Origin: Mesorhizobium shangrilense
GTDB taxonomy: Bacteria > Pseudomonadota > Alphaproteobacteria > Rhizobiales > Rhizobiaceae
Length of the DNA: 64,000 nucleotides
Direction of reading: 5' to 3'
Assembly: GCF_028826155.1 (NCBI RefSeq)
Contig: NZ_JAQGPN010000001.1
Coordinates: forward strand, 2,299,501-2,363,500
The translations under genes and the position numbers were made by a program. Shown here piece after piece: positions 1 to 64,000 of this stretch (its first letter is position 1; every line of letters starts with the position of its first letter). The notes under the pieces are model-generated. The model did not search any database and had not been told where the DNA came from. It saw only the letters and a program-made list of their open reading frames with translations.

Positions 1-3000
1 GCTGCGTGTCGGCATAGTAGCGCAGGTCGCCGACCGACGCCTTCTTGTTGCGCGCCAGCACATAGAGCGCATAGGCGATCTCGCTGCCGCGGTCCTGTAC
101 GTCGATGTCGTAGGAGATCGAGTTCTGCAGGTTGCTCAGCGCCTGCAGCATGGCGTTCGAGGGAACGTCGTAGTTTTGCTCGCGCGCCCGGCTCAGGAAG
201 TCGGTGACATAGGCATCCAGCCAGAGGTCCCCGGAGCCTGGCGACCACAGGCCGAAGCTGCCCGACGACGACTGGTAGTTGAGCACGCGGTAGATCGCCT
301 CCTGCACGCGGCCCTTCAACTCCGGGTCGTCCGGCATGCCGAACGGCTTGGCGAGTTCGCTGACATAGAGCAGCGGCAGCGCGCGGCTGGTCGTCTGCTC
401 GGCGCAGCCATAGGGATAGCGGTCGAGCGTCATCAGGGTCGAGGCCACGTCGAACGCCGCTGCCGGGGACACGGTGAGGCTCACCGACGCGCCTTCCAGC
501 ACGCTCGCCGACAGCAACTCGCCGTCGACGCGCAGGCTGCGGCCGTTCGGACCGAGATCGACCACCATCCGGTTGGTGACGGGGAGCGCCCCCGGCCGGA
601 TCGGCAGATAGAGCTGCTGCTCGACCGATACGCCCGCGGCGTTGGCAAGCCGGATGGTCACGCCCGCGTCCCCGGGCGCGACGGCGGTGAGCGGGATCGT
701 CATCGTCTGCCGCTTGCCGCCGACGAGATTGACCGTCGCGGGATACTCGCCGTGGCCGACCAGAAGGTCGCCTGCCGGTTCGATGGAGAGCGCGTATTCG
801 CCGTCCGGGGCGTCGGTGTTGGAGATGTCGAGCCGCATCGTGGCGGAATCGCCCGGCGCCAGGAAACGCGGCAGCCCGGCGGTCAGCACGATCGGGTCGC
901 GTACGATCACGTCGGCCGTCGCCTTGCCCACGGCCTCCTTCGTCCAGGCCACCGCCATGACGCGCACAGTGCCGTTGAACTGCGGGAGATCGAAGTCGAC
1001 GGTCGCCTTGCCGTCGGCGTCGAGCTTCACCACGCCCGAGAAGAAGGCGACAAGCTTCTCCTTGGGAGGGCTGCCCTGCGCGGTCATGTTGGCGCCGTCG
1101 CCGCCGGTGCGAAGGCGTCCCGCCGCACCCAGCGAACCGTCGATCAGGCGGCCGTAGACGTCGCGGATCTCCAGCCCGAGCATGCGCTGGCCGAAGAACC
1201 AGTCGACCGGGTCGGGCGCCCGGTAGTTGGTGAGGTTGAGGATGCCGACATCGACTGCAGCGACCATGGCATAGGCGTTGTCGCCTGCAGTAGCACCCTT
1301 CACCTCGACGGGTACCGAGAGGGTCTGCCGCGGCACGGTCTTTTCCGGCGGGCTCAGCGTCACGGAGAGCTCGCGTGCGCCGGGATCGACCTGCAGCCAT
1401 TTGAGCCCGATGGCGCGGGCCGGCATGCGCGTCTCTTCGGCCTCGCCGGGACGGAAGAGCGTCGCCGTCACATACGCGCCGGCGCCCCAGTCCGATCCGA
1501 CCGGAATGTCGATGGTCGTGCCTTCGGCAGGCACCGTCGCTGTGATCGTCTTCAGCAGCCGCTCTGCGCCGATCGTCACCAGCATCTCGCCGGCAAAGCG
1601 CGGCGAGACCTTCAGCCTGGCGACTTCGCCCGGCGCATAGGCGTTCTTGTCGAGCGCGACTTCGAGGCCGTCCGGCGTTTCGGTGGAGGTTGCGGAGACA
1701 TACCAGCCGGCGTCGAACTCGTAGCTGGTGGCCGGTCCTTCGGGATCGGAGCTCTCGATCTCGAGGCGGTAGCGGCCCCAGTCGACCGGAACCGAGATCG
1801 CAGCTTCCCTGTCGGTTGCAGCGTCGATGGATCCGTTGGCGACCGCCTCAGTGAGGGTAATCGGCTCGTAGTTCCAGGAACTGCCGCTGCGATACCACTG
1901 GTACTGCCGCTCGACCTTGACCAGCGTCCAGAGCAGGCTGGATTCCGCCTTGCGCTGGCCCGCGCTGTCGACTGCGATCACGCTGAACTTTGCGGTGCCG
2001 CCCTGCGGGACCGAGCCGTCCTCGAAGTCGGGTTGAATGCCGATCATGTCGCCTTGCGGGCGGATCGCGATGTCGGCCGAGCGCTCGACGGCGCGGCCGC
2101 CCGTCTCCCGCATGCGCACCGTCACCTTGGCGTTGACCAGGCGCGTCGTGGAGGGAAGGGCATCGATCGCGACCGGGAACGTCGCCTTGCCGTCGTCGCC
2201 GACCAGCGGGAGATCGGCCAGCGGGGTGCGGGTGGCGTCGCCCTCCTGCTCGTCGGCGAGCCCGAAGGAATAGCCCTTGAACGCATCCCACTCGCGGCTG
2301 GTGGCGAGGGTCACTTCGCCTTCGAGCGCAAGGCCGGCTGCCGGCGCGCCGTAGAGGAAGCGGCCATCGACGGTCATGTTGGCGGTCTCACCCGCCGCGA
2401 TCTCGGTGCGGTCCGCCGTCAGGTCGAACTCGATGCGATCGGGGACAAAATCCTCGACCAGGAACATATGGCTGGCGACCGCCGGCTGCTTCGGGTCGGT
2501 GTGGATCGCCACTGTCCAGGTGCCGCGCATCGCGCTGGGCGAGAGCGGCAGGGTGACGGCATGGCCGCCGGCTGCCTCACCGTCGCTGACCGCGCGGCGC
2601 TCCTCGACGCCGTCCGGGCGGGTGAAGATGAAGGTGAGCGGCAGCTTGTCCACCGCCGTCGCCTCGGCGTTGCGCGCAAGTGCGGCCACGTGAACCTCCT
2701 CGCCGACACGGTAGATGCCGCGCTCGGTCCAGGCATAGACGTCCAGTTGTCCAGGCGCTTCGCGGCCCTCGACGCCACGGTCGGACAAGTCGAAGCCGGC
2801 CTTGGTCATGTCGAGGAAGACGAAATCCTCGCCGCCGCGGCTGGCCGTCAGCACGGCCGGCACCATGCCGCCTTCGCCGCGGGTGAGGCCGGGCTGGAAC
2901 ACGGCCTTGCCCTCGGCATCCGTCTTCGCGGTCCCAAGCACTTCATTGTTGCGCGCGAGCAGGGTCAGTTCGGCGTCGGCGACCGGCTTGGCGCTGCCGA

Positions 3001-4528
3001 GCGAGCGGGCGAAGACGGTAAGGCCGTCCTGTCCGGTATAGGTGGACAGGCCGATGTCGGACACCACGAACCATTGCGTGGCGCGCTGGTCCCAGGTGTC
3101 GCGATTGTCGTTCAGCGGGGCCGCGATCAGGACATAGACGCCGGGCCTGCGCTGCGGCAGCGCCTCATCGATCGGGAAGCTGGTCGTGACTTCCTTGTTG
3201 AGCTCGCTCGCCACCTCGATCTGGCCTTCCCAGACCGGCTCGCCAACCTGGTCCGAGATCGAAGAGATGTCGTAGCCGTCGAGCTGGTTCAGGAACTGGT
3301 AGCCGGAAAGAAGCTGCGCAAGCGAGCGGTCGCCGATGCGATAGAGCTTCAGGTCGGCCGCTTCCATGTTCACGGTGACCAGCGGGATGCCGCGGCGCGC
3401 GGTCGACGGCAGCACGAAGCCGTTGCCCGTGAAGCGCACGGACGCCGCGCGGTCCTGGATATAGATCGACAGCACGACGGGGCTCTCGATCACCTCGCCG
3501 ATCGCTGCCGGCAGGCCGGGGCGGAAGGCGACGCTGTAGTGCTTGCCGTGCTCCAGCCCGCCGACGCAGATCTGCTGGCCCTTGGCTTCGACCGCCTTGG
3601 GCGCCTGATTGTCGACCTTCACGAAGGTCGAGTAGTCGACGCCGGTCTTGACCAGCTCTTCCGAGAACTGGGCGCAGACGCGCGGCGAGGCGTTGTCGGA
3701 ATCGACCGTGTGCTCGACGACGCGAAAACCCTTGCGGGCCTTCAGATCCTCGTAGTCGGCGCGCACGGCGGGGGCGTTCACGAGAAGCAGGCTCGCCTCG
3801 TAGGCCTGGAGCGCCGGGCGGAACTGGTCGCGGCGGTCGAGCCCGACGGCGATCCTGGCCAGCGCTTCGGCGCGAAGGGCAGCAGTGCGCACGAGCAGAT
3901 AGGCGTTGAAGGCAGCCGACGTGGCGTCGCTCCTCAGCGATCCGGTTTCCTGGTCATTGATCGCCTGCACGGCGAGCACGGCGTCGGCAAGGTTCAGCCA
4001 CAGCGCGCCATCGTCCGGCGTGATCGACAGGGCCGCCCTGAACTTCTGCATCGCCGTGCGCGGGTCGCCGGTCAGCATGGCGGATTCGCCAGCGTTCACC
4101 AGCGAGCCCAGGCCCTCCGTCTCCGGCTGACCAGCATTGATGATCACCCTGCGATAGCTCTGGGCCTCGGCCGCCATCCATTCCGGGAAGAAGGCGAGCG
4201 CCGGCGGCGCGCCGATGTCGGCACCGCCTTCGAGGTTGACGATCTTGCCGGCGACGGCGCCGCTAAAGGGCTTTTGCAGGTTGTAGTCGGACTTCAGGAA
4301 GCACCACCTGGCCTTGGTGTTGTAGGTGAAGGCCCGGCATTGGTCGTCTGTCAGACAGGTCGTCTTGCACTGGTCGAGCGAGACGTTGGGCTCGGTCCTG
4401 AGATCGAAGCCGAAATAGTCGGCGTTCTCGGTCGTGACGATCGATCGCGCTTCGCCGGCGGCTCGCGCCACGCCCGCCGAGACCATCACCGTCATTGCCA
4501 ATGCAAGCAGGATACGTGTCGCGCGCAT
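1..4528 (-). CDS. Alpha-2-macroglobulin family protein with N-terminal PAN/Apple domain (partial, runs off left edge)
   Basis: Reading the minus strand from the ATG at 4528 gives one open frame of at least 1509 codons that leaves the window at position 1. Residues 1-23 form a signal peptide ending in GVARA. About residues 27-90 contain a Cys-patterned PAN/Apple module (DQCKTTCLTDDQCRAFTYN, then WCFL). Far downstream, at 395-406, the frame encodes the thioester motif CAEQ in the context YPYGCAEQTTSRALPLL; its Cys is residue 1375. In bacteria these proteins trap invading proteases covalently in the periplasm and are usually paired with a PBP1C-type peptidoglycan synthase, which would lie to the left of this window if present. 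The signal peptide lacks a lipobox, so unlike E. coli YfhM this one looks soluble. Family assignment is firm; the PAN call is by Cys pattern. Confidence 0.93.
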   Translation of the reverse strand, partial: MRATRILLALAMTVMVSAGVARAAGEARSIVTTENADYFGFDLRTEPNVSLDQCKTTCLTDDQCRAFTYNTKARWCFLKSDYNLQKPFSGAVAGKIVNLEGGADIGAPPALAFFPEWMAAEAQSYRRVIINAGQPETEGLGSLVNAGESAMLTGDPRTAMQKFRAALSITPDDGALWLNLADAVLAVQAINDQETGSLRSDATSAAFNAYLLVRTAALRAEALARIAVGLDRRDQFRPALQAYEASLLLVNAPAVRADYEDLKARKGFRVVEHTVDSDNASPRVCAQFSEELVKTGVDYSTFVKVDNQAPKAVEAKGQQICVGGLEHGKHYSVAFRPGLPAAIGEVIESPVVLSIYIQDRAASVRFTGNGFVLPSTARRGIPLVTVNMEAADLKLYRIGDRSLAQLLSGYQFLNQLDGYDISSISDQVGEPVWEGQIEVASELNKEVTTSFPIDEALPQRRPGVYVLIAAPLNDNRDTWDQRATQWFVVSDIGLSTYTGQDGLTVFARSLGSAKPVADAELTLLARNNEVLGTAKTDAEGKAVFQPGLTRGEGGMVPAVLTASRGGEDFVFLDMTKAGFDLSDRGVEGREAPGQLDVYAWTERGIYRVGEEVHVAALARNAEATAVDKLPLTFIFTRPDGVEERRAVSDGEAAGGHAVTLPLSPSAMRGTWTVAIHTDPKQPAVASHMFLVEDFVPDRIEFDLTADRTEIAAGETANMTVDGRFLYGAPAAGLALEGEVTLATSREWDAFKGYSFGLADEQEGDATRTPLADLPLVGDDGKATFPVAIDALPSTTRLVNAKVTVRMRETGGRAVERSADIAIRPQGDMIGIQPDFEDGSVPQGGTAKFSVIAVDSAGQRKAESSLLWTLVKVERQYQWYRSGSSWNYEPITLTEAVANGSIDAATDREAAISVPVDWGRYRLEIESSDPEGPATSYEFDAGWYVSATSTETPDGLEVALDKNAYAPGEVARLKVSPRFAGEMLVTIGAERLLKTITATVPAEGTTIDIPVGSDWGAGAYVTATLFRPGEAEETRMPARAIGLKWLQVDPGARELSVTLSPPEKTVPRQTLSVPVEVKGATAGDNAYAMVAAVDVGILNLTNYRAPDPVDWFFGQRMLGLEIRDVYGRLIDGSLGAAGRLRTGGDGANMTAQGSPPKEKLVAFFSGVVKLDADGKATVDFDLPQFNGTVRVMAVAWTKEAVGKATADVIVRDPIVLTAGLPRFLAPGDSATMRLDISNTDAPDGEYALSIEPAGDLLVGHGEYPATVNLVGGKRQTMTIPLTAVAPGDAGVTIRLANAAGVSVEQQLYLPIRPGALPVTNRMVVDLGPNGRSLRVDGELLSASVLEGASVSLTVSPAAAFDVASTLMTLDRYPYGCAEQTTSRALPLLYVSELAKPFGMPDDPELKGRVQEAIYRVLNYQSSSGSFGLWSPGSGDLWLDAYVTDFLSRAREQNYDVPSNAMLQALSNLQNSISYDIDVQDRGSEIAYALYVLARNKKASVGDLRYYADTQ

Positions 4529-4847
4529 AGCCGTTTGCCCTCACTCATCGCTGCAACCGTTGCGAGCAGGATTCGCCGCTTTTCCTCGACGCTTGTCAAC
4601 TCGCCCGCTGCCGGCGCAGCGCCTGCAGGCTCTATTTGTGCCGCTTTGATTATGGTCGCATTGCGAAGGAAACGCGACCGAGGGCAGTATATTTCCCAAG
4701 GGTTGCCCGCGTCCAGAAAGGCGTGAAAAGCGGGCGCGGGACCCGGCGCGCGTTCTCCATCGCTGGACTTATGATCGGTCGCCCCTTGCCACTTTCCACA
4801 GGTAATATCCGGCCGAAGATGACGCTACGTAAGGATTCGGCGCAATT

Positions 4848-4875
4848 GCTGACGCAGTACAATTTTTGCGTCAGC
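4848..4875. promoter_or_regulatory. Inverted repeat in the divergent promoter region between the macroglobulin and the peptide ABC operon
   Basis: The 478-base gap 4529-5006 holds no gene I can support. It contains a perfect 9-base inverted repeat, GCTGACGCA at 4848-4856 and TGCGTCAGC at 4867-4875, separated by 10 AT-rich bases. It lies about 130 bases before the binding-protein start. It could be an operator or a short hairpin; I recognise no regulator for it. A strong ribosome site (AAAGGGGAG, 4992-5000) precedes the ATG at 5007. Confidence 0.4.
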
Positions 4876-5006
4876 CTTGTCGCATTTGCGCCATCCGTCT
4901 TCTGCTCAAAATTGCACATTTGCGCCCGGAGGATGCATCCGCTTGCTTTGACATGGGGGGCGCGATGCGGAATGTTAGGGCAGAAAACAACAAAGGGGAG
5001 TTCGCA

Positions 5007-6662
5007 ATGACGTTCTTCAGAAGCAATGGGGACCGTGTCCCCGACCACATCTTGAAAATGGCGGAGGAAGTCGTTGCGGGCAAATGCGACCGCCGCGAAT
5101 TCCTCGCGCTTGCCTCCGTCTTCGGCGCCTCTACTGCGATGGCCTATGGCCTCATCGGTCTGGCGGCGCCGACCCCCGCCGCCGCGCAGGAACCCAAGAA
5201 GGGCGGCGTGCTCAAGGTCGCCATGCCGATCAAGGACCCCAAGGATCCACGCCTCGCCGATTGGTCGGAAATCGCCAATGCCGAGCGCCAGACGCTTGAG
5301 CCGCTGGTCAAGTACACCCGCGAATTCACGTTCGAGCCCTACCTGCTTTCCTCCTGGGACGTGAATGACGACGCCACCGAGTATGTCCTGCACGTCCGCG
5401 AGGGCGTGACCTGGAACAACGGCGACACCTTCAACGCAGACGATGTGCTCTTCAACTTCACGCGTTGGGCCGACAAGAGCGCTGAAGGAAACTCCATGCC
5501 GGGCCGCCTCGGCACGCTGGTCGACGAAGCTTCAGGCAAGCTGCGCGACGGCGCGGTCACCAAGGTCGACGACAAGACGGTCAAGCTAAGCCTGACCAAG
5601 CCCGACATCGCGCTCATACCAAACCTGTGCGACTATCCGGGCCTGGTCGTGCATCGCTCGTTCGACGAGACTGGCGCCAACTTCGTGCAGAACCCGATCG
5701 GCACCGGCCCGTTCGAGCTTGTCTCCTACGACGTCGGCCAGAAGGTCGTCTACAAGCGTCGCGAGGACGGCAAGTGGTGGGGCGGCGAAGCCTATCTCGA
5801 CGGCGTCGAGTTCATCGACTACGGCACAGATCCCTCGGCAATGGTCTCGGCGTTCGAGGCGGGCGAAGTCCACACCAACCACGAGACGACCGCCGACTAC
5901 GTTTCGATCCTCGAGGGCGTCGGACTGGTAACCTCGGAAGTCGTCACCGCCTCGACGATCGTGGCGCGCACCAACGTCGCCAACAAGCCGTATGAAGACA
6001 AGAAGGTTCGCAACGCCCTGCAACTCGCAGTCGACAACGCCGTGGTGCTTCAGCTTGGCTACGGCAATGCAGGCGAGACGGCGGAAAACCACCACGTCTG
6101 TCCGATCCACCCCGAATATGTGGCGCTGCCCAAGGTCGCCCGTGACCCGGCCAAGGCGAAGGCGCTGATGGCGGAGGCGGGCCAGGCGGACTTCGAACAC
6201 GAGCTTATCTCGGTCGACGAGGACTGGCACAAGAACACCGGCGACGCGATCGCAGCGCAGCTTCGCGACGCGGGGATCAAGGTCAAGCGCACGGTGCTGC
6301 CGGGCTCGACCTTCTGGAACGACTGGACGAAGTATCCCTACTCGCTGACCAACTGGAACATGCGCCCGCTCGGCATCCAGGTGGTGTCGATCGGCTACCG
6401 CACCGGCGAGGCCTGGAACGAGTCCGCATACTCCAATCCGGACCTCGACGCAAAGATCAACGAGGCGCTGTCGATCGCCGATGCGGAGAAGCGCAAGGCC
6501 GTGATGGGCGACATCGAGAAGATCCTGCAGGACTCCGGCATCATCATCCAGCCCTACTGGCGCAAGCTCTACAACAGCTCGGTTCCGGCCGTGAAGAACC
6601 ACGGCATGCACCCGACCTTCGAGCATGACTTCGGCAAGGTCTGGCTCGACGAGTCGGCCTGA
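5007..6662 (+). CDS. ABC transporter substrate-binding protein, family 5 (peptide/nickel/opine type), Tat-exported
   Basis: This 551-residue periplasmic receptor delivers ligand to the two permeases that follow. The start at 5007 is chosen for the AAAGGGGAG ribosome site just upstream. The N-terminus is a long twin-arginine signal: DRREFLALA with RR at residues 29-30, a hydrophobic stretch, and a likely AAA-Q cleavage near residue 60. The mature part is a standard SBP_bac_5 fold, seen in segments such as [18 protein letters not shown] and [20 protein letters not shown]. Length fits the family. It begins a five-component operon encoded by four genes (receptor, two permeases, fused ATPase). The ligand cannot be told from sequence; di/oligopeptides, opines or nickel are all possible for this family. 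Confidence 0.93.
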
Positions 6663-6674
6663 TCGGGACAAGCT

Positions 6675-6701
6675 GGTGGAGGGGCGATCGGCCCCTCCAC
6701 C
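6675..6701 (+). other. Perfect hairpin between binding-protein and permease genes
   Basis: GGTGGAGGGGC at 6675-6685 pairs with GCCCCTCCACC at 6691-6701 around a 5-base loop. No U-run follows, so it is unlikely to be a complete terminator. In binding-protein operons such stems commonly stabilise the receptor mRNA and lower permease expression; that role is inferred from position here. Confidence 0.65.
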
Positions 6702-6755
6702 CGATTTCAGGCGGGTGAAATGATTTGACCCCAACCGCATAGGCAGGGGGTAGAT

Positions 6756-7793
6756 ATGCTTACTTTCGTGCTGCGACGTCTCGGGACCATGGTGCTGACC
6801 ATGCTGTGCCTGACGCTCGTCGTCTTTTTCATGATCAATCTGGAGCCGAACCTCCGGAAGCTCTCGATCAGCCAACTCGACATGCGCTCCTCCGACGAGC
6901 ACATCGAGCAGTGGCTGGTGAAGAACGGCTATCGCGACAATTTCTTCGTCCGCTACGGCCGCTGGCTGGGCGTGGTCCAGAAACAGCCAAACACGGATCC
7001 GGCAACCGGCAAGGTCACGCCGCGCTTCTCCTACTGCAATGAGCCGGCGGAACCCTATTATGGCGGCATCCTGCAGGGCGATTTCGGCTGCTCGACCAAG
7101 TTCAAGACGACGGTCGCCAACAAGCTGTTTCCGGCGCTCAAGGCAACCGGCATCCTGATGTTCTGGGTGATGGTGACGATGGTGCCGATCTCGCTCCTGA
7201 TCGGCATACTGGCCGGCATGCGCGAGGGCTCGCGAACCGACCGCAGCCTCTCTGTGGCGTCGATCACGACCACCGCCACGCCCGAATACGTGTCAGGCGT
7301 CATATTCACGGTCATCTTCGCGTCATGGCTCGGCTGGCTGAACGGCTCGGCTGCCTCGGCCACGGGGCAGGGCGTGACGTTCTACAACTTCACCCTGCCG
7401 GTCATGACCATGGCCATCTATGGCGTCGGCTACATCGCCCGCATGACGCGCGCCTCCATGGTCGAGGTGATGACGCAGCAGTACATCCGCACGGCGCGGC
7501 TCAAGGGGCTGTCGTTCAACCAGGTGGTGATCAAGCACGCGCTGCGCAACGCGCTGATCGCGCCGTTCACCGTCATCATGTTGCAGTTCCCCTGGTTGCT
7601 CACCGGCGTGGTCATCGTCGAGACCATGTTCCGCTACCAGGGCTTCGGCTTCACGCTGGTGGAAGCGGCCGGCAACAACGACATCGACCTGCTGCTGGGC
7701 TGTTCGCTCGTATCGGTCTTCGTCGTGCTCTTCACCCAGCTCATCTCCGACGTAGGCTACGCCTATCTCAACCCACGCATCCGCGTGCAGTAG
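6756..7793 (+). CDS. ABC transporter permease, DppB/OppB type
   Basis: Inner-membrane permease of 345 residues, first of the two that form the channel for the family-5 receptor. It starts at ATG 6756 after AGGGGGTAG. The N-terminal membrane anchor (residues about 1-28) is followed by a long periplasmic segment to about residue 125, then five or so further helices. The cytoplasmic EAA loop that contacts the ATPase is visible as YIRTARLKGLSFNQVVIKHA. The periplasmic insertion containing the two Cys of FSYCNEP and GDFGCST is typical of OppB-like proteins, though somewhat long. The gene is followed after 12 bases by the second permease. Confidence 0.92.
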   Translation: MLTFVLRRLGTMVLTMLCLTLVVFFMINLEPNLRKLSISQLDMRSSDEHIEQWLVKNGYRDNFFVRYGRWLGVVQKQPNTDPATGKVTPRFSYCNEPAEPYYGGILQGDFGCSTKFKTTVANKLFPALKATGILMFWVMVTMVPISLLIGILAGMREGSRTDRSLSVASITTTATPEYVSGVIFTVIFASWLGWLNGSAASATGQGVTFYNFTLPVMTMAIYGVGYIARMTRASMVEVMTQQYIRTARLKGLSFNQVVIKHALRNALIAPFTVIMLQFPWLLTGVVIVETMFRYQGFGFTLVEAAGNNDIDLLLGCSLVSVFVVLFTQLISDVGYAYLNPRIRVQ

Positions 7794-7805
7794 GAACGGG
7801 GCCGC

Positions 7806-8963
7806 ATGAATCACGAATACATCGGCGGCTTTCAGGTCGTTCTCGGCGTCATCTCGGCCTTCTGGCCGGTCTGGCTCGGCATGGCGATCGTCATGGGGGT
7901 CAGCTTCCTCTACAAGAGGCGGCTCGGCCTCTACGGGCAGCTCTTCAACAGCGGCGTGGGCATCGCGGGCGTCGCGATCTGCCTTTTCTGGCTGTTCGCG
8001 GCGATCTTTGCCTCCACGATCGCGCCTTTCGACCCGATCGCGCAGATCCCGATCATGAAGGACGCGCTTGTCGGCGCAATCGAGCCGGAGTCGGGGAAGG
8101 TCTACCTGTTCGGCGGCGACAAGCTGGCCCGCGACGTCTTCTCGCGCATGGTCTACGGCAGCCAGATCGTGCTGATCATCGCGCCGGCCGCGACCGCCTT
8201 CGCGCTGATGGTCGGCATCACGCTCGGCCTGCCGGCCGGCTACTATGGCGGCCGCATCGACATGGTGCTGTCGTTCCTGGCTAATCTCGTGCTGGCCTTC
8301 CCGGTGATCCTGCTGTTCTACCTGCTGGTGACGCCGGGCATCATGGATACGGCGATCCCCTACGGGCTGGCCGGCCTGTTCTTCCTATTCCCAATCATTT
8401 TCTTCGTCACCCTGTTCTATACGCGCTTCAAGCACCGGCCGGAGCGCCTCTACCCGCTGCTTGCCGCAACGCTGCTGATCGGCGGCTGGGCCTATGTCGG
8501 CCTGGTCTTCGACGCCGACCCGCTCGGTATCGTCTCGATCGATCCCAACCAGCTCAACATCTTCGTGGCGGTGGTCTTCGCCTCCAGCCCCGGCGTGTTC
8601 CGCATCGTGCGCGGCCTGGTCATGGACATCAAGACCCGCGACTACGTGGCGGCGGCCCAGACGCGCGGCGAGACGCCCTGGTACATCATGCTCTGGGAGA
8701 TCCTGCCCAACGCGCGCGGACCGCTGATCGTCGATGCCTGCCTGCGCATCGGCTACACGACCATCCTGCTCGGCACGCTGGGCTACTTCGGCCTGGGGCT
8801 CGCGCCCGAGAGCCCCGACTGGGGCACCGCCATCAAGGACGCCAGCAGGCTGCTGCGCTCCTTCATCCACCCCGCATTGCCGCCCACCATCGCGCTGATG
8901 TCGTTCGTGCTCGGCCTCAACCTGTTGGCCGATGCGCTGCGCGAACAGTCGATGAAGGATTGA
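7806..8963 (+). CDS. ABC transporter permease, DppC/OppC type (enlarged)
   Basis: Second inner-membrane permease of the importer, 385 residues. DppC proteins are usually nearer 280-300, and the extra length lies in an additional N-terminal helix and in a central insertion of about 70-90 residues with two hydrophobic segments (LAGLFFLFPIIFFVTLFYT, then TLLIGGWAYVGLVF). The core BPD_transp_1 domain is recognisable, with the EAA-like loop DYVAAAQTRGETPWYIMLWE. The stop overlaps the potential ATG at 8963 of the ATPase gene, so the two are translationally close. The insertion may reflect ligand-specific adaptation, but this is not known. Confidence 0.9.
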   Translation: MNHEYIGGFQVVLGVISAFWPVWLGMAIVMGVSFLYKRRLGLYGQLFNSGVGIAGVAICLFWLFAAIFASTIAPFDPIAQIPIMKDALVGAIEPESGKVYLFGGDKLARDVFSRMVYGSQIVLIIAPAATAFALMVGITLGLPAGYYGGRIDMVLSFLANLVLAFPVILLFYLLVTPGIMDTAIPYGLAGLFFLFPIIFFVTLFYTRFKHRPERLYPLLAATLLIGGWAYVGLVFDADPLGIVSIDPNQLNIFVAVVFASSPGVFRIVRGLVMDIKTRDYVAAAQTRGETPWYIMLWEILPNARGPLIVDACLRIGYTTILLGTLGYFGLGLAPESPDWGTAIKDASRLLRSFIHPALPPTIALMSFVLGLNLLADALREQSMKD

Positions 8964-8974
8964 TGGAGGCCGAG

Positions 8975-11440
8975 ATGAACGAAGCCGTCAAAGCGAAGAC
9001 CGTCGAAGGCGCCCAGCCGATCATCGAGATCGAGAACCTGTCGATCTCCTTCTTCACCAAGCGCGGCGAGATCCCGGCGGTGATGGACTTCTCGTGCACG
9101 GTGATGCCGGGCGAGGCGATGGGGATCGTGGGCGAGTCCGGCTGCGGCAAGTCGACGGTGTCGCTCGGCATCATGCGCGACCTGTCGAACATCGGGAAGA
9201 TCGTCGGCGGGCGGATCAGCTTCAAGGGCAAGGACATGGGAGAGATGTCCGAAGCCGAGCTCAGGTCCATCCGCGGCAACGAGATCGCCATGATCTACCA
9301 GGAGCCGATGGCATCGCTGAACCCGGCGATGAAGATCGGCAAGCAACTGATGGAAGTGCCGATCCTGCACGACAAGGTGTCGAAGGAAGAGGCCTACCGG
9401 CGCGCGCTGGAACTGGTGCAGGCGGTGCGCCTGCCGGACCCCGAGCGCATCATGCGCTCCTATCCGCACCAGCTGTCGGGCGGCCAGCAGCAGCGAATCG
9501 TCATTGCGATGGCGCTGCTCTCCAAGCCGTCGCTCCTGCTTCTCGACGAGCCGACGACCGCACTCGACGTCACCGTCGAAGCCGGCATCGTCGAGCTCGT
9601 GAAGGGGCTCGGCAAGCAGTACGGCACGTCGATGATCTTCGTGTCGCACAATCTGGGCCTCATCCTCGAGACCTGCGACAGGATCACGGTGATGTACTCC
9701 GGCGAGGCCGTCGAGACCGGCAGGATCGAGGACGTGTTCGATCGCATGCGGCACCCCTACACGCAGGGCCTGTTCCGCTCGATCCCGCTGCCCGGCGCCG
9801 ACAAGAACGCCCGCCCGCTGATCGCCATCCCGGGCCAGTTGCCCTTGCCGCAGGAACGGCCGGTGGGATGCAACTTCGGGCCGCGCTGCCACCACTTCGT
9901 CGAGGGCGTCTGCAACGCGGCCGAGATCCCCATGATCCCCGTCGAAGGACATGAGGGCCACTTCAGCCGCTGCGTGCGTTTCAACGAGATCGACTGGGCT
10001 GCGTTGCCGGCGGGGGCGGAAAAGAAGCACGATCCCGTGACGCCCGGCGCGCCGGTGCTCAAGATCGACGACCTCAAGAAGTACTACAAGGTCGCCGCCA
10101 ACGAGATCTTCGGCGGCGCCGAGAGTCGCGTGGTCAAGGCCAACGAGTCGATCACCTTCGAGGCGCGGGAATCCGAGACCGTCGCCATCGTCGGCGAGTC
10201 CGGCTGCGGCAAGTCCACGCTCGCCAAAGTGCTTCTCGGGCTGGAGACGGCGACCTCCGGCACGGTGACCCTGGGCAACTCGCAGATCCAGTCGACCGGC
10301 ATCGAGGCCCGCGACGTCGACACCGTCTCATCCATACAGATGGTGTTCCAGAACCCGTTCGATACGCTTAATCCCAGCCATTCGGTCGGATCGCAAATCA
10401 TCCGCACGCTGGAGAAGTTCAAGGTCGGCAGGACGGCGGCCGATCGCAAGACGCGGATGCTGGAGTTGCTCGACCTGGTGAAGCTGCCGCGCGCCTTCGC
10501 CGAGCGCGTGCCGCGCCAGCTCTCCGGCGGACAGAAGCAGCGCATCGGCGTGGCGCGCGCCTTCGCCGGGGAGGCGAAGGTGGTGGTGGCCGACGAGCCG
10601 GTGTCGGCGCTCGACGTCTCGGTGCAGGCAGCCGTGACCGAACTTTTGATGGACATCCAGCGCCGCAACAAGACGACGATGCTGTTCATCAGCCACGACC
10701 TGTCGGTGGTGCGCTACATCGCCGACCGCGTCGTCGTCATGTATCTCGGCCACATCGTGGAGCAGGGCACGACCGACCAGATCTTCTCGCCGCCCTATCA
10801 CCCCTACACAGAAGCCCTGCTTTCGGCGATCCCGATCGCCGACACCTCGGTCGTGAAGAAGCACATCGTGCTGGAGGGCGACATCCCTTCGGCCATGAAC
10901 CCGCCATCCGGCTGCCCGTTCCAGACGCGCTGCCGATGGAAGAAGTTCGTGCCGGACAATCTCTGTGAAACCCAGCTGCCACCGATGCGCGACCTTGGCG
11001 GTGGGCATCGCAGCCTGTGCTGGCTGGAGGACGACCAGCTTGCGAAGATGGAGCCCGTCATCAGCTTCGACCAGCCGGGCGGCGGCAAGGCGCACGACAT
11101 CGTGCCGGCGGATCCACCGCACGGGGCGGGACCGGGCCTCGCCGGCACGCCGCCGCAGCGTCCGCACGGCAAGACATCGAGCCCCGGGGCCGGCGAGGAG
11201 GAGGATGCTGCGCTGCAGTCGCAGGCCCGCGCACGGGCCCGCGACCACGAGGCGCATGACGACCGTTCGGAAGACTTCGGCGTCACCCGTTCGCCCAATG
11301 CCGACAGCGGGCCGATTTCTCCCCTTCAGGTGGGTGATGGACGCCAGGCCGACGATGCGGATGGGCCGTCCGCCTTCGAGGATGTGCCCGGGGAACGCCG
11401 CGGGAAGCCCGCGAAACGCCCACCGCGGAAGAAGGAATAG
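8975..11440 (+). CDS. Fused DppD-DppF-type ABC ATPase with a long charged C-terminal tail
   Basis: Both nucleotide-binding subunits of the importer are fused in one 821-residue cytoplasmic protein. Half one has GESGCGKST, the signature LSGGQQQR, LLLLDEPTTALD, and a zinc/Cys oligopeptide C-terminal module (GCNFGPRCHHF). Half two repeats the set: GESGCGKST, LSGGQKQR, VVVADEPVSALD and GCPFQTRCRWK. I chose ATG 8975 because GGAGG lies 5 bases before it; ATG 8963, which overlaps the permease stop, is the alternative. The final 110 or so residues (after HDIVPADPP) are low-complexity, first Gly/Pro/Ala/acidic and ending in a basic KRPPRKKE. They belong to no domain I know. The gene is convergent with the small ORF that ends at 11448. 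Confidence 0.93.
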   Translation: MNEAVKAKTVEGAQPIIEIENLSISFFTKRGEIPAVMDFSCTVMPGEAMGIVGESGCGKSTVSLGIMRDLSNIGKIVGGRISFKGKDMGEMSEAELRSIRGNEIAMIYQEPMASLNPAMKIGKQLMEVPILHDKVSKEEAYRRALELVQAVRLPDPERIMRSYPHQLSGGQQQRIVIAMALLSKPSLLLLDEPTTALDVTVEAGIVELVKGLGKQYGTSMIFVSHNLGLILETCDRITVMYSGEAVETGRIEDVFDRMRHPYTQGLFRSIPLPGADKNARPLIAIPGQLPLPQERPVGCNFGPRCHHFVEGVCNAAEIPMIPVEGHEGHFSRCVRFNEIDWAALPAGAEKKHDPVTPGAPVLKIDDLKKYYKVAANEIFGGAESRVVKANESITFEARESETVAIVGESGCGKSTLAKVLLGLETATSGTVTLGNSQIQSTGIEARDVDTVSSIQMVFQNPFDTLNPSHSVGSQIIRTLEKFKVGRTAADRKTRMLELLDLVKLPRAFAERVPRQLSGGQKQRIGVARAFAGEAKVVVADEPVSALDVSVQAAVTELLMDIQRRNKTTMLFISHDLSVVRYIADRVVVMYLGHIVEQGTTDQIFSPPYHPYTEALLSAIPIADTSVVKKHIVLEGDIPSAMNPPSGCPFQTRCRWKKFVPDNLCETQLPPMRDLGGGHRSLCWLEDDQLAKMEPVISFDQPGGGKAHDIVPADPPHGAGPGLAGTPPQRPHGKTSSPGAGEEEDAALQSQARARARDHEAHDDRSEDFGVTRSPNADSGPISPLQVGDGRQADDADGPSAFEDVPGERRGKPAKRPPRKKE

Positions 11441-11447
11441 ATCACAG

Positions 11448-11621
11448 TCAGGAAACGCTCTGGTCGTTCCTGTCGTGCTCGCAACCGTTTCCGCTGCGGC
11501 TCTCCGGCTGGCAGTTCTCGCCGGTGCATCCGCTCTGCGCGTAGGCGGGGGCATTCATCCATGAGGTATTGAGGACAAGCAGCCCGTAGAAGACGGCTGC
11601 GGCAATCAGGAAGGTACGCAT
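11448..11621 (-). CDS. Small secreted Cys-containing protein, 57 residues
   Basis: On the minus strand the ATG at 11621 follows GAGAGGAAGCGAT, a good ribosome site. The predicted product has a clear type I signal peptide (hydrophobic IAAAVFYGLLVL, cleavage after PAYA) and a mature peptide of only about 29 residues with three Cys (SGCTGENCQPE and NGCEHDR). It matches no family I recognise. A longer frame to 12320 exists but is only the shadow of the gene on the other strand. It lies 7 bases from the end of the convergent ATPase gene. Support is the combination of ribosome site, signal peptide and compact placement; homologues were not checked. Confidence 0.6.
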   Translation of the reverse strand: MRTFLIAAAVFYGLLVLNTSWMNAPAYAQSGCTGENCQPESRSGNGCEHDRNDQSVS

Positions 11622-11771
11622 ATCGCTTCCTCTCACGTGTCTCGGACGCATCTTACGGGCGGGAAGCAGCCCGGGCAACCGCGAAACCCGCATTGACGTC
11701 GGGCCGCCCGCGTCATCATCATCTGCCCGCCGGAATTCCTCGATCGTCGCAAACCCAACCGCGGTGACAAG

Positions 11772-12761
11772 ATGGCGCTTCTCAGGCTCGGCTTCGGCTT
11801 GTTCCTGCTCGCCGACGCGATATTCCTCATTCACGTCGTGCTCGGCTTCCTGCTCGACGCCCCTCATGTGCCGATAGCAACCTTCGCGGTGGGCTGCGTG
11901 CTTTCTGCTCTTGTTCTTCCCTGGCTGTTCGGCCGCAGCCTGAACAAGGATTTCGTCGACCTCATCTACTACACCTCGGCCGCCATCGTCGCCGTGGCCG
12001 TGTTCGTTGCGGCCGATTTCGACCGGGATGCCACCTCGACGCAGCGCCAGATCGATGTCGCGGCGCAACGCGGTCGGGACATCGTCGTGCGATTGGCCGA
12101 CCTCCAGTTTCTCCGGGACAACCCCGCGGCGGTTGAGCCGGCGTCGGAACGCGCGATCGAGAGCGTGAAAGACTCGCTGAACGTGATGATCCAGGGCGTC
12201 TGTTTCTATCGACCGGAGGAGGTCGAGCCGCGCTACGGCGAGGAGACTTACGATTTCTTGCAGCGTCAGTTTGCCGAAACGGAGAAGGCGCGCCAGATGG
12301 CGGTTGCGTGTTCGAGGCACCGTCGCAGTCTGACCGAAATAGAGAAACTCGCCGCCGGGGGCGCTCCGTTCAAATCAAGGCTCCAGACGATCTCCGCCTA
12401 CGCGGTGGCCAATGACATGGGCGCGGTGCCGGTCGTCTTTCGCGAAAAGGGCAAAGCCTATCCTGCCATACGGTTCCTGGAACTGGCGGATATGCCGCCC
12501 GCCCGGCTCGCTGCCGAGATCGGCGGCATCGAGGGTGAAAGGCAGCAGAATGACCAGATCATCCAGTCCCTGCAGCGCGACCAACTGGAGCGCAATCCCG
12601 GTGGAGCCCCGGCCGAGACGCTGCTGTCGAGCATGTTCACCAAGACCATATGGCCTTACATCCTCGTCGCCCTGCTGTCCCTGAAGATCGCGCGCGTGCC
12701 CTACATCCGGAAGGGAATGGACCTTTATCACGCGGCCATGGCGAAGCGCGCGCCGGGCTGA
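11772..12761 (+). CDS. Membrane protein of unknown function
   Basis: A 329-residue product I cannot assign to a family. Residues about 1-27, 32-55 and 62-81 are hydrophobic (for example LGFGLFLLADAIFLIHVVLGF and YYTSAAIVAVAVFVAADF), then a hydrophilic central region of about 200 residues that is rich in Arg/Glu, and a final hydrophobic helix near residues 295-310 (TIWPYILVALLSLKIARVPY). Thus three N-terminal helices and one C-terminal helix flank a soluble domain with a few Cys (VCFYRP, VACSRHR). The architecture resembles a membrane-anchored sensory or assembly protein, but nothing specific supports that. The following GFA-family gene is on the same strand after 39 bases. Confidence 0.75.
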   Translation: MALLRLGFGLFLLADAIFLIHVVLGFLLDAPHVPIATFAVGCVLSALVLPWLFGRSLNKDFVDLIYYTSAAIVAVAVFVAADFDRDATSTQRQIDVAAQRGRDIVVRLADLQFLRDNPAAVEPASERAIESVKDSLNVMIQGVCFYRPEEVEPRYGEETYDFLQRQFAETEKARQMAVACSRHRRSLTEIEKLAAGGAPFKSRLQTISAYAVANDMGAVPVVFREKGKAYPAIRFLELADMPPARLAAEIGGIEGERQQNDQIIQSLQRDQLERNPGGAPAETLLSSMFTKTIWPYILVALLSLKIARVPYIRKGMDLYHAAMAKRAPG

Positions 12762-12800
12762 ATGCCAGGCGACATCGGTTCAACCATGCGGAGGAAGAAC

Positions 12801-13229
12801 ATGACGGAGACGCAGAGAGGGACCTGCTTTTGCGGATCGGTCGAGATCGAGGCGGTCGGTCCTCCGATGGAGATGGGATACTGCCACTGCAATTCCTGCC
12901 GCGCCTATTCCGGCGGACCGGTCAAGTCCTACATGCTCTGGAAAGCCGAGGAGGTGACGGTGACCAGGGGCGGGGACCTGCTCGGGCACTTCAGCAAGAC
13001 CGGGATGAGCGACCGCCAGTTCTGCATGCGATGCGGTGGTCATTTGATGACAAGGCACCCTCAATGGGGACTGACCGACGTCTACGCGTCCGTGTTGCCC
13101 GGCATCCGCTTCGAGCCCAGTGTGCACCTGAACTATGCCGAGGCTGTCCTGCCGATCCGTGACGGATTGCCGAAGCTGAACGACTTTCCTGCCGAGGCGG
13201 GTGGGTCAGGCCAGACGCTCCCGGAGTAG
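12801..13229 (+). CDS. GFA (glutathione-dependent formaldehyde-activating enzyme-like) family protein
   Basis: A 142-residue zinc-binding protein of the GFA/CENP-V fold. The start ATG 12801 follows GGAGGAAGAAC. The family's Cys ligands are present: CFCGSV near residue 10, YCHCNSCR near residue 35, and FCMRCGGH near residue 75. Members include a protein that was proposed to bind S-hydroxymethylglutathione, but most bacterial copies have no proven reaction, so the name should not be taken as an activity. Upstream ATG 12786 is in frame but lacks a better ribosome site. No pathway partner is visible next to it. Confidence 0.9.
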   Translation: MTETQRGTCFCGSVEIEAVGPPMEMGYCHCNSCRAYSGGPVKSYMLWKAEEVTVTRGGDLLGHFSKTGMSDRQFCMRCGGHLMTRHPQWGLTDVYASVLPGIRFEPSVHLNYAEAVLPIRDGLPKLNDFPAEAGGSGQTLPE

Positions 13230-13305
13230 TCGCGACAAGCGGTGTGCCGCAGGCGCTTCGTCCGTCTGCCGATCGACGGGGGCAGTTCTCATGACGGCGG
13301 CTGCG

Positions 13306-13914
13306 TCAGCGGCAGCCCCTTAGCTGCCCGTCGTATTTCTGCGCCATCGCGTCGGTCTCGCGCGCATAGCGCTTCAGGTTGGCATTGTTCTTCCAGGTCC
13401 CACGGCTGTAGCCGCCCCAGCCGGAATAGTAGGCGAGGTAGAGGCTGTAGGTGTCGGTGCGGGCGACCCCGTATTTGTCGGCGGTCTTGGCGTGGTACCA
13501 GCCGACGAAGTCGACGGCATCCGCGAATTTGTTGCGTCGTGCGCCCCAGTTCCCCGTTTCGCTGACATATTGCGCCCAGGTGCCGTTCAGCGCCTGCGAG
13601 TAGCCGTAGGCGCTCGACAGCCGCTTGCCAGGGATGAAGCCGAGGATCTTCTTGCGCGGCGGCCGGGCATTGCCCTTGAAACCGGACTCCTTGCGCACCG
13701 TCGCCATCAGCACCGGCACCGAGATGCCGTACTTCCGCTCTGTGCGCTCGGCTGCCGATTGCCAGTTGTCGACCCAGCCGTCGCGCTGGTCGAACACGGC
13801 GCAGATGTTGTTGATTTGCTTCGGCGCGGATGCGCACGCCGCCAAAAACAGCGGAGCCCCGATCGCTAAAACTCGAGTAAAACTGGACGCAGACACGCCG
13901 CGATCACTAGGCAT
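13306..13914 (-). CDS. Lipoprotein with lysozyme-like/transglycosylase SLT fold
   Basis: A 202-residue protein with a lipoprotein signal ending in LFLAAC and a domain that resembles a soluble lytic transglycosylase: a catalytic-type Glu in VRKESGF, then SSAYGYSQALNGTWAQY and the aromatic run YLAYYSGWGGY. Such proteins cleave the glycan strand of peptidoglycan next to the outer membrane or periplasmic face. I placed the start at 13914 because it gives a compact basic n-region before the lipobox; the frame is open up to ATG 13998. No strong ribosome site is visible for either start. Divergent from the MttB-family gene. Confidence 0.85.
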   Translation of the reverse strand: MPSDRGVSASSFTRVLAIGAPLFLAACASAPKQINNICAVFDQRDGWVDNWQSAAERTERKYGISVPVLMATVRKESGFKGNARPPRKKILGFIPGKRLSSAYGYSQALNGTWAQYVSETGNWGARRNKFADAVDFVGWYHAKTADKYGVARTDTYSLYLAYYSGWGGYSRGTWKNNANLKRYARETDAMAQKYDGQLRGCR

Positions 13915-14111
13915 CAAACGTGAAGGGAGTCTTGCCGCTCTTCTTAACCATAATGGCGGTGGCTCTCTCTCGGTCGCGCCCTGTAGATTTGTCGACATAA
14001 AAGGTCGCTTTTGTCGTGCGTTGCCGGTAGAGATGCCGTCTCGGCTAAAATCGCGCCGGCGAATGACGCATTTCTGACAGACGACGCAGCGGCAGCTGCT
14101 TTGATGCGGTC

Positions 14112-15650
14112 ATGACCGCACTCCGCAGCAGACGCAGCGCCGACCGCTCCCTCGCACGGGCGGGCTCCGCTATCCCCCAGCTGCCGCTGCGGCGGGTGAC
14201 CAATCCCTATCCGCCGATGGCGATCCTCTCCGAAGAGCAACTGAAGGCGATCCACGACGCCTCGATGCACATCCTCGAGAATTTCGGCATCGAGGTGATG
14301 AGTTCTCGCGCCCTTGCGCTGTTCGAGAGAGCCGGGGCAATCGTCGACCACGCGACCTCCACCGTGCGCATCGACCGCGGCATGGTGGACGAGGCGCTGA
14401 AGACGACGCCGTCCGCCTTCAGGCTGACGCCGCGCAATGCCGAGCGGGCGCTGCCGATCGGCGGCAATGCGATCAACTTCACGCTCGTCGCCGGCCCGCC
14501 TAACGTCCACGATCTGGAGCGCGGCCGCCGCACCGGCAATTATCGCGACTATTGCGATCTCGTCCGGCTGGCGCAGCACTTCAACTGCATCCACATGCTC
14601 GGCAACCAGGTCTGCGCGCCCATCGAGCTGCCCGCCAATTCGCGTCACCTCGACACCTACTTCGCCAACCTCACGCTCACCGACAAATCCTTCCATGTGT
14701 CCGCGATTGGCCGGGGCAGGGCGCTCGACGGCATCGCCATGATGGCGATCGCGCGCGGCCTGACGCTGGACCAGATGCGCGACGACCCTGCCGTCACCAC
14801 CATCATCTCCGTCAACTCGCCGCGCCGCTTCGACGACATGATGGCCGAGGGTCTGATGACCATGTCGGAGTTCGGCCAGTCGACCTGCATCACCCCCTTC
14901 ACGCTGATGGGTGCGATGAGCCCGGTGACGCTCGCCGGCGCGCTCGCCCAGCAGAACGCGGAGGCGCTGTTCGGCGTGGTGCTGACACAGCTCGTCCGAC
15001 CCGGCGCGCCCGTCATCTACGGCGCCTTCACCTCCAACGTCGACATGCGCTCCGGGGCGCCTGCCTTCGGCACGCCGGAGAATACCAAGGCCAACATCGC
15101 GTCGGGCCAGCTCGCGCGGCGCTACAAGCTGCCCTACCGCACGACGCCCGGCTCAGCCTCCAACGCGGCGGACGCGCAGGGCGCCTACGAGACCATGATG
15201 GCGCTGTGGGGCGCTGTGCTCGGCCACGGCAATCTCGTCTACCACGCCGCCGGCTGGCAGGAGGGCGGGCTCACGGCGTCGTTCGAGAAGCTGATCATCG
15301 ACGTCGAGATGATCCAGCACATGATGGAGGTGCTGCGGCCGATCGAGGTGAACGAGGCGGAGCTCGCGCTCGACGCCCTGGGGCGCGTGCCGACCGGCGG
15401 CCATTTCTTCGGCGAGCCGCATACGCTGGAGCGCTATTCGACCGCCTTCTACCAGCCCATGCTCTCCAACTGGCAGAATTACGAGGCCTGGACCGAGGCC
15501 GGCAGTCTCGACGCCACCCAGCGCGCGACGCGGCTCTGGAAGAAGGGGCTGGAGGAATATCGCGAGCCGGTACTGGATCCGGCGGTCCGCGAAGAGCTGG
15601 AGGCGTACCGGACAAAGCGGCGCGAGGAGATCGGGGATCAAGAGCCGTGA
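14112..15650 (+). CDS. Trimethylamine methyltransferase (MttB) family protein, non-pyrrolysine
   Basis: A 512-residue member of the MttB superfamily. The frame has no internal stop, so there is no amber codon to encode pyrrolysine. That places it with the glycine-betaine-type (MtgB-like) methyltransferases, which move a methyl group from a quaternary amine to a corrinoid protein. Family segments seen include HLDTYFANLTLTDKSFH, FGQSTCITPFTLMGAMSPVT and PGSASNAADAQGAYE. Corrinoid protein and reductive activase genes are not in the window. The next gene (15952) is a dimethylglycine-dehydrogenase-like flavoenzyme, so the pair probably handles a methylated amine such as betaine or a related osmolyte. 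Substrate is inference. The start may instead be the ATG 14217, where similarity appears to begin. Confidence 0.9.
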   Translation: MTALRSRRSADRSLARAGSAIPQLPLRRVTNPYPPMAILSEEQLKAIHDASMHILENFGIEVMSSRALALFERAGAIVDHATSTVRIDRGMVDEALKTTPSAFRLTPRNAERALPIGGNAINFTLVAGPPNVHDLERGRRTGNYRDYCDLVRLAQHFNCIHMLGNQVCAPIELPANSRHLDTYFANLTLTDKSFHVSAIGRGRALDGIAMMAIARGLTLDQMRDDPAVTTIISVNSPRRFDDMMAEGLMTMSEFGQSTCITPFTLMGAMSPVTLAGALAQQNAEALFGVVLTQLVRPGAPVIYGAFTSNVDMRSGAPAFGTPENTKANIASGQLARRYKLPYRTTPGSASNAADAQGAYETMMALWGAVLGHGNLVYHAAGWQEGGLTASFEKLIIDVEMIQHMMEVLRPIEVNEAELALDALGRVPTGGHFFGEPHTLERYSTAFYQPMLSNWQNYEAWTEAGSLDATQRATRLWKKGLEEYREPVLDPAVREELEAYRTKRREEIGDQEP

Positions 15651-15690
15651 GAACGCTGCTTTCTGTGCCGGACACAAGGCGCGAAGCTCA

Positions 15691-15850
15691 CGACATGGGT
15701 CCTCGGGTCAAGCCCGAGGATGACGAGTGGTTTGAAGTTGCGCGAAAATCGTCGACCGTTGCGATTTGCATTCCGCCTCAACGCGTTCGTCATCCCGGGG
15801 CGGAGCAGGAGCGAAGCGAACTGCGCAGACCCTGGGACCCATTCCGTGAC
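15691..15850. repeat. Two intergenic palindromic repeat copies (ATGGGTCC...GATGACGA family)
   Basis: The 301-base gap 15651-15951 has no supported gene. It contains a short palindromic copy at 15691-15727 (ATGGGTCCTCGGG...CCCGAGGATGACGA) and an inverted, longer copy at 15788-15850 (CGTCATCCC...GGGACCCATTCCGTGAC). Both share ends with the two copies at 18697-18933, so this is a dispersed family flanking the downstream gene on both sides. Rhizobial genomes are known to carry many short palindromic intergenic elements. Confidence 0.8.
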
Positions 15851-15951
15851 ATTCGCAGCGGGCTCCCGCGGCATTCATCACACGCCGATTCACCTCCCTC
15901 TCATCCCGATTCCACCCTTCCTCACAACCCGTTGAACGAGAATCGAAAATC

Positions 15952-18555
15952 ATGAAGTCGCATGCGAAGGTCGTGGTCATCGGGGGAGGCGTGGTCGGCT
16001 GCTCCGTGCTGTTCCATCTGGCGCGCGCGGGCTGGACCGACATCGTGCTCCTGGAGCGCGACGAGCTGACGTCGGGCTCCACCTGGCATGCGGCCGGCGG
16101 CATGCACACCATCAACGGCGATCCCAACGTCGCCAAGCTGCAGAAATACACGATCGAGCTGTACAAGGAGATCGAGGAGCTCTCCGGTCAGGCGACGGGC
16201 GTTCACATCACCGGCGGCGTGCTTCTGGCCGCCACTGAGGCGCGCATGGACTGGCTCCGCGGCGTCGTCGCCAAGGGGCGTTATCTCGGCCTCGACCTCG
16301 AAGAAATCTCCGCCGAGGAGGCCCACGCGCTGATGCCGCTGCTCGACCCAAGACAGTTCGTCGGCGCTGTGCGCAATTCCGAGGACGGCCACCTCGATCC
16401 GTCCGGCGTCACCCACGCCTACGCCAAGGCCGCGCGAAAGCTCGGCGCCGAGGTCGAGCGCTTCACCAAGGTCGAGGACATCAAGCGCCTGCCCGATGGC
16501 ACGTGGCAGGTGGTCACCAGCAAGGGCAACGTCGTCGCCGAGCATGTCGTCAACGCCGGGGGGCTGTGGGCGCGCGAGGTGGGCCGCATGGTCGGGCTCG
16601 AACTGCCCGTGCTCGCCATGGAGCACATGTACCTCATTACCGAGGACATGCCGGAGGTGGCCGAAGTCAACCGCACGACCGGCAAGGAGGTCATCCACGC
16701 GGTCGATTTCGACGGCGAGCTCTACCTGCGCCAGGAGCGCGGCGGCATGCTTATGGGCACCTACGAGAAGGCCAACAAGCCGTGGTCGGAATTTTCAACG
16801 CCTTGGAACTTCGGCCACGAGCTGCTGGAGCCGGACATCGACCGCATCGCGCCGTCGCTGGAGGTCGGCTTCCGCCATTTCCCTGCCTTCCAGAACACCG
16901 GCATCAAGCAGATCATCAACGGCCCCTTCACCTTCGCGCCGGACGGCAACCCGCTGGTCGGGCCGGTCCGCGGCCTGCCGGGTTTCTGGGTGGCATGCGG
17001 CGTCATGGCGGGGTTCAGCCAAGGCGGCGGCGTCGGGCTGGCGCTGGCGAACTGGATGATCCACGGCGATCCGGGTTTTGACATCTGGGCCATGGACGTC
17101 GCCCGCTACGGCGACTGGGCGTCGATGCGCTACACCAACGCCAAGGTGCGCGAGAACTATTCGCGCCGCTTCTCGATCCGCTTCCCCAACGAGGAGCTGC
17201 CGGCGGGCAGGGGGCTGAAGACGACGCCGATCTACGACCTGCTCTCGGCCAGGGGCGCGCAATGGGGCGCGGCCTACGGGCTTGAAGTGCCGCTCTGGTA
17301 TGCGCCGGACGGCGTGAAGGACGAATTCTCGTGGCGCCGCTCGACCGACTTCGAGCATGTCGCACGGGAAGTAAAGACGGTCCGCGAAGGCGTTGGCCTG
17401 TCGGAGATTTCCAGCTTCGCCAAGTACCGCGTGAGCGGGTTGGGCGCGACGGCGTGGCTGGACGGGATGCTCACCTGCCGGCTGCCGAAGCCGGGCCGCA
17501 TGACGCTGGCGCCGATGCTCAAGGAAGACGGCAAGCTGATCGGCGATTTTTCGCTGGCGAATGTGGCCGGTGTGGCGCCCGGTTCACCCCCACCCCTAAC
17601 CCCTCCCCTGACCCCTCCCCACAAGGGGGAGGGGGACGCTGGTGTCCCACCGACCTCGCCTTCTGTGGCTTCAAGCGACAAGGGCGCAGAATTCACCTCC
17701 CCCTTGTGGGGAGGGGTAAGGGGTGGGGGTACCCCTACCACTGCTGCCACCGAATGGTACATCTTCGGATCCGGCATCGCCGAGCAATTCCACATTCGCT
17801 GGTTCGAGAAGCATCTCCCTGCGGATGGTTCGGTCGTCGTCGAGGCGCTGGGGACAAAACTCACCGGCCTTTCCATCGCCGGGCCAAGGGCGCGCGACCT
17901 GCTTGCCAGGGTCGTCCGGGAAGACGTCTCCACTGCGGCGTTTCCGTTCATGGCGATCAGGCGCATGGACGTCGGCATGGCGCCCTGCATCGTCGGCCGC
18001 GTTAGCTACACCGGCGATCTTGGTTATGAGATCTGGGTCGAGCCGGAATACCAGCGCCATGTGTTCCGCACGCTGATGGAGGCGGGCGAGGAGTTCGGCA
18101 TCGACCTGTTCGGCGGCCGGGCCCTCAACGCACTGCGGCTGGAAAAGAACTACGGCTCCTGGGCGCGCGAGTACCGGCCCATCTACGGCCCGCTCGAAGC
18201 CGGCCTCGACCGCTTCGTCGCCTATGGGAAAGACGCGGACTTCATCGGCAAGGCAGCCGCGCTGAAGGAGCGCGACAGTGGCGGCAAGCTCCGGCTGCGC
18301 AGCTTCCTGGTCGAGACCGATGACGCCGACGTCATCGGCGACGAGGCGATCTGCCACGACGGGCAGGTGCACGGCTGGGTGACGTCCGGCGGCTACGCGC
18401 ACGGCTCGCGCGTTTCGGTCGCGATGGGATACGTGCCGAAGGAGATCGCCGACGCGACCGGCGGCTTCGAGATCGAACTGCTCGGCAGACGCTATCCCGC
18501 GCGCACACAGCGTGAAGCGCTGTTTGATGCCGATCAGAGGCGGTTGCGGGGGTGA
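15952..18555 (+). CDS. FAD-dependent oxidoreductase/GcvT-domain protein (dimethylglycine/sarcosine dehydrogenase-like) with an in-frame palindromic insertion
   Basis: An 867-residue two-part enzyme. Residues about 5-380 are a DAO-type FAD domain, with dinucleotide motif VVIGGGVVGCSVLFHLA and GSTWHAAGGMHT, where the flavin-linked His is expected. Residues about 420-867 are GcvT-like aminomethyl/folate-binding domains (AGLDRFVAYGKDADFIGKAA, YARTQREALFD-like end). Relatives oxidatively demethylate dimethylglycine or sarcosine and pass the one-carbon unit to tetrahydrofolate. It follows the MttB-family gene, which fits stepwise removal of methyl groups from a methylated amine. Residues about 545-598 are Pro/Gly-rich and unlike the family; they are encoded by a DNA palindrome (17588-17731) inserted between IGDFSLANVAG and EWYIFGSGIAEQ. 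The frame is kept, so the protein may still be made. Function is otherwise well supported. Confidence 0.92.
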   Translation: MKSHAKVVVIGGGVVGCSVLFHLARAGWTDIVLLERDELTSGSTWHAAGGMHTINGDPNVAKLQKYTIELYKEIEELSGQATGVHITGGVLLAATEARMDWLRGVVAKGRYLGLDLEEISAEEAHALMPLLDPRQFVGAVRNSEDGHLDPSGVTHAYAKAARKLGAEVERFTKVEDIKRLPDGTWQVVTSKGNVVAEHVVNAGGLWAREVGRMVGLELPVLAMEHMYLITEDMPEVAEVNRTTGKEVIHAVDFDGELYLRQERGGMLMGTYEKANKPWSEFSTPWNFGHELLEPDIDRIAPSLEVGFRHFPAFQNTGIKQIINGPFTFAPDGNPLVGPVRGLPGFWVACGVMAGFSQGGGVGLALANWMIHGDPGFDIWAMDVARYGDWASMRYTNAKVRENYSRRFSIRFPNEELPAGRGLKTTPIYDLLSARGAQWGAAYGLEVPLWYAPDGVKDEFSWRRSTDFEHVAREVKTVREGVGLSEISSFAKYRVSGLGATAWLDGMLTCRLPKPGRMTLAPMLKEDGKLIGDFSLANVAGVAPGSPPPLTPPLTPPHKGEGDAGVPPTSPSVASSDKGAEFTSPLWGGVRGGGTPTTAATEWYIFGSGIAEQFHIRWFEKHLPADGSVVVEALGTKLTGLSIAGPRARDLLARVVREDVSTAAFPFMAIRRMDVGMAPCIVGRVSYTGDLGYEIWVEPEYQRHVFRTLMEAGEEFGIDLFGGRALNALRLEKNYGSWAREYRPIYGPLEAGLDRFVAYGKDADFIGKAAALKERDSGGKLRLRSFLVETDDADVIGDEAICHDGQVHGWVTSGGYAHGSRVSVAMGYVPKEIADATGGFEIELLGRRYPARTQREALFDADQRRLRG
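17588..17731. repeat. Palindromic element inserted inside a coding region
   Basis: Left arm from 17588 (ACCCCTAACCCCTCCCC, then ACCCCTCCCCACAAGGGGGA) is the near-perfect reverse complement of the right arm, which ends near 17731 (CTCCCCCTTGTGGGGAGGGG, then TAAGGGGTGGGGG). A 54-base loop lies between them (about 17637-17690), and the left arm has an extra 12-base partial duplication. The element contains no stop in the frame used by the host gene and adds about 54 residues. Its arms resemble a common short intergenic palindrome in rhizobial genomes, which in translation reads PPLTPPHKGEG or SPLWGGVRGGG. Confidence 0.9.
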
Positions 18556-18696
18556 GGTAGGCGACCAGTCCTGGCAGGCACATTGCCGATTCATTCCAAT
18601 GTGTTAGGCGCTTGTCCGCTGCGTCGTGGTATGGGGTCGGCTCTTACTGTTGGGTGGGCTGCCGGGATGGCACGGCGTGGGAGTTCGCATTGAACT

Positions 18697-18933
18697 GTTG
18701 GGCGCTTGTCCGCCACGTCACGGCATGGGTCCTAGGGTCGCGCTCCGCTTCGCTGCGCTTGCCCTAGGATGACGAAGGTTGGGATGTCGCTGCCAACCAC
18801 GTCGCTGCCAACCGCCAACCTCGGTGATTGGCGCTGCGTCCTCTCCCCTCTTCGTCATCCTAGGGCGAAGTCGAGCAAAGCGAAGGCGGAGACCCTAGGA
18901 CCCATGCCGTGACGTGGCGGATAGGCGCCCAAC
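18697..18933. repeat. Long inverted pair of intergenic palindromic repeats
   Basis: Two copies of about 80 bases face each other: 18697-18777 (GTTGGGCGCTTGTCCGCCAC, then GTCACGGCATGGGTCCTAGG, ending CCCTAGGATGACGAAG) and 18850-18933, its inverse. Each copy is itself palindromic through CCTAGGGTC and CCCTAGGATGAC. A degenerate partial third copy of the outer segment begins near 18605. They belong to the same family as the copies at 15691-15850. The pair could form a long cruciform or transcript hairpin after the flavoenzyme gene. Confidence 0.85.
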
Positions 18934-19532
18934 GACGCAATGCTGGACCCATGCCGCAGCGCGGCGGTCACGCCAACGGTGCAACTCCGGTCAGTCTGAA
19001 AAGCGCTCCACATCGCCCCCAATTACGCGGAAACAGGGGAGAGTGGTGAGAATAAGGCCCGCTCCGTCACAAAATTCTCTTTGAGATGTCAGCGGCTTAC
19101 CAAAAGGCGATCCACTTCATTCTCCCGCTGTCCTCCTCACCTGTCTCGAGCAGGCCTATGATCCTCATCGGCAGCTTCCTGGTGGGAACGTGTGCGCAAC
19201 CGGCTATCCAGGCCGGAGCAGGTGAGCGGGATGCTCCGGCCCTGTGCTGGCGCCGCGTGCTCGCGTCCTTTGCCTTGGCAGATCAGGGGCAAGGCGATGG
19301 GCCGGTAGCCAGCCGGGGAGAAGACGCCGGCGGTGCATGGCAGCGCGTCGACTTCAGAAAATTGACTGGACGACGCTGCCATGCGCCGCCTCCCACACCC
19401 CGGCTTCGGAACGAGGCGCGGGAACTGCCATGGGAGAGGGAAGACTGGCGCGAACGCACAAAAGTAACCGTCCTCGGTTTCCGCTGATGCCCGCAGGTAG
19501 GCAACGACAATTCTCGCACACCTCGTCAAAAT
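18934..19532. other. Gene-free structured region upstream of preT
   Basis: I find no convincing gene between the repeats and the preT promoter; small frames here lack ribosome sites and family resemblance. Three stem-capable inverted repeats are present: GGCCGGAGCA/TGCTCCGGCC (19211-19220 and 19232-19241), GCCTTG/CAAGGC (19272-19277 and 19290-19295) and GCATGGCAGCG/CGCTGCCATGC (19336-19346 and 19375-19385). The region could encode a structured RNA, a long leader, or be a decayed element. Confidence 0.35.
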
Positions 19533-19548
19533 TTGACCGATTGATAAA
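19533..19548. promoter_or_regulatory. Candidate RutR-type operator before preT
   Basis: TTGACCGATTGATAAA matches 11 of 14 defined bases of the E. coli RutR palindrome (TTGACCA, two bases, TGGTCAA), as I recall that consensus. It shares the 11-base core TTGACCGATTG with the reverse complement of the site at 30133-30148 before the aminotransferase gene. The AT-rich stretch right after it (GATAAAAAAACAAAAC) is the likely promoter, so binding would block preTA transcription. Confidence 0.55.
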
Positions 19549-19617
19549 AAAACAAAACGTGCTAGCCTCCCCGAAAACAAGAATTAGCCAGCGTAAAGCA
19601 AGCTAAGGGGAACATAG

Positions 19618-20982
19618 ATGGCTGAAGGCCAGTTCAAGGAAGGCATAGCCGCCGGGCGGCTTGCGGCTGCCCAGTATGCCGACAATTTTTCCGACCTGCA
19701 TCCACCGCTCGACCAACACGAGGCGCTGGTCGAAGCGGACCGTTGCTACTTCTGCTACGATGCGCCTTGCATGCAGGCATGCCCGACCTCAATCGACATC
19801 CCGCTCTTCATTCGCCAGATCGCGACGGGCAACCCGATAGGCTCGGCAAAGACGATCTTCGACCAGAACATACTTGGCGGCATGTGCGCCCGCGTCTGCC
19901 CGACCGAGACACTCTGCGAAGAGGTCTGCGTGCGCGAAATCGCCGAGGGCAAGCCGGTGCAGATCGGCCGCCTGCAGCGCTACGCCACCGACACGGCGAT
20001 GGCCCAGGGCAAGCAGTTTTATGAGCGCGCCGCGCCGACGGGCAAGAAGATCGCCGTCGTCGGCGCCGGCCCGGCCGGGCTGGCTGCCGCGCATCGGCTG
20101 GCCCGCTACGGCCACGACGTCACCATCCTCGAGGCGCGGCCGAAAGCCGGCGGCCTCAACGAGTACGGCATCGCCGCCTACAAGAGCACCGACGACTTCG
20201 CGAATGCGGAGGTCGAGTATGTCACCGCAATCGGCGGCATAGACATCCAGTACGGCAAGGCGCTCGGGCGTGACGCGCACCTGTCCGATCTGGCGTCGAG
20301 CTATGATGCGGTCTTCCTCGGCATGGGGCTTGCCGGCGTCAACGCGCTGCGCGCCGAGGGCGAGCACGCAGCCGGTGTCGACAATGCGGTGGATTTTATC
20401 GCGGAACTGCGCCAGGCGAAGGATCTATCCCGGCTGCCCGTCGGACGCAGGGTCGTGGTTATCGGCGGCGGCATGACCGCCATCGATGCTGCCATCCAGT
20501 CCAAGCTGCTCGGCGCGGAAGAGGTGACCATCTGCTACCGCCGCGGGCAGGACCAGATGAACGCCTCCGGCTTCGAGCAGGACCTGGCTTCGGCCACGGG
20601 CGTTTCCATCCGCCACTGGCTCCAGCCGAAGACTGTGATCGCCGAGAAGGGCAAGGTCACCGGCGTCGAACTCGAATACACCAAGATGAAGGACGGCAAG
20701 CTGGTCGGCACCGGCGAGACGCTAAGGCTGCCGGCGGATCAGGTGTTCAAGGCGATCGGGCAGACCTTCGTCCCGTCCGCCCTGAACGGAAGCGGCGAGG
20801 CGATCACCCTCGAGGCCGGCCGCATCAAGGTCGACGCAGAAGGACGCACGTCGATGCCGAAAGTCTGGGCCGGCGGCGACTGCATCCTCGGCGGCGAAGA
20901 TCTCACGGTGTCCGCAGTCGCGCAGGGCCGGGACGCCGCAGAATCCATTCACCGCAGCTTGACCTCGAACGGGAGGGCATGA
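19618..20982 (+). CDS. preT: NAD-dependent dihydropyrimidine dehydrogenase, subunit PreT
   Basis: A 454-residue flavin- and Fe-S-containing subunit that feeds electrons from NAD(P)H to PreA for reduction of uracil and thymine to the dihydro forms. An N-terminal GltD-like Fe-S domain carries CYFCYDAPCMQACPT (near residues 43-57) and GGMCARVCPTETLCEEVC. An FAD motif follows at about residue 140 (IAVVGAGPAGLAAAHRLA), then an NAD-binding motif (VVVIGGGMTAIDAAIQSKLLG) and the closing FAD motif VWAGGDCILGG. Its stop overlaps the alternative preA ATG at 20979. The ATG 19618 follows AAGGGGAACATAG. The gene is first in its operon, behind a candidate RutR-type site. Confidence 0.95.
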   Translation: MAEGQFKEGIAAGRLAAAQYADNFSDLHPPLDQHEALVEADRCYFCYDAPCMQACPTSIDIPLFIRQIATGNPIGSAKTIFDQNILGGMCARVCPTETLCEEVCVREIAEGKPVQIGRLQRYATDTAMAQGKQFYERAAPTGKKIAVVGAGPAGLAAAHRLARYGHDVTILEARPKAGGLNEYGIAAYKSTDDFANAEVEYVTAIGGIDIQYGKALGRDAHLSDLASSYDAVFLGMGLAGVNALRAEGEHAAGVDNAVDFIAELRQAKDLSRLPVGRRVVVIGGGMTAIDAAIQSKLLGAEEVTICYRRGQDQMNASGFEQDLASATGVSIRHWLQPKTVIAEKGKVTGVELEYTKMKDGKLVGTGETLRLPADQVFKAIGQTFVPSALNGSGEAITLEAGRIKVDAEGRTSMPKVWAGGDCILGGEDLTVSAVAQGRDAAESIHRSLTSNGRA

Positions 20983-20984
20983 GC

Positions 20985-22298
20985 ATGGCTGACCTTCGCA
21001 ACAACTTCGTCGGCATCAAGTCGCCCAATCCGTTCTGGCTTGCCTCGGCGCCGCCGACAGACAAGGCCTACAACGTGATCCGCGCCTTCAAGGCGGGATG
21101 GGGCGGGGTCGTGTGGAAGACGCTTGGCGAGGAAGGGCCGCCGGTCGTCAATGTCAACGGCCCGCGCTACGGCGCCATCTGGGGCGCCGATCGCAGGCTG
21201 CTGGGCCTGAACAACATCGAACTGATCACCGACCGCGACCTCCAGGTAAACCTGCAGGAGATGAAGCAGGTCAAGCGCGACTGGCCGGACCGGGCGCTCG
21301 TCGCTTCCATCATGGTTCCCTGCACGGAAGACGCCTGGAAGGCCATCCTGCCGCTGGTCGAGGAGACCGGGGCAGACGGCATCGAACTGAATTTCGGCTG
21401 TCCGCACGGCATGAGCGAACGCGGCATGGGTTCGGCCGTCGGCCAGGTGCCGGAATACATCGAGATGGTGGTGCGCTGGTGCAAGCAGTACACGCGCATG
21501 CCGGTCATCACCAAGCTGACGCCGAACATCACCGACATCCGCAAGCCGGCGCGCGCCGCTTTCGCCGGCGGCACCGACGCCGTGTCGCTGATCAACACGA
21601 TCAACTCGATCACCGGGGTCAACCTCGACAGTTTCGCGCCGGAGCCGACGATCGATGGCAAGGGCTCGCATGGTGGCTATTGCGGCCCGGCGGTCAAACC
21701 CATCGCCATGAACATGGTCGCCGAGATCGCGCGCGATCCGGAAACGCGCGGCCTGCCGATCTCGGGCATCGGCGGCATCACGACCTGGCGCGACGCCGCC
21801 GAGTTCATGGCGCTCGGCGCCGGCAACGTGCAGGTCTGCACGGCGGCGATGACCTACGGCTTCAAGATCGTCCAGGAGATGATCGCCGGACTGGAGAACT
21901 GGATGGACGAGAAGGGTCACCGCTCGCTCGACGACATCATCGGCCGCGCCACCCCGAACGTCACCGACTGGCAGTACCTCAACCTCAACTACGTCGCCAA
22001 GGCGCGCATCGACCAGGATGCCTGCATCAAGTGCGGCCGCTGCCACATCGCCTGCGAGGACACGTCGCACCAGGCGATCACGCAGATGGTCGAAGGCGTG
22101 CGCCACTTCGAGGTCATGGAGGACGAGTGCGTCGGCTGCAACCTCTGCGTCAACGTTTGCCCCGTCGAGGGCTGCATCACCATGGAGCCGCTGGCCGCCG
22201 GCGTGATCGACCAGCGCACGAAGCAGCCTGTGTCGCCCACCTACGCGAACTGGACGACGCATCCGAACAACCCGATGGCTAGGCAGGCCGCGGAGTAG
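20985..22298 (+). CDS. preA: NAD-dependent dihydropyrimidine dehydrogenase, subunit PreA
   Basis: Catalytic FMN subunit of 437 residues that reduces uracil or thymine, the first step of reductive pyrimidine degradation. The N-terminal barrel resembles dihydroorotate dehydrogenase (SPNPFWLASAPPTDK; NFGCPHGMSERGMGSAVGQ; KLTPNITDI). The C-terminal part holds two 4Fe-4S motifs: ACIKCGRCHIACED and ECVGCNLCVNVCPVEGC. I chose ATG 20985 because GGAGG lies 8 bases before it; ATG 20979 overlaps the preT stop but is only 2 bases from that site. The position of the general-acid Cys of mammalian dihydropyrimidine dehydrogenase appears as Val (SAVGQ); whether that is usual in bacterial PreA needs an alignment. 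Confidence 0.95.
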   Translation: MADLRNNFVGIKSPNPFWLASAPPTDKAYNVIRAFKAGWGGVVWKTLGEEGPPVVNVNGPRYGAIWGADRRLLGLNNIELITDRDLQVNLQEMKQVKRDWPDRALVASIMVPCTEDAWKAILPLVEETGADGIELNFGCPHGMSERGMGSAVGQVPEYIEMVVRWCKQYTRMPVITKLTPNITDIRKPARAAFAGGTDAVSLINTINSITGVNLDSFAPEPTIDGKGSHGGYCGPAVKPIAMNMVAEIARDPETRGLPISGIGGITTWRDAAEFMALGAGNVQVCTAAMTYGFKIVQEMIAGLENWMDEKGHRSLDDIIGRATPNVTDWQYLNLNYVAKARIDQDACIKCGRCHIACEDTSHQAITQMVEGVRHFEVMEDECVGCNLCVNVCPVEGCITMEPLAAGVIDQRTKQPVSPTYANWTTHPNNPMARQAAE

Positions 22299-22326
22299 GG
22301 GCAGATGTCCCGACCTTGAATTGCGC

Positions 22327-22356
22327 ATCACTTGCGCTCATATTGAGCGCAGTGAT
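22327..22356. promoter_or_regulatory. Operator palindrome before the RES-Xre toxin-antitoxin pair
   Basis: ATCAC, then TGCGCTCA, a TAT centre, TGAGCGCA and GTGAT form a nearly perfect 30-base palindrome with one unpaired base, 20 bases before the antitoxin start. Toxin-antitoxin operons of this class are autorepressed by the DNA-binding antitoxin, so this is the expected operator. Confidence 0.7.
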
Positions 22357-22376
22357 GTCATTTTGAGGTCGATGTC

Positions 22377-22745
22377 ATGCCGAATGCACTGAACATGGCT
22401 GCAACCGGCTTTGCCGACGAGCGCTCGCCCTTCCTCTCCGTGGGGCGGGTCACGGCGCTGCTCGGCGTCACAAATTCCGAACTCGCCAAGCTCATCGGGG
22501 TCGCCCGCAACACGCTTGCGGCCAAGTCGGGAGCGCGAAAAGTCGATCAGGCGCTGAGCCCGGTGGTGCGCATCCTCGCCATGGCTGCCGAGATGGCCGG
22601 CGACGAGAGCCGCGCCGCGATCTGGTTCAAGCACCAGCCGATCCCCGGTTGGGCCGGCAAGACCGCCTACGACCTTGTTTCGGAAGGCAAGTCGGACAAG
22701 GTGCTCGCCTATCTGGAGGCCGTGCGCTCCGGCGTCTATGCCTGA
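22377..22745 (+). CDS. Xre/MbcA/ParS-type antitoxin of a RES toxin
   Basis: A 122-residue antitoxin. Residues about 20-60 form a helix-turn-helix-like segment (GVTNSELAKLIGVARNTLA), and the C-terminal half is the toxin-binding domain shared with MbcA/ParS proteins (WFKHQPIPGWAGKTAYDLVSEGKSDKVLAYLEAV). It overlaps the toxin gene by 8 bases, the normal arrangement of these pairs. A palindrome at 22327-22356 sits just upstream and is its probable autoregulatory site. The ribosome site GAGG lies 8 bases before ATG 22377. Confidence 0.92.
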   Translation: MPNALNMAATGFADERSPFLSVGRVTALLGVTNSELAKLIGVARNTLAAKSGARKVDQALSPVVRILAMAAEMAGDESRAAIWFKHQPIPGWAGKTAYDLVSEGKSDKVLAYLEAVRSGVYA

Positions 22746-23259
22746 GCCGACAGGCCACCCTGAACCGCTCACGCTCTGGCGCGCCTATGTGCCCCGCTGG
22801 GCCTACCTGCCATTGTCGGGCGAGGGGGCAGCACGCTTCGGCGGACGCTGGAATCCGGTGGGCGCGCCGACGATCTACGCTGCGCTCGAACTGTCCACGG
22901 CCTGGGCCGAATACAATCAGGGCTTTGTCCAGCATCCCGCGCTGATCGCCCGGCTAGAGCTTTCCGGCGCATCGCTTGCCGATCTGACGGATTCGACGGT
23001 CCTGGAGGCGCTGGGTATCGACGCGTCGATCCATGCCTGCGAGTGGCGCGACGTGCTCGACCGCGGCGAGGTTCCACCAACCTACCTGCTCCGGGACATC
23101 CTGCTGGCGAAAGGCGTTCTCGGCGTCATCTATCCCTCCTTCATGTCGCCCGGCGGAAGGTGCGCTGCGATCTGGCGCTGGAATAACGCGGACGGGCCGA
23201 CCCTCAGCATTGTCGATCCCGAAGGGCGCATGCCGAAAACCCCGGCCTCCTGGGTGTGA
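22738..23259 (+). CDS. RES-domain toxin
   Basis: A 173-residue RES toxin. Characterised relatives use an ADP-ribosyltransferase-like fold to break down NAD+ and stop growth. The conserved features are visible: Arg in GGRWNP (residue 37), Tyr at 47 in TIYAALELSTAWAEY with the following Glu at 58, and the Ser region IYPSFMSPGG. The start ATG lies inside the antitoxin gene, in a different frame, with 8 bases of overlap. Full length suggests a functional toxin, so the partner must neutralise it. Confidence 0.92.
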   Translation: MPEPTGHPEPLTLWRAYVPRWAYLPLSGEGAARFGGRWNPVGAPTIYAALELSTAWAEYNQGFVQHPALIARLELSGASLADLTDSTVLEALGIDASIHACEWRDVLDRGEVPPTYLLRDILLAKGVLGVIYPSFMSPGGRCAAIWRWNNADGPTLSIVDPEGRMPKTPASWV

Positions 23260-23313
23260 GCATCTCGTGTCGGTAGATGTCAGCAGGGACTTTCTTGATC
23301 GTTGCAACTCGGA

Positions 23314-23342
23314 TTATCGTGGATAAATGTTATCCATGATAA
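23314..23342. promoter_or_regulatory. Operator palindrome before an Rrf2 regulator
   Basis: TTATCGTGGATAA and TTATCCATGATAA flank a 3-base centre; 12 of 13 bases pair. It lies 30 bases before the Rrf2 gene start at 23372, where an autoregulatory Rrf2 operator is expected. An in-frame ATG at 23327 falls in the centre and is therefore unlikely to be the start. Confidence 0.7.
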
Positions 23343-23371
23343 CCCGAGTCCACGATGGAGCCGAGACCGGC

Positions 23372-23869
23372 ATGAGACTGAGCGAGGGTGTGGAAGCGGC
23401 GGTCCATTCGGCGATCGTGCTGGCCGAGCTGCCGGCGGGCGCCACGCTGCCCGGCGCGGCGCTTGCCGAATACCACGGCATCTCCGGCAGCTACCTGCTC
23501 AAGCACCTGAAGGACCTGGTGGCAGCGCAGATCCTGGAGTCGCTGCCGGGGCCAGCCGGAGGTTACCGGCTGGCGCGCAAGGCCGACAAGATCAGCCTGC
23601 TGGACATCGTGCTGGCGATAGAAGGGCCTCAGCCGGCGTTCCGCTGCAACGAGATAAGGCAGAAAGGTCCGGGTGCGCTCGAACCGGCCGCCTACAAGAG
23701 GCCGTGCGGTATCAACACTGCGATGCTGAAGGCCGAGCAGGCATACCGCGCCGTGCTCGCCGAAACCAAGTTGTCCAGCTTGATCGAGGACTATGCCAGG
23801 CGCGCCGACCCTCGCGCCGTCGCCTTCAGCTGCGCCTTCCTCGAGCAAAACCAGCGCCTGCCGCGCTGA
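23372..23869 (+). CDS. Rrf2-family transcriptional regulator
   Basis: A 165-residue Rrf2 regulator with a winged helix near residues 10-75 (AVHSAIVLAELPAGATLPG; GISGSYLLKHLKDLVAAQIL; GPAGGYRLAR, the family wing). Three Cys follow the DNA-binding part (FRCNE, KRPCG, FSCAF). They are spaced unlike the tight IscR cluster but might respond to redox or nitrosative signals. I place the start at MRLSEGVE (23372), since the upstream frame crosses the operator palindrome. The AhpD-like gene follows after 31 bases and is the likely target. Confidence 0.9.
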   Translation: MRLSEGVEAAVHSAIVLAELPAGATLPGAALAEYHGISGSYLLKHLKDLVAAQILESLPGPAGGYRLARKADKISLLDIVLAIEGPQPAFRCNEIRQKGPGALEPAAYKRPCGINTAMLKAEQAYRAVLAETKLSSLIEDYARRADPRAVAFSCAFLEQNQRLPR

Positions 23870-23900
23870 AGCCTTCCACGCAAGCAACAGAGGAACGATC

Positions 23901-24362
23901 ATGAAGATCCGCATGAACTATTTCGCGAAGGCGCCGGGCCTCCTCGCGAAGATGACCGAACTCGACAAGGCGGTCGAGGAGTCCGGCTTCGATCGCAAGC
24001 TGCTGCACCTGGTCAAGCTGCGCACCTCGCAGATCAATGGATGCGCCTATTGCGTCGACATGCACGTCAAGGAAGCCCGCCGCGACGGCGAGGCCGAGCA
24101 GCGCATCCATCTCGTCAGTGCTTGGCGGGAAAGCCCGCTTTTCTCGGAGCGTGAACGCGCTGCGCTGGAGTGGACCGAAGCCCTGACGCTGCTGCCCCAG
24201 AGCCGGGCTGCCGACGAGTTCTACGATCCGCTGAGGAGCCACTTCTCCGATGTCGAGATCGTCCAGCTCACCATGCTGATCGGCGTCATCAACACCTGGA
24301 ACCGATTGGCAGTCGGGTTTCGCTCCATGCATCCGATCGATCGCGAGACGCAGGTCGCGTGA
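23901..24362 (+). CDS. Carboxymuconolactone decarboxylase/AhpD-like family protein
   Basis: A 153-residue alkylhydroperoxidase-D-like protein. The redox CxxC is in GCAYCVDMHVKEAR with the expected downstream His. Relatives reduce peroxides or carry out dithiol chemistry with AhpC-type partners, though many are uncharacterised. The start ATG 23901 follows AGAGGAACGATC. Placement behind an Rrf2 regulator with its own operator suggests induction by oxidative or electrophilic stress. It is convergent with the TRAP transporter gene. Confidence 0.92.
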   Translation: MKIRMNYFAKAPGLLAKMTELDKAVEESGFDRKLLHLVKLRTSQINGCAYCVDMHVKEARRDGEAEQRIHLVSAWRESPLFSERERAALEWTEALTLLPQSRAADEFYDPLRSHFSDVEIVQLTMLIGVINTWNRLAVGFRSMHPIDRETQVA

Positions 24363-24376
24363 GCGGAGGAAGAGAT

Positions 24377-24404
24377 GGGCCCGCCGCGACAACGCGGCAG
24401 GCCC
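24377..24404. terminator. Bidirectional hairpin between convergent genes
   Basis: GGGCC and GCCGCG (24377-24388) pair with CGCGGC and GGCCC (24393-24404) around ACAA, with one mismatch. It lies 15 bases after the AhpD-like gene and about 60 bases past the end of the convergent TRAP permease gene. No long U-run is seen. Confidence 0.55.
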
Positions 24405-24467
24405 TTGCGACGAAGCGCGGAAGTCGGGACCGTTGAGGCCGGGACACGGCTCGACAGTATCCCAAGG

Positions 24468-26528
24468 CTAGGCGGTTACCTGTCTCCCGGAGAGGCCGTT
24501 CCACTGGTTCAGCAACACCGGTGCTGCCAGGGCCAGTCCCGCAAGGGTCGAGTAGAGCTCGGGCATGATCATCAGGAAGGCCGCCAGGACCAGAAGCGCA
24601 TTCTCCCATGGCTTGGTGCGGACCAGCATGAAACGCGACAGGGCAGCGCCCAGGCAGACAATGCCGAACGTACAACCGAAAAATGCCACGGCGAAGGAAG
24701 TCCAGGTGAAATCCTTGGTGACCAGCAGCAGCGAGGGCGAGAAGACGAAGACGAAAGGCACCAGCACCTTTCCGAGGCCCAACCTGAAGGCAATGTTGCC
24801 GGTCTTGAACGGATCGGCTGCCGCCATGCCGGCAGCCGCGTAGGCGGCCAGCGCGACTGGCGGAGTGATGTCGGCCAGCACGCCGTAGTAGAAGACGAAG
24901 AAGTGGGCGACGATGGGTTCGACGCCGAGCAGGACGAGGGCCGGCGCTGCAATGGTGACCATGATGATGTAGTTTGCGGTCGTCGGGATGCCGCAGCCCA
25001 TCAGGATGCACACCATGCCAGTCATCAACAGGGTGAAGAACAGGGTGAGGCTTGTCGGCGTCAGCAGGTCGCCCGGCACGAGGGCGTGGACGAAATCCGC
25101 CATCTGCGCGGCCGTCGAGGTGACGATGAAGGAAACCTTGAACCCGACACCGGTGAACGTCACCACGCCGACGACGATCCCGACCGTTGCGGCCGCCGCG
25201 CCCACTGCGAGCGCATATTTCGCCCCGTCGCGGAGACTTTCGAGGATCTCCCAGACCGACATGCGTCGCCTTGGATTGAGCAAGCCGACCGCGACGCAAA
25301 GCGTGATGCCCCAGAATGCGGCCATGTAGGGCGTATAGCCGGCCAGCAGCACCCCAATAAGCGCGATCAGGGGAATGATGGTCGGCCAGTCGCGCTTCAG
25401 CGCTGCCGACACGTCGGGCATCTCGTCCGGGCGCAATCCCCGCAGGCCGTTCCGCTTTGCCTCGAAGTGAACCTGCACCAGCACGCCGAAGAAATGCATG
25501 AAGGCCGGCACGACGGCAGCGAGGATGATGGTCGTGTAGGGGAGTTCAAGAAACTCGATCATCAGGAAGGCGGCTGCGCCCATGATGGGCGGCGTGATCT
25601 GCCCCCCGGTTGATGACGCCGCCTCGACCGCCGCCGCAAAGGGCCGCTTGTAGCCGAGCTTGATCATGGCCGGGATGGTGAGGGAGCCGACGGTAACCGT
25701 ATTGGCGACCGAGGAGCCGGAGATCATGCCGAAGAGCGCCGACCCGAAGATCGAGACCTTGGCCGGACCGCCGGCATAGCGGCCCGCTACCCAGGCGGCG
25801 CAATCAAGGAAGAGCTGGCCGAGCCCGATGCGGGTGGCGAAGACGCCGAACAGCACGAAGTGGAAGACATAGGTCGCGACGACGCCGAGGGCGATGCCGT
25901 AGATGCCTTGCGTGGTCAGGTAGAGATGATCGACCAAGCCGGAAACGGTTGCACCGGGATGGACCAGGATGCTGGGCATCCACGGACCGAACAGCGCGTA
26001 GCCCATGAAAACGAGGGCAATGACGGGCAACGGCCAGCCGACGGACCGGCGCGTCGCCTCGAGCAGCACCACGATCAGGGTGATCCCGAGCGCGACGTCG
26101 GTTGCGGTGGGATTGCCGACGCGAAATGCAAGATCGTCCAGCGGAATCATTGGGACGTGAGCAACCGCGACGACTGCCGCGACAGCAAGGCCCCAGTCGA
26201 CAAGCGGAATGCCGAGCGGGCTCAGAAGCGTCGACCTGGCCGGCGTGTTGTAGCCGCGCTTTACCGCCGGAAAGACGAGAAAGACCAGCGCAAGCACGAA
26301 GGACAGATGGATGCCGCGGTGGACCATTTCCGAGAGCAGGCCGAAGCCCGCCGTATAATAGTGGAAGATGGAAAGGGCGATCAGCAGCGCGCCGACGAGC
26401 CGGCCGGACAGCGGCGAAAGCTTGCGGAAACGAATCTCGGAATCGAACTGCTCCTCGAGTTCGCGCGCCTTCTCCTCATCGAGCTCCAGCGGAGCCAGAC
26501 GGACATCATCGTTCTTCTGGTCGGTCAT
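24468..26528 (-). CDS. TRAP transporter permease, fused small and large subunits (TAXI type)
   Basis: A 686-residue inner-membrane protein in which the DctQ-like (4-helix) and DctM-like (12-helix) subunits are fused, as is usual for TAXI-type systems. It has many hydrophobic segments. Family sequence is clear in SGSSVANTVTVGSLTIPAM and SSTGGQITPPIMGAAAFLM, and a second repeat has CGIPTTANYIIMVTIAAPAL and DITPPVALAAYAAAGMA. TRAP systems import organic acids with an ion gradient. The solute receptor is the next gene upstream in the transcript (27609-26626), separated by a hairpin. The ligand is unknown. Confidence 0.95.
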   Translation of the reverse strand: MTDQKNDDVRLAPLELDEEKARELEEQFDSEIRFRKLSPLSGRLVGALLIALSIFHYYTAGFGLLSEMVHRGIHLSFVLALVFLVFPAVKRGYNTPARSTLLSPLGIPLVDWGLAVAAVVAVAHVPMIPLDDLAFRVGNPTATDVALGITLIVVLLEATRRSVGWPLPVIALVFMGYALFGPWMPSILVHPGATVSGLVDHLYLTTQGIYGIALGVVATYVFHFVLFGVFATRIGLGQLFLDCAAWVAGRYAGGPAKVSIFGSALFGMISGSSVANTVTVGSLTIPAMIKLGYKRPFAAAVEAASSTGGQITPPIMGAAAFLMIEFLELPYTTIILAAVVPAFMHFFGVLVQVHFEAKRNGLRGLRPDEMPDVSAALKRDWPTIIPLIALIGVLLAGYTPYMAAFWGITLCVAVGLLNPRRRMSVWEILESLRDGAKYALAVGAAAATVGIVVGVVTFTGVGFKVSFIVTSTAAQMADFVHALVPGDLLTPTSLTLFFTLLMTGMVCILMGCGIPTTANYIIMVTIAAPALVLLGVEPIVAHFFVFYYGVLADITPPVALAAYAAAGMAAADPFKTGNIAFRLGLGKVLVPFVFVFSPSLLLVTKDFTWTSFAVAFFGCTFGIVCLGAALSRFMLVRTKPWENALLVLAAFLMIMPELYSTLAGLALAAPVLLNQWNGLSGRQVTA

Positions 26529-26570
26529 GCCTTCGCGGTTCCGCTGTTTGTCGGTTCATTCATATGCAAG

Positions 26571-26598
26571 GAAGGCGGAAAGCACGCTTTCCGCCTTC
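26571..26598 (-). other. Perfect 13-base hairpin between TRAP receptor and permease genes
   Basis: GAAGGCGGAAAGC (26571-26583) pairs perfectly with GCTTTCCGCCTTC (26586-26598). It lies after the receptor stop and before the permease start in the transcript. As in the peptide ABC operon above, it may protect the receptor message and keep permease levels low. Confidence 0.7.
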
Positions 26599-26625
26599 GG
26601 GGAGTCGCAATTCCTTGGCGCGCCG

Positions 26626-27609
26626 CTATTTCAGGACGCCGGCCTCCTTGTAGAACTTCTCCGCACCGGGATGCAGCGGAATGCCCAGGCTGGTGACTGC
26701 GTTGTCGCGCGTGATCAGCTTGCCCTTGGCATGGCCCGCGTCGAGCGCCTTCCTCGAGCCTTCGCTCCAGAGCGACTTGGCAATGTTGTAGACCAGATCA
26801 TCGGGCTGCTTGGCGCTGGTGACCCACTGCGCGGCGACGGAGATCGTCTGGGTTTCCGGAACGCCCTTGTAGGTCTCGGCCGGCACGGTGTTGGCCGAAA
26901 AGAACTTGTAGTCTCCGAGCATCTTCTCCGCTTCCGGCCCGGAGACCGGCACCAGCGTGATCGACGTCGAGGCGGCCAGTTCGGTGATCGCTCCGGCCGG
27001 GAAGCCGCCGACAAAGAAGTACGCGTCGAGTGCGCCGTCCCGCATCTTCTCGCCCGACGGGCCGGGCTTCAGGTATTCGGCGGTAATGTCCTGCTCGGAC
27101 AGGCCATAGGCAGCCAGCACGATGCGGGCGTCGACGATGGTGCCCGAACCTGGCTCGTCAATCGATACGCGCTTGCCCTTCAGGTCGGCGATCGACTTGA
27201 TGCCCGCGTCGGCGCGCGCCACGACGTGAAGCGTCTCCGGATAGAGCGTCGCAATGAGGCGCAGATCCTCGACCTTGCCCTTTCCGTCATAGAGCCCGGT
27301 GCCGGAATGGGCCCAGAATGCCACGTCGGACTGCGTGAACCCGGATTCGGCGCTGCCGCTCTGGATGGCGTTGATGTTGGCCACCGACCCGTTGGACGAG
27401 ATAGCCGTTGCGACGAGGCCGGGCACGCCGTTCTCGCCGGTGGCGGAGATGGCGTTCGCAATCAGCCCGCCGATTGGATAGTAGGTTCCGGCCGTGCCTC
27501 CCGTCCCGATCCGGAAGAACGCCTGAGACTGAGCGAAAGCACGGTGTGCGCCCGCGGCGATCAAGGCGGCGCCGGCGGTAAAGGCGCGGCGCGTCATAGA
27601 AATTGCCAT
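26626..27609 (-). CDS. TAXI-family TRAP transporter solute-binding protein
   Basis: A 327-residue periplasmic receptor of the TAXI family. The ATG at 27609 follows GAAGGATCAAAC and begins a twin-arginine-like signal (MTRRAFTAGAALIAAG) cleaved near AFAQ. The family's opening block is visible (FRIGTGGTAGTYYPIGGLIA), as is VSIDEPGSGTIVDARIVLAA. It delivers its ligand to the fused permease encoded downstream. Substrates of TAXI systems are poorly known (glutamate or other organic acids in a few cases). The frame is open upstream to 27666, but that start has no ribosome site. Confidence 0.95.
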   Translation of the reverse strand: MAISMTRRAFTAGAALIAAGAHRAFAQSQAFFRIGTGGTAGTYYPIGGLIANAISATGENGVPGLVATAISSNGSVANINAIQSGSAESGFTQSDVAFWAHSGTGLYDGKGKVEDLRLIATLYPETLHVVARADAGIKSIADLKGKRVSIDEPGSGTIVDARIVLAAYGLSEQDITAEYLKPGPSGEKMRDGALDAYFFVGGFPAGAITELAASTSITLVPVSGPEAEKMLGDYKFFSANTVPAETYKGVPETQTISVAAQWVTSAKQPDDLVYNIAKSLWSEGSRKALDAGHAKGKLITRDNAVTSLGIPLHPGAEKFYKEAGVLK

Positions 27610-27843
27610 GTTTGATCCTTCGATTGCCAAAGGGCGAGGATGGGAAAGGACAAGGGCAATTGTCAATCCAGGATGGGAATGCGGCTGGGGATTGTGGCCC
27701 GCCGATGGTAGCCCGTGGGAGAAAGTCCGCGCAGGAATAATTTCTCGAGACGCGCGGCTTCCTGGAAAACGACCTTCGCCGCGGTCGGACCAGGGCCGCG
27801 CGCCAAGGCCGGCTCGATAGCGACCGTCGACGCGAATTGGCCG

Positions 27844-28152
27844 TCAGGCGTCCTTCGTGTCGAACATGTAGAGGTCGGCACCGCCGCTGGCGAAGTTGGC
27901 GAGGTCGTCGGCGGCCGCCTGTCCTTCCGGTGAGCCGAGCGCATCCTTGATCGCGGCGAGGCTGTCGAATGTCAGTATAGCAGTGAGATGCAGGCCGGAG
28001 GGGCCGTCCGGCGTTCCGATCGGGCCTGTGCTGATCTCGTACTTCCTGAGGCCGGGAATCTTCCTGGCGATCGGGATGTGCGTCGCATTGTAGTAGGCGT
28101 CGAACGCCGCTGGATCCTTCGGCGTCTTGTAAAGAACCACGAGCTTGGCCAT
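27844..28152 (-). CDS. EthD-family protein
   Basis: A 102-residue ferredoxin-like dimeric alpha-beta barrel protein. EthD members have a typical start (KLVVLYKTPKDPAAFDAYY) and HIPIARKIPGLRKYEI. The name comes from a gene needed for ethyl tert-butyl ether breakdown, but the biochemical role of most members is unknown. Ribosome site GGGAGGAAGCCG precedes ATG 28152. It lies on the same strand as the VOC/sigma-like/TetR genes and the TRAP genes. The gap 27610-27843 before the TRAP receptor holds no further gene that I can support. Confidence 0.88.
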   Translation of the reverse strand: MAKLVVLYKTPKDPAAFDAYYNATHIPIARKIPGLRKYEISTGPIGTPDGPSGLHLTAILTFDSLAAIKDALGSPEGQAAADDLANFASGGADLYMFDTKDA

Positions 28153-28318
28153 CGGCTTCCTCCCGGAAAGCTGTTTGCACGGTGCCCGGCGGGATCGTGG
28201 CGGGAGTGGGGCGCGTCGTCAACGCGACCTTCGGATAGGCGCCTTGCGGCATCGACCGGGCACTGCCGACGCCGCTGCCGACTGCCGGGCTCAGCGCTTG
28301 CGTGAGCGCGGCCGGCGT

Positions 28319-28705
28319 TCAGCCCGACGTCCGTGGCACGTTCTCGGCCTGGTAGAACGAGACGATGTGCCCGTCAGGATCGCGAAAGTCGGCGAACCAG
28401 CCGCCGGGCGCTTCCGACACCGGCGTCACGATCTCCACGCCGCGTGACGCAAGCGAGGCGAGCACCGTGTCGATACCGCCTTCCGACAGACCGAACACGA
28501 CGCCCGGCGTGTTGCCGGGCTTCGGATCGCCCGGGAACACGAGGACTTCGACGTTCGATCCGATCCGGGCGAGCAGCCAGGACGACCCGTCTGGCTCGTC
28601 GGTCCGCATGAACTCGAAGCCCAGGTTCTCGCGATAGAATTTCTCGGTGCGGTCGACGTCCGTGACATTGAGGATGATGGAAACGTTGCTGATCTTCAAA
28701 GGCAT
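28319..28705 (-). CDS. VOC (glyoxalase/bleomycin-resistance) family protein
   Basis: A 128-residue VOC-fold protein with the two-module pattern VSIILNVTDVDRTEKFYREN and a closing FRDPDGHIVSFYQ. Members bind a metal and act as dioxygenases, lyases, isomerases or drug-binding proteins; the substrate cannot be given here. It starts at ATG 28705 after AGGAG. It follows the sigma-like gene by 27 bases, so the TetR, sigma-like and VOC genes probably form one transcript. Confidence 0.9.
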   Translation of the reverse strand: MPLKISNVSIILNVTDVDRTEKFYRENLGFEFMRTDEPDGSSWLLARIGSNVEVLVFPGDPKPGNTPGVVFGLSEGGIDTVLASLASRGVEIVTPVSEAPGGWFADFRDPDGHIVSFYQAENVPRTSG

Positions 28706-28732
28706 GAAAAATCACTCCTGGCTGTCGTTGCG

Positions 28733-29350
28733 CTAAGAGTTGCCGTCGGGGAGCCGAATGTGAGGCGATGTCAGAAAAATTTGATGACCGTCTGGATCGG
28801 ATATGGCGAAGCGCCGACCTTCGAGGCGCGACATGCCCGCCTTCAGGCTGCGCCGCGCCAGCCCGTCGGCGCCGCTCGCGGGCGCGATGTCGTCGGCCGC
28901 TGACGCCCCTGCCGCCGCCACGGCCCTGCGCAGCGCGCTGATGCGCTGACGCAGCGCCGTATCCGGAAGGCCTAGAAGGAAGGCGATCTCGGTGCGGCCG
29001 AGCCCGACATTGACGAGCAGCGCGACGATCCTGAGCGATGGCGGCAGCGCTTCAACGAAATCCTCTGCAAGGCGTCGCGGGGCCGGCGGGGGCAGCTGGC
29101 GGTCCTCCTCATGGGCGACCTCGCGGCGCTTGCGACGGATCGCGCCGCGCGCCAGGAACTTGGAGCGCAGCCGCACGGCTCCGCATGCCCAGGGCAGGAA
29201 GCGGCTGTCGGCGCAATCCATGCCGGCTTCGATCGCCGCCGCCAGCACATCCTGGACCACGTCGTCCGCTTCGTCCCGGACAACGCAGTGGCGCAGGGCG
29301 ACACGCCGCAGGGTCTGGATCGTCGCCATACCCACGCCGCGGCCGCGCAT
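28733..29350 (-). CDS. Sigma-70-like regulatory protein with a C-terminal VOC-like tail
   Basis: A 205-residue protein I cannot place exactly. Residues about 10-75 resemble an ECF sigma region 2 (DEADDVVQDVLAAAIEAG), and residues about 100-145 resemble the region-4 helix-turn-helix (LPPSLRIVALLVNVGLGRTE; then LGLPDTALRQRISALRRAV). The last 30 residues instead resemble the final strand pair of a glyoxalase-type VOC domain (RRFAISDPDGHQIFL). It starts 3 bases after the TetR stop and is followed by a complete VOC gene, so it may be a fusion of a sigma-like protein with a VOC remnant. Whether it acts as a sigma factor is uncertain. Confidence 0.7.
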   Translation of the reverse strand: MRGRGVGMATIQTLRRVALRHCVVRDEADDVVQDVLAAAIEAGMDCADSRFLPWACGAVRLRSKFLARGAIRRKRREVAHEEDRQLPPPAPRRLAEDFVEALPPSLRIVALLVNVGLGRTEIAFLLGLPDTALRQRISALRRAVAAAGASAADDIAPASGADGLARRSLKAGMSRLEGRRFAISDPDGHQIFLTSPHIRLPDGNS

Positions 29351-29353
29351 GGG

Positions 29354-29989
29354 TCAGGCTTCCGGCTTTGGTCGGAGGCCGTCCATGAAAAGCTGCTCCA
29401 GGAAGCGGGCGGCGTCCTCAAATCGTCCCTCTCCGCCGCGGTCCGGACCTAGCACGGCGCGGACCTGGACGTCGAAGTCCGCATAGTGCTGGGTCGTCGC
29501 CCATATCGAGAAGATCAGGTGATAGGGATCAATGCGGACGATCTGGCCCGCCCGTATCCAGCCCCGGATCACCTCGGCCTTCTCGTCGACCAGCTGCTTC
29601 AGTTCGCCCTCGAGCATCGGCATGATGCGCGGCGCGCCCTGGATGATCTCGTTGGCGAACAGCCGGCTCTCGCGCGGATAGTCGCGCGCCATTTCGAGCT
29701 TGCGGCGGATGTAGCCGCAAATCTCCGCCAGAGGGTCGCCGACGTCGTCCAGCTCGCGCAGCGGCGCCAGCCAGGTGTCAAGGAGGCGCTCCATCAGGGT
29801 AACGTGGATGTCTTCCTTGCGACGGAAGTAATAGAGCAGGTTGGGCTTCGACATGCCGGCCGCCTCGGCGATCTGGTCGATCGTGGCGCCCCGGAATCCG
29901 TTGGATGAAAACACCTCCAGCGCGGCTTCCAGGATGACCTCGCGCTTCTCGTTCTGGATGCGCGTGCGTGGACGGGCGGAGGCGGCCAA
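29354..29989 (-). CDS. TetR-family regulator, RutR-like (pyrimidine-responsive candidate)
   Basis: A 211-residue TetR repressor, close to the 212 of E. coli RutR. The N-terminal helix-turn-helix is clear (REVILEAALEVFSSNGFRG; IDQIAEAAGMSKPNLLYYF). The C-terminal ligand region has the RutR-like pattern YPRESRLFANEIIQGAPRI and IFSIWATTQHYADFDVQV. RutR senses uracil or thymine in E. coli. Here it is divergent from the beta-alanine-type aminotransferase gene and close to preTA, hydA and the carbamoylase. Two candidate RutR-type sites (19533-19548 and 30133-30148) support a local pyrimidine regulon. I leave the gene symbol blank because ligand and targets are inferred. Confidence 0.85.
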   Translation of the reverse strand: MAASARPRTRIQNEKREVILEAALEVFSSNGFRGATIDQIAEAAGMSKPNLLYYFRRKEDIHVTLMERLLDTWLAPLRELDDVGDPLAEICGYIRRKLEMARDYPRESRLFANEIIQGAPRIMPMLEGELKQLVDEKAEVIRGWIRAGQIVRIDPYHLIFSIWATTQHYADFDVQVRAVLGPDRGGEGRFEDAARFLEQLFMDGLRPKPEA

Positions 29990-30132
29990 GGTTCAGCAGC
30001 CTTCCGGCGACAAATAAGCGGGGCTGTATTGGCCCAATCGACTGGACCAGACCTTTCTCAGGCGTGGAGCGCGTAGGGGGTCGGACATTTCCGGTACTAT
30101 TCCCTTGACCGCCTGCATGGCGGTGCTAACGT

Positions 30133-30148
30133 TTGTCCAATCGGTCAA
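30133..30148. promoter_or_regulatory. Candidate RutR-type operator before the aminotransferase gene
   Basis: TTGTCCAATCGGTCAA fits 12 of 14 defined bases of the RutR palindrome. Its reverse complement, TTGACCGATTGGACAA, agrees with the preT site in 13 of 16 positions. It lies 77 bases before the aminotransferase ATG in the gap that also holds the start of the divergent TetR gene, so it could control both. Confidence 0.6.
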
Positions 30149-30225
30149 AAAATGCGTACCACAAGAGCGCATACGGGACCAAGCGTTGGCCGCAGTCAAT
30201 TCTGGGAAATTAGGAAAGCTTGGTC

Positions 30226-31554
30226 ATGTCAAATCGCCTGAAAGTCACGCCGAACGATCTCAGCGCGTTCTGGATGCCGTTCACTGCCAACCGGCAATTC
30301 AAGCAGGCGCCGCGCATGTTCGTGTCCGCCAAGGACATGCACTATACGACGACCGACGGGCGCAAGGTGCTCGATGGCACAGCGGGCCTCTGGTGCGTCA
30401 ATGCCGGCCACTGCCGGCCCAAGATCACCGAGGCGATCCAGCACCAGGCTGGCGAGCTCGACTATGCGCCGGCCTTCCAGATGGGCCATCCGATCGTCTT
30501 CGAGTTTGCCAACCGGCTGGTCGACATCGCACCGGAGGGCATGGACCATGTCTTCTTCACCAACTCGGGCTCCGAATCCGTCGAGACCGCGTTGAAGATG
30601 GCGCTCGCCTACCAGCGGGTGAAGGGCGAGGGCGCGCGCACCCGGCTGATCGGCCGCGAGCGCGGCTATCACGGCGTCAACTTCGGCGGCATCTCCGTCG
30701 GCGGCATCGTTGGCAACCGCAAGATGTTCGGCACGCTGCTGACCGGCGTCGACCACCTGCCGCACACGCACGACCTGGCCAAGAACGCCTTCACCAAGGG
30801 CGAGCCGGAGCATGGCGCAAATCTCGCCGACGAACTGGAGCGCATCGTCACGCTGCATGACGCCTCGACCATCGCGGCGGTCATCGTGGAGCCGGTGGCG
30901 GGCTCGACCGGCGTGCTCATCCCGCCGAAGGGCTATCTGCAGAAGCTGCGCGACATCTGCACCAAGCACGGCATCCTGCTGATTTTCGACGAGGTCATCA
31001 CGGGCTTCGGCCGCCTCGGCACGCCGTTCGCCGCCGACTATTTCGGCGTGACCCCCGACATCATGATCACCGCCAAGGGCGTCACCAACGGCGTGATCCC
31101 GATGGGCGCTGTATTCGTGAAGAAGGAGATCCACGACGCCTTCATGAACGGCCCGGAGCACCTGATCGAGTTCGCCCACGGCTACACCTATTCGGGCAAC
31201 CCGATCGCCTGTGCCGCAGGTCTGGGCACGCTCGACACTTACAAGGAAGAGGGGCTGCTGACGCGCGGCGCCGAACTCGCGCCCTATTGGGAGGATGCGC
31301 TGCACTCGCTGAAGGGCGAGCCGCATGTGATCGACGTCCGCAACATCGGCTTGGTGGGCGCCATCGAGCTGCAGCCGATCGCCGGCCAGCCGACCAAGCG
31401 GGCGTTCTCGGCCTTCGTGAAGGCGTTCGAGCGCGGCGCGCTGATCCGCACGACGGGCGACATCATCGCGCTGTCGCCGCCGCTCATCATCACGAAGGGC
31501 CAGATCGACGAACTGATCGATCATGTCCGCGAGGTATTGCGGATGATCGACTGA
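30226..31554 (+). CDS. Omega-aminotransferase, beta-alanine--pyruvate transaminase type
   Basis: A 442-residue class III PLP aminotransferase. It would convert beta-alanine (from uracil) or 3-aminoisobutyrate (from thymine) to the semialdehyde. The N-terminal block FWMPFTANRQFK is typical of beta-alanine:pyruvate enzymes; the PLP Asp is at about 255 (LLIFDEVITGFGRLG) and the Schiff-base Lys at 284 (ITAKGVTNG). I chose ATG 30226 over TTG 30220; AGGAAAG precedes it. The gene begins the run that leads to the carbamoylase and hydantoinase genes, in pathway-consistent context. Activity on other omega-amines is possible. Confidence 0.92.
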   Translation: MSNRLKVTPNDLSAFWMPFTANRQFKQAPRMFVSAKDMHYTTTDGRKVLDGTAGLWCVNAGHCRPKITEAIQHQAGELDYAPAFQMGHPIVFEFANRLVDIAPEGMDHVFFTNSGSESVETALKMALAYQRVKGEGARTRLIGRERGYHGVNFGGISVGGIVGNRKMFGTLLTGVDHLPHTHDLAKNAFTKGEPEHGANLADELERIVTLHDASTIAAVIVEPVAGSTGVLIPPKGYLQKLRDICTKHGILLIFDEVITGFGRLGTPFAADYFGVTPDIMITAKGVTNGVIPMGAVFVKKEIHDAFMNGPEHLIEFAHGYTYSGNPIACAAGLGTLDTYKEEGLLTRGAELAPYWEDALHSLKGEPHVIDVRNIGLVGAIELQPIAGQPTKRAFSAFVKAFERGALIRTTGDIIALSPPLIITKGQIDELIDHVREVLRMID

Positions 31555-31633
31555 GGCCTCGGCCTCACCCAAGGAGCCGGCGTCGGGAACCGCCGGCCCA
31601 TGGGACGACATTTGGAATGGGAGTATTTTGCGT

Positions 31634-32884
31634 ATGGCAGCGCCAGGCGAGAATCTGCGCATCAATCCGGACCGCCTCTGGGACTCTCTCATGGAGATGG
31701 CCAAGATCGGTCCGGGCGTCGCCGGCGGCAACAACCGCCAGACCCTGACCGACGAGGACGGGCAGGGCCGCCATCTCTTCAAGCGCTGGTGCGAGGAGGC
31801 GGGCCTCGAGATGGGGCTCGACCAGATGGGCACCATGTTCGCCCGCCGCGAGGGTACGGACCCTGACGCGCTGCCGGTCTATGTCGGCAGCCACCTCGAC
31901 ACGCAGCCGACCGGCGGCAAGTTCGACGGCGTGCTCGGCGTTCTCGGCGGCCTGGAGGTGATCCGCTCCCTCAACGACCTCGGCATCAAGACCAAGCATC
32001 CGATCGTCGTCACCAACTGGACCAACGAGGAGGGCACGCGCTTCGCGCCGGCCATGCTGGCCTCCGGCGTGTTCGCCGGCGCGCACGCGCAGGACTGGGC
32101 CTACGAGCGGACCGACGCCAAGGGCAAGACTTTCGGCGACGAGCTGAAGCGCATCGGCTGGCAGGGCGAAGAGGACGTCGGCGCCCGCAAGATGAAGGCC
32201 TTCTTCGAACTGCACATCGAGCAGGGCCCGATCCTCGAGGACGAGGACATCGACATCGGCGTCGTCACCCACGGCCAGGGCCTCAAGTGGCTGCAGGTCA
32301 CGTTGACGGGCAAGGAAAGCCACACCGGCTCTACCCCGATGCCGAAGCGCCGCAATGCCGGGCTCGGCATGGCGCGGGTGACCGAACTCGTGCATGAAGT
32401 GGCGATGGACTACCAGCCGGATGCCGTGGGCGCGGTCGGGCACATGGAGGTCTATCCGAACTCCCGCAACATCATCGCCGGACGCACCGTCTTCACCATC
32501 GACATCCGGTCGCCGGAGAAGGAAGTCCTCGATGCGATGGACGGCCGAATCCGCGAGGGCATCGAGCTGATCTGCGACGCGCTCGACGTCCAGTTCGAGA
32601 TCGAGCAGGTCGGCCATTTCGATCCGGTCACTTTCGACGCCGGCTGCGTGAAGGCGATCCGGGATGCGGCCGAGCGGCTGGGCTATACCCATCGCAACAT
32701 CGTCTCGGGCGCCGGCCACGACGCCTGCTGGATCAACCGCGTCGCGCCGACGGCGATGGTGATGTGCCCGTGCGTCGACGGGCTCAGCCACAACGAGGCC
32801 GAGGAAATCTATCCGGAATGGGCAGCCGCCGGCTGCGACGTGCTCTTCCACGCCGTGGTGGAGACGGCGGAGATTGTTGAGTGA
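31634..32884 (+). CDS. M20-family Zn-dependent hydrolase (N-carbamoyl-beta-alanine amidohydrolase/beta-ureidopropionase-like)
   Basis: A 416-residue cytoplasmic metallohydrolase of the hydantoinase/carbamoylase group. It should remove the carbamoyl group from N-carbamoyl-beta-alanine, giving beta-alanine, CO2 and ammonia. Metal ligands are seen in GSHLDT, GKFDGVLGVLGG, NEEGTRF and HIEQGP; the dimerisation domain has GKESHTGSTPM. The last ligand is in GLSHNEAEE. It sits between the aminotransferase and hydantoinase genes, the steps that follow and precede it. GGGAG lies 10 bases before ATG 31634; TTG 31628 would be 4 bases away and is the alternative. Confidence 0.93.
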   Translation: MAAPGENLRINPDRLWDSLMEMAKIGPGVAGGNNRQTLTDEDGQGRHLFKRWCEEAGLEMGLDQMGTMFARREGTDPDALPVYVGSHLDTQPTGGKFDGVLGVLGGLEVIRSLNDLGIKTKHPIVVTNWTNEEGTRFAPAMLASGVFAGAHAQDWAYERTDAKGKTFGDELKRIGWQGEEDVGARKMKAFFELHIEQGPILEDEDIDIGVVTHGQGLKWLQVTLTGKESHTGSTPMPKRRNAGLGMARVTELVHEVAMDYQPDAVGAVGHMEVYPNSRNIIAGRTVFTIDIRSPEKEVLDAMDGRIREGIELICDALDVQFEIEQVGHFDPVTFDAGCVKAIRDAAERLGYTHRNIVSGAGHDACWINRVAPTAMVMCPCVDGLSHNEAEEIYPEWAAAGCDVLFHAVVETAEIVE

Positions 32885-32979
32885 AGCGATGGCCGGCTAT
32901 GATCGTCAAAATGCTGAATCATCGGTGGTAGGAACGTCAATCCTTGGTCCCGGCGGTCGTGTGAACCAGGAGGCTTGAT

Positions 32980-33180
32980 ATGGATGACGGAAAGAACCCC
33001 AGCGAGCTCCAAAGGCTCGGCTATCGAAGAGCGACGGTCTGGGTCGTCGACCACGACAATCAAACGGCAAACGAACTTTGGCGCGAGAGCGCCAGGTTGG
33101 CTGCCGAAGCCGACGAACGCGACCATTCAAACGATATCGCTGGCTTTTTGCTAGACGAGATGCTGCGGGACGAAACGTGA
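32980..33180 (+). CDS. MazE-like antitoxin
   Basis: A 66-residue small acidic protein of the kind found just before MazF/PemK toxins (LQRLGYRRATVWVVDHDNQT; then ARLAAEADERDHSNDIAGF). AGGAGG lies 7 bases before ATG 32980. Its stop overlaps the toxin GTG by 4 bases. The pair lies between the carbamoylase and the hydantoinase genes, an unusual insertion inside a catabolic run. Antitoxin assignment rests on the partner and the small size as much as on its own sequence. Confidence 0.85.
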   Translation: MDDGKNPSELQRLGYRRATVWVVDHDNQTANELWRESARLAAEADERDHSNDIAGFLLDEMLRDET

Positions 33181-33518
33181 AGCGTGGCGACATAGTCCTC
33201 GTTTCGCTGCCGGGCGACTATGGGAAGACCCGTCCCGCAGTTGTAATTCAGAACGACGACGTTGCCGATATCCTGCGCAGCTGCACGATTCTTCTCATGA
33301 CGTCTGAGCTGGTGAGCGGTTCGCTCTATCGCTTGACCGTCGAGCCCAGCGCGGAGAACGGCTTGGATCGCACCACGCAAGTTCAGGTCGACAAGATCGC
33401 CAGTCCACCCAAAGAGAAGCTGCGCGGGCCCATCGGCAAGCTGACCGTCGATCAGGTGCGGGATATCGATCTGGCGCTCCTGCGTCATTTGGATATCCGC
33501 GGCCACGGCATCGAATAA
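33177..33518 (+). CDS. MazF/PemK-family endoribonuclease toxin
   Basis: A 113-residue MazF-type toxin starting at GTG 33177 inside the antitoxin stop (GTGA). The family start is clear: KRGDIVLVSLPGDYGKTRPA, followed by VVIQND. The later conserved block GLDRTTQVQVDKI carries residues used for RNA binding and cleavage. Such toxins cut mRNA at short sequences when the antitoxin is degraded. It ends 11 bases before the dihydropyrimidinase start, so it is probably co-transcribed with it. Confidence 0.92.
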   Translation: MKRGDIVLVSLPGDYGKTRPAVVIQNDDVADILRSCTILLMTSELVSGSLYRLTVEPSAENGLDRTTQVQVDKIASPPKEKLRGPIGKLTVDQVRDIDLALLRHLDIRGHGIE

Positions 33519-33529
33519 AGGGAACAACA

Positions 33530-34981
33530 ATGTCCAAAGTCATCAAGAACGGCACGATCGTCACCGCCGACCGCACCTGGAAGGCGGATGTCCTTCTGAA
33601 GCACGGGAAGATCGAGGCCATCGGACAGGACCTCCACGGCGACCACGAGTTCGACGCCACCGGCTGCTACGTCATGCCCGGCGGGATCGACCCGCACACC
33701 CATCTCGAAATGCCCTTCATGGGCACCTATTCGGCCGACGATTTCGAGACCGGCACGCGGGCGGCACTCTCCGGCGGCACCACGATGGTGGTCGATTTCT
33801 GCCTGCCGGCGCCAGGCCAGTCGCTGCTCGAGGCGCTGCAGATGTGGGACAACAAGACCTCGAAGGCGTGCTCGGACTTCTCCTTCCACATGGCGATCAC
33901 CTGGTGGGGCGAGCAGGTTTTTGACGAGATGAAGACGGTGGTGGACAAGGGCATCACCTCGTTCAAGCATTTCATGGCTTACAAGGGCGCGCTGATGGTC
34001 AACGACGACGAGATGTACGCGTCGTTCCAGCGCTGCGCGGAGCTCGGCGCGCTGCCGCTCGTTCATGCCGAGAATGGCGACGTGGTCGCCGCACTCAGCC
34101 AGCGGCTGCTGGCCGAGGGCAACAACGGGCCGGAGGGGCACGCCTATTCGCGGCCGCCGGAAGTGGAGGGCGAGGCGACCAACCGCGCCATCATGATCGC
34201 CGACATGGCGGGCGTGCCGCTCTATGTGGTGCATACCTCCTGCGAGCAGGCGCACGAGGCGATCCGCCGGGCCCGCCAGAAGGGAATGCGCGTCTTTGGC
34301 GAGCCGCTGATCCAGCATCTCGTGCTCGACGAGAGCGAGTATTTCAACAAGGACTGGGACCATGCCGCGCGGCGCGTGATGAGCCCGCCGTTCCGCAACA
34401 AGCAGCATCAGGATTCGCTGTGGGCCGGCCTCCAGGCTGGCTCGCTGCAGGTGGTGGCGACGGACCATTGCGCCTTCACGACGAAGCAAAAGCGTTTTGG
34501 CGTCGGCGACTTCACAAAAATCCCGAACGGGACGGGTGGGCTGGAGGACCGGATGCCGGTGCTCTGGACCAAGGGCGTCAACACCGGGCGGCTGACGATG
34601 AACGAGTTCGTTGCCGTTACCTCAACGAACATCGCCAAGATCCTGAACATGTATCCGAAAAAGGGTGCGATCGTCGAAGGGGCTGACGCCGACGTGAGCG
34701 TCTGGGACCCGAAGAAGAAGAAAACCATCACGGCTGGCGGGCAGCAGTCGATCATCGACTACAACGTCTTCGAAGGCGTCGAGGTGACCGGCCTGCCGCG
34801 CTTCGTGTTCACGCGGGGCGAGGTCGCGGTGAACGACGGCAAGGTGGAGGCGAAGCCGGGGCACGGCGAGTTCGTCGGGCGCGAGCCGCACGGCGCCGTG
34901 AACCGCGCGCTGTCGACCTGGAAGGAGCTGGTGGCGCCGCGCAAGGTGGAACGGACAGGGATACCGGCGACGGGGGCTTAG
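33530..34981 (+). CDS. hydA: Dihydropyrimidinase (hydantoinase)
   Basis: A 483-residue metal-dependent cyclic amidohydrolase. It opens dihydrouracil or dihydrothymine to the N-carbamoyl acid, the step between PreTA and the carbamoylase. The two-metal site is recognisable: HTH at residues 56-58 (GGIDPHTHLE), the carboxylated Lys at 152 (FKHFMAYKG), the His in PLVHAENGD and VVHTS, and the Asp in VATDHCAF. Length is normal. The start ATG 33530 follows AAGGGAACAAC. It is preceded by the MazEF genes. I am sure of the family; uracil-derived substrate is inferred from neighbours. Confidence 0.95.
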   Translation: MSKVIKNGTIVTADRTWKADVLLKHGKIEAIGQDLHGDHEFDATGCYVMPGGIDPHTHLEMPFMGTYSADDFETGTRAALSGGTTMVVDFCLPAPGQSLLEALQMWDNKTSKACSDFSFHMAITWWGEQVFDEMKTVVDKGITSFKHFMAYKGALMVNDDEMYASFQRCAELGALPLVHAENGDVVAALSQRLLAEGNNGPEGHAYSRPPEVEGEATNRAIMIADMAGVPLYVVHTSCEQAHEAIRRARQKGMRVFGEPLIQHLVLDESEYFNKDWDHAARRVMSPPFRNKQHQDSLWAGLQAGSLQVVATDHCAFTTKQKRFGVGDFTKIPNGTGGLEDRMPVLWTKGVNTGRLTMNEFVAVTSTNIAKILNMYPKKGAIVEGADADVSVWDPKKKKTITAGGQQSIIDYNVFEGVEVTGLPRFVFTRGEVAVNDGKVEAKPGHGEFVGREPHGAVNRALSTWKELVAPRKVERTGIPATGA

Positions 34982-35166
34982 TCGTGCAGTGCCTGTGTGG
35001 GTGTGGAAATCCGACCAAGGGTGGAGGGCCTTTGCCCGATCATGGCCAGATATTGAGGGCGGCGATCAAGGAAACGGCTGGGGCTATCGAGCCGCTCGGA
35101 CCAATGGTTGCGACAGGGAAGACCGTTGCCGCCAAACGAAGCGCAAATTCGTAGGGCGGATGGCAC

Positions 35167-35547
35167 GTGCTGCATGTTCCTGGCCGAATACTCGTGACTT
35201 TCTTGCTTTTCTCACCGACGCTTGCATCTGCCGAGCAGCTTGCGCTCGACGGCGTCTGGGGCAACGAGACTGGCTGCAAGTACGCCAGGGAGGGCATGGG
35301 CGAGGACGACAGCTTCATCACCCTCAAGGCCGACGGCCTGGAAAGCTATGGCACCGGCTGCGAATGGGTGAAGGTCTTTGCGGGCAAGAGCGGCGCGCAG
35401 GTCGCCATCGGGCTGTGCGGCTACGAAGGCGAGAGCGGGCTGGGTTCGGAAACCTTCGTCATCGCCAGGGACATGGGCGACCCGGCGCAGATCAACATCT
35501 ACGCCAACAGCGGAGAGGTGTGGGGCGAGGTCCGCAAGTGCCGATGA
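35167..35547 (+). CDS. Small secreted protein of unknown function
   Basis: A 126-residue product with a signal peptide (GRILVTFLLFSPTLASA) and a mature domain with four Cys (NETGCKYAR, GTGCEWV, LCGYEGE and a terminal KCR), suggesting two disulfides. I recognise no family. The likely start is GTG 35167, with weak ribosome site. It is convergent with the cupin gene. The spacing of 185 bases after hydA and the lack of metabolic features suggest it is not part of the pyrimidine operon. Confidence 0.65.
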   Translation: MLHVPGRILVTFLLFSPTLASAEQLALDGVWGNETGCKYAREGMGEDDSFITLKADGLESYGTGCEWVKVFAGKSGAQVAIGLCGYEGESGLGSETFVIARDMGDPAQINIYANSGEVWGEVRKCR

Positions 35548-35585
35548 GCGGACTGTGCAGCGGATCGCTGGATGCGATGCAGCCG

Positions 35586-36017
35586 CTAGGAACGATCAGG
35601 CGTGCGACTGGCGAAAAGGTCGTCCAGTTCCGGCAAGAGCACGACGCTTTCCTGTTCGTTGGGATCGGTGCGGGCGATCACCGCCGAGGCCGCTTCTCCG
35701 GAGAGGTTGGCCGGCAGGTGCGGCAGCCCGGGGGGAATGTAGAAAAGATCGCCGGCGCGGGCGACGAGCACATGCTCGAGCCGGTCGCCGTACCAGGTGT
35801 GGACCTCGCCCGACAGCACGTAGATCGCGGTTTCGTGGCTGGCGTGAAGATGCGCCTTGGCGCGGGCACCGGGTGGCATGGTAAGAAGGTGCATGCAGAT
35901 GCCGGTCGAACCGACCGTCTCCGCGGCAATCCCTGCGAAGTAGCTCAGCCCCTGCTTGCCTTGATAGGCACTGTCGGGCCGGATGAGACGGCAGGTGGGC
36001 TTCGATGAGGCGGTCAT
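35586..36017 (-). CDS. Cupin-domain protein
   Basis: A 143-residue single-domain cupin. The metal-binding motifs are present: HLHASHETAIYVLSG (His ligands and Glu) and IPPGLPHLPAN (His). These proteins may be dioxygenases, isomerases or sensors; no substrate is evident. It lies between hydA and the ABC importer on the opposite strand, and its start faces the ABC operon with about 120 bases between them, so a shared regulatory region is likely. Confidence 0.88.
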   Translation of the reverse strand: MTASSKPTCRLIRPDSAYQGKQGLSYFAGIAAETVGSTGICMHLLTMPPGARAKAHLHASHETAIYVLSGEVHTWYGDRLEHVLVARAGDLFYIPPGLPHLPANLSGEAASAVIARTDPNEQESVVLLPELDDLFASRTPDRS

Positions 36018-36138
36018 AGAGCGGTCTCTCGGCAGGGAACTGTCGGGCAGGGAGGGAACAAGTGGAAATCAAGACAGCGTCAAGATCAATCGGATTTGCC
36101 CTGCGGGTGCGTCTGAAAAGCATGGCTGGCGGGACACG

Positions 36139-36930
36139 ATGAGCGCAGCGTCGCCAGCCGTCGTTTCGGCAAGCAAGCTCGGCCTCACCTTCGAAACCAG
36201 CGATGGTCCGGTGCAGGCGCTGTCGGATGTCGACCTGACCATCGGAAAAGGCGAGTTCGTCTCGTTCATCGGCCCGTCGGGGTGCGGCAAGACCACCTTT
36301 CTGCGGGTCATTGCGGACCTCGAGCAGCCGACGGCGGGCTCGATCCTGGTCAATGGCATGACGCCCCAACAGGCGCGCGAGGCGAGGGCTTATGGCTATG
36401 TCTTCCAGGCCGCGGCGCTCTACCCCTGGCGGACGATCGAGCGCAACGTCGCGCTGCCGCTGGAGATCATGGGCTATCCCAAGGCGGAGCAGCGCGAGCG
36501 CATCCGCCGCACACTGGAGCTGGTCAACCTCATCGGCTTCGAGAAGAAGTATCCCTGGCAGCTTTCGGGCGGCATGCAGCAGCGCGCCTCGATCGCGCGA
36601 GCGCTGGCCTTCGATGCGGACCTGCTACTGATGGACGAGCCATTCGGCGCGCTGGACGAGATCGTACGCGACCATCTCAACAAGCAACTGCTGGAGTTGT
36701 GGGCGCGCACCGACAAGACGATCTGCTTCGTCACGCACTCGATCCCCGAGGCCGTCTACCTGTCGACGCGCATCGTCGTCATGTCGCCGCGGCCCGGCCG
36801 GGTGACCGACGTCATCGAGTCGACGCTGCCGCGCGAGCGACCGCTCGACATCCGCGAGACGCCGGAATTCCTGGAGATCGCCGCTCGCGTCCGCGACGGC
36901 CTGAGGGCAGGGCACAGCTATGAGGACTAG
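36139..36930 (+). CDS. ABC transporter ATP-binding protein (NitT/TauT/HMP type)
   Basis: The 263-residue ATPase of an importer whose receptor (39322) is NMT1/THI5-like. Walker A is GPSGCGKTT, the signature LSGGMQQR, Walker B LLLMDEPFGALD, and the H-loop FVTHSI. I start it at 36139 (MSAASPAVVS); the frame is open back to 35983. It is near the pyrimidine genes, so uptake of a pyrimidine base or related compound is the simplest inference. Three bases separate it from an unusual AT-rich ORF, and the first permease gene follows that. Confidence 0.92.
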   Translation: MSAASPAVVSASKLGLTFETSDGPVQALSDVDLTIGKGEFVSFIGPSGCGKTTFLRVIADLEQPTAGSILVNGMTPQQAREARAYGYVFQAAALYPWRTIERNVALPLEIMGYPKAEQRERIRRTLELVNLIGFEKKYPWQLSGGMQQRASIARALAFDADLLLMDEPFGALDEIVRDHLNKQLLELWARTDKTICFVTHSIPEAVYLSTRIVVMSPRPGRVTDVIESTLPRERPLDIRETPEFLEIAARVRDGLRAGHSYED

Positions 36931-36933
36931 CTA

Positions 36934-37269
36934 GTGGAGGATTCAAGCCAAAGGGTCGCAAGGATACTTGCTACTTGCGACGCCAATTCCGAATTTCCGA
37001 TTGTTGTTGATTTGGTTCTTGTTGGAGACCGCATTAAGTCGAGTATGCTGTTCTTTGGCATCTACGGGAAATTCACATCCGAACACTTCCCGTTCGTCAT
37101 GAAAGCCGACGGCACGTTGGATTTTGGACATGACTACGCCGAAGACCGGTACATGAAGTGCACGATGCGTGATCGAGAGATTGTCTTTGGTCAATACTTT
37201 ACTTTGGAGGGCGCGACACAAGACGGACCAGGTACATATCGCATCGCCAAAATTGAGCGCCTGATATGA
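36934..37269 (+). CDS. Hypothetical protein of AT-rich composition inside the ABC operon
   Basis: A 111-residue product starting at GTG 36934 and ending in the ATGA that begins the first permease gene. It has no family I recognise, no signal peptide and no membrane segment; it ends with TYRIAKIERLI. Its codons are visibly richer in A and T than the flanking genes (for example ATTGTTGTTGATTTGGTTCT near 37000), suggesting acquisition from another source. Tight junctions on both sides nonetheless put it in the operon. Confidence 0.65.
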   Translation: MEDSSQRVARILATCDANSEFPIVVDLVLVGDRIKSSMLFFGIYGKFTSEHFPFVMKADGTLDFGHDYAEDRYMKCTMRDREIVFGQYFTLEGATQDGPGTYRIAKIERLI

Positions 37270-38147
37270 TAGGTCATTTCCGCGAAAAGATCTGGCCGGT
37301 CACCGCGATCCTCATTGTGCTGGTCGCTGTCTGGTACGTCGGCGCCGTCTACATGAACGCGCCGTTCCAGCGCGACCTCAACAAGCGCTCCGGTGCGGCG
37401 CCCGGCGCGATCGAGTTCATCGAGCAGACCTTGTCCCAGCCGAAGCCGACGGTGCCGGCGCCGCATCAGGTGGCGGTCAACGTCTTCGAGAACACGTTCC
37501 TGCGCAAGGTCAGCAGCAACCGCAGCCTGGTCTATCATTCCTGGGTGACGCTCTCCTCGACCGTTCTCGGCTTCGCCTTCGGGACCGCTCTCGGCATCCT
37601 GATCGCCGTCGGCATCGTCCACATCAAGGCCCTGGATCGCAGTGTGATGCCATGGATCATCGCCTCGCAGACGATTCCCATCCTGGCGATCGCGCCGATG
37701 ATCGTGGTGGTGCTTGCCGCGATCAACGTCACCGGCATCATTCCGAAGGCGCTGATCTCGACCTACCTTTCGTTCTTCCCGGTCACGGTTGGCATGGTGA
37801 AGGGACTGCGCTCGCCAGAGATCATGCATCTGGATCTGATGCGGACCTATAACGCCAGCCGCTCGCAGATATTCTGGAAGCTGCGCGTTCCTGCATCAGC
37901 GCCCTTCCTTTTCGCCTCGATGAAGGTCGCCATCGCCGCGAGTCTCGTCGGCGCAATCGTCGGCGAGCTGCCGACAGGTGCGGTGGCCGGCATCGGCTCC
38001 AAGCTGCTGGCAGGGGCCTATTACAGCCAGACCATCGACATCTGGGCGGCTCTTGTCGCCGGCTCCATCGTCGCCGCGCTTCTGGTGACGATCGTCGGGA
38101 TCGCGGGTCGGCTTGTCGAACGCTCGATGGGGGCGAGGCCGTCATGA
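37266..38147 (+). CDS. ABC transporter permease (first of two)
   Basis: A 293-residue permease of the nitrate/taurine/HMP group. Helices run from an N-terminal anchor (WPVTAILIVLVAVWYVGAVY) through a channel core (STVLGFAFGTALGILIAVGI; IPILAIAPMIVVVLAAI). The EAA loop reads LMRTYNASRSQIFWKLRVPA. Its start overlaps the preceding AT-rich ORF by 4 bases (ATGA) and its stop overlaps the second permease start by 4 bases. Works with the ATPase at 36139 and the receptor at 39322. Confidence 0.92.
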   Translation: MIGHFREKIWPVTAILIVLVAVWYVGAVYMNAPFQRDLNKRSGAAPGAIEFIEQTLSQPKPTVPAPHQVAVNVFENTFLRKVSSNRSLVYHSWVTLSSTVLGFAFGTALGILIAVGIVHIKALDRSVMPWIIASQTIPILAIAPMIVVVLAAINVTGIIPKALISTYLSFFPVTVGMVKGLRSPEIMHLDLMRTYNASRSQIFWKLRVPASAPFLFASMKVAIAASLVGAIVGELPTGAVAGIGSKLLAGAYYSQTIDIWAALVAGSIVAALLVTIVGIAGRLVERSMGARPS

Positions 38148-39298
38148 GCAGATGGAAGTTCTCATGGCAGGCGACGGCGGCGCTGCTGCTTTGCGTGGTC
38201 GCCTTCGCCATGCCGGCCATGAGCACGGCGGAGCTCGAAGCGCTCGCCAATCCCGCGGCGACGATCGACTATCCCTTCCTGGCGACGGCCGGCCTCATTC
38301 AGCTGGTGCTCATCGTCGGCGCTGCCGTGTCGATGTTGCGGCTTTCTCCAGGCCTCGAGGCGACGGTCCTTTTCGTCTCGGCCCATTGGGCGGCCTGGCT
38401 GCTGCTCAGCGGTATAGCGGGGTTCGAGGGAACGGCGCTGGCGCCGTTCTTCATGTTGCTCGCGGCCGCCTGGCTGCTGGCCTGGCGATGCGTCGTGGTT
38501 CTGTCGGGCATCACGCCCAGCTCGCGGCTCGCCAGGGCGATGCTGCGGCTGCTGATCCCGACCATCTTCGGCGTCTGGCTGCTGATCATCTGGGAGGCGG
38601 TGACGCGGGGCTTCGGCATTCCCTTCATCCTGCTGCCTCCGCCAAGCGCCATCGGCGCCCGCATCGCCAATTCCCTGCCGATCCTGGCAGCGGACGTGCG
38701 GCAGACCATCTTCAAGGCGGTGCTGATCGGCTATGCGATCGGTTGCGCCGCCGGCTTCGCGGTCGCCATCCTTGCCGACCGGTTCGGCTTCCTGCGCCGC
38801 GGCCTCATCCCGATCGGCAACATGGTGTCGGCGCTGCCGATCATCGGCGTCGCTCCGATCATGGTCATGTGGTTCGGCTTCGACTGGCAGTCCAAGGCGG
38901 CGGTCGTGGTCATCATGACCTTTTTCCCGATGCTGGTGAACACCGTGACCGGGCTCGCCGCTTCCGGCAGCATGGAGCGGGACCTGATGCGCACCTATGC
39001 GTCGTCCTACTGGCAGACCCTTTTCAAGCTCAGGTTGCCGGCCGCCGCGCCCTTCATCTTCAATGCGCTCAAGATCAACTCGACGCTGGCGCTGATCGGA
39101 GCCATCGTCGCCGAGTTCTTCGGGACGCCGGTGGTCGGCATGGGCTTCCGCATCTCGACGGAGGTCGGGCGGATGAACATCGACATGGTCTGGGCCGAAA
39201 TCGCAGTTGCGGCGATTGCGGGTTCCGTCTTTTATGGCGTGGTCGCGCTCCTGGAGAGGGCCGCCACGTTCTGGCATCCGTCTGTCCGTGGGGGATAG
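38144..39298 (+). CDS. ABC transporter permease (second), with an extra N-terminal membrane region
   Basis: A 384-residue permease. The C-terminal 250 residues are a standard BPD_transp_1 domain with EAA loop LMRTYASSYWQTLFKLRLPA. Before it lie about 140 residues with four or so extra helices (such as YPFLATAGLIQLVLIVGAAV and APFFMLLAAAWLLAWRCVVV) that the first permease lacks; ordinary members are nearer 260. Two different permeases plus one ATPase imply a heterodimeric channel. The extension is also of interest as a possible ligand-specific part. Confidence 0.9.
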   Translation: MSRWKFSWQATAALLLCVVAFAMPAMSTAELEALANPAATIDYPFLATAGLIQLVLIVGAAVSMLRLSPGLEATVLFVSAHWAAWLLLSGIAGFEGTALAPFFMLLAAAWLLAWRCVVVLSGITPSSRLARAMLRLLIPTIFGVWLLIIWEAVTRGFGIPFILLPPPSAIGARIANSLPILAADVRQTIFKAVLIGYAIGCAAGFAVAILADRFGFLRRGLIPIGNMVSALPIIGVAPIMVMWFGFDWQSKAAVVVIMTFFPMLVNTVTGLAASGSMERDLMRTYASSYWQTLFKLRLPAAAPFIFNALKINSTLALIGAIVAEFFGTPVVGMGFRISTEVGRMNIDMVWAEIAVAAIAGSVFYGVVALLERAATFWHPSVRGG

Positions 39299-39321
39299 AC
39301 GTACTTCAGAGGGTAAATAAA

Positions 39322-40293
39322 ATGAAGAAAACGATGATGGTTCTGATGGCGGGAGCCTTCTCGCTCGCCGCCGCCCAGGCGCTTGCCGCCGAAAAGGTCA
39401 CTCTGCAGCTCAAGTGGGTCACGCAGGCCCAGTTCGCCGGTTACTACGTCGCCAAGGACAAGGGTTTTTACGAGGAGGAAGGCCTTGACGTCGAGATCAA
39501 GCCGGGCGGCCCCGACATTGCCCCGGAACAGGTGATCGCGGGCGGCGGCGCCGACGTGATCGTGACCTGGATGGCCGCCGGACTTGCGGCGCGCGACAAG
39601 GGCGTCAACCTCGTGAACATCGCCCAGCCGTTCAAGAAGGCCGGCATGGAACTGGTTTGCCCGAAAGACGGGCCGGTCAAGACCGAAGCCGACTTCAAGG
39701 GCAAGACGCTCGGCGTCTGGTTCTTCGGAAACGAGTATCCGTTCTTCGCATGGATGCACAAGCTCGGCCTCTCCACTGAAGGAGGAGCGGAGGGCGTCAC
39801 CGTCCTGAAGCAGAGCTTCGATGTCCAGCCGCTGATCCAGAAGCAGGCCGACTGCATCTCGGTCATGACCTACAACGAATACTGGCAGCTGATCGACGCC
39901 GGCTACAAGCCGGAGGACCTGACCGTGTTCAACTACTCCGCCATGGGCGTCGACCTGCTCGAGGATGGCCTCTACGTCATGGAGGACAAGCTCAAGGACC
40001 CGGCCTTCGAGGAGAAGATGGTCAAGTTCGTCCGCGCCTCCATGAAGGGTTGGAAATACGCCACCGAGAATTCCGACGAAGCGGCCGAAATCGTCGTCGA
40101 GAACGGCGGCCAGGACGAAAACCACCAGAAGCGGATGATGGGCGAGGTGGCAAAGCTGATCGACAATGGCGACGGCAAGCTGATCGAGGCGGCCTACGAG
40201 CGCACCGAGAAAGCTCTGCTGGACCAGAAGATCATCTCCAAGGAGCCTTCCGGCGCCTGGACTTCGGCGATCACCGACAAGGCGGTCCAGTAG
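39322..40293 (+). CDS. NMT1/THI5-like ABC substrate-binding protein
   Basis: A 323-residue periplasmic receptor of the NMT1 group, which binds pyrimidines such as the thiamine precursor HMP and related ligands. Signal peptide cleavage is near ALAAEKV (residue 22). The mature start is typical (VTLQLKWVTQAQFAGYYVAK; KGFYEEEGLDVEIKPGG). ATG 39322 follows GAGGGTAAATAA. Its place at the end of the importer operon beside the catabolic genes suggests uptake of uracil, thymine or a dihydropyrimidine; HMP remains possible. A terminator-like hairpin follows at 40319. Confidence 0.9.
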   Translation: MKKTMMVLMAGAFSLAAAQALAAEKVTLQLKWVTQAQFAGYYVAKDKGFYEEEGLDVEIKPGGPDIAPEQVIAGGGADVIVTWMAAGLAARDKGVNLVNIAQPFKKAGMELVCPKDGPVKTEADFKGKTLGVWFFGNEYPFFAWMHKLGLSTEGGAEGVTVLKQSFDVQPLIQKQADCISVMTYNEYWQLIDAGYKPEDLTVFNYSAMGVDLLEDGLYVMEDKLKDPAFEEKMVKFVRASMKGWKYATENSDEAAEIVVENGGQDENHQKRMMGEVAKLIDNGDGKLIEAAYERTEKALLDQKIISKEPSGAWTSAITDKAVQ

Positions 40294-40318
40294 GCGGTCG
40301 GTCACCGGCACAGGTGAG

Positions 40319-40339
40319 GGGGCGGGCAACCGCCCCTTT
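40319..40339 (+). terminator. Terminator-like hairpin after the ABC importer operon
   Basis: GGGGCGG (40319-40325) pairs with CCGCCCC (40330-40336) around GCAA, followed by TTT. This is the expected intrinsic-type terminator 25 bases after the receptor gene. Confidence 0.65.
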
Positions 40340-40446
40340 CGCTGTCGAACCCGGTTTGCAGGAAGGATCGCCGCGCATTCTTCGTTGTTGTCTGCATATG
40401 AACCCGCCGTCGGATGCGACGGCCGGCAAATCGAGGAGGAGAGAAA

Positions 40447-40890
40447 ATGCGCCCAACCATCGTCTATCCGAAGGCTGTCGCCATCGCGCTCGCCGTCGCA
40501 CTTGGCTCCGCATGGCCAGCCCTGGCGGAAACCGTCAACCTGACCGCATCGCTCGACGGCGCTCAGCAGTCCCCGACGCTGAACATTCCCGGCAAGGGCT
40601 CGGCGCAGCTGACCTTCGACACCGATACAAGGAAGCTGGATTGGACTGTCGAATATTCGGACCTGAGCGGCCCGCCGGTGATGGCTCATTTCCACGGGCC
40701 CGCCGACAAGGGGCAGAACGCCGACGTTGCCGTCCCCTTCGAGGGAGACCTCGCCAGCCCAATCAAGGGCAGCGCCACCCTGACCGAGGCGCAGGCCGCC
40801 GACCTGCTGGCCGGAAAATACTACATCAACCTGCACACCGAGGCTCACAAGGGCGGCGAGATCCGCGGGCAGGTCGAGAAGACGATGTAG
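40447..40890 (+). CDS. CHRD-domain secreted protein
   Basis: A 147-residue protein with a signal peptide (AVAIALAVALGSAWPALA, cleavage near residue 27) and one CHRD domain (LTASLDGAQQSP; VMAHFHGPADKG; YYINLHTEAHKGGEIRGQV). CHRD domains are beta-rich extracytoplasmic modules, named from chordin, with no established bacterial activity. ATG 40447 is preceded by AGGAGGAGAAA. It seems unrelated to the neighbouring transporter or toxin genes. Confidence 0.9.
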   Translation: MRPTIVYPKAVAIALAVALGSAWPALAETVNLTASLDGAQQSPTLNIPGKGSAQLTFDTDTRKLDWTVEYSDLSGPPVMAHFHGPADKGQNADVAVPFEGDLASPIKGSATLTEAQAADLLAGKYYINLHTEAHKGGEIRGQVEKTM

Positions 40891-40959
40891 GGCGGGGAGA
40901 AACCGATTGCCTGTCGAGGGTGCACGACCGACTGCCGCATTTTTGCAAAGCTTCGGTTT

Positions 40960-40973
40960 TCGAGTATGCTCGA
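40960..40973. promoter_or_regulatory. Small palindrome before the RelBE-like pair
   Basis: TCGAG and CTCGA flank TATG at 40960-40973, 30 bases before the antitoxin start. It is in the expected position for an antitoxin operator that overlaps a promoter, but is short. Confidence 0.4.
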
Positions 40974-41003
40974 CGGGTGATTGGACGTACCGCGGGTACA
41001 AGC

Positions 41004-41231
41004 ATGCCGATATCCTTGGAACTCGAGCCGGCCCTCGAGCAGAAGCTGATGGCCCTGTCGGAGAGGACGGGCCGGACAACGACGGACTATCTGCGCGAAG
41101 CGATAGAGCGGGGGCTGCAGGACATCGAAGACATCGATCTCGCTGATGCGGCCATGGAACGTATCCGTTCAGGCGGCGAGCGGACCTACACTTCGGATGA
41201 AGTGAGGCGCGAGCTTGGCCTGGACGGTTGA
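41004..41231 (+). CDS. RelB/CopG-like antitoxin
   Basis: A 75-residue protein with a ribbon-helix-helix beginning (MPISLELEPALEQKLMALSE; RTTTDYLREAIERGL) and a C-terminal segment that would wrap the toxin (MERIRSGGERTYTSDEVRRE). It overlaps the toxin gene by 17 bases. This arrangement matches RelBE/ParDE-type operons; the antitoxin is named by the toxin and by the RHH pattern. Confidence 0.87.
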   Translation: MPISLELEPALEQKLMALSERTGRTTTDYLREAIERGLQDIEDIDLADAAMERIRSGGERTYTSDEVRRELGLDG

Positions 41232-41481
41232 ATACAGCGAAGCCGCCAAACGAATCCTGAAGAAGCTTGATCGCCAGACAAGTCTGCGGATCCTCAACTT
41301 CCTCGATAAGCGCGTAGTTCGCGCCCAGGACCCGCGTTCATTCGGACATTCCCTGAAGGGGAAGCTGCGGGAGTACTGGCGATATAGGGTGGGTGACTAT
41401 CGCATCATCTGCCACCTGCAGGACGACCGTCTGGTCGTCCTTGTGCTCGACATCGGCAATCGGCGCGATGTCTACCGCTGA
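41215..41481 (+). CDS. RelE/ParE-family toxin
   Basis: An 88-residue toxin that likely starts at TTG 41215 within the antitoxin gene. The RelE pattern is clear: WTVEYSEAAKRILKKLDRQT, LKGKLREYWRYRVGDYRIIC, and a terminal VLVLDIGNRRDVYR in which His/Tyr/Arg residues near the end act in RelE-type mRNA cleavage. With the partner this is a complete small pair, the third toxin-antitoxin module in the window. Confidence 0.9.
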   Translation: MAWTVEYSEAAKRILKKLDRQTSLRILNFLDKRVVRAQDPRSFGHSLKGKLREYWRYRVGDYRIICHLQDDRLVVLVLDIGNRRDVYR

Positions 41482-41621
41482 CAACGTGCAATCAAGATCG
41501 GTCTGGACCTTGAAAGGGACGTGCCACCGTCCCTCCTGCATCGTGGCATGTCCTGTTCCTGGGTCGTTGGAGGACCGAGGCGGAGTGGGTTGCCTGCGTC
41601 CGTCGGAAGGGGGCAGGGCGC

Positions 41622-42524
41622 CTAATGCGCATCGACCATGAGCGAGCGGTGCGCGGCCACGCCCGCCATGGCGCCGTCGGCGACCGCAAACGGTACGTTG
41701 CCGGCTGCGCGGGCCGCGTCGCCGCATGCGAAAACGCCGTCTATGCTCGTCGCCTTGGTCATGTCGGTCTTGACCACCGCGCCCAGCGGCCCTTCCTCGA
41801 AGGCGCATCCCAATTCGGCGGCAATGGGCGCTGCCGCCTCTGTCCGCGAGGCGACGAACAGCCCCGCAAAGGACTGCTGGCGACCATCGCGCAATCGCAC
41901 CACGATACCGCCGCCCTCGGAGTCGCTCACCCCTGCCACCGGCGCCGCTTCCAGCGCCACCCCACGCCTCTGCAGAACCGCCCTTTGCTCGGGGTCCGGA
42001 TCGAACGCTTCGTTCGTGAACAGCGTCGTGGGCGCCCAATCCGGCAGCATCGTCGCGTGGTGCATGGAGATGGCTCCGACGGCGAGCACGGCGATCGGAC
42101 CCGCGCCCAGTTCGTAGCCGTGGCAATAGGGGCAGTGAAAGACCGTGCGGCCCCAACGTTCCTGAAGCCCCGGCACGGCCGGCAGGTGATCAACCACGCC
42201 CGTCGCGAGGATCAATCGCTTCGCCGTCGTTTCGCGAGTGTTCTCAATCGCAACCGAAAATCCGCCATCATGCCGTCTGGCGGTTGTCGCCTTGTCGTCG
42301 AGGAAGGACACGGTCGGATAAGCGGCGAGCTGATGCCGCGCCTTCAGGAGAATCTGCCGGGGAGGTTCACCGTCCTGCGCAAGGAAGCCATGGGAGGCCG
42401 ACGCGAACCGGTTCCGCGGCATTCCTGAATCGACGACCAGCACTTTGCGCCGGGCGCGGGCGAGTTGTGTCGCCGCCGAAAGACCGGCGAAGCTGCCGCC
42501 GATGACGATAGCATCAAAATCCAT
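41622..42524 (-). CDS. Thioredoxin-reductase-like NAD(P)/FAD oxidoreductase
   Basis: A 300-residue flavoenzyme with the FAD motif AIVIGGSFAGLSAATQLA, the redox-active CPYC (VFHCPYCHGYELG), and the closing FAD block GVFACGDAARAAGNVP. Length matches the small thioredoxin reductase group. The reduced partner is not known; many are related to TrxB or to enzymes that form disulfides in natural products. It lies 3 bases after an Rrf2 gene in the same orientation, so it is probably under that regulator's control. Confidence 0.93.
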   Translation of the reverse strand: MDFDAIVIGGSFAGLSAATQLARARRKVLVVDSGMPRNRFASASHGFLAQDGEPPRQILLKARHQLAAYPTVSFLDDKATTARRHDGGFSVAIENTRETTAKRLILATGVVDHLPAVPGLQERWGRTVFHCPYCHGYELGAGPIAVLAVGAISMHHATMLPDWAPTTLFTNEAFDPDPEQRAVLQRRGVALEAAPVAGVSDSEGGGIVVRLRDGRQQSFAGLFVASRTEAAAPIAAELGCAFEEGPLGAVVKTDMTKATSIDGVFACGDAARAAGNVPFAVADGAMAGVAAHRSLMVDAH

Positions 42525-42527
42525 GGA

Positions 42528-42968
42528 TCAGTTGTCCTTTCGTCCTGCAAGTCGCTTCTCGAAGTCCGCGGCAAGGTCGGAGAGCTTGATGGCCCGCATC
42601 CGTTCGAGTAGCCGGGCCTCTGCGTCCCGGCGCTCCGCCTCAAGGGCCGTGTCGACGGCCTGTTCGAGCAGGCAGACGGATTGTGGCGCGAGGCCACCGC
42701 CGAAGCCGAAGAGATCGGGGCGGCCGAGCGCGGCATAGATGTCGAACAGGGAAATCTCGGACAACTGCCTCGTCAGCGACCAGCCGCCGTGATGGCCTTT
42801 CGCGGCCGCAACGATGCCGGCCTCTCTCAGGCCCGCCATCGTGCGCCGGACCACGACGGGGTTCGTGTGCATGCAGGAGGCGAGCGCCTCCGACGTCATC
42901 GGACCATCGCTCTCGGCGATGTGCAGGACGGCATGGAGAATGGCGGAAAGGCGATTGTCACGCTTCAT
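42528..42968 (-). CDS. Rrf2-family transcriptional regulator
   Basis: A 146-residue Rrf2 protein with winged helix (LSAILHAVLHIAESDGPMTS; TNPVVVRRTMAGLREAGIV; GHHGGWSLTR). I take MKRDNRLS (42968) as the start; a TTG at 43004 is in frame but has no better ribosome site. A perfect inverted repeat (42966-42988) overlaps this ATG, and its centre contains a TATAGT that would give a leaderless message. The thioredoxin-reductase-like gene follows after 3 bases. Cys residues (ASCMHT; QSVCLLEQ) are not in an IscR-type cluster. Confidence 0.88.
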   Translation of the reverse strand: MKRDNRLSAILHAVLHIAESDGPMTSEALASCMHTNPVVVRRTMAGLREAGIVAAAKGHHGGWSLTRQLSEISLFDIYAALGRPDLFGFGGGLAPQSVCLLEQAVDTALEAERRDAEARLLERMRAIKLSDLAADFEKRLAGRKDN

Positions 42969-42988
42969 GTAACTATAATTGTTACATG
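42966..42988. promoter_or_regulatory. Perfect operator palindrome on the Rrf2 start codon
   Basis: CATGTAAC (42966-42973) and GTTACATG (42981-42988) flank TATAATT. The left arm includes the start codon of the Rrf2 gene and the centre looks like a promoter -10 box. Binding by Rrf2 would block its own transcription and that of the downstream reductase gene. Confidence 0.75.
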
Positions 42989-43059
42989 AGAGGTGGCATT
43001 TCAAGATAGAGGAGAAATTTTCCTCATGCGGATACGCGCGGATGCTTGGGGAGAAGCGC

Positions 43060-44712
43060 TTAGCGCTTCTCCCGGATGTCCGTCAGCGTCCTGGCGGGCG
43101 TGATCGCCTCCGGGTCCAGCTTGATCTCGATGATGGCCGGCTTGCCCGATGCCCTGGCGCGTTCGAAGGCGGGGGCGAAGTCGGCCGTCTTCTCCACTGT
43201 CTCCCCGTGCCCGCCATAGGCGCGCGCCCAGGCCGCGAAGTCGGGATTGACCAGGTCCGTGCCGCTGACGCGCCCGGGGAACTCGCGTTCCTGATGCATG
43301 CGGATCGTGCCGTAGATGCCGTTGTTGACCACGATCACGATGATCGGCAGGCCGTACTGGATCGCCGTTCCGAATTCCTGGCCGTTCATCTGGAAGCAGC
43401 CGTCGCCGGCGAAGGCGACGACCGTGCGCTCGGGGTAGATGGCCTTGGCTGCGACGGCGGCGGGCGTGCCGTAGCCCATCGAGCCGGAGGTCGGAGCGGC
43501 TTGCGTGGCAAAACGGCGGAAGCGGCGGAAACGATGGATCCAGGTGGCGTAGTTGCCGGCGCCGTTGGCGATGATCGCTTCATCGGGCAACGCCTCGTTG
43601 AGCCAGGTCATGATCGGTCCCATCTGTACGTCGCCGGGTCCATTCTCCGGCGGTGTCGACCAGGCAAGATAGCTCGCGTGGAGCTCGGCGGTGCGATCCT
43701 GCCAGGCCGGAGGTGCCTTGGGCGCGCGCCCGGCAAAGGCGGCCGCAAAGGCAGCGGGCGTCGCGTTGATGGCGAGCGTCGGCCGATAGACGCGACCAAG
43801 TTCGTTGGCGTCCGCGTGGATATGCACCAGCTTCTGGTCTGGATACGGGCTCTTCAGCAGCGTGTAGTCCGACGACGGCATCTCGCCGAAACGACCGCCG
43901 ATCAGCAGCACGAGGTCGGCGTCCTTGATCGCCGCCGCGAGCTTGGGATTGGGGCCGATGCCGACGTCGCCCGCGTAGCAGGGGTGAAGGTGGTCGAAAA
44001 GCATCTGCCGCCTGAAGGAGCAGCCGACCGGCAGCGCCCAGCTTTCCGCCGAACGCTGGAACGTTGCGACGGCGTCTTGGTCCCAGCGCGAGCCGCCGAG
44101 GATGACGAAAGGCCGCTCGGCCTTGGCGAGCAATGCTTCGAGCGCTTGCATCTCCTCTTCGCCGGGCCGCGTCTCGACTGGCGTGAAGGGCAGGGCGGCG
44201 GGAGCATCGGCCTCGGACATCAGCATGTCTTCCGGCAGCGACACGACCACGGGTCCGGGCCTTCCAGACGTGGCTACCGAGAAGGCGCGGCCGACCAGTT
44301 CGGGGACGCGCTCGGCGCGGTCGATCTCGACCACCCACTTCGCGATGTCGCCGTAGAAGCGCTTGTAGTTCACCTCCTGGAACGCCTCGCGCTCCCGCGC
44401 ATGGCCGCCGATCTGGCCAATGAAGAGGATCATCGGCGAGGAGTCCTGCATGGCGATGTGGACGCCGGCGGACGCATTGGTGGCGCCGGGGCCGCGGGTG
44501 ACGAAGCAGATGCCGGGGCGGCCGGTGAGCCGCCCCTCGCAGTCGGCCATCATCGCGGCGCCGCCTTCCTGGCGGCAGACGATCGTCTTGATTGCTGAGT
44601 CGTGCAGCGCGTCGAGCACGGCAAGGTAGCTTTCGCCCGGGACGCAGAAGATGCGCTCGACGCCATTCGCCTCCAGCGCTTCGACAATCAGCTTGCCGCC
44701 GTTTCGCATCAT
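43060..44712 (-). CDS. Thiamine-diphosphate-binding enzyme (acetolactate synthase/oxalyl-CoA decarboxylase superfamily)
   Basis: A 550-residue ThDP enzyme with the usual three domains. The catalytic Glu is in VCRQEGGAAMMADCEGRLTG, and the Mg-ThDP motif is FAGDGCFQMNGQEFGTA, ending with VVNNGIYG. It overlaps the CoA-transferase gene by 4 bases (ATGA), so the two form a pair. A formyl-CoA transferase/oxalyl-CoA decarboxylase-like or 2-hydroxyacyl-CoA lyase-like reaction is possible, but its sequence is not clearly either; it is not a housekeeping IlvB as no small subunit adjoins it. Confidence 0.9.
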   Translation of the reverse strand: MMRNGGKLIVEALEANGVERIFCVPGESYLAVLDALHDSAIKTIVCRQEGGAAMMADCEGRLTGRPGICFVTRGPGATNASAGVHIAMQDSSPMILFIGQIGGHAREREAFQEVNYKRFYGDIAKWVVEIDRAERVPELVGRAFSVATSGRPGPVVVSLPEDMLMSEADAPAALPFTPVETRPGEEEMQALEALLAKAERPFVILGGSRWDQDAVATFQRSAESWALPVGCSFRRQMLFDHLHPCYAGDVGIGPNPKLAAAIKDADLVLLIGGRFGEMPSSDYTLLKSPYPDQKLVHIHADANELGRVYRPTLAINATPAAFAAAFAGRAPKAPPAWQDRTAELHASYLAWSTPPENGPGDVQMGPIMTWLNEALPDEAIIANGAGNYATWIHRFRRFRRFATQAAPTSGSMGYGTPAAVAAKAIYPERTVVAFAGDGCFQMNGQEFGTAIQYGLPIIVIVVNNGIYGTIRMHQEREFPGRVSGTDLVNPDFAAWARAYGGHGETVEKTADFAPAFERARASGKPAIIEIKLDPEAITPARTLTDIREKR

Positions 44713-45881
44713 GCCTTCTCCTCCAGTTCGGCAAGGATTTCCGCCGTGTGCTCGCCGAGCCGCGGCGAGGGGCGCTCATAGGCGAGCGGCGTTTCCGACA
44801 TGATCATCGGAGCACGCACCGAAGGCAGCATGTTGCCGCGCCCGTCGTCGAGATCCATGCGCATGCCCCGCGCGACGGCCTGCGGATCAGCGAACATCTC
44901 GCCGATCGTGTTGATGGGGCTGGCCGGCACGCCGGTTTGTTCGAGACTGGCGAGCAGCGCGGCGCGGGGCCAGTCCTTCAGCGCCTCGACGATGCGCTCC
45001 CGCAGCGCGGTCCTGTTCGTCACCCGCGCCGGGTTGGTCGCAAATTCCGGCTGGGTCGTGAGGTCGTCCAGCCCAACAATGGCGCAGAACTTCTTGAACT
45101 GCCCGTCATTGCCCACGGCAAGGATGATGTGGCCGTCCTTCACCGGCAGCACTTCATAGGGTGCGATGTTCATGTGGGCGTTGCCCATCTGGATGGGCGA
45201 ATTGCCCGAGACCAGGTAATTGAGGTTCTGGTTGCCGAGGATCGAGATCTGGGAATCGAACAGCGCCATGTCGATGTGCTGGCCCTGTCCGGTCGTCTCG
45301 GCGTGGCGCAGGGCGGCCTGGATGGCGATGACGGAATAGAGGCCGGTGAAGATGTCGGCGATGGCGACGCCCGCCTTCTGCGGCTCGCGACCGGGCTCGC
45401 CGGTGATGGACATCATGCCGGCCATGCCCTGGATGATGAAGTCGTATCCGGCGCGCGGCGCGTAGGGACCCGTCTGTCCGAACCCGGTGATCGAGCAGTA
45501 GACGAGCCTGGGATTGATCTTGCGCAGGCTCTCGTAGTCGAGCCCGTATTTCTTGAGGCCGCCAAGCTTGAAGTTCTCGATCAGGACGTCGGCTGTCGCG
45601 ACGAGCTTTTTCACCGTCTCTGCGCCCTCTGGCGTGGAGAAATCGATTGCAATCGAGCGCTTGCCGCGGTTGCACGCATGATAGTAGGCGGCCGAGAGGT
45701 TCTCGCCGTCATGGCTCATGGCGAAGGGCGGGCCCCATTTGCGCGTGTCGTCGCCGCCATCGGGGTTCTCCACCTTGATGACGTCGGCTCCGAGATCGGC
45801 CAGCATCTGGCCGGCCCATGGACCGGCGAGGATGCGCGCGAGTTCGATGACACGGATGCCCTTGAGCGGCGCTTCAGACAT
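44709..45881 (-). CDS. CaiB/BaiF-family (class III) CoA-transferase
   Basis: A 390-residue class III CoA-transferase. Family segments are plain: GIRVIELARILAGPWAGQML, LGADVIKVENPDGGDD, the acyl-carrying Asp in AGYDFIIQGMAGMMS, and GVPASPINTIGEM. I start it at 45881 (MSEAPLKG), where similarity begins; TTG 45923 is in frame but adds an unrelated leader. It overlaps the ThDP gene, suggesting that one activates an acid to the CoA ester and the other acts on it. The substrate is unknown. Confidence 0.92.
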   Translation of the reverse strand: MSEAPLKGIRVIELARILAGPWAGQMLADLGADVIKVENPDGGDDTRKWGPPFAMSHDGENLSAAYYHACNRGKRSIAIDFSTPEGAETVKKLVATADVLIENFKLGGLKKYGLDYESLRKINPRLVYCSITGFGQTGPYAPRAGYDFIIQGMAGMMSITGEPGREPQKAGVAIADIFTGLYSVIAIQAALRHAETTGQGQHIDMALFDSQISILGNQNLNYLVSGNSPIQMGNAHMNIAPYEVLPVKDGHIILAVGNDGQFKKFCAIVGLDDLTTQPEFATNPARVTNRTALRERIVEALKDWPRAALLASLEQTGVPASPINTIGEMFADPQAVARGMRMDLDDGRGNMLPSVRAPMIMSETPLAYERPSPRLGEHTAEILAELEEKA

Positions 45882-45960
45882 AGGAAGGAACAGTCCCGAT
45901 TGATGGAGGCCGTTGACTAGCAAAACCGCCTGTCTCTGTCACCGCCGCAGCGGGTCGCGG

Positions 45961-46941
45961 TCAAGCCCCTGCGCTACCGGACAGCCGGCCAGGCTCGGAT
46001 CCGGTTGCTTCCGGTCGGCACACCTTGTCCAGCCAGTCGGCGAAGTCGGCCATGATGATGTCCCGATTCAACTCGTTCAGGGATTCGTGCCGGGTTTGCG
46101 GGTAAATCCTTGAAACCAGATTCGAAAAGCCCATTCGCTCCAGCCGTTTCGCGAAGGCTGTGATCGCCTTGCCCCCGTCGCTGCCGGGATCGTGTTCGCC
46201 ACCGACGAGATTGATCGGGAGATCGCGGCGGATGCGGGAGAAGTTGCGATCGTCGGCGCCGGCGAAGACGAAGCGAAACACATCCAGCCACATCGATACC
46301 GAAGCATCCCAGCCGCACAGCGGATCGGCGATGTATTTCTCCACCTCGGCCGGATCGCGCGACAGCCAGTCGAATGGCGTACGGTGGCCCGGCACCTTAC
46401 GCCCCCAATCCTGGAACGTGAGCCGGGGGAGCACGCGCGAGGGCACGTCGGAGCCCAGGCGGAATCTCTCCCAGGCCAGCACCGCCTGCGCCACGCGCCC
46501 CATGACGTCTGCGGAAAAATTGGCGTTCCAGATCGCTGCGGCATGCGCGCGGTCGGAATGCCGGATCAGGAAGCTTGTCGCCACGAGGCCACCCATCGAA
46601 TGTCCGAAGACGATCACCGGCAGGCCGGGGTGGTCCTCGGCGATGCGGTCGTGGACAGCGGCGATGTCGGCAACCACCTGCGCGTCGCCGTTGGCTGCCG
46701 CAAACCGCCCGAGCGGCGCGTCCTGTGCTTTCGTGTGGCCGTGGCCGCGATGGTCGTGCGCGTAGGAATGGTAACCGCGGCCGGCGAGGTAGTCCGCGAA
46801 GCGGGCGTAGCGGGCGGCGTGCTCGGCAAGCCCGTGGTTGATCTGCACCACGCCGCGCGCAGGACGATCAGTCTTTCGTACATAGAGATTGAGCTCAGCC
46901 CCCGTCGTCGAAACGAGCCCGAACTGATGGTCGAAACCCAT
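45961..46941 (-). CDS. Alpha/beta hydrolase (lysophospholipase-like)
   Basis: A 326-residue serine hydrolase with the nucleophile elbow GHSMGG, the oxyanion/His block YAHDHRGHGHTKAQD, and the terminal catalytic His in QTRHESLNE. This pattern matches monoacylglycerol lipase/lysophospholipase-type enzymes. I start it at ATG 46941 (MGFDHQFG), preceded by AGGGGGCATCGC; the frame is open to 47046, overlapping the EttA gene, which argues against the longer form. Same strand as the CoA-transferase after about 80 bases. Confidence 0.9.
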   Translation of the reverse strand: MGFDHQFGLVSTTGAELNLYVRKTDRPARGVVQINHGLAEHAARYARFADYLAGRGYHSYAHDHRGHGHTKAQDAPLGRFAAANGDAQVVADIAAVHDRIAEDHPGLPVIVFGHSMGGLVATSFLIRHSDRAHAAAIWNANFSADVMGRVAQAVLAWERFRLGSDVPSRVLPRLTFQDWGRKVPGHRTPFDWLSRDPAEVEKYIADPLCGWDASVSMWLDVFRFVFAGADDRNFSRIRRDLPINLVGGEHDPGSDGGKAITAFAKRLERMGFSNLVSRIYPQTRHESLNELNRDIIMADFADWLDKVCRPEATGSEPGRLSGSAGA

Positions 46942-47039
46942 GCGATGCCCCCTGCGCGCACAAACCCGATTGCCGTTTCGGCCCGCCTCGCCTAAATAGC
47001 CGACAATTTCTCCGTTCATCGAAGACAGGAATAGCGCGC

Positions 47040-48689
47040 GTGGCACGCCAGTTCATCTATCACATGTCGGGTCTGAACAAGGCCTACGGCACCAAGAAGG
47101 TGCTCGAAAACCTTCACCTTTCCTTCTACCCGGACGCAAAGATCGGCATCCTGGGGCCGAACGGCGCCGGCAAGTCGACCGTGCTGAAGATCATGGCCGG
47201 CATCGACAAGGAATTCTCCGGCGAAGCCTGGCTCGCCGAGGGCGCCACAGTCGGCTATCTGGCGCAGGAGCCGCAACTCGACGCGACGAAGAACGTGTTC
47301 GAGAACATCATGGAGGGTCTGGGCAAGAAGACCGCCATCATCGAGCGCTACAACGAGCTGATGATGAACTACTCCGACGAGACGGCAGACGAGTCGGCAA
47401 GGCTCCAGGACGAGATGGATCGTCTCAACTTGTGGGATCTCGAGCAGCAGGTCGAGATGGCGATGGAAGCGCTGGCCTGCCCGCCGAAGGACGCCGACGT
47501 GACCACGCTTTCGGGCGGCGAGCGCCGGCGCGTGGCGCTGTGCAAGCTGCTTCTGTCCGAGCCGGACCTTCTCCTTCTCGACGAGCCGACCAACCATCTG
47601 GACGCCGAGACCACCGCGTGGCTTGAAAAGCATCTGCGCGCCTACAAGGGCGCCGTGCTGCTCATCACCCACGACCGCTACTTCCTCGACAACGTCACCG
47701 GCTGGATCCTCGAACTCGACCGTGGCCGCGGCATTCCCTACGAGGGGAACTACACCGCCTACCTCGAAGCCAAGGCCAAGCGCCTCAAGCAGGAGGGTCG
47801 CGAGGACGACGCCCGCCAGCGGGCGATCTCGCGCGAGCGCGAGTGGATCGCGTCGAGCCCCAAGGCCCGCCAGACCAAGTCGAAGGCCCGCATCAAGGCC
47901 TTCGAGGAACTGCTTGATCAGGCGGACAAGCGGCGTCCGACCGACACCCAGATCGTCATCCCGCACGGCGAGCGCCTGGGCAACGTCGTCATCGAGGTCG
48001 AAGACATCGACAAGGGCTTTGGCGACCAACTCCTCATAGAGGACCTGTCGTTCAAGCTGCCGCCCGGCGGCATCGTGGGCGTCATCGGCCCGAACGGCGC
48101 CGGCAAGACGACGCTGTTCAAGATGATCACCGGCCAGGAGAAGCCCGACGCCGGCTCGATCCGCATCGGCGAGACGGTCAAGCTCGGCTATGTCGACCAG
48201 AGCCGCGATGCGCTGGACCCGAACAAGACCGTGTGGGAGGAGATCTCCGGCGGCGCAGAGGTCGTAAAACTCGGAAAATTCGAGGCCAACACCCGCGCCT
48301 ATTGCTCGTCCTTCAACTTCCGCGGCGGCGACCAGCAGCAGAAGGTCGGCAATCTCTCCGGCGGCCAGCGCAACCGCGTGCACCTCGCAAAGATGCTGAA
48401 GACCGGCGGCAACGTGCTGCTGCTCGACGAGCCGACCAACGACCTCGACACCGAGACGCTGGCTGCGCTGGAAGACGCCCTCGAGAGCTATGCCGGCTGC
48501 GCCGTGATCATCAGCCACGATCGTATGTTCCTCGATCGCCTGGCGACGCACATCCTGGCGTTCGAGGGCGACAGTCATGTCGAGTGGTTCGAAGGCAACT
48601 TCGAGGACTACGAGAAGGACAAGATCCGTCGCCTCGGACCGGATGCGATCAACCCGCACCGCATGACCTACAAGCGTCTGACGCGGTAG
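47040..48689 (+). CDS. ettA: Energy-dependent translational throttle protein EttA (ABC-F)
   Basis: A 549-residue ABC-F protein with two ATPase domains. First domain: GPNGAGKST, LSGGERRR, LLLLDEPTNHLD. Second: GPNGAGKTT, LSGGQRNR, LLLDEPTNDLD. The linker and Arm have the EttA pattern (AISREREWIASSPKARQTKS). EttA gates early elongation in response to ATP/ADP. Start is GTG 47040. Length, linker and gene order are typical for the group in rhizobia; confidence in the symbol is high. Confidence 0.96.
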   Translation: MARQFIYHMSGLNKAYGTKKVLENLHLSFYPDAKIGILGPNGAGKSTVLKIMAGIDKEFSGEAWLAEGATVGYLAQEPQLDATKNVFENIMEGLGKKTAIIERYNELMMNYSDETADESARLQDEMDRLNLWDLEQQVEMAMEALACPPKDADVTTLSGGERRRVALCKLLLSEPDLLLLDEPTNHLDAETTAWLEKHLRAYKGAVLLITHDRYFLDNVTGWILELDRGRGIPYEGNYTAYLEAKAKRLKQEGREDDARQRAISREREWIASSPKARQTKSKARIKAFEELLDQADKRRPTDTQIVIPHGERLGNVVIEVEDIDKGFGDQLLIEDLSFKLPPGGIVGVIGPNGAGKTTLFKMITGQEKPDAGSIRIGETVKLGYVDQSRDALDPNKTVWEEISGGAEVVKLGKFEANTRAYCSSFNFRGGDQQQKVGNLSGGQRNRVHLAKMLKTGGNVLLLDEPTNDLDTETLAALEDALESYAGCAVIISHDRMFLDRLATHILAFEGDSHVEWFEGNFEDYEKDKIRRLGPDAINPHRMTYKRLTR

Positions 48690-48700
48690 GCTGGGCATTT

Positions 48701-48723
48701 CCGGGGCGGCATCGCTGCCCCGG
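48701..48723 (+). terminator. Hairpin after ettA
   Basis: CCGGGGCGGC (48701-48710) pairs with GCTGCCCCGG (48714-48723), with one G-T wobble and a 3-base loop, 12 bases past the ettA stop. No clear U-run follows, so termination is likely but not certain. Confidence 0.5.
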
Positions 48724-48863
48724 GGCCGGATACCTTGAGATCCGGATGCGAACTCCGGACGCATGGGGGGCGGCATGGTTGAACCGTGCCGGCTGCGGGC
48801 GTCGCAAGTGAACGCTTGATGCCGCCGACGATTCGTCCCACATCGGGTCCGATGAAGGATGAC

Positions 48864-49946
48864 ATGAGAGACCAGCCTCGGCGGCTCGGAGCGGCATTGC
48901 CTGCCTCTCTCGTCCTGCATCTGCTGGTCATCGCATTTCTGCTGTTCGAACTGCCGATATCGCTCCCGCAGCCGCAGCAGGAGGAGACGATATCGGTGGA
49001 TCTGGTGCCGCCGCCCGAAGCGCCGGAAGAAGCCAAGGCCGAACCGCCGCCTGCGCCGGAACCCGAGGCGGAGAAACCGCCCGAGCCGGAGCCGGAGCCG
49101 CAAACGCCGCCGCCGGCGAGCAGCGCCGAGCAGCAGCCCTTGCCGTCCCTGAGACCCGTCTTCCAGTTCGGTGAAAGGGATGCAGGTCCGCGCGAGTCCC
49201 TGGAGGGCAACAGCGCGCAGGACGGTTCGGGGCCTCCGGTCCCCGAGCCCGAAGAAGCGGAGCTTGCGGAAGGACCGCCCGACCAGCCTGTCGAAGCCTC
49301 CGAGAAACCCGCGGAGACACCCGAGACGCCGGTCAAGGCAGAAGAACAGGCGGCCCAGCCCGAGGAAGCCGAGACGGCGGCATCCGAGTCGGCTGGCGCA
49401 ACGGCGAACGAGAGCGGTGACGACGGTTCGGCGTCACTGGACGTCTTGCATGACCCGCAACTGGATCCTGCGGCGCAACTGCCAGCCCCCACGGACAACG
49501 AAGAGATCGACGTTGCGCTGCCCAAAGAAGCCGAAAGGCCGATGCCGAGGCCGGCGAATCCTGCCGCGCCAAGAGGTGGTTCGAAGCTTCAGGAAGCCGA
49601 GAGGCTGTTCTCGCAATCGACAATCCCCGCTCGGATCGCCACGACTGCGATGGGCGGCTTGCCGCGCGAGGTGCGGGGCACGCAGCTCTGCGTCACGGAG
49701 TTGCGCGAACAGTTGCGCAACGCGTCGCCCCCCTATTTTCCGGATCTCCTGCCTTCCTATCCATTGGGACCCGGCACCGTGCTTGACGTTTCGGAAGCAG
49801 CCTTCCGCGTCAGCGGACAGTGGTTCAATCTGAGCTTTCGCTGCACGGTCGACAAGGACGCCACGAAAGTCGTCTCCTTCGCCTTCCATGTCGGCGAGCC
49901 GATTCCGCGCAGCCAATGGGCCCGTCGTGAGCTGCCCTCGCAATAG
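48864..49946 (+). CDS. DUF930-domain membrane-anchored protein with Pro/Glu-rich periplasmic region
   Basis: A 360-residue protein. An N-terminal anchor (ALPASLVLHLLVIAFLLFEL) is followed by about 190 residues dominated by Pro, Glu and Ala (PPPEAPEEAKAEPPPAPEPE), then a C-terminal domain typical of DUF930 (GLPREVRGTQLCVTELREQL; FHVGEPIPRSQW). The anchor plus proline-rich linker resembles TonB-type proteins that span the periplasm, but the end domain differs. I start it at 48864, with AAGGA before; ATG 48852 is in frame. DUF930 proteins are common in rhizobia and their role is unknown. Confidence 0.85.
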   Translation: MRDQPRRLGAALPASLVLHLLVIAFLLFELPISLPQPQQEETISVDLVPPPEAPEEAKAEPPPAPEPEAEKPPEPEPEPQTPPPASSAEQQPLPSLRPVFQFGERDAGPRESLEGNSAQDGSGPPVPEPEEAELAEGPPDQPVEASEKPAETPETPVKAEEQAAQPEEAETAASESAGATANESGDDGSASLDVLHDPQLDPAAQLPAPTDNEEIDVALPKEAERPMPRPANPAAPRGGSKLQEAERLFSQSTIPARIATTAMGGLPREVRGTQLCVTELREQLRNASPPYFPDLLPSYPLGPGTVLDVSEAAFRVSGQWFNLSFRCTVDKDATKVVSFAFHVGEPIPRSQWARRELPSQ

Positions 49947-50048
49947 TAAGGGCACGATCTGGCGCACACGCTGCAACACCGGGCTTGCAGCGCTGCGCAA
50001 TCCCGCCCACGGTCCGAATCGGCCCTGACGCCGCCCCGATGGCGCGCC

Positions 50049-51512
50049 ATGGCCGAAGGTGCACGAGGGACTTTCGGTTTGCATTTGTGGCGGCACATCT
50101 GCGCGGGCATGGTTGGGCTCGCCGTTCTCGCGGGTTGCGCGGCGCGGGACGTCGGGCCGATCAACACCCCCGTGGAACGCGCGCTCGCGGGTTCGCCGGA
50201 ATTCATCCCCGATCCGGGCGACGACGGGTCCACGCTGGTGGGGCTGGCATTCTCCGGCGGCGGCATGCGAGCGTCGGCGTTCGCCTATGGCGTGCTCCAG
50301 GGACTGGACGAGATCGTCATCGACGAAAAACCCTATCGGCGCACCCTGGTGGATGACGTGCGCACCGTTGCCGGCACGTCGGGCGGCTCAGTGGTCGCGG
50401 CCTATCTCGGCTACAAGGGCAAGGACGGCTATGGCGATTTCCGCGAGCGCTTCCTGCTGCAGAATCCCGAGGCCTACATGTCGACCTCGCTGCTGTCGCC
50501 GGCGGCATTGACTCGGGCGTTTTCCGGCGGAATGAACGACCGCAGCGGCCTGGCGCGCTGGCTGGACGAGCGGCTTTTCGAAGGCGCCACCTTCGAGGCG
50601 ATGAAGGGCGGAGACCGGCCGATCGTCTGGATCACCGCCTCCGACATCTACAACAACACGCCGTTCCTCTTCACCTACGACACCTTCGCCGCGCTGTGCA
50701 GCGATCTCGACCAGCTGAAGGTTGCCGACGCGGTCGCCGCTTCCGCCGCCTTTCCGGTCGCCTTCATGCCGCTGAGGCTCGATACACCGCAGAAAGACTG
50801 CGCCTATGAGAGGCCGGTATGGCTGACCGACGCGCTCGGGTCCACAAGGACGCCGCTGCGGCTGCAGGCCTATGCGCGGGCGCTGGAGACCTACCGCAAC
50901 GGCGAGACGCTGAAACATGTGCGACTGCTCGACGGCGGCCTCACGGACAATATCGGGGTGACGGGATTGGCGCTGGAAAGGGCGTCGGCGACCACGCCAT
51001 ACGGACCGCTGTCGCGCGCAGAGGCGGTGAAGATCCGGAACTTCCTCTTCATCGTGGCCGATGCCGGCCTGTCGACGGACTACGCCTGGGGCGCGAACCG
51101 GACCGGTCCCGGCCTGCCGAGCGTCATGCGCGCGGTTTCCGACACCGCGATCTCTGCAGCCACTCGCAACGGGTTTGACGCGCTCGACCTCGCGCTGGAG
51201 CAATGGCGGGACGAACTGATCCGCTTCCGCTGCGGCCTGCCGGCGGAAGAGGTACGCCGCCATCGGGGAACGCTGGCGGGCTGGAACTGTCGCGACGTGA
51301 AGATCGTGACCGAGCATCTCTCGTTCCGTGATGCTGCACCGGAAGAACGCAAGAAGCTCAACGCGGTGCCGACCCGGCTGCGCCTCGAGCCCGACCAGAT
51401 CGACCTTGTGGTCGAGGCCGGACGCAGTGCGGTGCTGGGGAACGCGGGGGTACAGGCCGTTTCGAGGGAGACGACGCGACACGCCGGGGTCCGGCGCCAG
51501 GCGGATGATTGA
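50049..51512 (+). CDS. Patatin-like phospholipase, lipoprotein
   Basis: A 487-residue patatin-fold acyl hydrolase with a lipobox (VGLAVLAGC, Cys near residue 30). Catalytic features are the oxyanion loop AFSGGGMRASAF, nucleophile GTSGGSV, and the catalytic Asp in LLDGGLTDNIG. Such proteins cleave phospholipid acyl chains; as a lipoprotein it is likely in the periplasm at a membrane face. It stands alone between DUF930 and KAS-like genes, so no pathway is implied. Confidence 0.92.
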   Translation: MAEGARGTFGLHLWRHICAGMVGLAVLAGCAARDVGPINTPVERALAGSPEFIPDPGDDGSTLVGLAFSGGGMRASAFAYGVLQGLDEIVIDEKPYRRTLVDDVRTVAGTSGGSVVAAYLGYKGKDGYGDFRERFLLQNPEAYMSTSLLSPAALTRAFSGGMNDRSGLARWLDERLFEGATFEAMKGGDRPIVWITASDIYNNTPFLFTYDTFAALCSDLDQLKVADAVAASAAFPVAFMPLRLDTPQKDCAYERPVWLTDALGSTRTPLRLQAYARALETYRNGETLKHVRLLDGGLTDNIGVTGLALERASATTPYGPLSRAEAVKIRNFLFIVADAGLSTDYAWGANRTGPGLPSVMRAVSDTAISAATRNGFDALDLALEQWRDELIRFRCGLPAEEVRRHRGTLAGWNCRDVKIVTEHLSFRDAAPEERKKLNAVPTRLRLEPDQIDLVVEAGRSAVLGNAGVQAVSRETTRHAGVRRQADD

Positions 51513-51686
51513 AGCCCGGCAACCTGGGTGTGGTAACGCCCGATCGCTCGTGCTGATAGATGTCGTGATGGGCGCGCCCCTTCCCAAGGTTCCCGCGGCG
51601 GACTAAACGAGCAGGTGACAAAAACCAGCGTTTGAGCGACCGGCGCTTTCCGCAGGCAGAATGTCACCGCGCGGAAAAGAACGGAC

Positions 51687-52808
51687 ATGCATCGCGTCAT
51701 CATCAGCGGCATAGGCGTGGCGATCCCTGACGCCTCCATTACCAACGAGGAGTTGGTGGAGAGCTTCAACACGTGGGTCGATGACGAGAACATGCGGCGG
51801 CGCGACGCCGGCGAGGAGCCGCTGCAGAAGTCGAATTCCGAATTCATCGTCTATGCGTCGGGCGTGAAGCGGCGGCACGTGCTCGAACGCGACGGCATCC
51901 TCGATCCTGCCCGTATGGCGCCACGCATCCCCGAAAGGCCCGACGACGAGCTCTCCGTGATGGCGGAGTTCGGTGTCGCCTCGGCGCAGAAGGCGATCGC
52001 GGACGCCGGTATCGAGCCTTCGGAAATCGATCTGGTCATCTGCTCGGCCTCGCATCAGCAGCGGCCCTATCCTGCGCTCGCGATCGAAATCCAGAACGCG
52101 CTCGGCACGGGCGGCTCGGCCTTCGACATGAGCCTCGGCTGCTCGTCTGCGGCCGCCGCGCTCCACGTCGCCTACAACCTGGTGCGGGCAGGCGCCCACA
52201 AGCGCATCCTGATCGTCTCGCCCGAGATCATCACGGGGCACCTCAACTTCCGCGACCGGCAGACGCATTTCATCTTCGGCGACGCCTCCGCCTCGCTCGT
52301 CGTCGAGGCGATCGGCGACGACGAGACCCGGCCGGGGAAATTCGAGGTCCTGGGCACCGACACCTGGACCCAGTTTTCCAACAACATCCGCACCAATTTC
52401 GGCTTCCTGGTGCGCGCCGGGCAGGAGGACACCTCCGTCGTGCGCATGGAAGGCAACATGATCAAGCAGGTCGGCAACAAGGTGTTCAAGGAAGTGACCG
52501 TCGCGGCCCACCGCTTCGTCGTCGATTTCCTCGCCCGCAAGGGGCTCAAGACCGCCGAAATGCGCCGCTTCTGGCTGCATCAGGCGAATGCGCGCATGAA
52601 CGCCATGATCCTGAAGATGGCGCTCGGGCACGAGGTCGACCACGACCGCGCGCCGATGGTGCTGGAGCGGCTCGGCAACACGGCCGCGGCCGGCGCGGTG
52701 ATCGCGCTCAAGGAAAACCACGAGGACATGGCCGCCGGCGACCACGGGCTCTTCTGCGCGTTCGGCGCGGGATACTCGATCGGCGCAGCGCTCCTGAAGA
52801 AGCACTGA
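51687..52808 (+). CDS. Beta-ketoacyl-ACP synthase III-like enzyme
   Basis: A 373-residue thiolase-fold enzyme. The triad is present: Cys in LGCSSAAAAL, His in FWLHQANARM, Asn in ERLGNTAAAG. It is longer than housekeeping FabH (about 320), with an N-terminal extension (FNTWVDDENMRRRDAGEEPL), and belongs to the FabH-like group without fixed pathway. No other fatty-acid genes adjoin it. It may start fatty-acid chains or make a special acyl product. Confidence 0.9.
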   Translation: MHRVIISGIGVAIPDASITNEELVESFNTWVDDENMRRRDAGEEPLQKSNSEFIVYASGVKRRHVLERDGILDPARMAPRIPERPDDELSVMAEFGVASAQKAIADAGIEPSEIDLVICSASHQQRPYPALAIEIQNALGTGGSAFDMSLGCSSAAAALHVAYNLVRAGAHKRILIVSPEIITGHLNFRDRQTHFIFGDASASLVVEAIGDDETRPGKFEVLGTDTWTQFSNNIRTNFGFLVRAGQEDTSVVRMEGNMIKQVGNKVFKEVTVAAHRFVVDFLARKGLKTAEMRRFWLHQANARMNAMILKMALGHEVDHDRAPMVLERLGNTAAAGAVIALKENHEDMAAGDHGLFCAFGAGYSIGAALLKKH

Positions 52809-52903
52809 CCGACGCTTCAGCCCTGCGCATGGGTTCATCAGACCTTTGGCTGGACCTGCAGACGCGCGCTGGACATGGTGCGGCCCGAATGAAAGGTAAC
52901 CCC

Positions 52904-53521
52904 ATGGCCGACCAGCTCAGCCTCCTCGGAACAGACACGGAGATCGTGCCGGCCCGCAAGATCGCGGCCCGCGTCGCGGGACTCTATGCGGCGCGATCGA
53001 ACGATTTCGTGTCCGCAGCGACCGCCGCCCTGACGCTCGGCTTTGACGGCATCGAGGGGGATTTCCACGCCGGGCAGACGCGCAGGTCTGGCGGGAGGGA
53101 GCCTTGGTATCCGCGCGGCACTGAGATGCGCAACGAGCGGCAACTCTCCATCATCGCTGCCGATGAGATGGCGCAAGTCGCCCGGCGCATGGAAATTGCC
53201 GAGATCAAGCCGGAGTGGATAGGCGCCAATCTCGTGATCGAGGGCGTACCGCGCCTCTCCATGCTGCCTGCCGGCGCGCTGATGTTCTTCAAGGGCGGGG
53301 TGACGCTGAAGGTCGACGCGCAGAACGGCCCCTGCCGCCTCGCGGGTCGCTCGGTCGCCGAGCATGCGGGCATGGCGGACGTCGAGGCGGGCGCGCTGCT
53401 CTTCCCGAAGGCCGCCAAGCGGTTGCGCGGGCTGGTCGCGTGGGTGGAGAAGCCGGGCCGGATCGTCGCCGGCGAGGAGATTTCCATCCGCGTTCCCGAA
53501 CAGTGGATCTACAGGGGCTGA
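52904..53521 (+). CDS. MOSC-domain protein
   Basis: A 205-residue protein with a MOSC domain, found in molybdenum-cofactor sulfurases and in enzymes that handle sulfur or hydroxylamines. The conserved Cys is in NGPCRLAGRSVAEHA, and the entry block GDFHAGQTRRSGGREPWYPR is visible. I start it at 52904 (MADQLS), with AAAGG upstream; ATG 52889 is in frame. Most small MOSC proteins have no known substrate. Confidence 0.9.
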   Translation: MADQLSLLGTDTEIVPARKIAARVAGLYAARSNDFVSAATAALTLGFDGIEGDFHAGQTRRSGGREPWYPRGTEMRNERQLSIIAADEMAQVARRMEIAEIKPEWIGANLVIEGVPRLSMLPAGALMFFKGGVTLKVDAQNGPCRLAGRSVAEHAGMADVEAGALLFPKAAKRLRGLVAWVEKPGRIVAGEEISIRVPEQWIYRG

Positions 53522-53555
53522 ATGTCGGAAACGCCGTGCGCATTTCCAAGGCGCG

Positions 53556-53873
53556 TTAGGCGTCCTCGTCGTCCGCGTCGAGCAGCCGGGTCGCGCGCCA
53601 AGTGGTGAGCACGTCGTTGATCTGCTCCAGCACGAAGAAGCGCGCGGCGTCGCGGTCGTAGCCTTCCTCCAAAAGGCGGTCGTATTCGGTGTGCTGGTGG
53701 CGGACATGGGCGACGGTCGCCAGCCAGACCGCGATGGAGGGCGGCAGCGTCTTCATGTGCTTCGACCCCGCGTCCTGCCGGATCTGTTCCGCATCGATGA
53801 AGGGCGCCATGGGGATGAGCAGCGTCAGCGCCTTGTCGATGGCGCGCCTTCGCTCGGTGGGGGCAGGTTTCAT
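53556..53873 (-). CDS. DUF2293-like protein
   Basis: A 105-residue basic/acidic protein with the pattern LPPSIAVWLATVAHVRHQHT, then YDRLLEEGYDRDAARFFVLE, which I associate with DUF2293, often in rhizobia. No activity is known for the family. Its start overlaps the TrmO stop by 4 bases (ATGA), so it is co-translated with it. Confidence 0.8.
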   Translation of the reverse strand: MKPAPTERRRAIDKALTLLIPMAPFIDAEQIRQDAGSKHMKTLPPSIAVWLATVAHVRHQHTEYDRLLEEGYDRDAARFFVLEQINDVLTTWRATRLLDADDEDA

Positions 53874-54367
53874 TCGGAGGTCCGCACCGCGTCGGGGAAG
53901 GCGTCGGTGGACGCGAAATAGGGTTTCAGGTCGATCACCGGCGTGCCGTCGAGCAGGTCGATGGCGTCGAGCGTCAGCAGGCCCGCCTCCATGTCCAGCG
54001 CGACGAGACGCGCAACGTGCAGCCCGATCGGGTTCGGCCTGACGGGCGAGCGCAGCGCGAAAACGCCTTTCGCCTCAGAAGCATGGCGTGGCTTCTGAAT
54101 AATCAGATTCCGCGCGGCGCGATCGAACCACGACAGCACGATCACGTGGCTGGCGCGCTCGAGCCCGGCGAGACCGGGGCGGAACGCCGGGTCGATCTCG
54201 ATGGTCGCCTGGGCATCGCGTTCGCGCGCCGCCGTCATGTTCTTCGGGCAGTCCTGACGTGAGAGCCAAGGCGAGCGCACGCGCCCGATGAAGTGGACGC
54301 GCCCGTCCTCTGCCGTCGTCGCCGGATCGAAGGGGAGTGCGATCTCTCCTTCCCTGGCTTCGGTCAT
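53870..54367 (-). CDS. trmO: tRNA N6-methyltransferase TrmO (TsaA-like)
   Basis: A 165-residue TrmO-fold protein. TrmO uses SAM to methylate N6-threonylcarbamoyladenosine at tRNA position 37. Conserved blocks are present: FIGRVRSPWLSRQDCPKN, SPVRPNPIGLHVARLVAL and LDGTPVIDLKPYFAS. The length is shorter than E. coli TrmO (235), lacking the extra C-terminal part. It is divergent from the ArsR-methyltransferase regulator with about 110 bases between starts. Confidence 0.88.
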   Translation of the reverse strand: MTEAREGEIALPFDPATTAEDGRVHFIGRVRSPWLSRQDCPKNMTAARERDAQATIEIDPAFRPGLAGLERASHVIVLSWFDRAARNLIIQKPRHASEAKGVFALRSPVRPNPIGLHVARLVALDMEAGLLTLDAIDLLDGTPVIDLKPYFASTDAFPDAVRTSE

Positions 54368-54442
54368 GGTGCCTCCCGCCGCCCGAGCGGCATTTTCTGT
54401 TTTCTGTGCGACATCCTGCGTTGCCTTGGTGCCAATTATCGC

Positions 54443-54458
54443 ATAAAGATATCTTTAT
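54443..54458. promoter_or_regulatory. Perfect 16-base palindrome before the ArsR-methyltransferase regulator
   Basis: ATAAAGATATCTTTAT is an exact palindrome, 18 bases before the preferred start at 54477. It has the form expected of an ArsR-family operator and is AT-rich among GC-rich sequence. It may autoregulate the regulator-metF operon; SAM/SAH-responsive ArsR regulators of this kind are known in Proteobacteria, but I did not match a published motif. Confidence 0.75.
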
Positions 54459-54476
54459 ATGTCTCTGGAGCAGGCC

Positions 54477-55490
54477 ATGCAGAAGCGGTCTCAGGTTGGA
54501 CTATCGACACTTGTTGATACATTGAAGGCGGCGGCCGAATCCAGCCGGCTGCGCATCCTCGTGCTGCTCTCCCGCGGCGATCTCACCGTTTCCGACCTGA
54601 CCGAAATCCTCAACCAGTCTCAGCCGCGCGTCTCCCGGCACCTCAAGCTCCTGCTCGAGGCCGGATTGATCGGCCGCTACCAGGAAGGGTCCTGGGCGTT
54701 CTTCAGGCTGGCCGACACCGAGGACGAGCGCGGCTTCATCCACAGCCTTGTCGGCCGCGTGCGGAGTTCCGATCCCCAGGTGGAGCGCGACATGGAGCGC
54801 CTCGCGTCGGTCAAGCGGCGAAGGCAGGAGAGGGCTTCGGAGTACTTCCGCGAGAACGCGGCAGGCTGGGACCATGTCCGCTCGCTGCATGCCTCGGAAA
54901 GCGCGGTGGAGGCGGCGATGCTTAAGCTGGTCGGCGACCGGCCGTTCCAGGCGATGCTCGACCTCGGCACGGGTACCGGCAGGCTGCTGGAGCTGTTTGC
55001 GCCGCTGTACAGGCGCGGCGTCGGCCTCGACATGTCTCGCGAAATGCTGGCCGTGGCGCGCGCCAACCTGGACCATGCCGGCATCGCCCATGCGCAGGTG
55101 CGGCTCGGCGACATCTATGCGCCGCCGGTCGAGCGGGACGCCTACGACCTCGTGACGATCCACCAGGTGCTGCACTATCTCGACGATCCCGCGCATGCGA
55201 TCCGGGAGGCGGCACGGCTGCTGCGGCCGTCGGGGCGGCTGCTGATCGTGGACTTTGCTCCGCACACGCTGGAGGCGCTGCGCGACGAGCATGCGCACCA
55301 GCGCCTCGGCTTCTCCGACAGGCAGATCGCCGAATGGTTCGGCGAGGCGGGGATCGAGCTTGAGAAGACGCAGGAATTCGCGCCGGACGCCAGCCAGGGC
55401 GGGCTGACGGTGAAATTGTGGATGGGTCGGGACCGGCGGCTGCTCGTCGCCGATCCGAGTACGACAGAGTTTGAGAGGGAGATCGCGTGA
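54477..55490 (+). CDS. ArsR-family regulator fused to a SAM-dependent methyltransferase domain
   Basis: A 337-residue fusion. Residues about 5-95 are an ArsR winged helix (LKAAAESSRLRILVLLSRGD; NQSQPRVSRHLKLLLEAGLI). Residues about 130-300 are a Rossmann methyltransferase with motif I at LDLGTGTGRLLELFAPLYRR. It sits directly before metF, with overlapping stop and start. The methyltransferase fold probably serves to sense SAM or SAH. I prefer ATG 54477, 6 bases after GGAG; ATG 54459 abuts the palindrome. Related regulators of methionine metabolism support this role. Confidence 0.9.
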   Translation: MQKRSQVGLSTLVDTLKAAAESSRLRILVLLSRGDLTVSDLTEILNQSQPRVSRHLKLLLEAGLIGRYQEGSWAFFRLADTEDERGFIHSLVGRVRSSDPQVERDMERLASVKRRRQERASEYFRENAAGWDHVRSLHASESAVEAAMLKLVGDRPFQAMLDLGTGTGRLLELFAPLYRRGVGLDMSREMLAVARANLDHAGIAHAQVRLGDIYAPPVERDAYDLVTIHQVLHYLDDPAHAIREAARLLRPSGRLLIVDFAPHTLEALRDEHAHQRLGFSDRQIAEWFGEAGIELEKTQEFAPDASQGGLTVKLWMGRDRRLLVADPSTTEFEREIA

Positions 55491-56413
55491 TGAGTCAGTT
55501 CCGTCTGTCGCGCCGGCCTGATATCGGGGACAAGATCCGTGTTTCGTTCGAGTTCTTTCCGCCGAAGTCGGACGAGATGGAGAAGCGCCTGTGGGACACG
55601 GTGACCCGGCTGGAACAGCTGCGGCCGCGTTTCGTGTCTGTCACCTACGGCGCAGGCGGCTCGACGCGCGAGCGTACCGCGCGCACCGTAAAGCGCATCC
55701 TCAACGAGACGTCGCTCACGCCCGCCGCCCACATGACGTGCGTGGACGCATCGCGGGCCGAGGTTGATGCCGTGATCCGCGAGTTCGCGGAGATGGGCGT
55801 GAGCCGCTTCGTGGCGCTCCGCGGCGACCCGGCCGAAGGCGTCGGTGCGGCCTACCAGCCGCACCCGGAAGGCTACGCCAACGGCGCGGAGCTGGTCGGC
55901 GCCATGCGCGAGATCGGCGACTTCGACATCTCGGTATCCGCCTACCCGGAGAAGCATCCCGAAAGCCCGGATTTCGCCACCGACATCGACATGCTGAAGC
56001 GCAAGGTCGACAACGGGGCGACGCGCGCGATCACCCAGTTCTTCTTCGACAACGACATGTACGAGCGCTACGTGGAGCGCGTACGCCGGGCCGGACTCTA
56101 CATCCCCATCGTTCCGGGCATCCTGCCGGTTCACAACTTCGCTCAGGTGGCCAACTTCTGCTCGCGCTGCGGGGCGCACGTGCCGGCGTGGCTGGCCGAA
56201 CGCTTCGAAGGACTGGCGCAGGACCCGCAGACCCACGCGCTGGTGGCGTCCGCGGTCGCGGCCGAGCAGGTGCTCGATCTGGTCGAGCGCGGCGTCAGCG
56301 ACTTCCATTTCTACACGATGAACCGGGCAGACCTCGTGTTCGCGATCTGCCACATGATCGGAATCAGGGCGCATCCGGTCGAGGAGAATGCGGCGGCGTC
56401 CGCTGCGGCCTGA
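55490..56413 (+). CDS. metF: Methylenetetrahydrofolate reductase
   Basis: A 307-residue MetF. It reduces 5,10-methylene-THF to 5-methyl-THF for methionine synthesis. Family features include VSFEFFPPKSDEMEKRLWDT, SVTYGAGGSTRERT, FVALRGDPAEG, and ITQFFFDND. ATG 55490 overlaps the stop of the regulator (TGATG). The product of the DMGDH-like enzyme at 15952, methylene-THF, is its substrate, but the genes are distant. A hairpin at 56522 follows. Confidence 0.96.
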   Translation: MSQFRLSRRPDIGDKIRVSFEFFPPKSDEMEKRLWDTVTRLEQLRPRFVSVTYGAGGSTRERTARTVKRILNETSLTPAAHMTCVDASRAEVDAVIREFAEMGVSRFVALRGDPAEGVGAAYQPHPEGYANGAELVGAMREIGDFDISVSAYPEKHPESPDFATDIDMLKRKVDNGATRAITQFFFDNDMYERYVERVRRAGLYIPIVPGILPVHNFAQVANFCSRCGAHVPAWLAERFEGLAQDPQTHALVASAVAAEQVLDLVERGVSDFHFYTMNRADLVFAICHMIGIRAHPVEENAAASAAA

Positions 56414-56521
56414 ACGGTCGAAGACCACTTCGAAATCGGGCGGCGGATAACAGATGCCACCGCTCACTGACAAAGCAGTCGGGCTGCGAATCAGGAGAAG
56501 GGGGCAGGGCCTCCCAGAAAC

Positions 56522-56551
56522 GAAGAAGGCCGGCTTTTGCCGACCTTCTTC
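56522..56551. terminator. Hairpin between metF and a convergent small ORF
   Basis: GAAGAAGGCCGGC (56522-56534) pairs with GCCGACCTTCTTC (56539-56551), with one mismatch, around TTTT. It lies between convergent genes. No extended U-run is present on either side, but a role in termination is likely. Confidence 0.6.
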
Positions 56552-56595
56552 AACCCATCGTCATTGCGAGGATCGGTGCTGCTATCGCCAGGCGA

Positions 56596-56682
56596 TCAGG
56601 GCAGCACACCCAGTATCAGGGCGCCAATGAAGGCAAACGCAGCACAAATCATGAGAGCGTTGATCGGTCGCGCTAATCCCAT
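56596..56682 (-). CDS. 28-residue hydrophobic small protein
   Basis: On the minus strand AGGAGG (56696-56691) lies 8 bases before ATG 56682, an optimal ribosome site. The product is almost all one membrane helix (INALMICAAFAFIGALILGV) with a short basic start (MGLARP). An earlier ATG at 56688 is only 2 bases from the site. Coding is supported by the ribosome site and helix, not by known homologues. The gap 56683-56858 has no other gene I can support. Confidence 0.6.
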   Translation of the reverse strand: MGLARPINALMICAAFAFIGALILGVLP

Positions 56683-56858
56683 AAACATAGCCTCCTCATG
56701 GTGACTGGGGCAGAGTCTAGGGGAGTTTGACCGACAGGCAAGCCAAAACTGTGCTGCAATGCGACACGATTGTGGAAATTGCGACCGAATTGCGGCAGCT
56801 ACAGCGCGGTTTTTTCTGACCAATTTGCCGTCCAGTCGGGCTTAGCAGAAATATTTTA

Positions 56859-57782
56859 TTAACTGGTCAATCTATTTCCGAACAAACGGCCGTCGATCGT
56901 CAACAATCCCAATCCAATCAACGCGATACCGGCGAATTCGACCAAACCCATGCGTTCGCCCAGAAACACCGCCCCGAGCAGGATCGCGCTGGCGGGCACG
57001 ACAAGCGTGACGAGCGACGTGTTGGTCGCGCCGGCAGTGGCTACCAGGTTGAAGAAGAGGATGTAGGCGAAGGCGGTCGAAAGAAGCGCCAGCGCCAGGA
57101 CGGCTGCCCAGACATGGCCGCTCGCCGCGAACAGACCGGCCGGGCCATGCGTCAAAAGCACAACGGGAGCCATGACGATGGTCGAGCAGGTGAGCTGCGC
57201 CGCTGTGATGACGGTCGGCTGGAGCCCGCGGAAGCGCTTCGCGACCATCAGCGCGAGCGCATAGGAGAGCGACGCGCCGATCAGCGCGAACTTCGGCCAG
57301 ATCGGGCCGCTGAATCCGGCGAACAGGTCCGGGCCGATCATCACGGCGGTGCCGGCTATACCCAGCGCCACCCCGGCGACCTTGTTCCACGATATCTTCT
57401 CGTCGGCGGTCAGAGCGTTGGCGAGCACGATCGTCCAGAACGGCGTGGTCGCGTTGAGCACGGACGCTATGCCCGCGCCGAGCTGGGTCTGGCCCGCGAA
57501 GATGAGGGAGAAGGGAATGACGTTGTTCAGCAGCGCGAGACCGAAGAAGCCCGCCGCATAGGGCAGGGCGGGCCGGAAGGAAATGCCTCGCACGCGCAGG
57601 TAGATGTGGAGGGCGGCCGCCGCGATTGCGACCCGGAAGAGCACGAGTACCAGCGGATGCATCTCGGCGATGGCGATGCGCGCGAAGAAGAACGAGCCGC
57701 CCCAGATGGCGCCAAGCAGCAGGAGCTGCGCCCAGGCGGCGGTCGACATGGGTCTGGCGGCTGTGCTCGTCACGGCTGACAT
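56859..57782 (-). CDS. DMT-superfamily (EamA) transporter
   Basis: A 307-residue inner-membrane protein with ten hydrophobic segments in two EamA repeats (WAQLLLLGAIWGGSFFFARI; LVVPASAILLGAVFLGERMG). Such proteins usually export amino acids or metabolites. I start it at ATG 57782 (MSAVTST), preceded by CGGAG; the frame is open to 57899 but that lacks a site. It is divergent from the ornithine-decarboxylase-like gene, with a shared promoter region of about 200 bases, so polyamine or amino-acid export is a guess. Confidence 0.92.
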   Translation of the reverse strand: MSAVTSTAARPMSTAAWAQLLLLGAIWGGSFFFARIAIAEMHPLVLVLFRVAIAAAALHIYLRVRGISFRPALPYAAGFFGLALLNNVIPFSLIFAGQTQLGAGIASVLNATTPFWTIVLANALTADEKISWNKVAGVALGIAGTAVMIGPDLFAGFSGPIWPKFALIGASLSYALALMVAKRFRGLQPTVITAAQLTCSTIVMAPVVLLTHGPAGLFAASGHVWAAVLALALLSTAFAYILFFNLVATAGATNTSLVTLVVPASAILLGAVFLGERMGLVEFAGIALIGLGLLTIDGRLFGNRLTS

Positions 57783-57989
57783 GGGATCTCCGGGTGGCCG
57801 ATGGCGGATCTCCTGGCGGCCGACGGCACCAGCCATACGAAGGGCCGAGGGAAAGGGCCACCCGATTCGCATTCCTGCCGTAGCAGATTTTTCGACCATG
57901 GCTCAGGCCGGCAGGGCAACCAAGGCCCGCCGATGTCATTCCGCTTTTGTCTATGTTCGTTTATGCAAAGCCGGGACCGAGGGTTGACG

Positions 57990-59213
57990 ATGCAGCGATT
58001 CGAGAATGCGCGGGCAGCCGCCCACAAGCTTCGCCCGGACGATCCGGTCTATTGCTTCCGACCTGCCGTGCTCAAGCAGGACTGCCGGCAGTTCATGGAC
58101 ATGTTCCCCGGCAAGACCGCCTATGCGGTGAAGACCAACGGCGAGCCGATGGTGCTGAAGACGCTGGTCGAGGCCGGCGTGACCGCCTTCGATGTCGCCT
58201 CGCCCGGCGAGTTCGAAGCGGTTCGGGCCGTCGCCCCCGACGCCGAGATGCTCTACATGCATCCGGTCAAGGCGCAGTCCGACATCCGGCTGGCGCTGGA
58301 GAAGTACGGCATCCGCGTGATTGCGCTCGACCATGAGGACGAGATCACCAAGCTCACCCGCGTGGTGAGGGCGCTGGACATCGATCCGGGCCAGATCACC
58401 ATTTTCGTACGCATCCAGACGAAGGGCTCGGCGGCGTACGAATTGTCAAAAAAGTTCGGCGCCGGGCCGGCTTACGCCGTGGAACTCGCCGATCGCCTGA
58501 ACCGCAACGGCTACAAGGTCGGGCTCTGCTTCCATGTCGGCAGCCAGATCGAGGACCCCGACACCTACGAGAGGGCGCTGGCCTCGGCCGACTGGGTGCG
58601 CAACCGGGTGAGCTTCGACATCGCCGGGCTCGACGTCGGCGGAGGCTTCCCGGCCGAATACGGCCATGACCCCAGAAGCCGCAAGCCGGACATGCCCTCG
58701 CTCGGGCAGATCATGTCGCGGCTGCGCGGAGACATTGCCGAATATGGCTTCGACCAGGTGCCGCTGGTGGCGGAGCCCGGACGCGTCATCGTCGCGCGCG
58801 CCTTCTCGCTGATCGTCAGGGTGCTCCTGCGCAAGGGCAGGCGGCTCTACATCAACGACGGCATCTGGGCGTCGCTGTCGGATTCCTGGACCGGCAAGAT
58901 CACACTGCCGGCGCGCTTCATCCCCGACCCCGCGATCCGCTCGCGCAACGGCAACGAGGCGACCATCGTGCCCTTCAAGGTGTGCGGCGCGACGTGCGAT
59001 TCCGTCGATATCCTGTCGCGCCCGTTCTGGCTGCCCGAAACGATCGACACCGGCGACTGGATCGAGATCGGCCATATCGGCGCGTACTCGCTGTCGCTGA
59101 GGACGCGCTTCAACGGCTTCTATCCGGACACGTTCGTCGAGGTGACGACGCCCTTCGAGGAGGGTGACGCGCCGCCTGAAAGTTTCGCGAGCCTGGAGAC
59201 GATGGCTGATTAG
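57990..59213 (+). CDS. Type III PLP-dependent decarboxylase, ornithine/diaminopimelate-like
   Basis: A 407-residue fold-III decarboxylase. The PLP Lys is in KTAYAVKTNGEP, with HVGSQIEDPD, the glycine loop LDVGGGFPAEYG, VAEPGRVIVA, and a catalytic Cys in CGATCDSVD. This fits ornithine/lysine decarboxylase, making putrescine or cadaverine, more than diaminopimelate decarboxylase. I start it at 57990 (MQRFENAR); the frame is open upstream. The stop codon TAG is the first part of a tandem GTAGGGGA-type repeat. Confidence 0.9.
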   Translation: MQRFENARAAAHKLRPDDPVYCFRPAVLKQDCRQFMDMFPGKTAYAVKTNGEPMVLKTLVEAGVTAFDVASPGEFEAVRAVAPDAEMLYMHPVKAQSDIRLALEKYGIRVIALDHEDEITKLTRVVRALDIDPGQITIFVRIQTKGSAAYELSKKFGAGPAYAVELADRLNRNGYKVGLCFHVGSQIEDPDTYERALASADWVRNRVSFDIAGLDVGGGFPAEYGHDPRSRKPDMPSLGQIMSRLRGDIAEYGFDQVPLVAEPGRVIVARAFSLIVRVLLRKGRRLYINDGIWASLSDSWTGKITLPARFIPDPAIRSRNGNEATIVPFKVCGATCDSVDILSRPFWLPETIDTGDWIEIGHIGAYSLSLRTRFNGFYPDTFVEVTTPFEEGDAPPESFASLETMAD

Positions 59214-59218
59214 GGGAG

Positions 59219-59307
59219 TAGGGGAACAAGGGAGTAGGGGAGTAGGGGAGTAGGGGAGTAGGGAAGCCTGATCTCGTGACCTCTTCCCCTACTCCCTTGT
59301 TCCCCTA
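59219..59307. repeat. Tandem and inverted GTAGGGGA repeat between convergent genes
   Basis: TAGGGGAACAAGGGAGTAGG at 59219 begins a 23-base arm that is matched exactly in reverse complement at 59285-59307. Between them GTAGGGGA is repeated about four times (59234-59265, the last copy imperfect). The structure lies between the stops of the decarboxylase gene and the lytic transglycosylase gene and would form a strong transcript hairpin on either strand, so it may end both transcripts. Confidence 0.85.
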
Positions 59308-59326
59308 TTCCCTTACCTACTTACGC

Positions 59327-60508
59327 CTACACCTGAGCCAGCAGTTCCTGCGTCGGCCAGCCGTCGATGGCTAGGCCGAGCCGCTTCTGCTCGCTGCGCA
59401 CCGCCTCGCGGGTGTTTACGCCGAGGATGCCGTCGACTTTGCCTACGTCGTAGCCCTTGTCCTGCAGCTTCTGCTGGAGAAGCTTCATCTCGTCGAAGGA
59501 CAGCGGGCTCTCCGGGGCGCGCTTGTCGAAGGCGGGAGCTCCGTCGAAGCGGGCGGCGAGGTTCGCGGCGGTCAGCGTGTAGGTCGCCGACTGGTTCCAC
59601 TCGAGATAGACGTCGTAGTTGTCGTAGGTGAGGAAAGCGGGTCCCCTGCGGCCCATCGGCAGGACGATGCCGGCCTTGAGCCCATTATCGACGAGCGGGC
59701 TGCCGTCTGGACGGGTGACGCCCCAGGCCGCCCACTGCGCCAGCGGCAGCTTGTTGGTGCGGCCGGTTTCCTCCCACGGCATCTCGTCGGGGACGCGGAC
59801 CTCCTGGATCCATGGCTGGTCGCGCTTCCAGCCGCGCGACAGGATCTTCTTGCCGGTGGTCATGATGACGTCGGCCGGGGTGCCGCGCAGGTCGACCTTG
59901 CCGTCGCCGTCTCCATCGACGCCGCGCGCCAGATAGTCGGAGGGCAGGATCTGGGTCTGGCCGATCTCGCCGGCCCACGCGCCCTTGGTGTCGGCCGGAA
60001 GCACGCCCTGGTCGATCAGGGTCAGCAAGGGTACGATCTGGGGACGGAAAAGGTCGGGGCGGCGGCAGTCATGCGCCAGCGTCACCAGCGCGTTGAGCGT
60101 GTTGAAATCGCCCTGGACAGCGCCGAAATCGGTCTCCAGCGCCCAGAATGCGGCAATGACCGGGGCCTGGACGCCGAACTCCTGGTCGGCGCGCGCGAAG
60201 ACGTCGGCGTATTTGGCGAGCACGTTCCGTCCCTGCTTGAGACGGTAGTCGGAGATCATGCGGCCCGAGAACTCGATGAAGGTCTGCGTAAAGACGCCCT
60301 GGGCGCGGTCGCGCTTGAGCACCTTCTCGTCGATCTGTGCGGCATCGAGGGCTGCCATGCCAGCAGGACCGACGCTGGCGGCGCTCGCCTCCACCCTGAT
60401 GGCGTCCTTCCAGGGGGCGAAATCCCCGCCGCAGGCCTGCGCGAACGCGTGGACAGGCGTGAGGGTGAGCAACAGGGAAATGGGCGCAGCGCGCAGCAAA
60501 CTGGGCAA
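59327..60508 (-). CDS. Lytic murein transglycosylase with C-terminal peptidoglycan-binding domain
   Basis: A 393-residue MltB-like enzyme. A signal peptide (APISLLLTLTPVHAFA) precedes the catalytic domain, with Glu in FWALETDFGAVQGDF and GQTQILPSDYLARG. A C-terminal PG_binding_1 domain follows (LQQKLQDKGYDVGKVDGILG). It cleaves the glycan strand with formation of an anhydro end. I start it at TTG 60508 because AAGGA lies 6 bases before it and the upstream frame to 60604 is not signal-like. Confidence 0.9.
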   Translation of the reverse strand: MPSLLRAAPISLLLTLTPVHAFAQACGGDFAPWKDAIRVEASAASVGPAGMAALDAAQIDEKVLKRDRAQGVFTQTFIEFSGRMISDYRLKQGRNVLAKYADVFARADQEFGVQAPVIAAFWALETDFGAVQGDFNTLNALVTLAHDCRRPDLFRPQIVPLLTLIDQGVLPADTKGAWAGEIGQTQILPSDYLARGVDGDGDGKVDLRGTPADVIMTTGKKILSRGWKRDQPWIQEVRVPDEMPWEETGRTNKLPLAQWAAWGVTRPDGSPLVDNGLKAGIVLPMGRRGPAFLTYDNYDVYLEWNQSATYTLTAANLAARFDGAPAFDKRAPESPLSFDEMKLLQQKLQDKGYDVGKVDGILGVNTREAVRSEQKRLGLAIDGWPTQELLAQV

Positions 60509-60629
60509 GATCGATCCTTCTTTGGCAACCGGGGCTACTTGGCGCGGCCTTTTGGCAAAATTGAGCCCGCGCGGGAAGGTGGCCCAAGTACAACTCAAGA
60601 TCACATCTGCGCGGGTGAGGCCAAAAGCC

Positions 60630-61436
60630 TCAGTGCGCGTTGGCTCTCAGCCATTTGTTCCAGGCCGTGGTGCTACCGTTGAAGACGTTGATGTCAGCGT
60701 TGCCCCTGATGCCGGGGATCACGCCGGTGCCTGTGTACTGCCAAAAGGTGAAGGGATGGCTGCCGTACCTGTCATTCGGATGATTGGCGACCGAACGGAG
60801 CCAGTAGGGATAGCCGAGGAACGTCGACAGGTTGTTGTCCTCGAAGAAGTCGATCGAGGTGTAGATGATCGGCTTCTTGCCGTAGTGCCGTTCGACGATC
60901 TCGAGGAACGTCTTCATCTCGCTGCGCACCTTGGAGGCGGGCGGACGCAGCTTGCAGGTCGGCGAATCCGGGTTCCACTCCATGTCGAGGATGGGCGGCA
61001 ACGAGCCCTTCTCGCGCGGCACGTTGCGGATGAACCAGGCCGCCTGCTGGTGCGCGGGACGGCAGAAATAGAAGAAATGGTAGGCGCCGCGCGGCACGCC
61101 GGCGGCCTTGGCGCCGCGCCAGTGTTCGGCGAAATAGTCGTCGACGCGATCGCCGCCCTCGGTCGCCTTGACGAAGGCGAAGGACACGCCGCTGGCCCTG
61201 GCGGTGTGCCAGTCCACGCTGCGCTGGTATTTCGACACATCGGTGCCGTGCACCGCGTATTGTGTCGGCTTGCGGGCTTGCCAATCGTGCGGGTCGTTGT
61301 CGTCGAAGCGCGGATAGGCGACGGCCACCTTGGTCGAGATCGTCGTCGTCGTCGAGGACGACATAGGCTCCATGATATCGGCAGTCGTGCAGCCGGCAAG
61401 AAAGCCCAACACCGACAGGATGGCCAGAGCACGCAT
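60630..61436 (-). CDS. GH25-family lysozyme, lipoprotein
   Basis: A 268-residue lysozyme of the GH25 (Chalaropsis) group. A lipobox (LSVLGFLAGC) precedes the domain. GH25 landmarks are VHGTDVSKYQRSVDW, FVKATEG, GAYHFFYF and the catalytic Asp/Glu pair in ILDMEWNP. It hydrolyses peptidoglycan. Start is at 61436 (MRALAILS). It is on the same strand as the lytic transglycosylase gene, after a gap of 121 bases, and the two may cooperate. Confidence 0.92.
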   Translation of the reverse strand: MRALAILSVLGFLAGCTTADIMEPMSSSTTTTISTKVAVAYPRFDDNDPHDWQARKPTQYAVHGTDVSKYQRSVDWHTARASGVSFAFVKATEGGDRVDDYFAEHWRGAKAAGVPRGAYHFFYFCRPAHQQAAWFIRNVPREKGSLPPILDMEWNPDSPTCKLRPPASKVRSEMKTFLEIVERHYGKKPIIYTSIDFFEDNNLSTFLGYPYWLRSVANHPNDRYGSHPFTFWQYTGTGVIPGIRGNADINVFNGSTTAWNKWLRANAH

Positions 61437-61644
61437 CGTTGTCCCCACTTCACCAGATCCGGCCAGTCCCTCCGCGGCACGCTCCACCGCGGTCCTCTCT
61501 TCAAAGCCTGCCGGACTTCAAAACTCCCCTCAGGTATTCACTCAACATAGTTGATTTTCGGTTGATCGGCGCTGGTGCGCCATGTCGAAATGTGTGCCAA
61601 ATCTCGGCTTTTCCGTGGCCGCAGGCGGCAAAAGGGGGGCGAAC

Positions 61645-63024
61645 GTGAGGATTGTCTCGAAATTCGTGAAGGGGCTGGCGCTCGCCGTGGCGATAGCTGC
61701 GGTCGTTCTCGGCGGTTGGCTCTATCTCGCGCCGCCCGAGTTGATCCGCGTCGGCAGCGCCTACTCGGCCAAGATCGTCTGCTCGAACGTCTTCCTTGCC
61801 GGACGCGACCCGCAGCAGGTGCTTGCCGACGACGTGCAGGCGCCGGGCCATCCGCTGCTTCGGATCATGCGCGTCGATGTGGACGACGAGGCCAGGACGG
61901 TGACGGCCGGGCTGCTCGGCATCTTCGGCACGAGCGTCGCCGTCGCGCGGGACGGGCGCGGCTGCACGTCGGTGCCCGATGGCAGGGCCGAGGCGGTGGA
62001 GGCTGTCGCGACCGTGGCGGCCGAACCGCCGGCAGACCCCGGCGCGCCTTGGCCCGAGGGCGAGAACGTCGACGCTCCGAACGATGCCGCTATCGCGGCT
62101 ATCGCGGCGATCCTGGAGGACCCGGAGCTTGCCGGGCCCGGCATGCGCGCCGTCCTGGTCGCGCACAACGGACGCATCGTCGGCGAGCGGTATGGCGAGG
62201 GCTTCTCGCCTGCGACACCGCTGCTCGGCTGGTCGATGACCAAGACGGTGACCGCCGCCATCATCGGCACGCTGGTGAAGGACGGCAGAATGAAGATCGA
62301 CGAAAGCGGTCTCCTGGATACCTGGCAGGGCGACGGCCGCAAGGCGATCTCGACCGCCGACCTGATGGCGATGTCGAGCGGACTGGAGTTCAACGAGGAC
62401 TATGGCGACGTCACCGACGTGACGCGCATGCTCTTCCTCGAGCCCGACATGGCAGCTTTCGCCGCGTCCAAGCCGCTCGCCGGCGAGGTCGGCAAGATGT
62501 GGAGCTATTCCAGCGGGACGTCGCTGATCCTGTCGCGGATCTGGCAGCATGCAGCCGGCGCGGATGCGCCAGGCTGGCCGCAGAAGGCACTGTTCGGCCC
62601 ACTCGGCATGAGGAGCGCCGTGCTTGAGGCCGACGAGGCGGGAACGTTCGTTGGGTCGTCCTATCTCTACGCCACCGCACGTGATTGGGCGCGTTTCGCG
62701 CAGTTCCTGCTGCAGGACGGGGTATGGAACGGCCAACGGATCCTGCCAGCCGGCTTCGTCGCTTGGATGCGCGAGGCGGCCCCGGCTTCGGACGGCGTCT
62801 ACGGCAGGGGCCAGCTCTGGCTGCGCGGGCCGGGGCCGAAGGACGATCCGGCGAATGCTGCGCTGCCAGACGACACCTACTGGCTGAGGGGCCATGACGG
62901 CCAGACCATCGCGATCATCCCGTCCCGGAAGCTGATCGTGCTGCGCATGGGGCTGACCCCGTCGAAACTCAACTACCGGCCGCAAGCGCTGGTGGCGGCA
63001 GTGGCGTCGCGCCTGGCCGACTGA
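61645..63024 (+). CDS. Serine hydrolase, class C beta-lactamase family
   Basis: A 459-residue protein with an N-terminal anchor (GLALAVAIAAVVLGGWLYLA) and a beta-lactamase/transpeptidase-like domain. Ser-x-x-Lys is SMTK (GWSMTKTVTAAI), the Tyr motif is YSSGTS, and the third motif is in RGHDGQTIAI, replacing the KTG/HxG of true class C enzymes. It is more likely an esterase or D-aminopeptidase-like hydrolase than a drug-resistance enzyme. I start it at GTG 61645 after AAAGGGGGGCGAAC; the frame is open to ATG 61582. Confidence 0.9.
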   Translation: MRIVSKFVKGLALAVAIAAVVLGGWLYLAPPELIRVGSAYSAKIVCSNVFLAGRDPQQVLADDVQAPGHPLLRIMRVDVDDEARTVTAGLLGIFGTSVAVARDGRGCTSVPDGRAEAVEAVATVAAEPPADPGAPWPEGENVDAPNDAAIAAIAAILEDPELAGPGMRAVLVAHNGRIVGERYGEGFSPATPLLGWSMTKTVTAAIIGTLVKDGRMKIDESGLLDTWQGDGRKAISTADLMAMSSGLEFNEDYGDVTDVTRMLFLEPDMAAFAASKPLAGEVGKMWSYSSGTSLILSRIWQHAAGADAPGWPQKALFGPLGMRSAVLEADEAGTFVGSSYLYATARDWARFAQFLLQDGVWNGQRILPAGFVAWMREAAPASDGVYGRGQLWLRGPGPKDDPANAALPDDTYWLRGHDGQTIAIIPSRKLIVLRMGLTPSKLNYRPQALVAAVASRLAD

Positions 63025-63112
63025 AGCGCTTCACACGTTGACCGCTCCAGATTGCCATCGGCGACGAGCGATGCCGGGGAAGGGGACCGACACCTATTTA
63101 CATATCAAGGTA

Positions 63113-63135
63113 GTTATATTAGAGATTTGTTATAT
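63113..63135. promoter_or_regulatory. Direct GTTATAT repeats before the ArsR gene
   Basis: GTTATAT occurs at 63113-63119 and 63129-63135, 16 bases apart, in an AT-rich island just before ATG 63148. Such a site could be the ArsR operator or the promoter itself. Confidence 0.4.
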
Positions 63136-63147
63136 AAGGAAATCGTG

Positions 63148-63477
63148 ATGCGCGGCCTCGACGCAACCTTTTCAGCCCTTTCAGATCCGACGCGTCGCGC
63201 CATTCTCGCTCGGCTGTCGCTGGGCGAGGCGACCGTGATGGAGCTGGCGCAGCCTTTCGCTATGACGCAGCCGGCGGTGTCGCGCCATCTTAAGGTGCTG
63301 GAGAGCGCCGGCCTGATCACGCGCCGGATCGAGGGCAGCAAGCGGCCGTGCCGCATCGCGCCGCACGGCATCGCCGAACTCGACGCGTGGCTGAGCCAGC
63401 TCAAGTCGGCGCTGACGAGAAACTACGAGCGGCTGGACCAGTTGCTCGCCGAGATGACAACGGAGGAAGAACGATGA
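63148..63477 (+). CDS. ArsR-family transcriptional regulator
   Basis: A 109-residue winged-helix repressor (FSALSDPTRRAILARLSLGE; MTQPAVSRHLKVLESAGLIT). It lacks a metal-binding Cys cluster, as do ArsR proteins paired with AHSA1 genes. Its stop overlaps the AHSA1 start by 4 bases (ATGA), so the two are co-translated. ATG 63148 follows AAGGA. An AT-rich promoter region precedes it. Confidence 0.93.
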   Translation: MRGLDATFSALSDPTRRAILARLSLGEATVMELAQPFAMTQPAVSRHLKVLESAGLITRRIEGSKRPCRIAPHGIAELDAWLSQLKSALTRNYERLDQLLAEMTTEEER

Positions 63478-63959
63478 GCAAGCTGACGCTGAAGACCGAG
63501 GGCGACCGCTGGGTGGTGGTCACCCGGCGCTTCGCAGCGCCGTCAGAGACCGTGTTCCGCGCCCACACCGAGCCGAAGCTGATCCAGAAATGGCTGCTCG
63601 GCCCCGGGGGCTGGACAATGCCGGTCTGCATCAGCGAGGCGAAGCCGGGCGGGAAGATCCGCTTCGAATGGTCGGACGGGCAGGGCAACGGCTTTCACCT
63701 CACCGGCGAATATGTCGAGCTCGACCCGTTCAGGCGCATTGTCCATGTCGAGCGCATGCATCTGCCTGATCCGACGCCCGACAATCAGGTCGAGACCCGT
63801 TTCGAGCCGGATGGCGACGGCACGCTGATGACGATGCGCATGACGCTGCCCGATGCCGAGACGCGCGCCGCCATGCTCGCTACCGGCATGGACCAGGGCA
63901 TGGAGGCGAGCTACGCGCGGCTGGAAGAGATGGTCGGCGCCGGGGAGATGGCAGGATAG
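63474..63959 (+). CDS. SRPBCC/AHSA1-family protein
   Basis: A 161-residue START-like protein of the AHSA1 group (VTRRFAAPSETVFRAHTEPK; WLLGPGGWTMPVC; the terminal block MDQGMEASYARLEEM). These proteins have a ligand cavity but mostly unknown roles; they are routinely encoded next to an ArsR repressor, as here. A strong GGAGGAAGAACG site lies before ATG 63474, inside the end of the regulator gene. Confidence 0.93.
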   Translation: MSKLTLKTEGDRWVVVTRRFAAPSETVFRAHTEPKLIQKWLLGPGGWTMPVCISEAKPGGKIRFEWSDGQGNGFHLTGEYVELDPFRRIVHVERMHLPDPTPDNQVETRFEPDGDGTLMTMRMTLPDAETRAAMLATGMDQGMEASYARLEEMVGAGEMAG

Positions 63960-63963
63960 AGTC

Positions 63964-64000
63964 ATGTCCGCGGAGAGGCGGCTTGCGCCAGCCTGTCGCC
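63964..64000 (+). CDS. Possible start of the next gene in the ArsR/AHSA1 operon (partial)
   Basis: AGGATAGAGTC precedes an ATG at 63964, and 12 codons (MSAERRLAPACR) run off the right edge. Spacing and orientation fit a third gene in the operon, but too little is visible to identify it. Confidence 0.35.
   Translation, partial: MSAERRLAPACR

What the first reader, a model, noticed from the sequence alone, without database searches (positions are those of the whole stretch)
17588..17731. Palindromic repeat translated inside a dimethylglycine-dehydrogenase-like enzyme
The sequence shows a near-perfect DNA palindrome with arms of about 40 bases and a 54-base loop, inserted in frame inside the FAD/GcvT enzyme. 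It adds about 54 Pro/Gly-rich residues between two segments that look contiguous in relatives (FSLANVAG and WYIFGSGIAE). Its arms are of a type common between genes in rhizobia. Protein-coding insertions of such elements are described for rickettsial palindromic elements; a rhizobial enzyme tolerating one would be a notable parallel. Both in-frame maintenance and absence of stops are directly visible.
Basis: partly seen in the sequence, partly recalled or inferred. Interest (0 to 1): 0.8.

Follow-up and report, generated by a model that had tools for sequence, protein, structure and literature searches.

The report
Translated palindromic repeat inside rhizobial enzyme
A short DNA repeat of the kind normally found between genes sits inside an apparently working metabolic enzyme of a Mesorhizobium-like soil bacterium and would be read as about 59 extra amino acids, and repeats of the same type occupy the same loop in related species and loops of other enzymes too.

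Summary
Confirmed and extended. A REP-like palindromic dimer (17586-17731) lies in frame, without stops, in an 867-aa dimethylglycine-dehydrogenase-like enzyme (15952-18555), at the tip of a predicted beta-hairpin of its GcvT domain. Of 72 aligned orthologues (window included) 66 have a short loop (805-816 aa in all). Five (window; a same-genus genome; two Mesorhizobium MAGs; Aliihoeflea) carry elements of this family in that loop, in one frame; one has another insert. On the tree carriers are separated by non-carriers. Seven of nine in-gene units match best only the element pool of their own genome, which favours repeated insertion (or homogenisation). The host gene is constrained (dN/dS about 0.13; 0 deviations at 306 invariant columns). 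About 17 places in the window's genome and 47 of 199 sampled genomes of the order match the element. In nine genomes such or related palindromes are read in frame in 12 conserved protein families (HutI, HrpB, CobN, PolA, an E2 and others); all 16 of 98 elements with coding flanks keep the phase. In-frame REPs and RPEs are known elsewhere, so the kind is known; the family, the repeated use of one loop and the frame preference look undescribed. Translation is inferred, not measured.

The parts
15952..18555 (+). Dimethylglycine-dehydrogenase-like enzyme, 867 aa: DAO, FAO_M, GCV_T, GCV_T_C domains
   Evidence: ORF; Pfam; best solved-structure matches are dimethylglycine dehydrogenases 4p9s, 4pab, 5l46
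17572..17748 (+). Extra segment, residues 541-599, absent from 808-aa orthologues
   Evidence: Alignments; pLDDT under 50 at 541-599, between predicted strands 529-537 and 602-606
17586..17731 (+). Palindromic element: two REP-like units head to head around a spacer
   Evidence: Inverted repeats; fold; homologous copies elsewhere
17586..17638 (-). Left unit (reads as the right unit on the minus strand), with an internal 12-nt near-duplication
17694..17731 (+). Right unit, read as SPLWGGVRGGG

Best explanation
A non-autonomous REP-like element (two palindromic units head to head around a spacer) was copied from the genome's own pool into the DNA for a beta-hairpin tip in the folate-binding (GcvT) domain of a dimethylglycine-dehydrogenase-like enzyme. 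The copy kept the reading frame and is read in the frame that this family uses in genes, as a Pro/Gly-rich, probably disordered peptide outside the fold, so the enzyme stayed under selection. Same-family elements have entered this loop several times in different lineages, and entered loops or linkers of other enzymes; out-of-frame insertions were presumably removed by selection. Shown: the insertion, short loops in relatives, in-frame reading, constraint on the host gene, same-loop elements in five genomes, the element pool. Inferred: translation of the insert, activity of the enzyme, independence of the insertions, and the mobilising enzyme, which is unknown.
For: Short-loop orthologues: 66 of 72 aligned. 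Same-loop elements in window, L057, L062, L074, L080. Five carriers need five changes on a tree built without the loop. Seven of nine in-gene units have their best matches only in their own genome among 153 units of nine genomes, and the true assignment ranks 1 of 120 permutations. dN/dS 0.13-0.15 for window pairs; 0 deviations of the window at 306 columns invariant in 68 non-carriers. Phase kept in 16 of 16 elements with coding flanks. One phase of the right unit in 16 of 16 host ORFs that hold one, against 86 of 190 open frames in 56 non-coding dimers. Insert predicted disordered between two strands.
Against: No peptide or transcript evidence. The window's own two units do not match its own genome best (a tie with G003, and G003), so window and L057 may share one event; the window/L057/L025 fork is unresolved. 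No clean edges or target-site duplication could be read in four gene comparisons. No Y1 transposase (PF01797) in the genome. A paralogue at 68% identity exists, which could relax the need for this copy. L080's dN/dS is higher (0.19-0.23). The model as a whole is weak (mean pLDDT 63.9).
Confidence: 0.82

Rival explanations
1. One ancient insertion at this loop, inherited vertically and lost many times, with arms later made alike to other genomic copies by gene conversion.
For: Same loop, same frame in all five carriers; arms of L057 and L062 are perfect or nearly so and differ between species in a matched way, as homogenisation would give; window and L057 are the same genus and could share one event.
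Against: Five changes on the tree for five carriers; sisters of L062 (L101) and L074 (L111) have short loops; spacers differ in length and sequence.
Confidence: 0.2
2. The insert is not in the mature product: it is removed from the RNA or bypassed by the ribosome, as described for byp elements in a yeast mitochondrion (mentioned in a passage of PMC6649704).
For: Very stable predicted hairpin.
Against: Such a process needs no open frame, yet phase is kept in 16 of 16 elements with coding flanks and none of the 18 host ORFs read has an internal stop (the 18 were chosen as open ORFs, the 16 were not chosen for phase).
Confidence: 0.03
3. Pseudogene or assembly artefact: the gene is dead or the palindrome is misassembled.
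For: A paralogue exists; palindromes can disturb assembly (general knowledge).
Against: Inserts at the same loop in five separate assemblies, intact frames, 0 or 1 deviations at 306 invariant columns and dN/dS near that of non-carriers.
Confidence: 0.04
4. A hypervariable surface loop that is simply tolerant; the palindromes are there because anything can be, with no preference of the element for this site.
For: Loop length also varies without elements (L025, L026, L056, L072, many 33-residue Mesorhizobium loops, and the unrelated insert of L081).
Against: None decisive; this is compatible with the main explanation and concerns only why the loop is hit repeatedly.
Confidence: 0.6

Closest known systems
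Rickettsia palindromic elements (RPE; Ogata et al. 2000, 2002, not read; described in passages of PMC2229807, PMC10969869, PMC6649704, PMC3733652)
   Same: Palindromic elements of about 100-150 bp, between genes and in frame inside conserved protein genes, adding a peptide; PolA-type and other core genes are among hosts of such repeats in PMC3733652.
   Different: Other bacteria (Mesorhizobium relatives, genomes of 4-6.4 Mb); repeated entry into one loop across genera; sequence relation to RPE families not tested.
CGTC- and GTAG-tagged REPs with intragenic copies (Di Nocera et al. 2013, PMC3733652; passages and two sections read)
   Same: Small stem-loops, mostly head-to-head dimers, with copies inside ORFs, some in linkers or loops; CGTC REPs lack a dedicated transposase.
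   Different: Stem begins C/G rather than A/T, no CCA tail, no clear CGTC tag; Mesorhizobium is not named in the text.
Enterobacterial ERIC/RU-1, Neisseria NEMIS and Coxiella QMITE in-frame fusions (PMC2229807, PMC5896051, passages)
   Same: Small mobile repeats read in frame in some ORFs.
   Different: MITE-type elements of other bacteria; no sequence relation examined.
Coding palindromes in Nematomorpha mitochondrial genes (PMC6649704, passages)
   Same: Long inverted repeats within protein-coding sequence, both arms translated.
   Different: There the arms encode conserved residues of the protein; here an extra loop is added.
RIME elements of Rhizobium (recalled by name; search listing only)
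   Same: Palindromic mosaic repeats between rhizobial genes (recalled).
   Different: Sequence relation not tested.

Membership tests
REP dimer (general) | Short palindromic units arranged head to head | tested here: met
   64 of 98 clusters are of the left-right type, 10 right-left, 20 single units, 4 other
CGTC REP superfamily (PMC3733652) | Stem of 8-9 bp and loop of 4-5 nt | tested here: met
   Consensus CCCTCCCC-CTTGT-GGGGAGGG over 183 units (definition)
CGTC REP superfamily (PMC3733652) | A/T residues in first and second stem positions | tested here: not met
   C in 175 of 183 and 179 of 183 units at the first two positions of the core
CGTC REP superfamily (PMC3733652) | CGTC tag (or TGTC/CCTC) at one end | tested here: inconclusive
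   At the four positions C 67, G 93, T 101, C 138 of 183; exact CGTC in at least 21 of 183
CGTC REP superfamily (PMC3733652) | Short unpaired tail of CCA type | tested here: not met
   The stem is followed by a G-rich segment, consensus TaAGGGGTGGGGGTA
GTAG REP / RAYT system | Associated Y1 tyrosine transposase in the genome | tested here: not met
   No PF01797 match in the window's genome; the control search rings in 5 of 14 named genomes
GTAG REP / RAYT system | GTAG at one end of the unit | tested here: not met
   No GTAG at either end of the consensus of 183 units
Rickettsia RPE (works like) | In frame inside conserved protein genes as well as between genes | tested here: met
   12 protein families across nine genomes; 82 of 98 clusters without coding on both flanks
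Rickettsia RPE (membership) | Sequence homology to RPE families | not tested
   No RPE consensus was at hand
Rickettsia RPE (works like) | Host protein with the insert is translated and active | not testable with these tools
   Only constraint on the gene was measured

The most novel reading that the evidence does not exclude
This repeat family behaves as a translatable selfish element. Its palindromic symmetry gives one frame that reads as the same kind of Pro/Gly-rich peptide in either orientation (PPHKGE...SPLWGG on both strands of the window's element), and it has colonised loops and linkers of many core enzymes across Mesorhizobium relatives, entering the same loop of the same enzyme (this one, and HrpB) again and again, so that it is a standing natural source of new protein segments in free-living bacteria.
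Probability: 0.4. Interest if true: 0.8.

Novelty: new member of a known kind. Interest (0 to 1): 0.64.

Why it matters
In-frame fixation of palindromic elements is best known from Rickettsia. Here it appears to be frequent in free-living Mesorhizobium relatives, where hosts can be cultured and the enzymes assayed. Repeated entry into one loop, with short loops in close relatives, is a natural experiment on which protein positions tolerate 30-60 extra residues and on whether selfish repeats feed new protein segments.

Tried and rejected
The protein database search failed twice by time limit, so no database-wide census of proteins carrying the peptide was made. Filing under CGTC or GTAG REPs was considered and not done because defining features were not met. 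A target-site duplication was sought in four gene comparisons and not resolved. Pseudogene and bypass readings were tested against the data. L206 and L219, open through an element, were dropped because Pfam finds nothing in them; L196 joins two different domain families across an element and was not counted as an insertion. Two of the 16 in-phase cases (L010 at 7727, L196 at 392) are not open through the element on that strand and may be neighbouring genes; without them 14 of 14 remain, two of which are in one gene (L224). The codon-usage cut-offs were chosen by me; L018 and L192 pass the looser filter but not that.

Corrections made on re-checking: my first reading of the HrpB loops was cut short by the alignment and suggested that only G061 and G062 have long loops; re-extraction shows long loops in 6 of 16 genomes. 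PolA row L278 failed to extract. Nine of the 80 named orthologue loci were dropped for translating to under 700 aa (L106 is cut by a contig end; eight give 236 aa and were not examined further). The 98 clusters come from the strongest BLAST hits plus flanks, not from a random sample. The background for the frame test uses left-right dimers only, while four of the ten host families hold right-left or single units. One search scored at most 4 candidates per genome, so 47 of 199 is a lower bound. G033 and G066 give identical hits and contig lengths and seem to be one genome; only one of them was used.

Full report
What is there. ORF 15952-18555 encodes an 867-aa enzyme with DAO, FAO_M, GCV_T and GCV_T_C domains; its best matches among solved structures are dimethylglycine dehydrogenases. 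At 17586-17731 it contains two inverted palindromic units whose RNA folds better than all of 200 shuffles (z -7.5). The element is in frame with no stop.

Insertion, not an ordinary loop. In 72 sequences aligned (window plus 71 of 80 named loci), 66 are 805-816 aa long with a short turn between GDFTLANLG and EWxIxGSG; the inserts of 12 or more residues that the script flagged all lie in this loop. In the solved enzymes 4p9s and 5l46 the two flanking aligned segments are separated by 9 residues. A predicted model, weak overall (mean pLDDT 63.9, pTM 0.55) but better in the GcvT part, puts residues 541-599 (pLDDT under 50) between strands 529-537 and 602-606.

Same loop, several species. Elements of this type stand at the loop in the window, L057 (G003, same genus), L062 (Mesorhizobium MAG ACE_PRO30), L074 (Aliihoeflea sp. 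2WW) and L080 (Mesorhizobium MAG C3_concoct.bin.48, a composite insert); L081 has an insert without these arms. On a tree of 71 rows built without the loop the five carriers need five changes (quick search, the fork of window, L057 and L025 is open). Units inside the genes were compared with 153 units elsewhere in nine genomes: seven of nine have their best matches only in their own genome, including exact 38/38 matches for both L062 units, both L057 units and one L074 unit; the true assignment is first of 120 permutations. The window's two units are the exceptions (a tie of G000 and G003, and G003). I conclude that several of these entries are likely independent, with homogenisation by gene conversion as the main rival.

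The host gene looks alive. dN/dS is 0.145, 0.128 and 0.132 for the window against L057, L025 and L056, 0.120 for L062/L101 and 0.124 for L074/L111, against 0.08-0.13 for four pairs without element or other insert; L080 is higher (0.19 and 0.23). At 306 columns invariant in 68 non-carriers the window deviates at 0, L062 and L074 at 0, L057 and L080 at 1. A paralogue at 68% identity is in the genome.

Not an isolated case. The genome shows 39 BLAST matches at about 17 places. From nine genomes I collected 98 element clusters. Sixteen have coding-like sequence on both flanks of one strand and all 16 keep the phase (1 in 3 expected each); two of these may be neighbouring genes. Pfam and NCBIfam identify hosts of in-frame elements: in the window's genome a lipoyl E2 acyltransferase, an XdhC, an acyl-CoA synthetase and an amidase; in G001 imidazolonepropionase HutI and CobN; in G061 and G062 HrpB; in G063 and G066 an FAD oxidoreductase with inserts at corresponding places; in G061 also PolA, an MmeI-type methylase and a GNAT. 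With the present enzyme that is 12 families. Some of these (XdhC, acyl-CoA synthetase, amidase, methylase, GNAT) share the core but have different tails, so I call them related palindromes.

Comparison with relatives. HutI: 1 of 16 rows carries the element, 15 have a tight link. HrpB: 10 of 16 rows have a short loop and 6 a long one. Of the long ones G061 and G062 carry this family, G064, G065 and G068 other strongly self-complementary inserts (fold z -5 to -12 against mononucleotide shuffles), and the window's own genome a long loop of similar peptide make-up that no longer folds unusually (z -1.1). The sister genome G067, 92% identical to G062 in HrpB, has the short loop. The G062 copy also carries a 223-nt direct repeat at 98% identity that includes an arm. 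PolA: the inserts of G061 and, of a related type, G034 lie in a linker that varies in all 15 rows read. The E2, XdhC, acyl-CoA synthetase, CobN, methylase and GNAT hosts were not compared with orthologues; for the amidase a distant solved relative aligns up to and beyond the insert.

A preferred frame. In 16 of 16 host ORFs that hold a right-hand unit it is read in the same phase (PSPLWGG); XdhC and GNAT hold only a left-hand unit, in phase LPTRGR. Among 190 open frames of 56 non-coding left-right dimers that phase makes up 86 (45%); ten host families all in that phase would have a chance near 4 in 10,000 if independent. Because the element is a palindrome the frame is nearly the same from both strands: the minus-strand ORF over the window's element also reads PPPLTPPHKGE...SPLWGGVRGG.

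How it may have got there. The units resemble REPs in head-to-head dimers but fail defining features of the CGTC and GTAG families. No Y1 transposase was found in the genome, so the mover is unknown. Matches to the element were found in 47 of 199 genomes drawn across the order, 28 of 96 genera (lower bound); the same-genus genome G002 has none.

Literature. In-frame palindromic elements are described for Rickettsia and other bacteria (passages of PMC2229807, PMC3733652, PMC10969869, PMC5896051, PMC6649704; sections 6 and 14 of PMC3733652). PMC3733652 also reports REPs at about the same site of recB in two Xanthomonas species. A search of the open PMC library for peptide strings of this element gave two unrelated papers. 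Searches joining palindromic repeats with Mesorhizobium, Rhizobium or rhizobia listed no title or abstract start describing such insertions; apart from PMC3733652 and PMC2229807 the listed papers were not opened, and subscription papers are mostly not held. So the kind is known, while this family and its repeated use of one loop appear undescribed in what I could search.

Noticed in passing
window 18687-18943: Downstream of the gene a second large inverted repeat (53-nt arms, 89% complementary, 151 nt between) with CGTCATCCTAGGGCG-type sequence, resembling CGTC-type REPs by eye.
   Followed up: partly
window 7370-7548: Minus-strand match to the Rfam family Cis52_sRNA (RF02647), 74.6 bits against a gathering score of 56.
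   Followed up: no
L018:1952-3265, L020:1729-4461, L021:1772-3106 (window's genome): XdhC, acyl-CoA synthetase and amidase ORFs contain a related palindrome with different tails, read in frame.
   Followed up: partly
L233:3091-3313 and 3478-3700: HrpB of G062 (Aliihoeflea) holds a 223-nt direct repeat, 98% identical, that includes an element arm; a real duplication or an assembly error.
   Followed up: partly
L237, L238, L239, L246 (HrpB of G064, G000, G068, G065): Four more genomes, the window's own included, have long HrpB loops at the same place; three are strongly self-complementary.
   Followed up: partly
L196:1034-2698: An element lies between a Polyketide_cyc2 domain and an alcohol-dehydrogenase domain in one open frame, perhaps a gene fusion by read-through or just neighbouring genes.
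   Followed up: no
L081, enzyme loop after residue 540: Mesorhizobium sp. YM1C-6-2 has an insert of over 30 aa in the same loop without the palindromic arms; origin unknown.
   Followed up: partly
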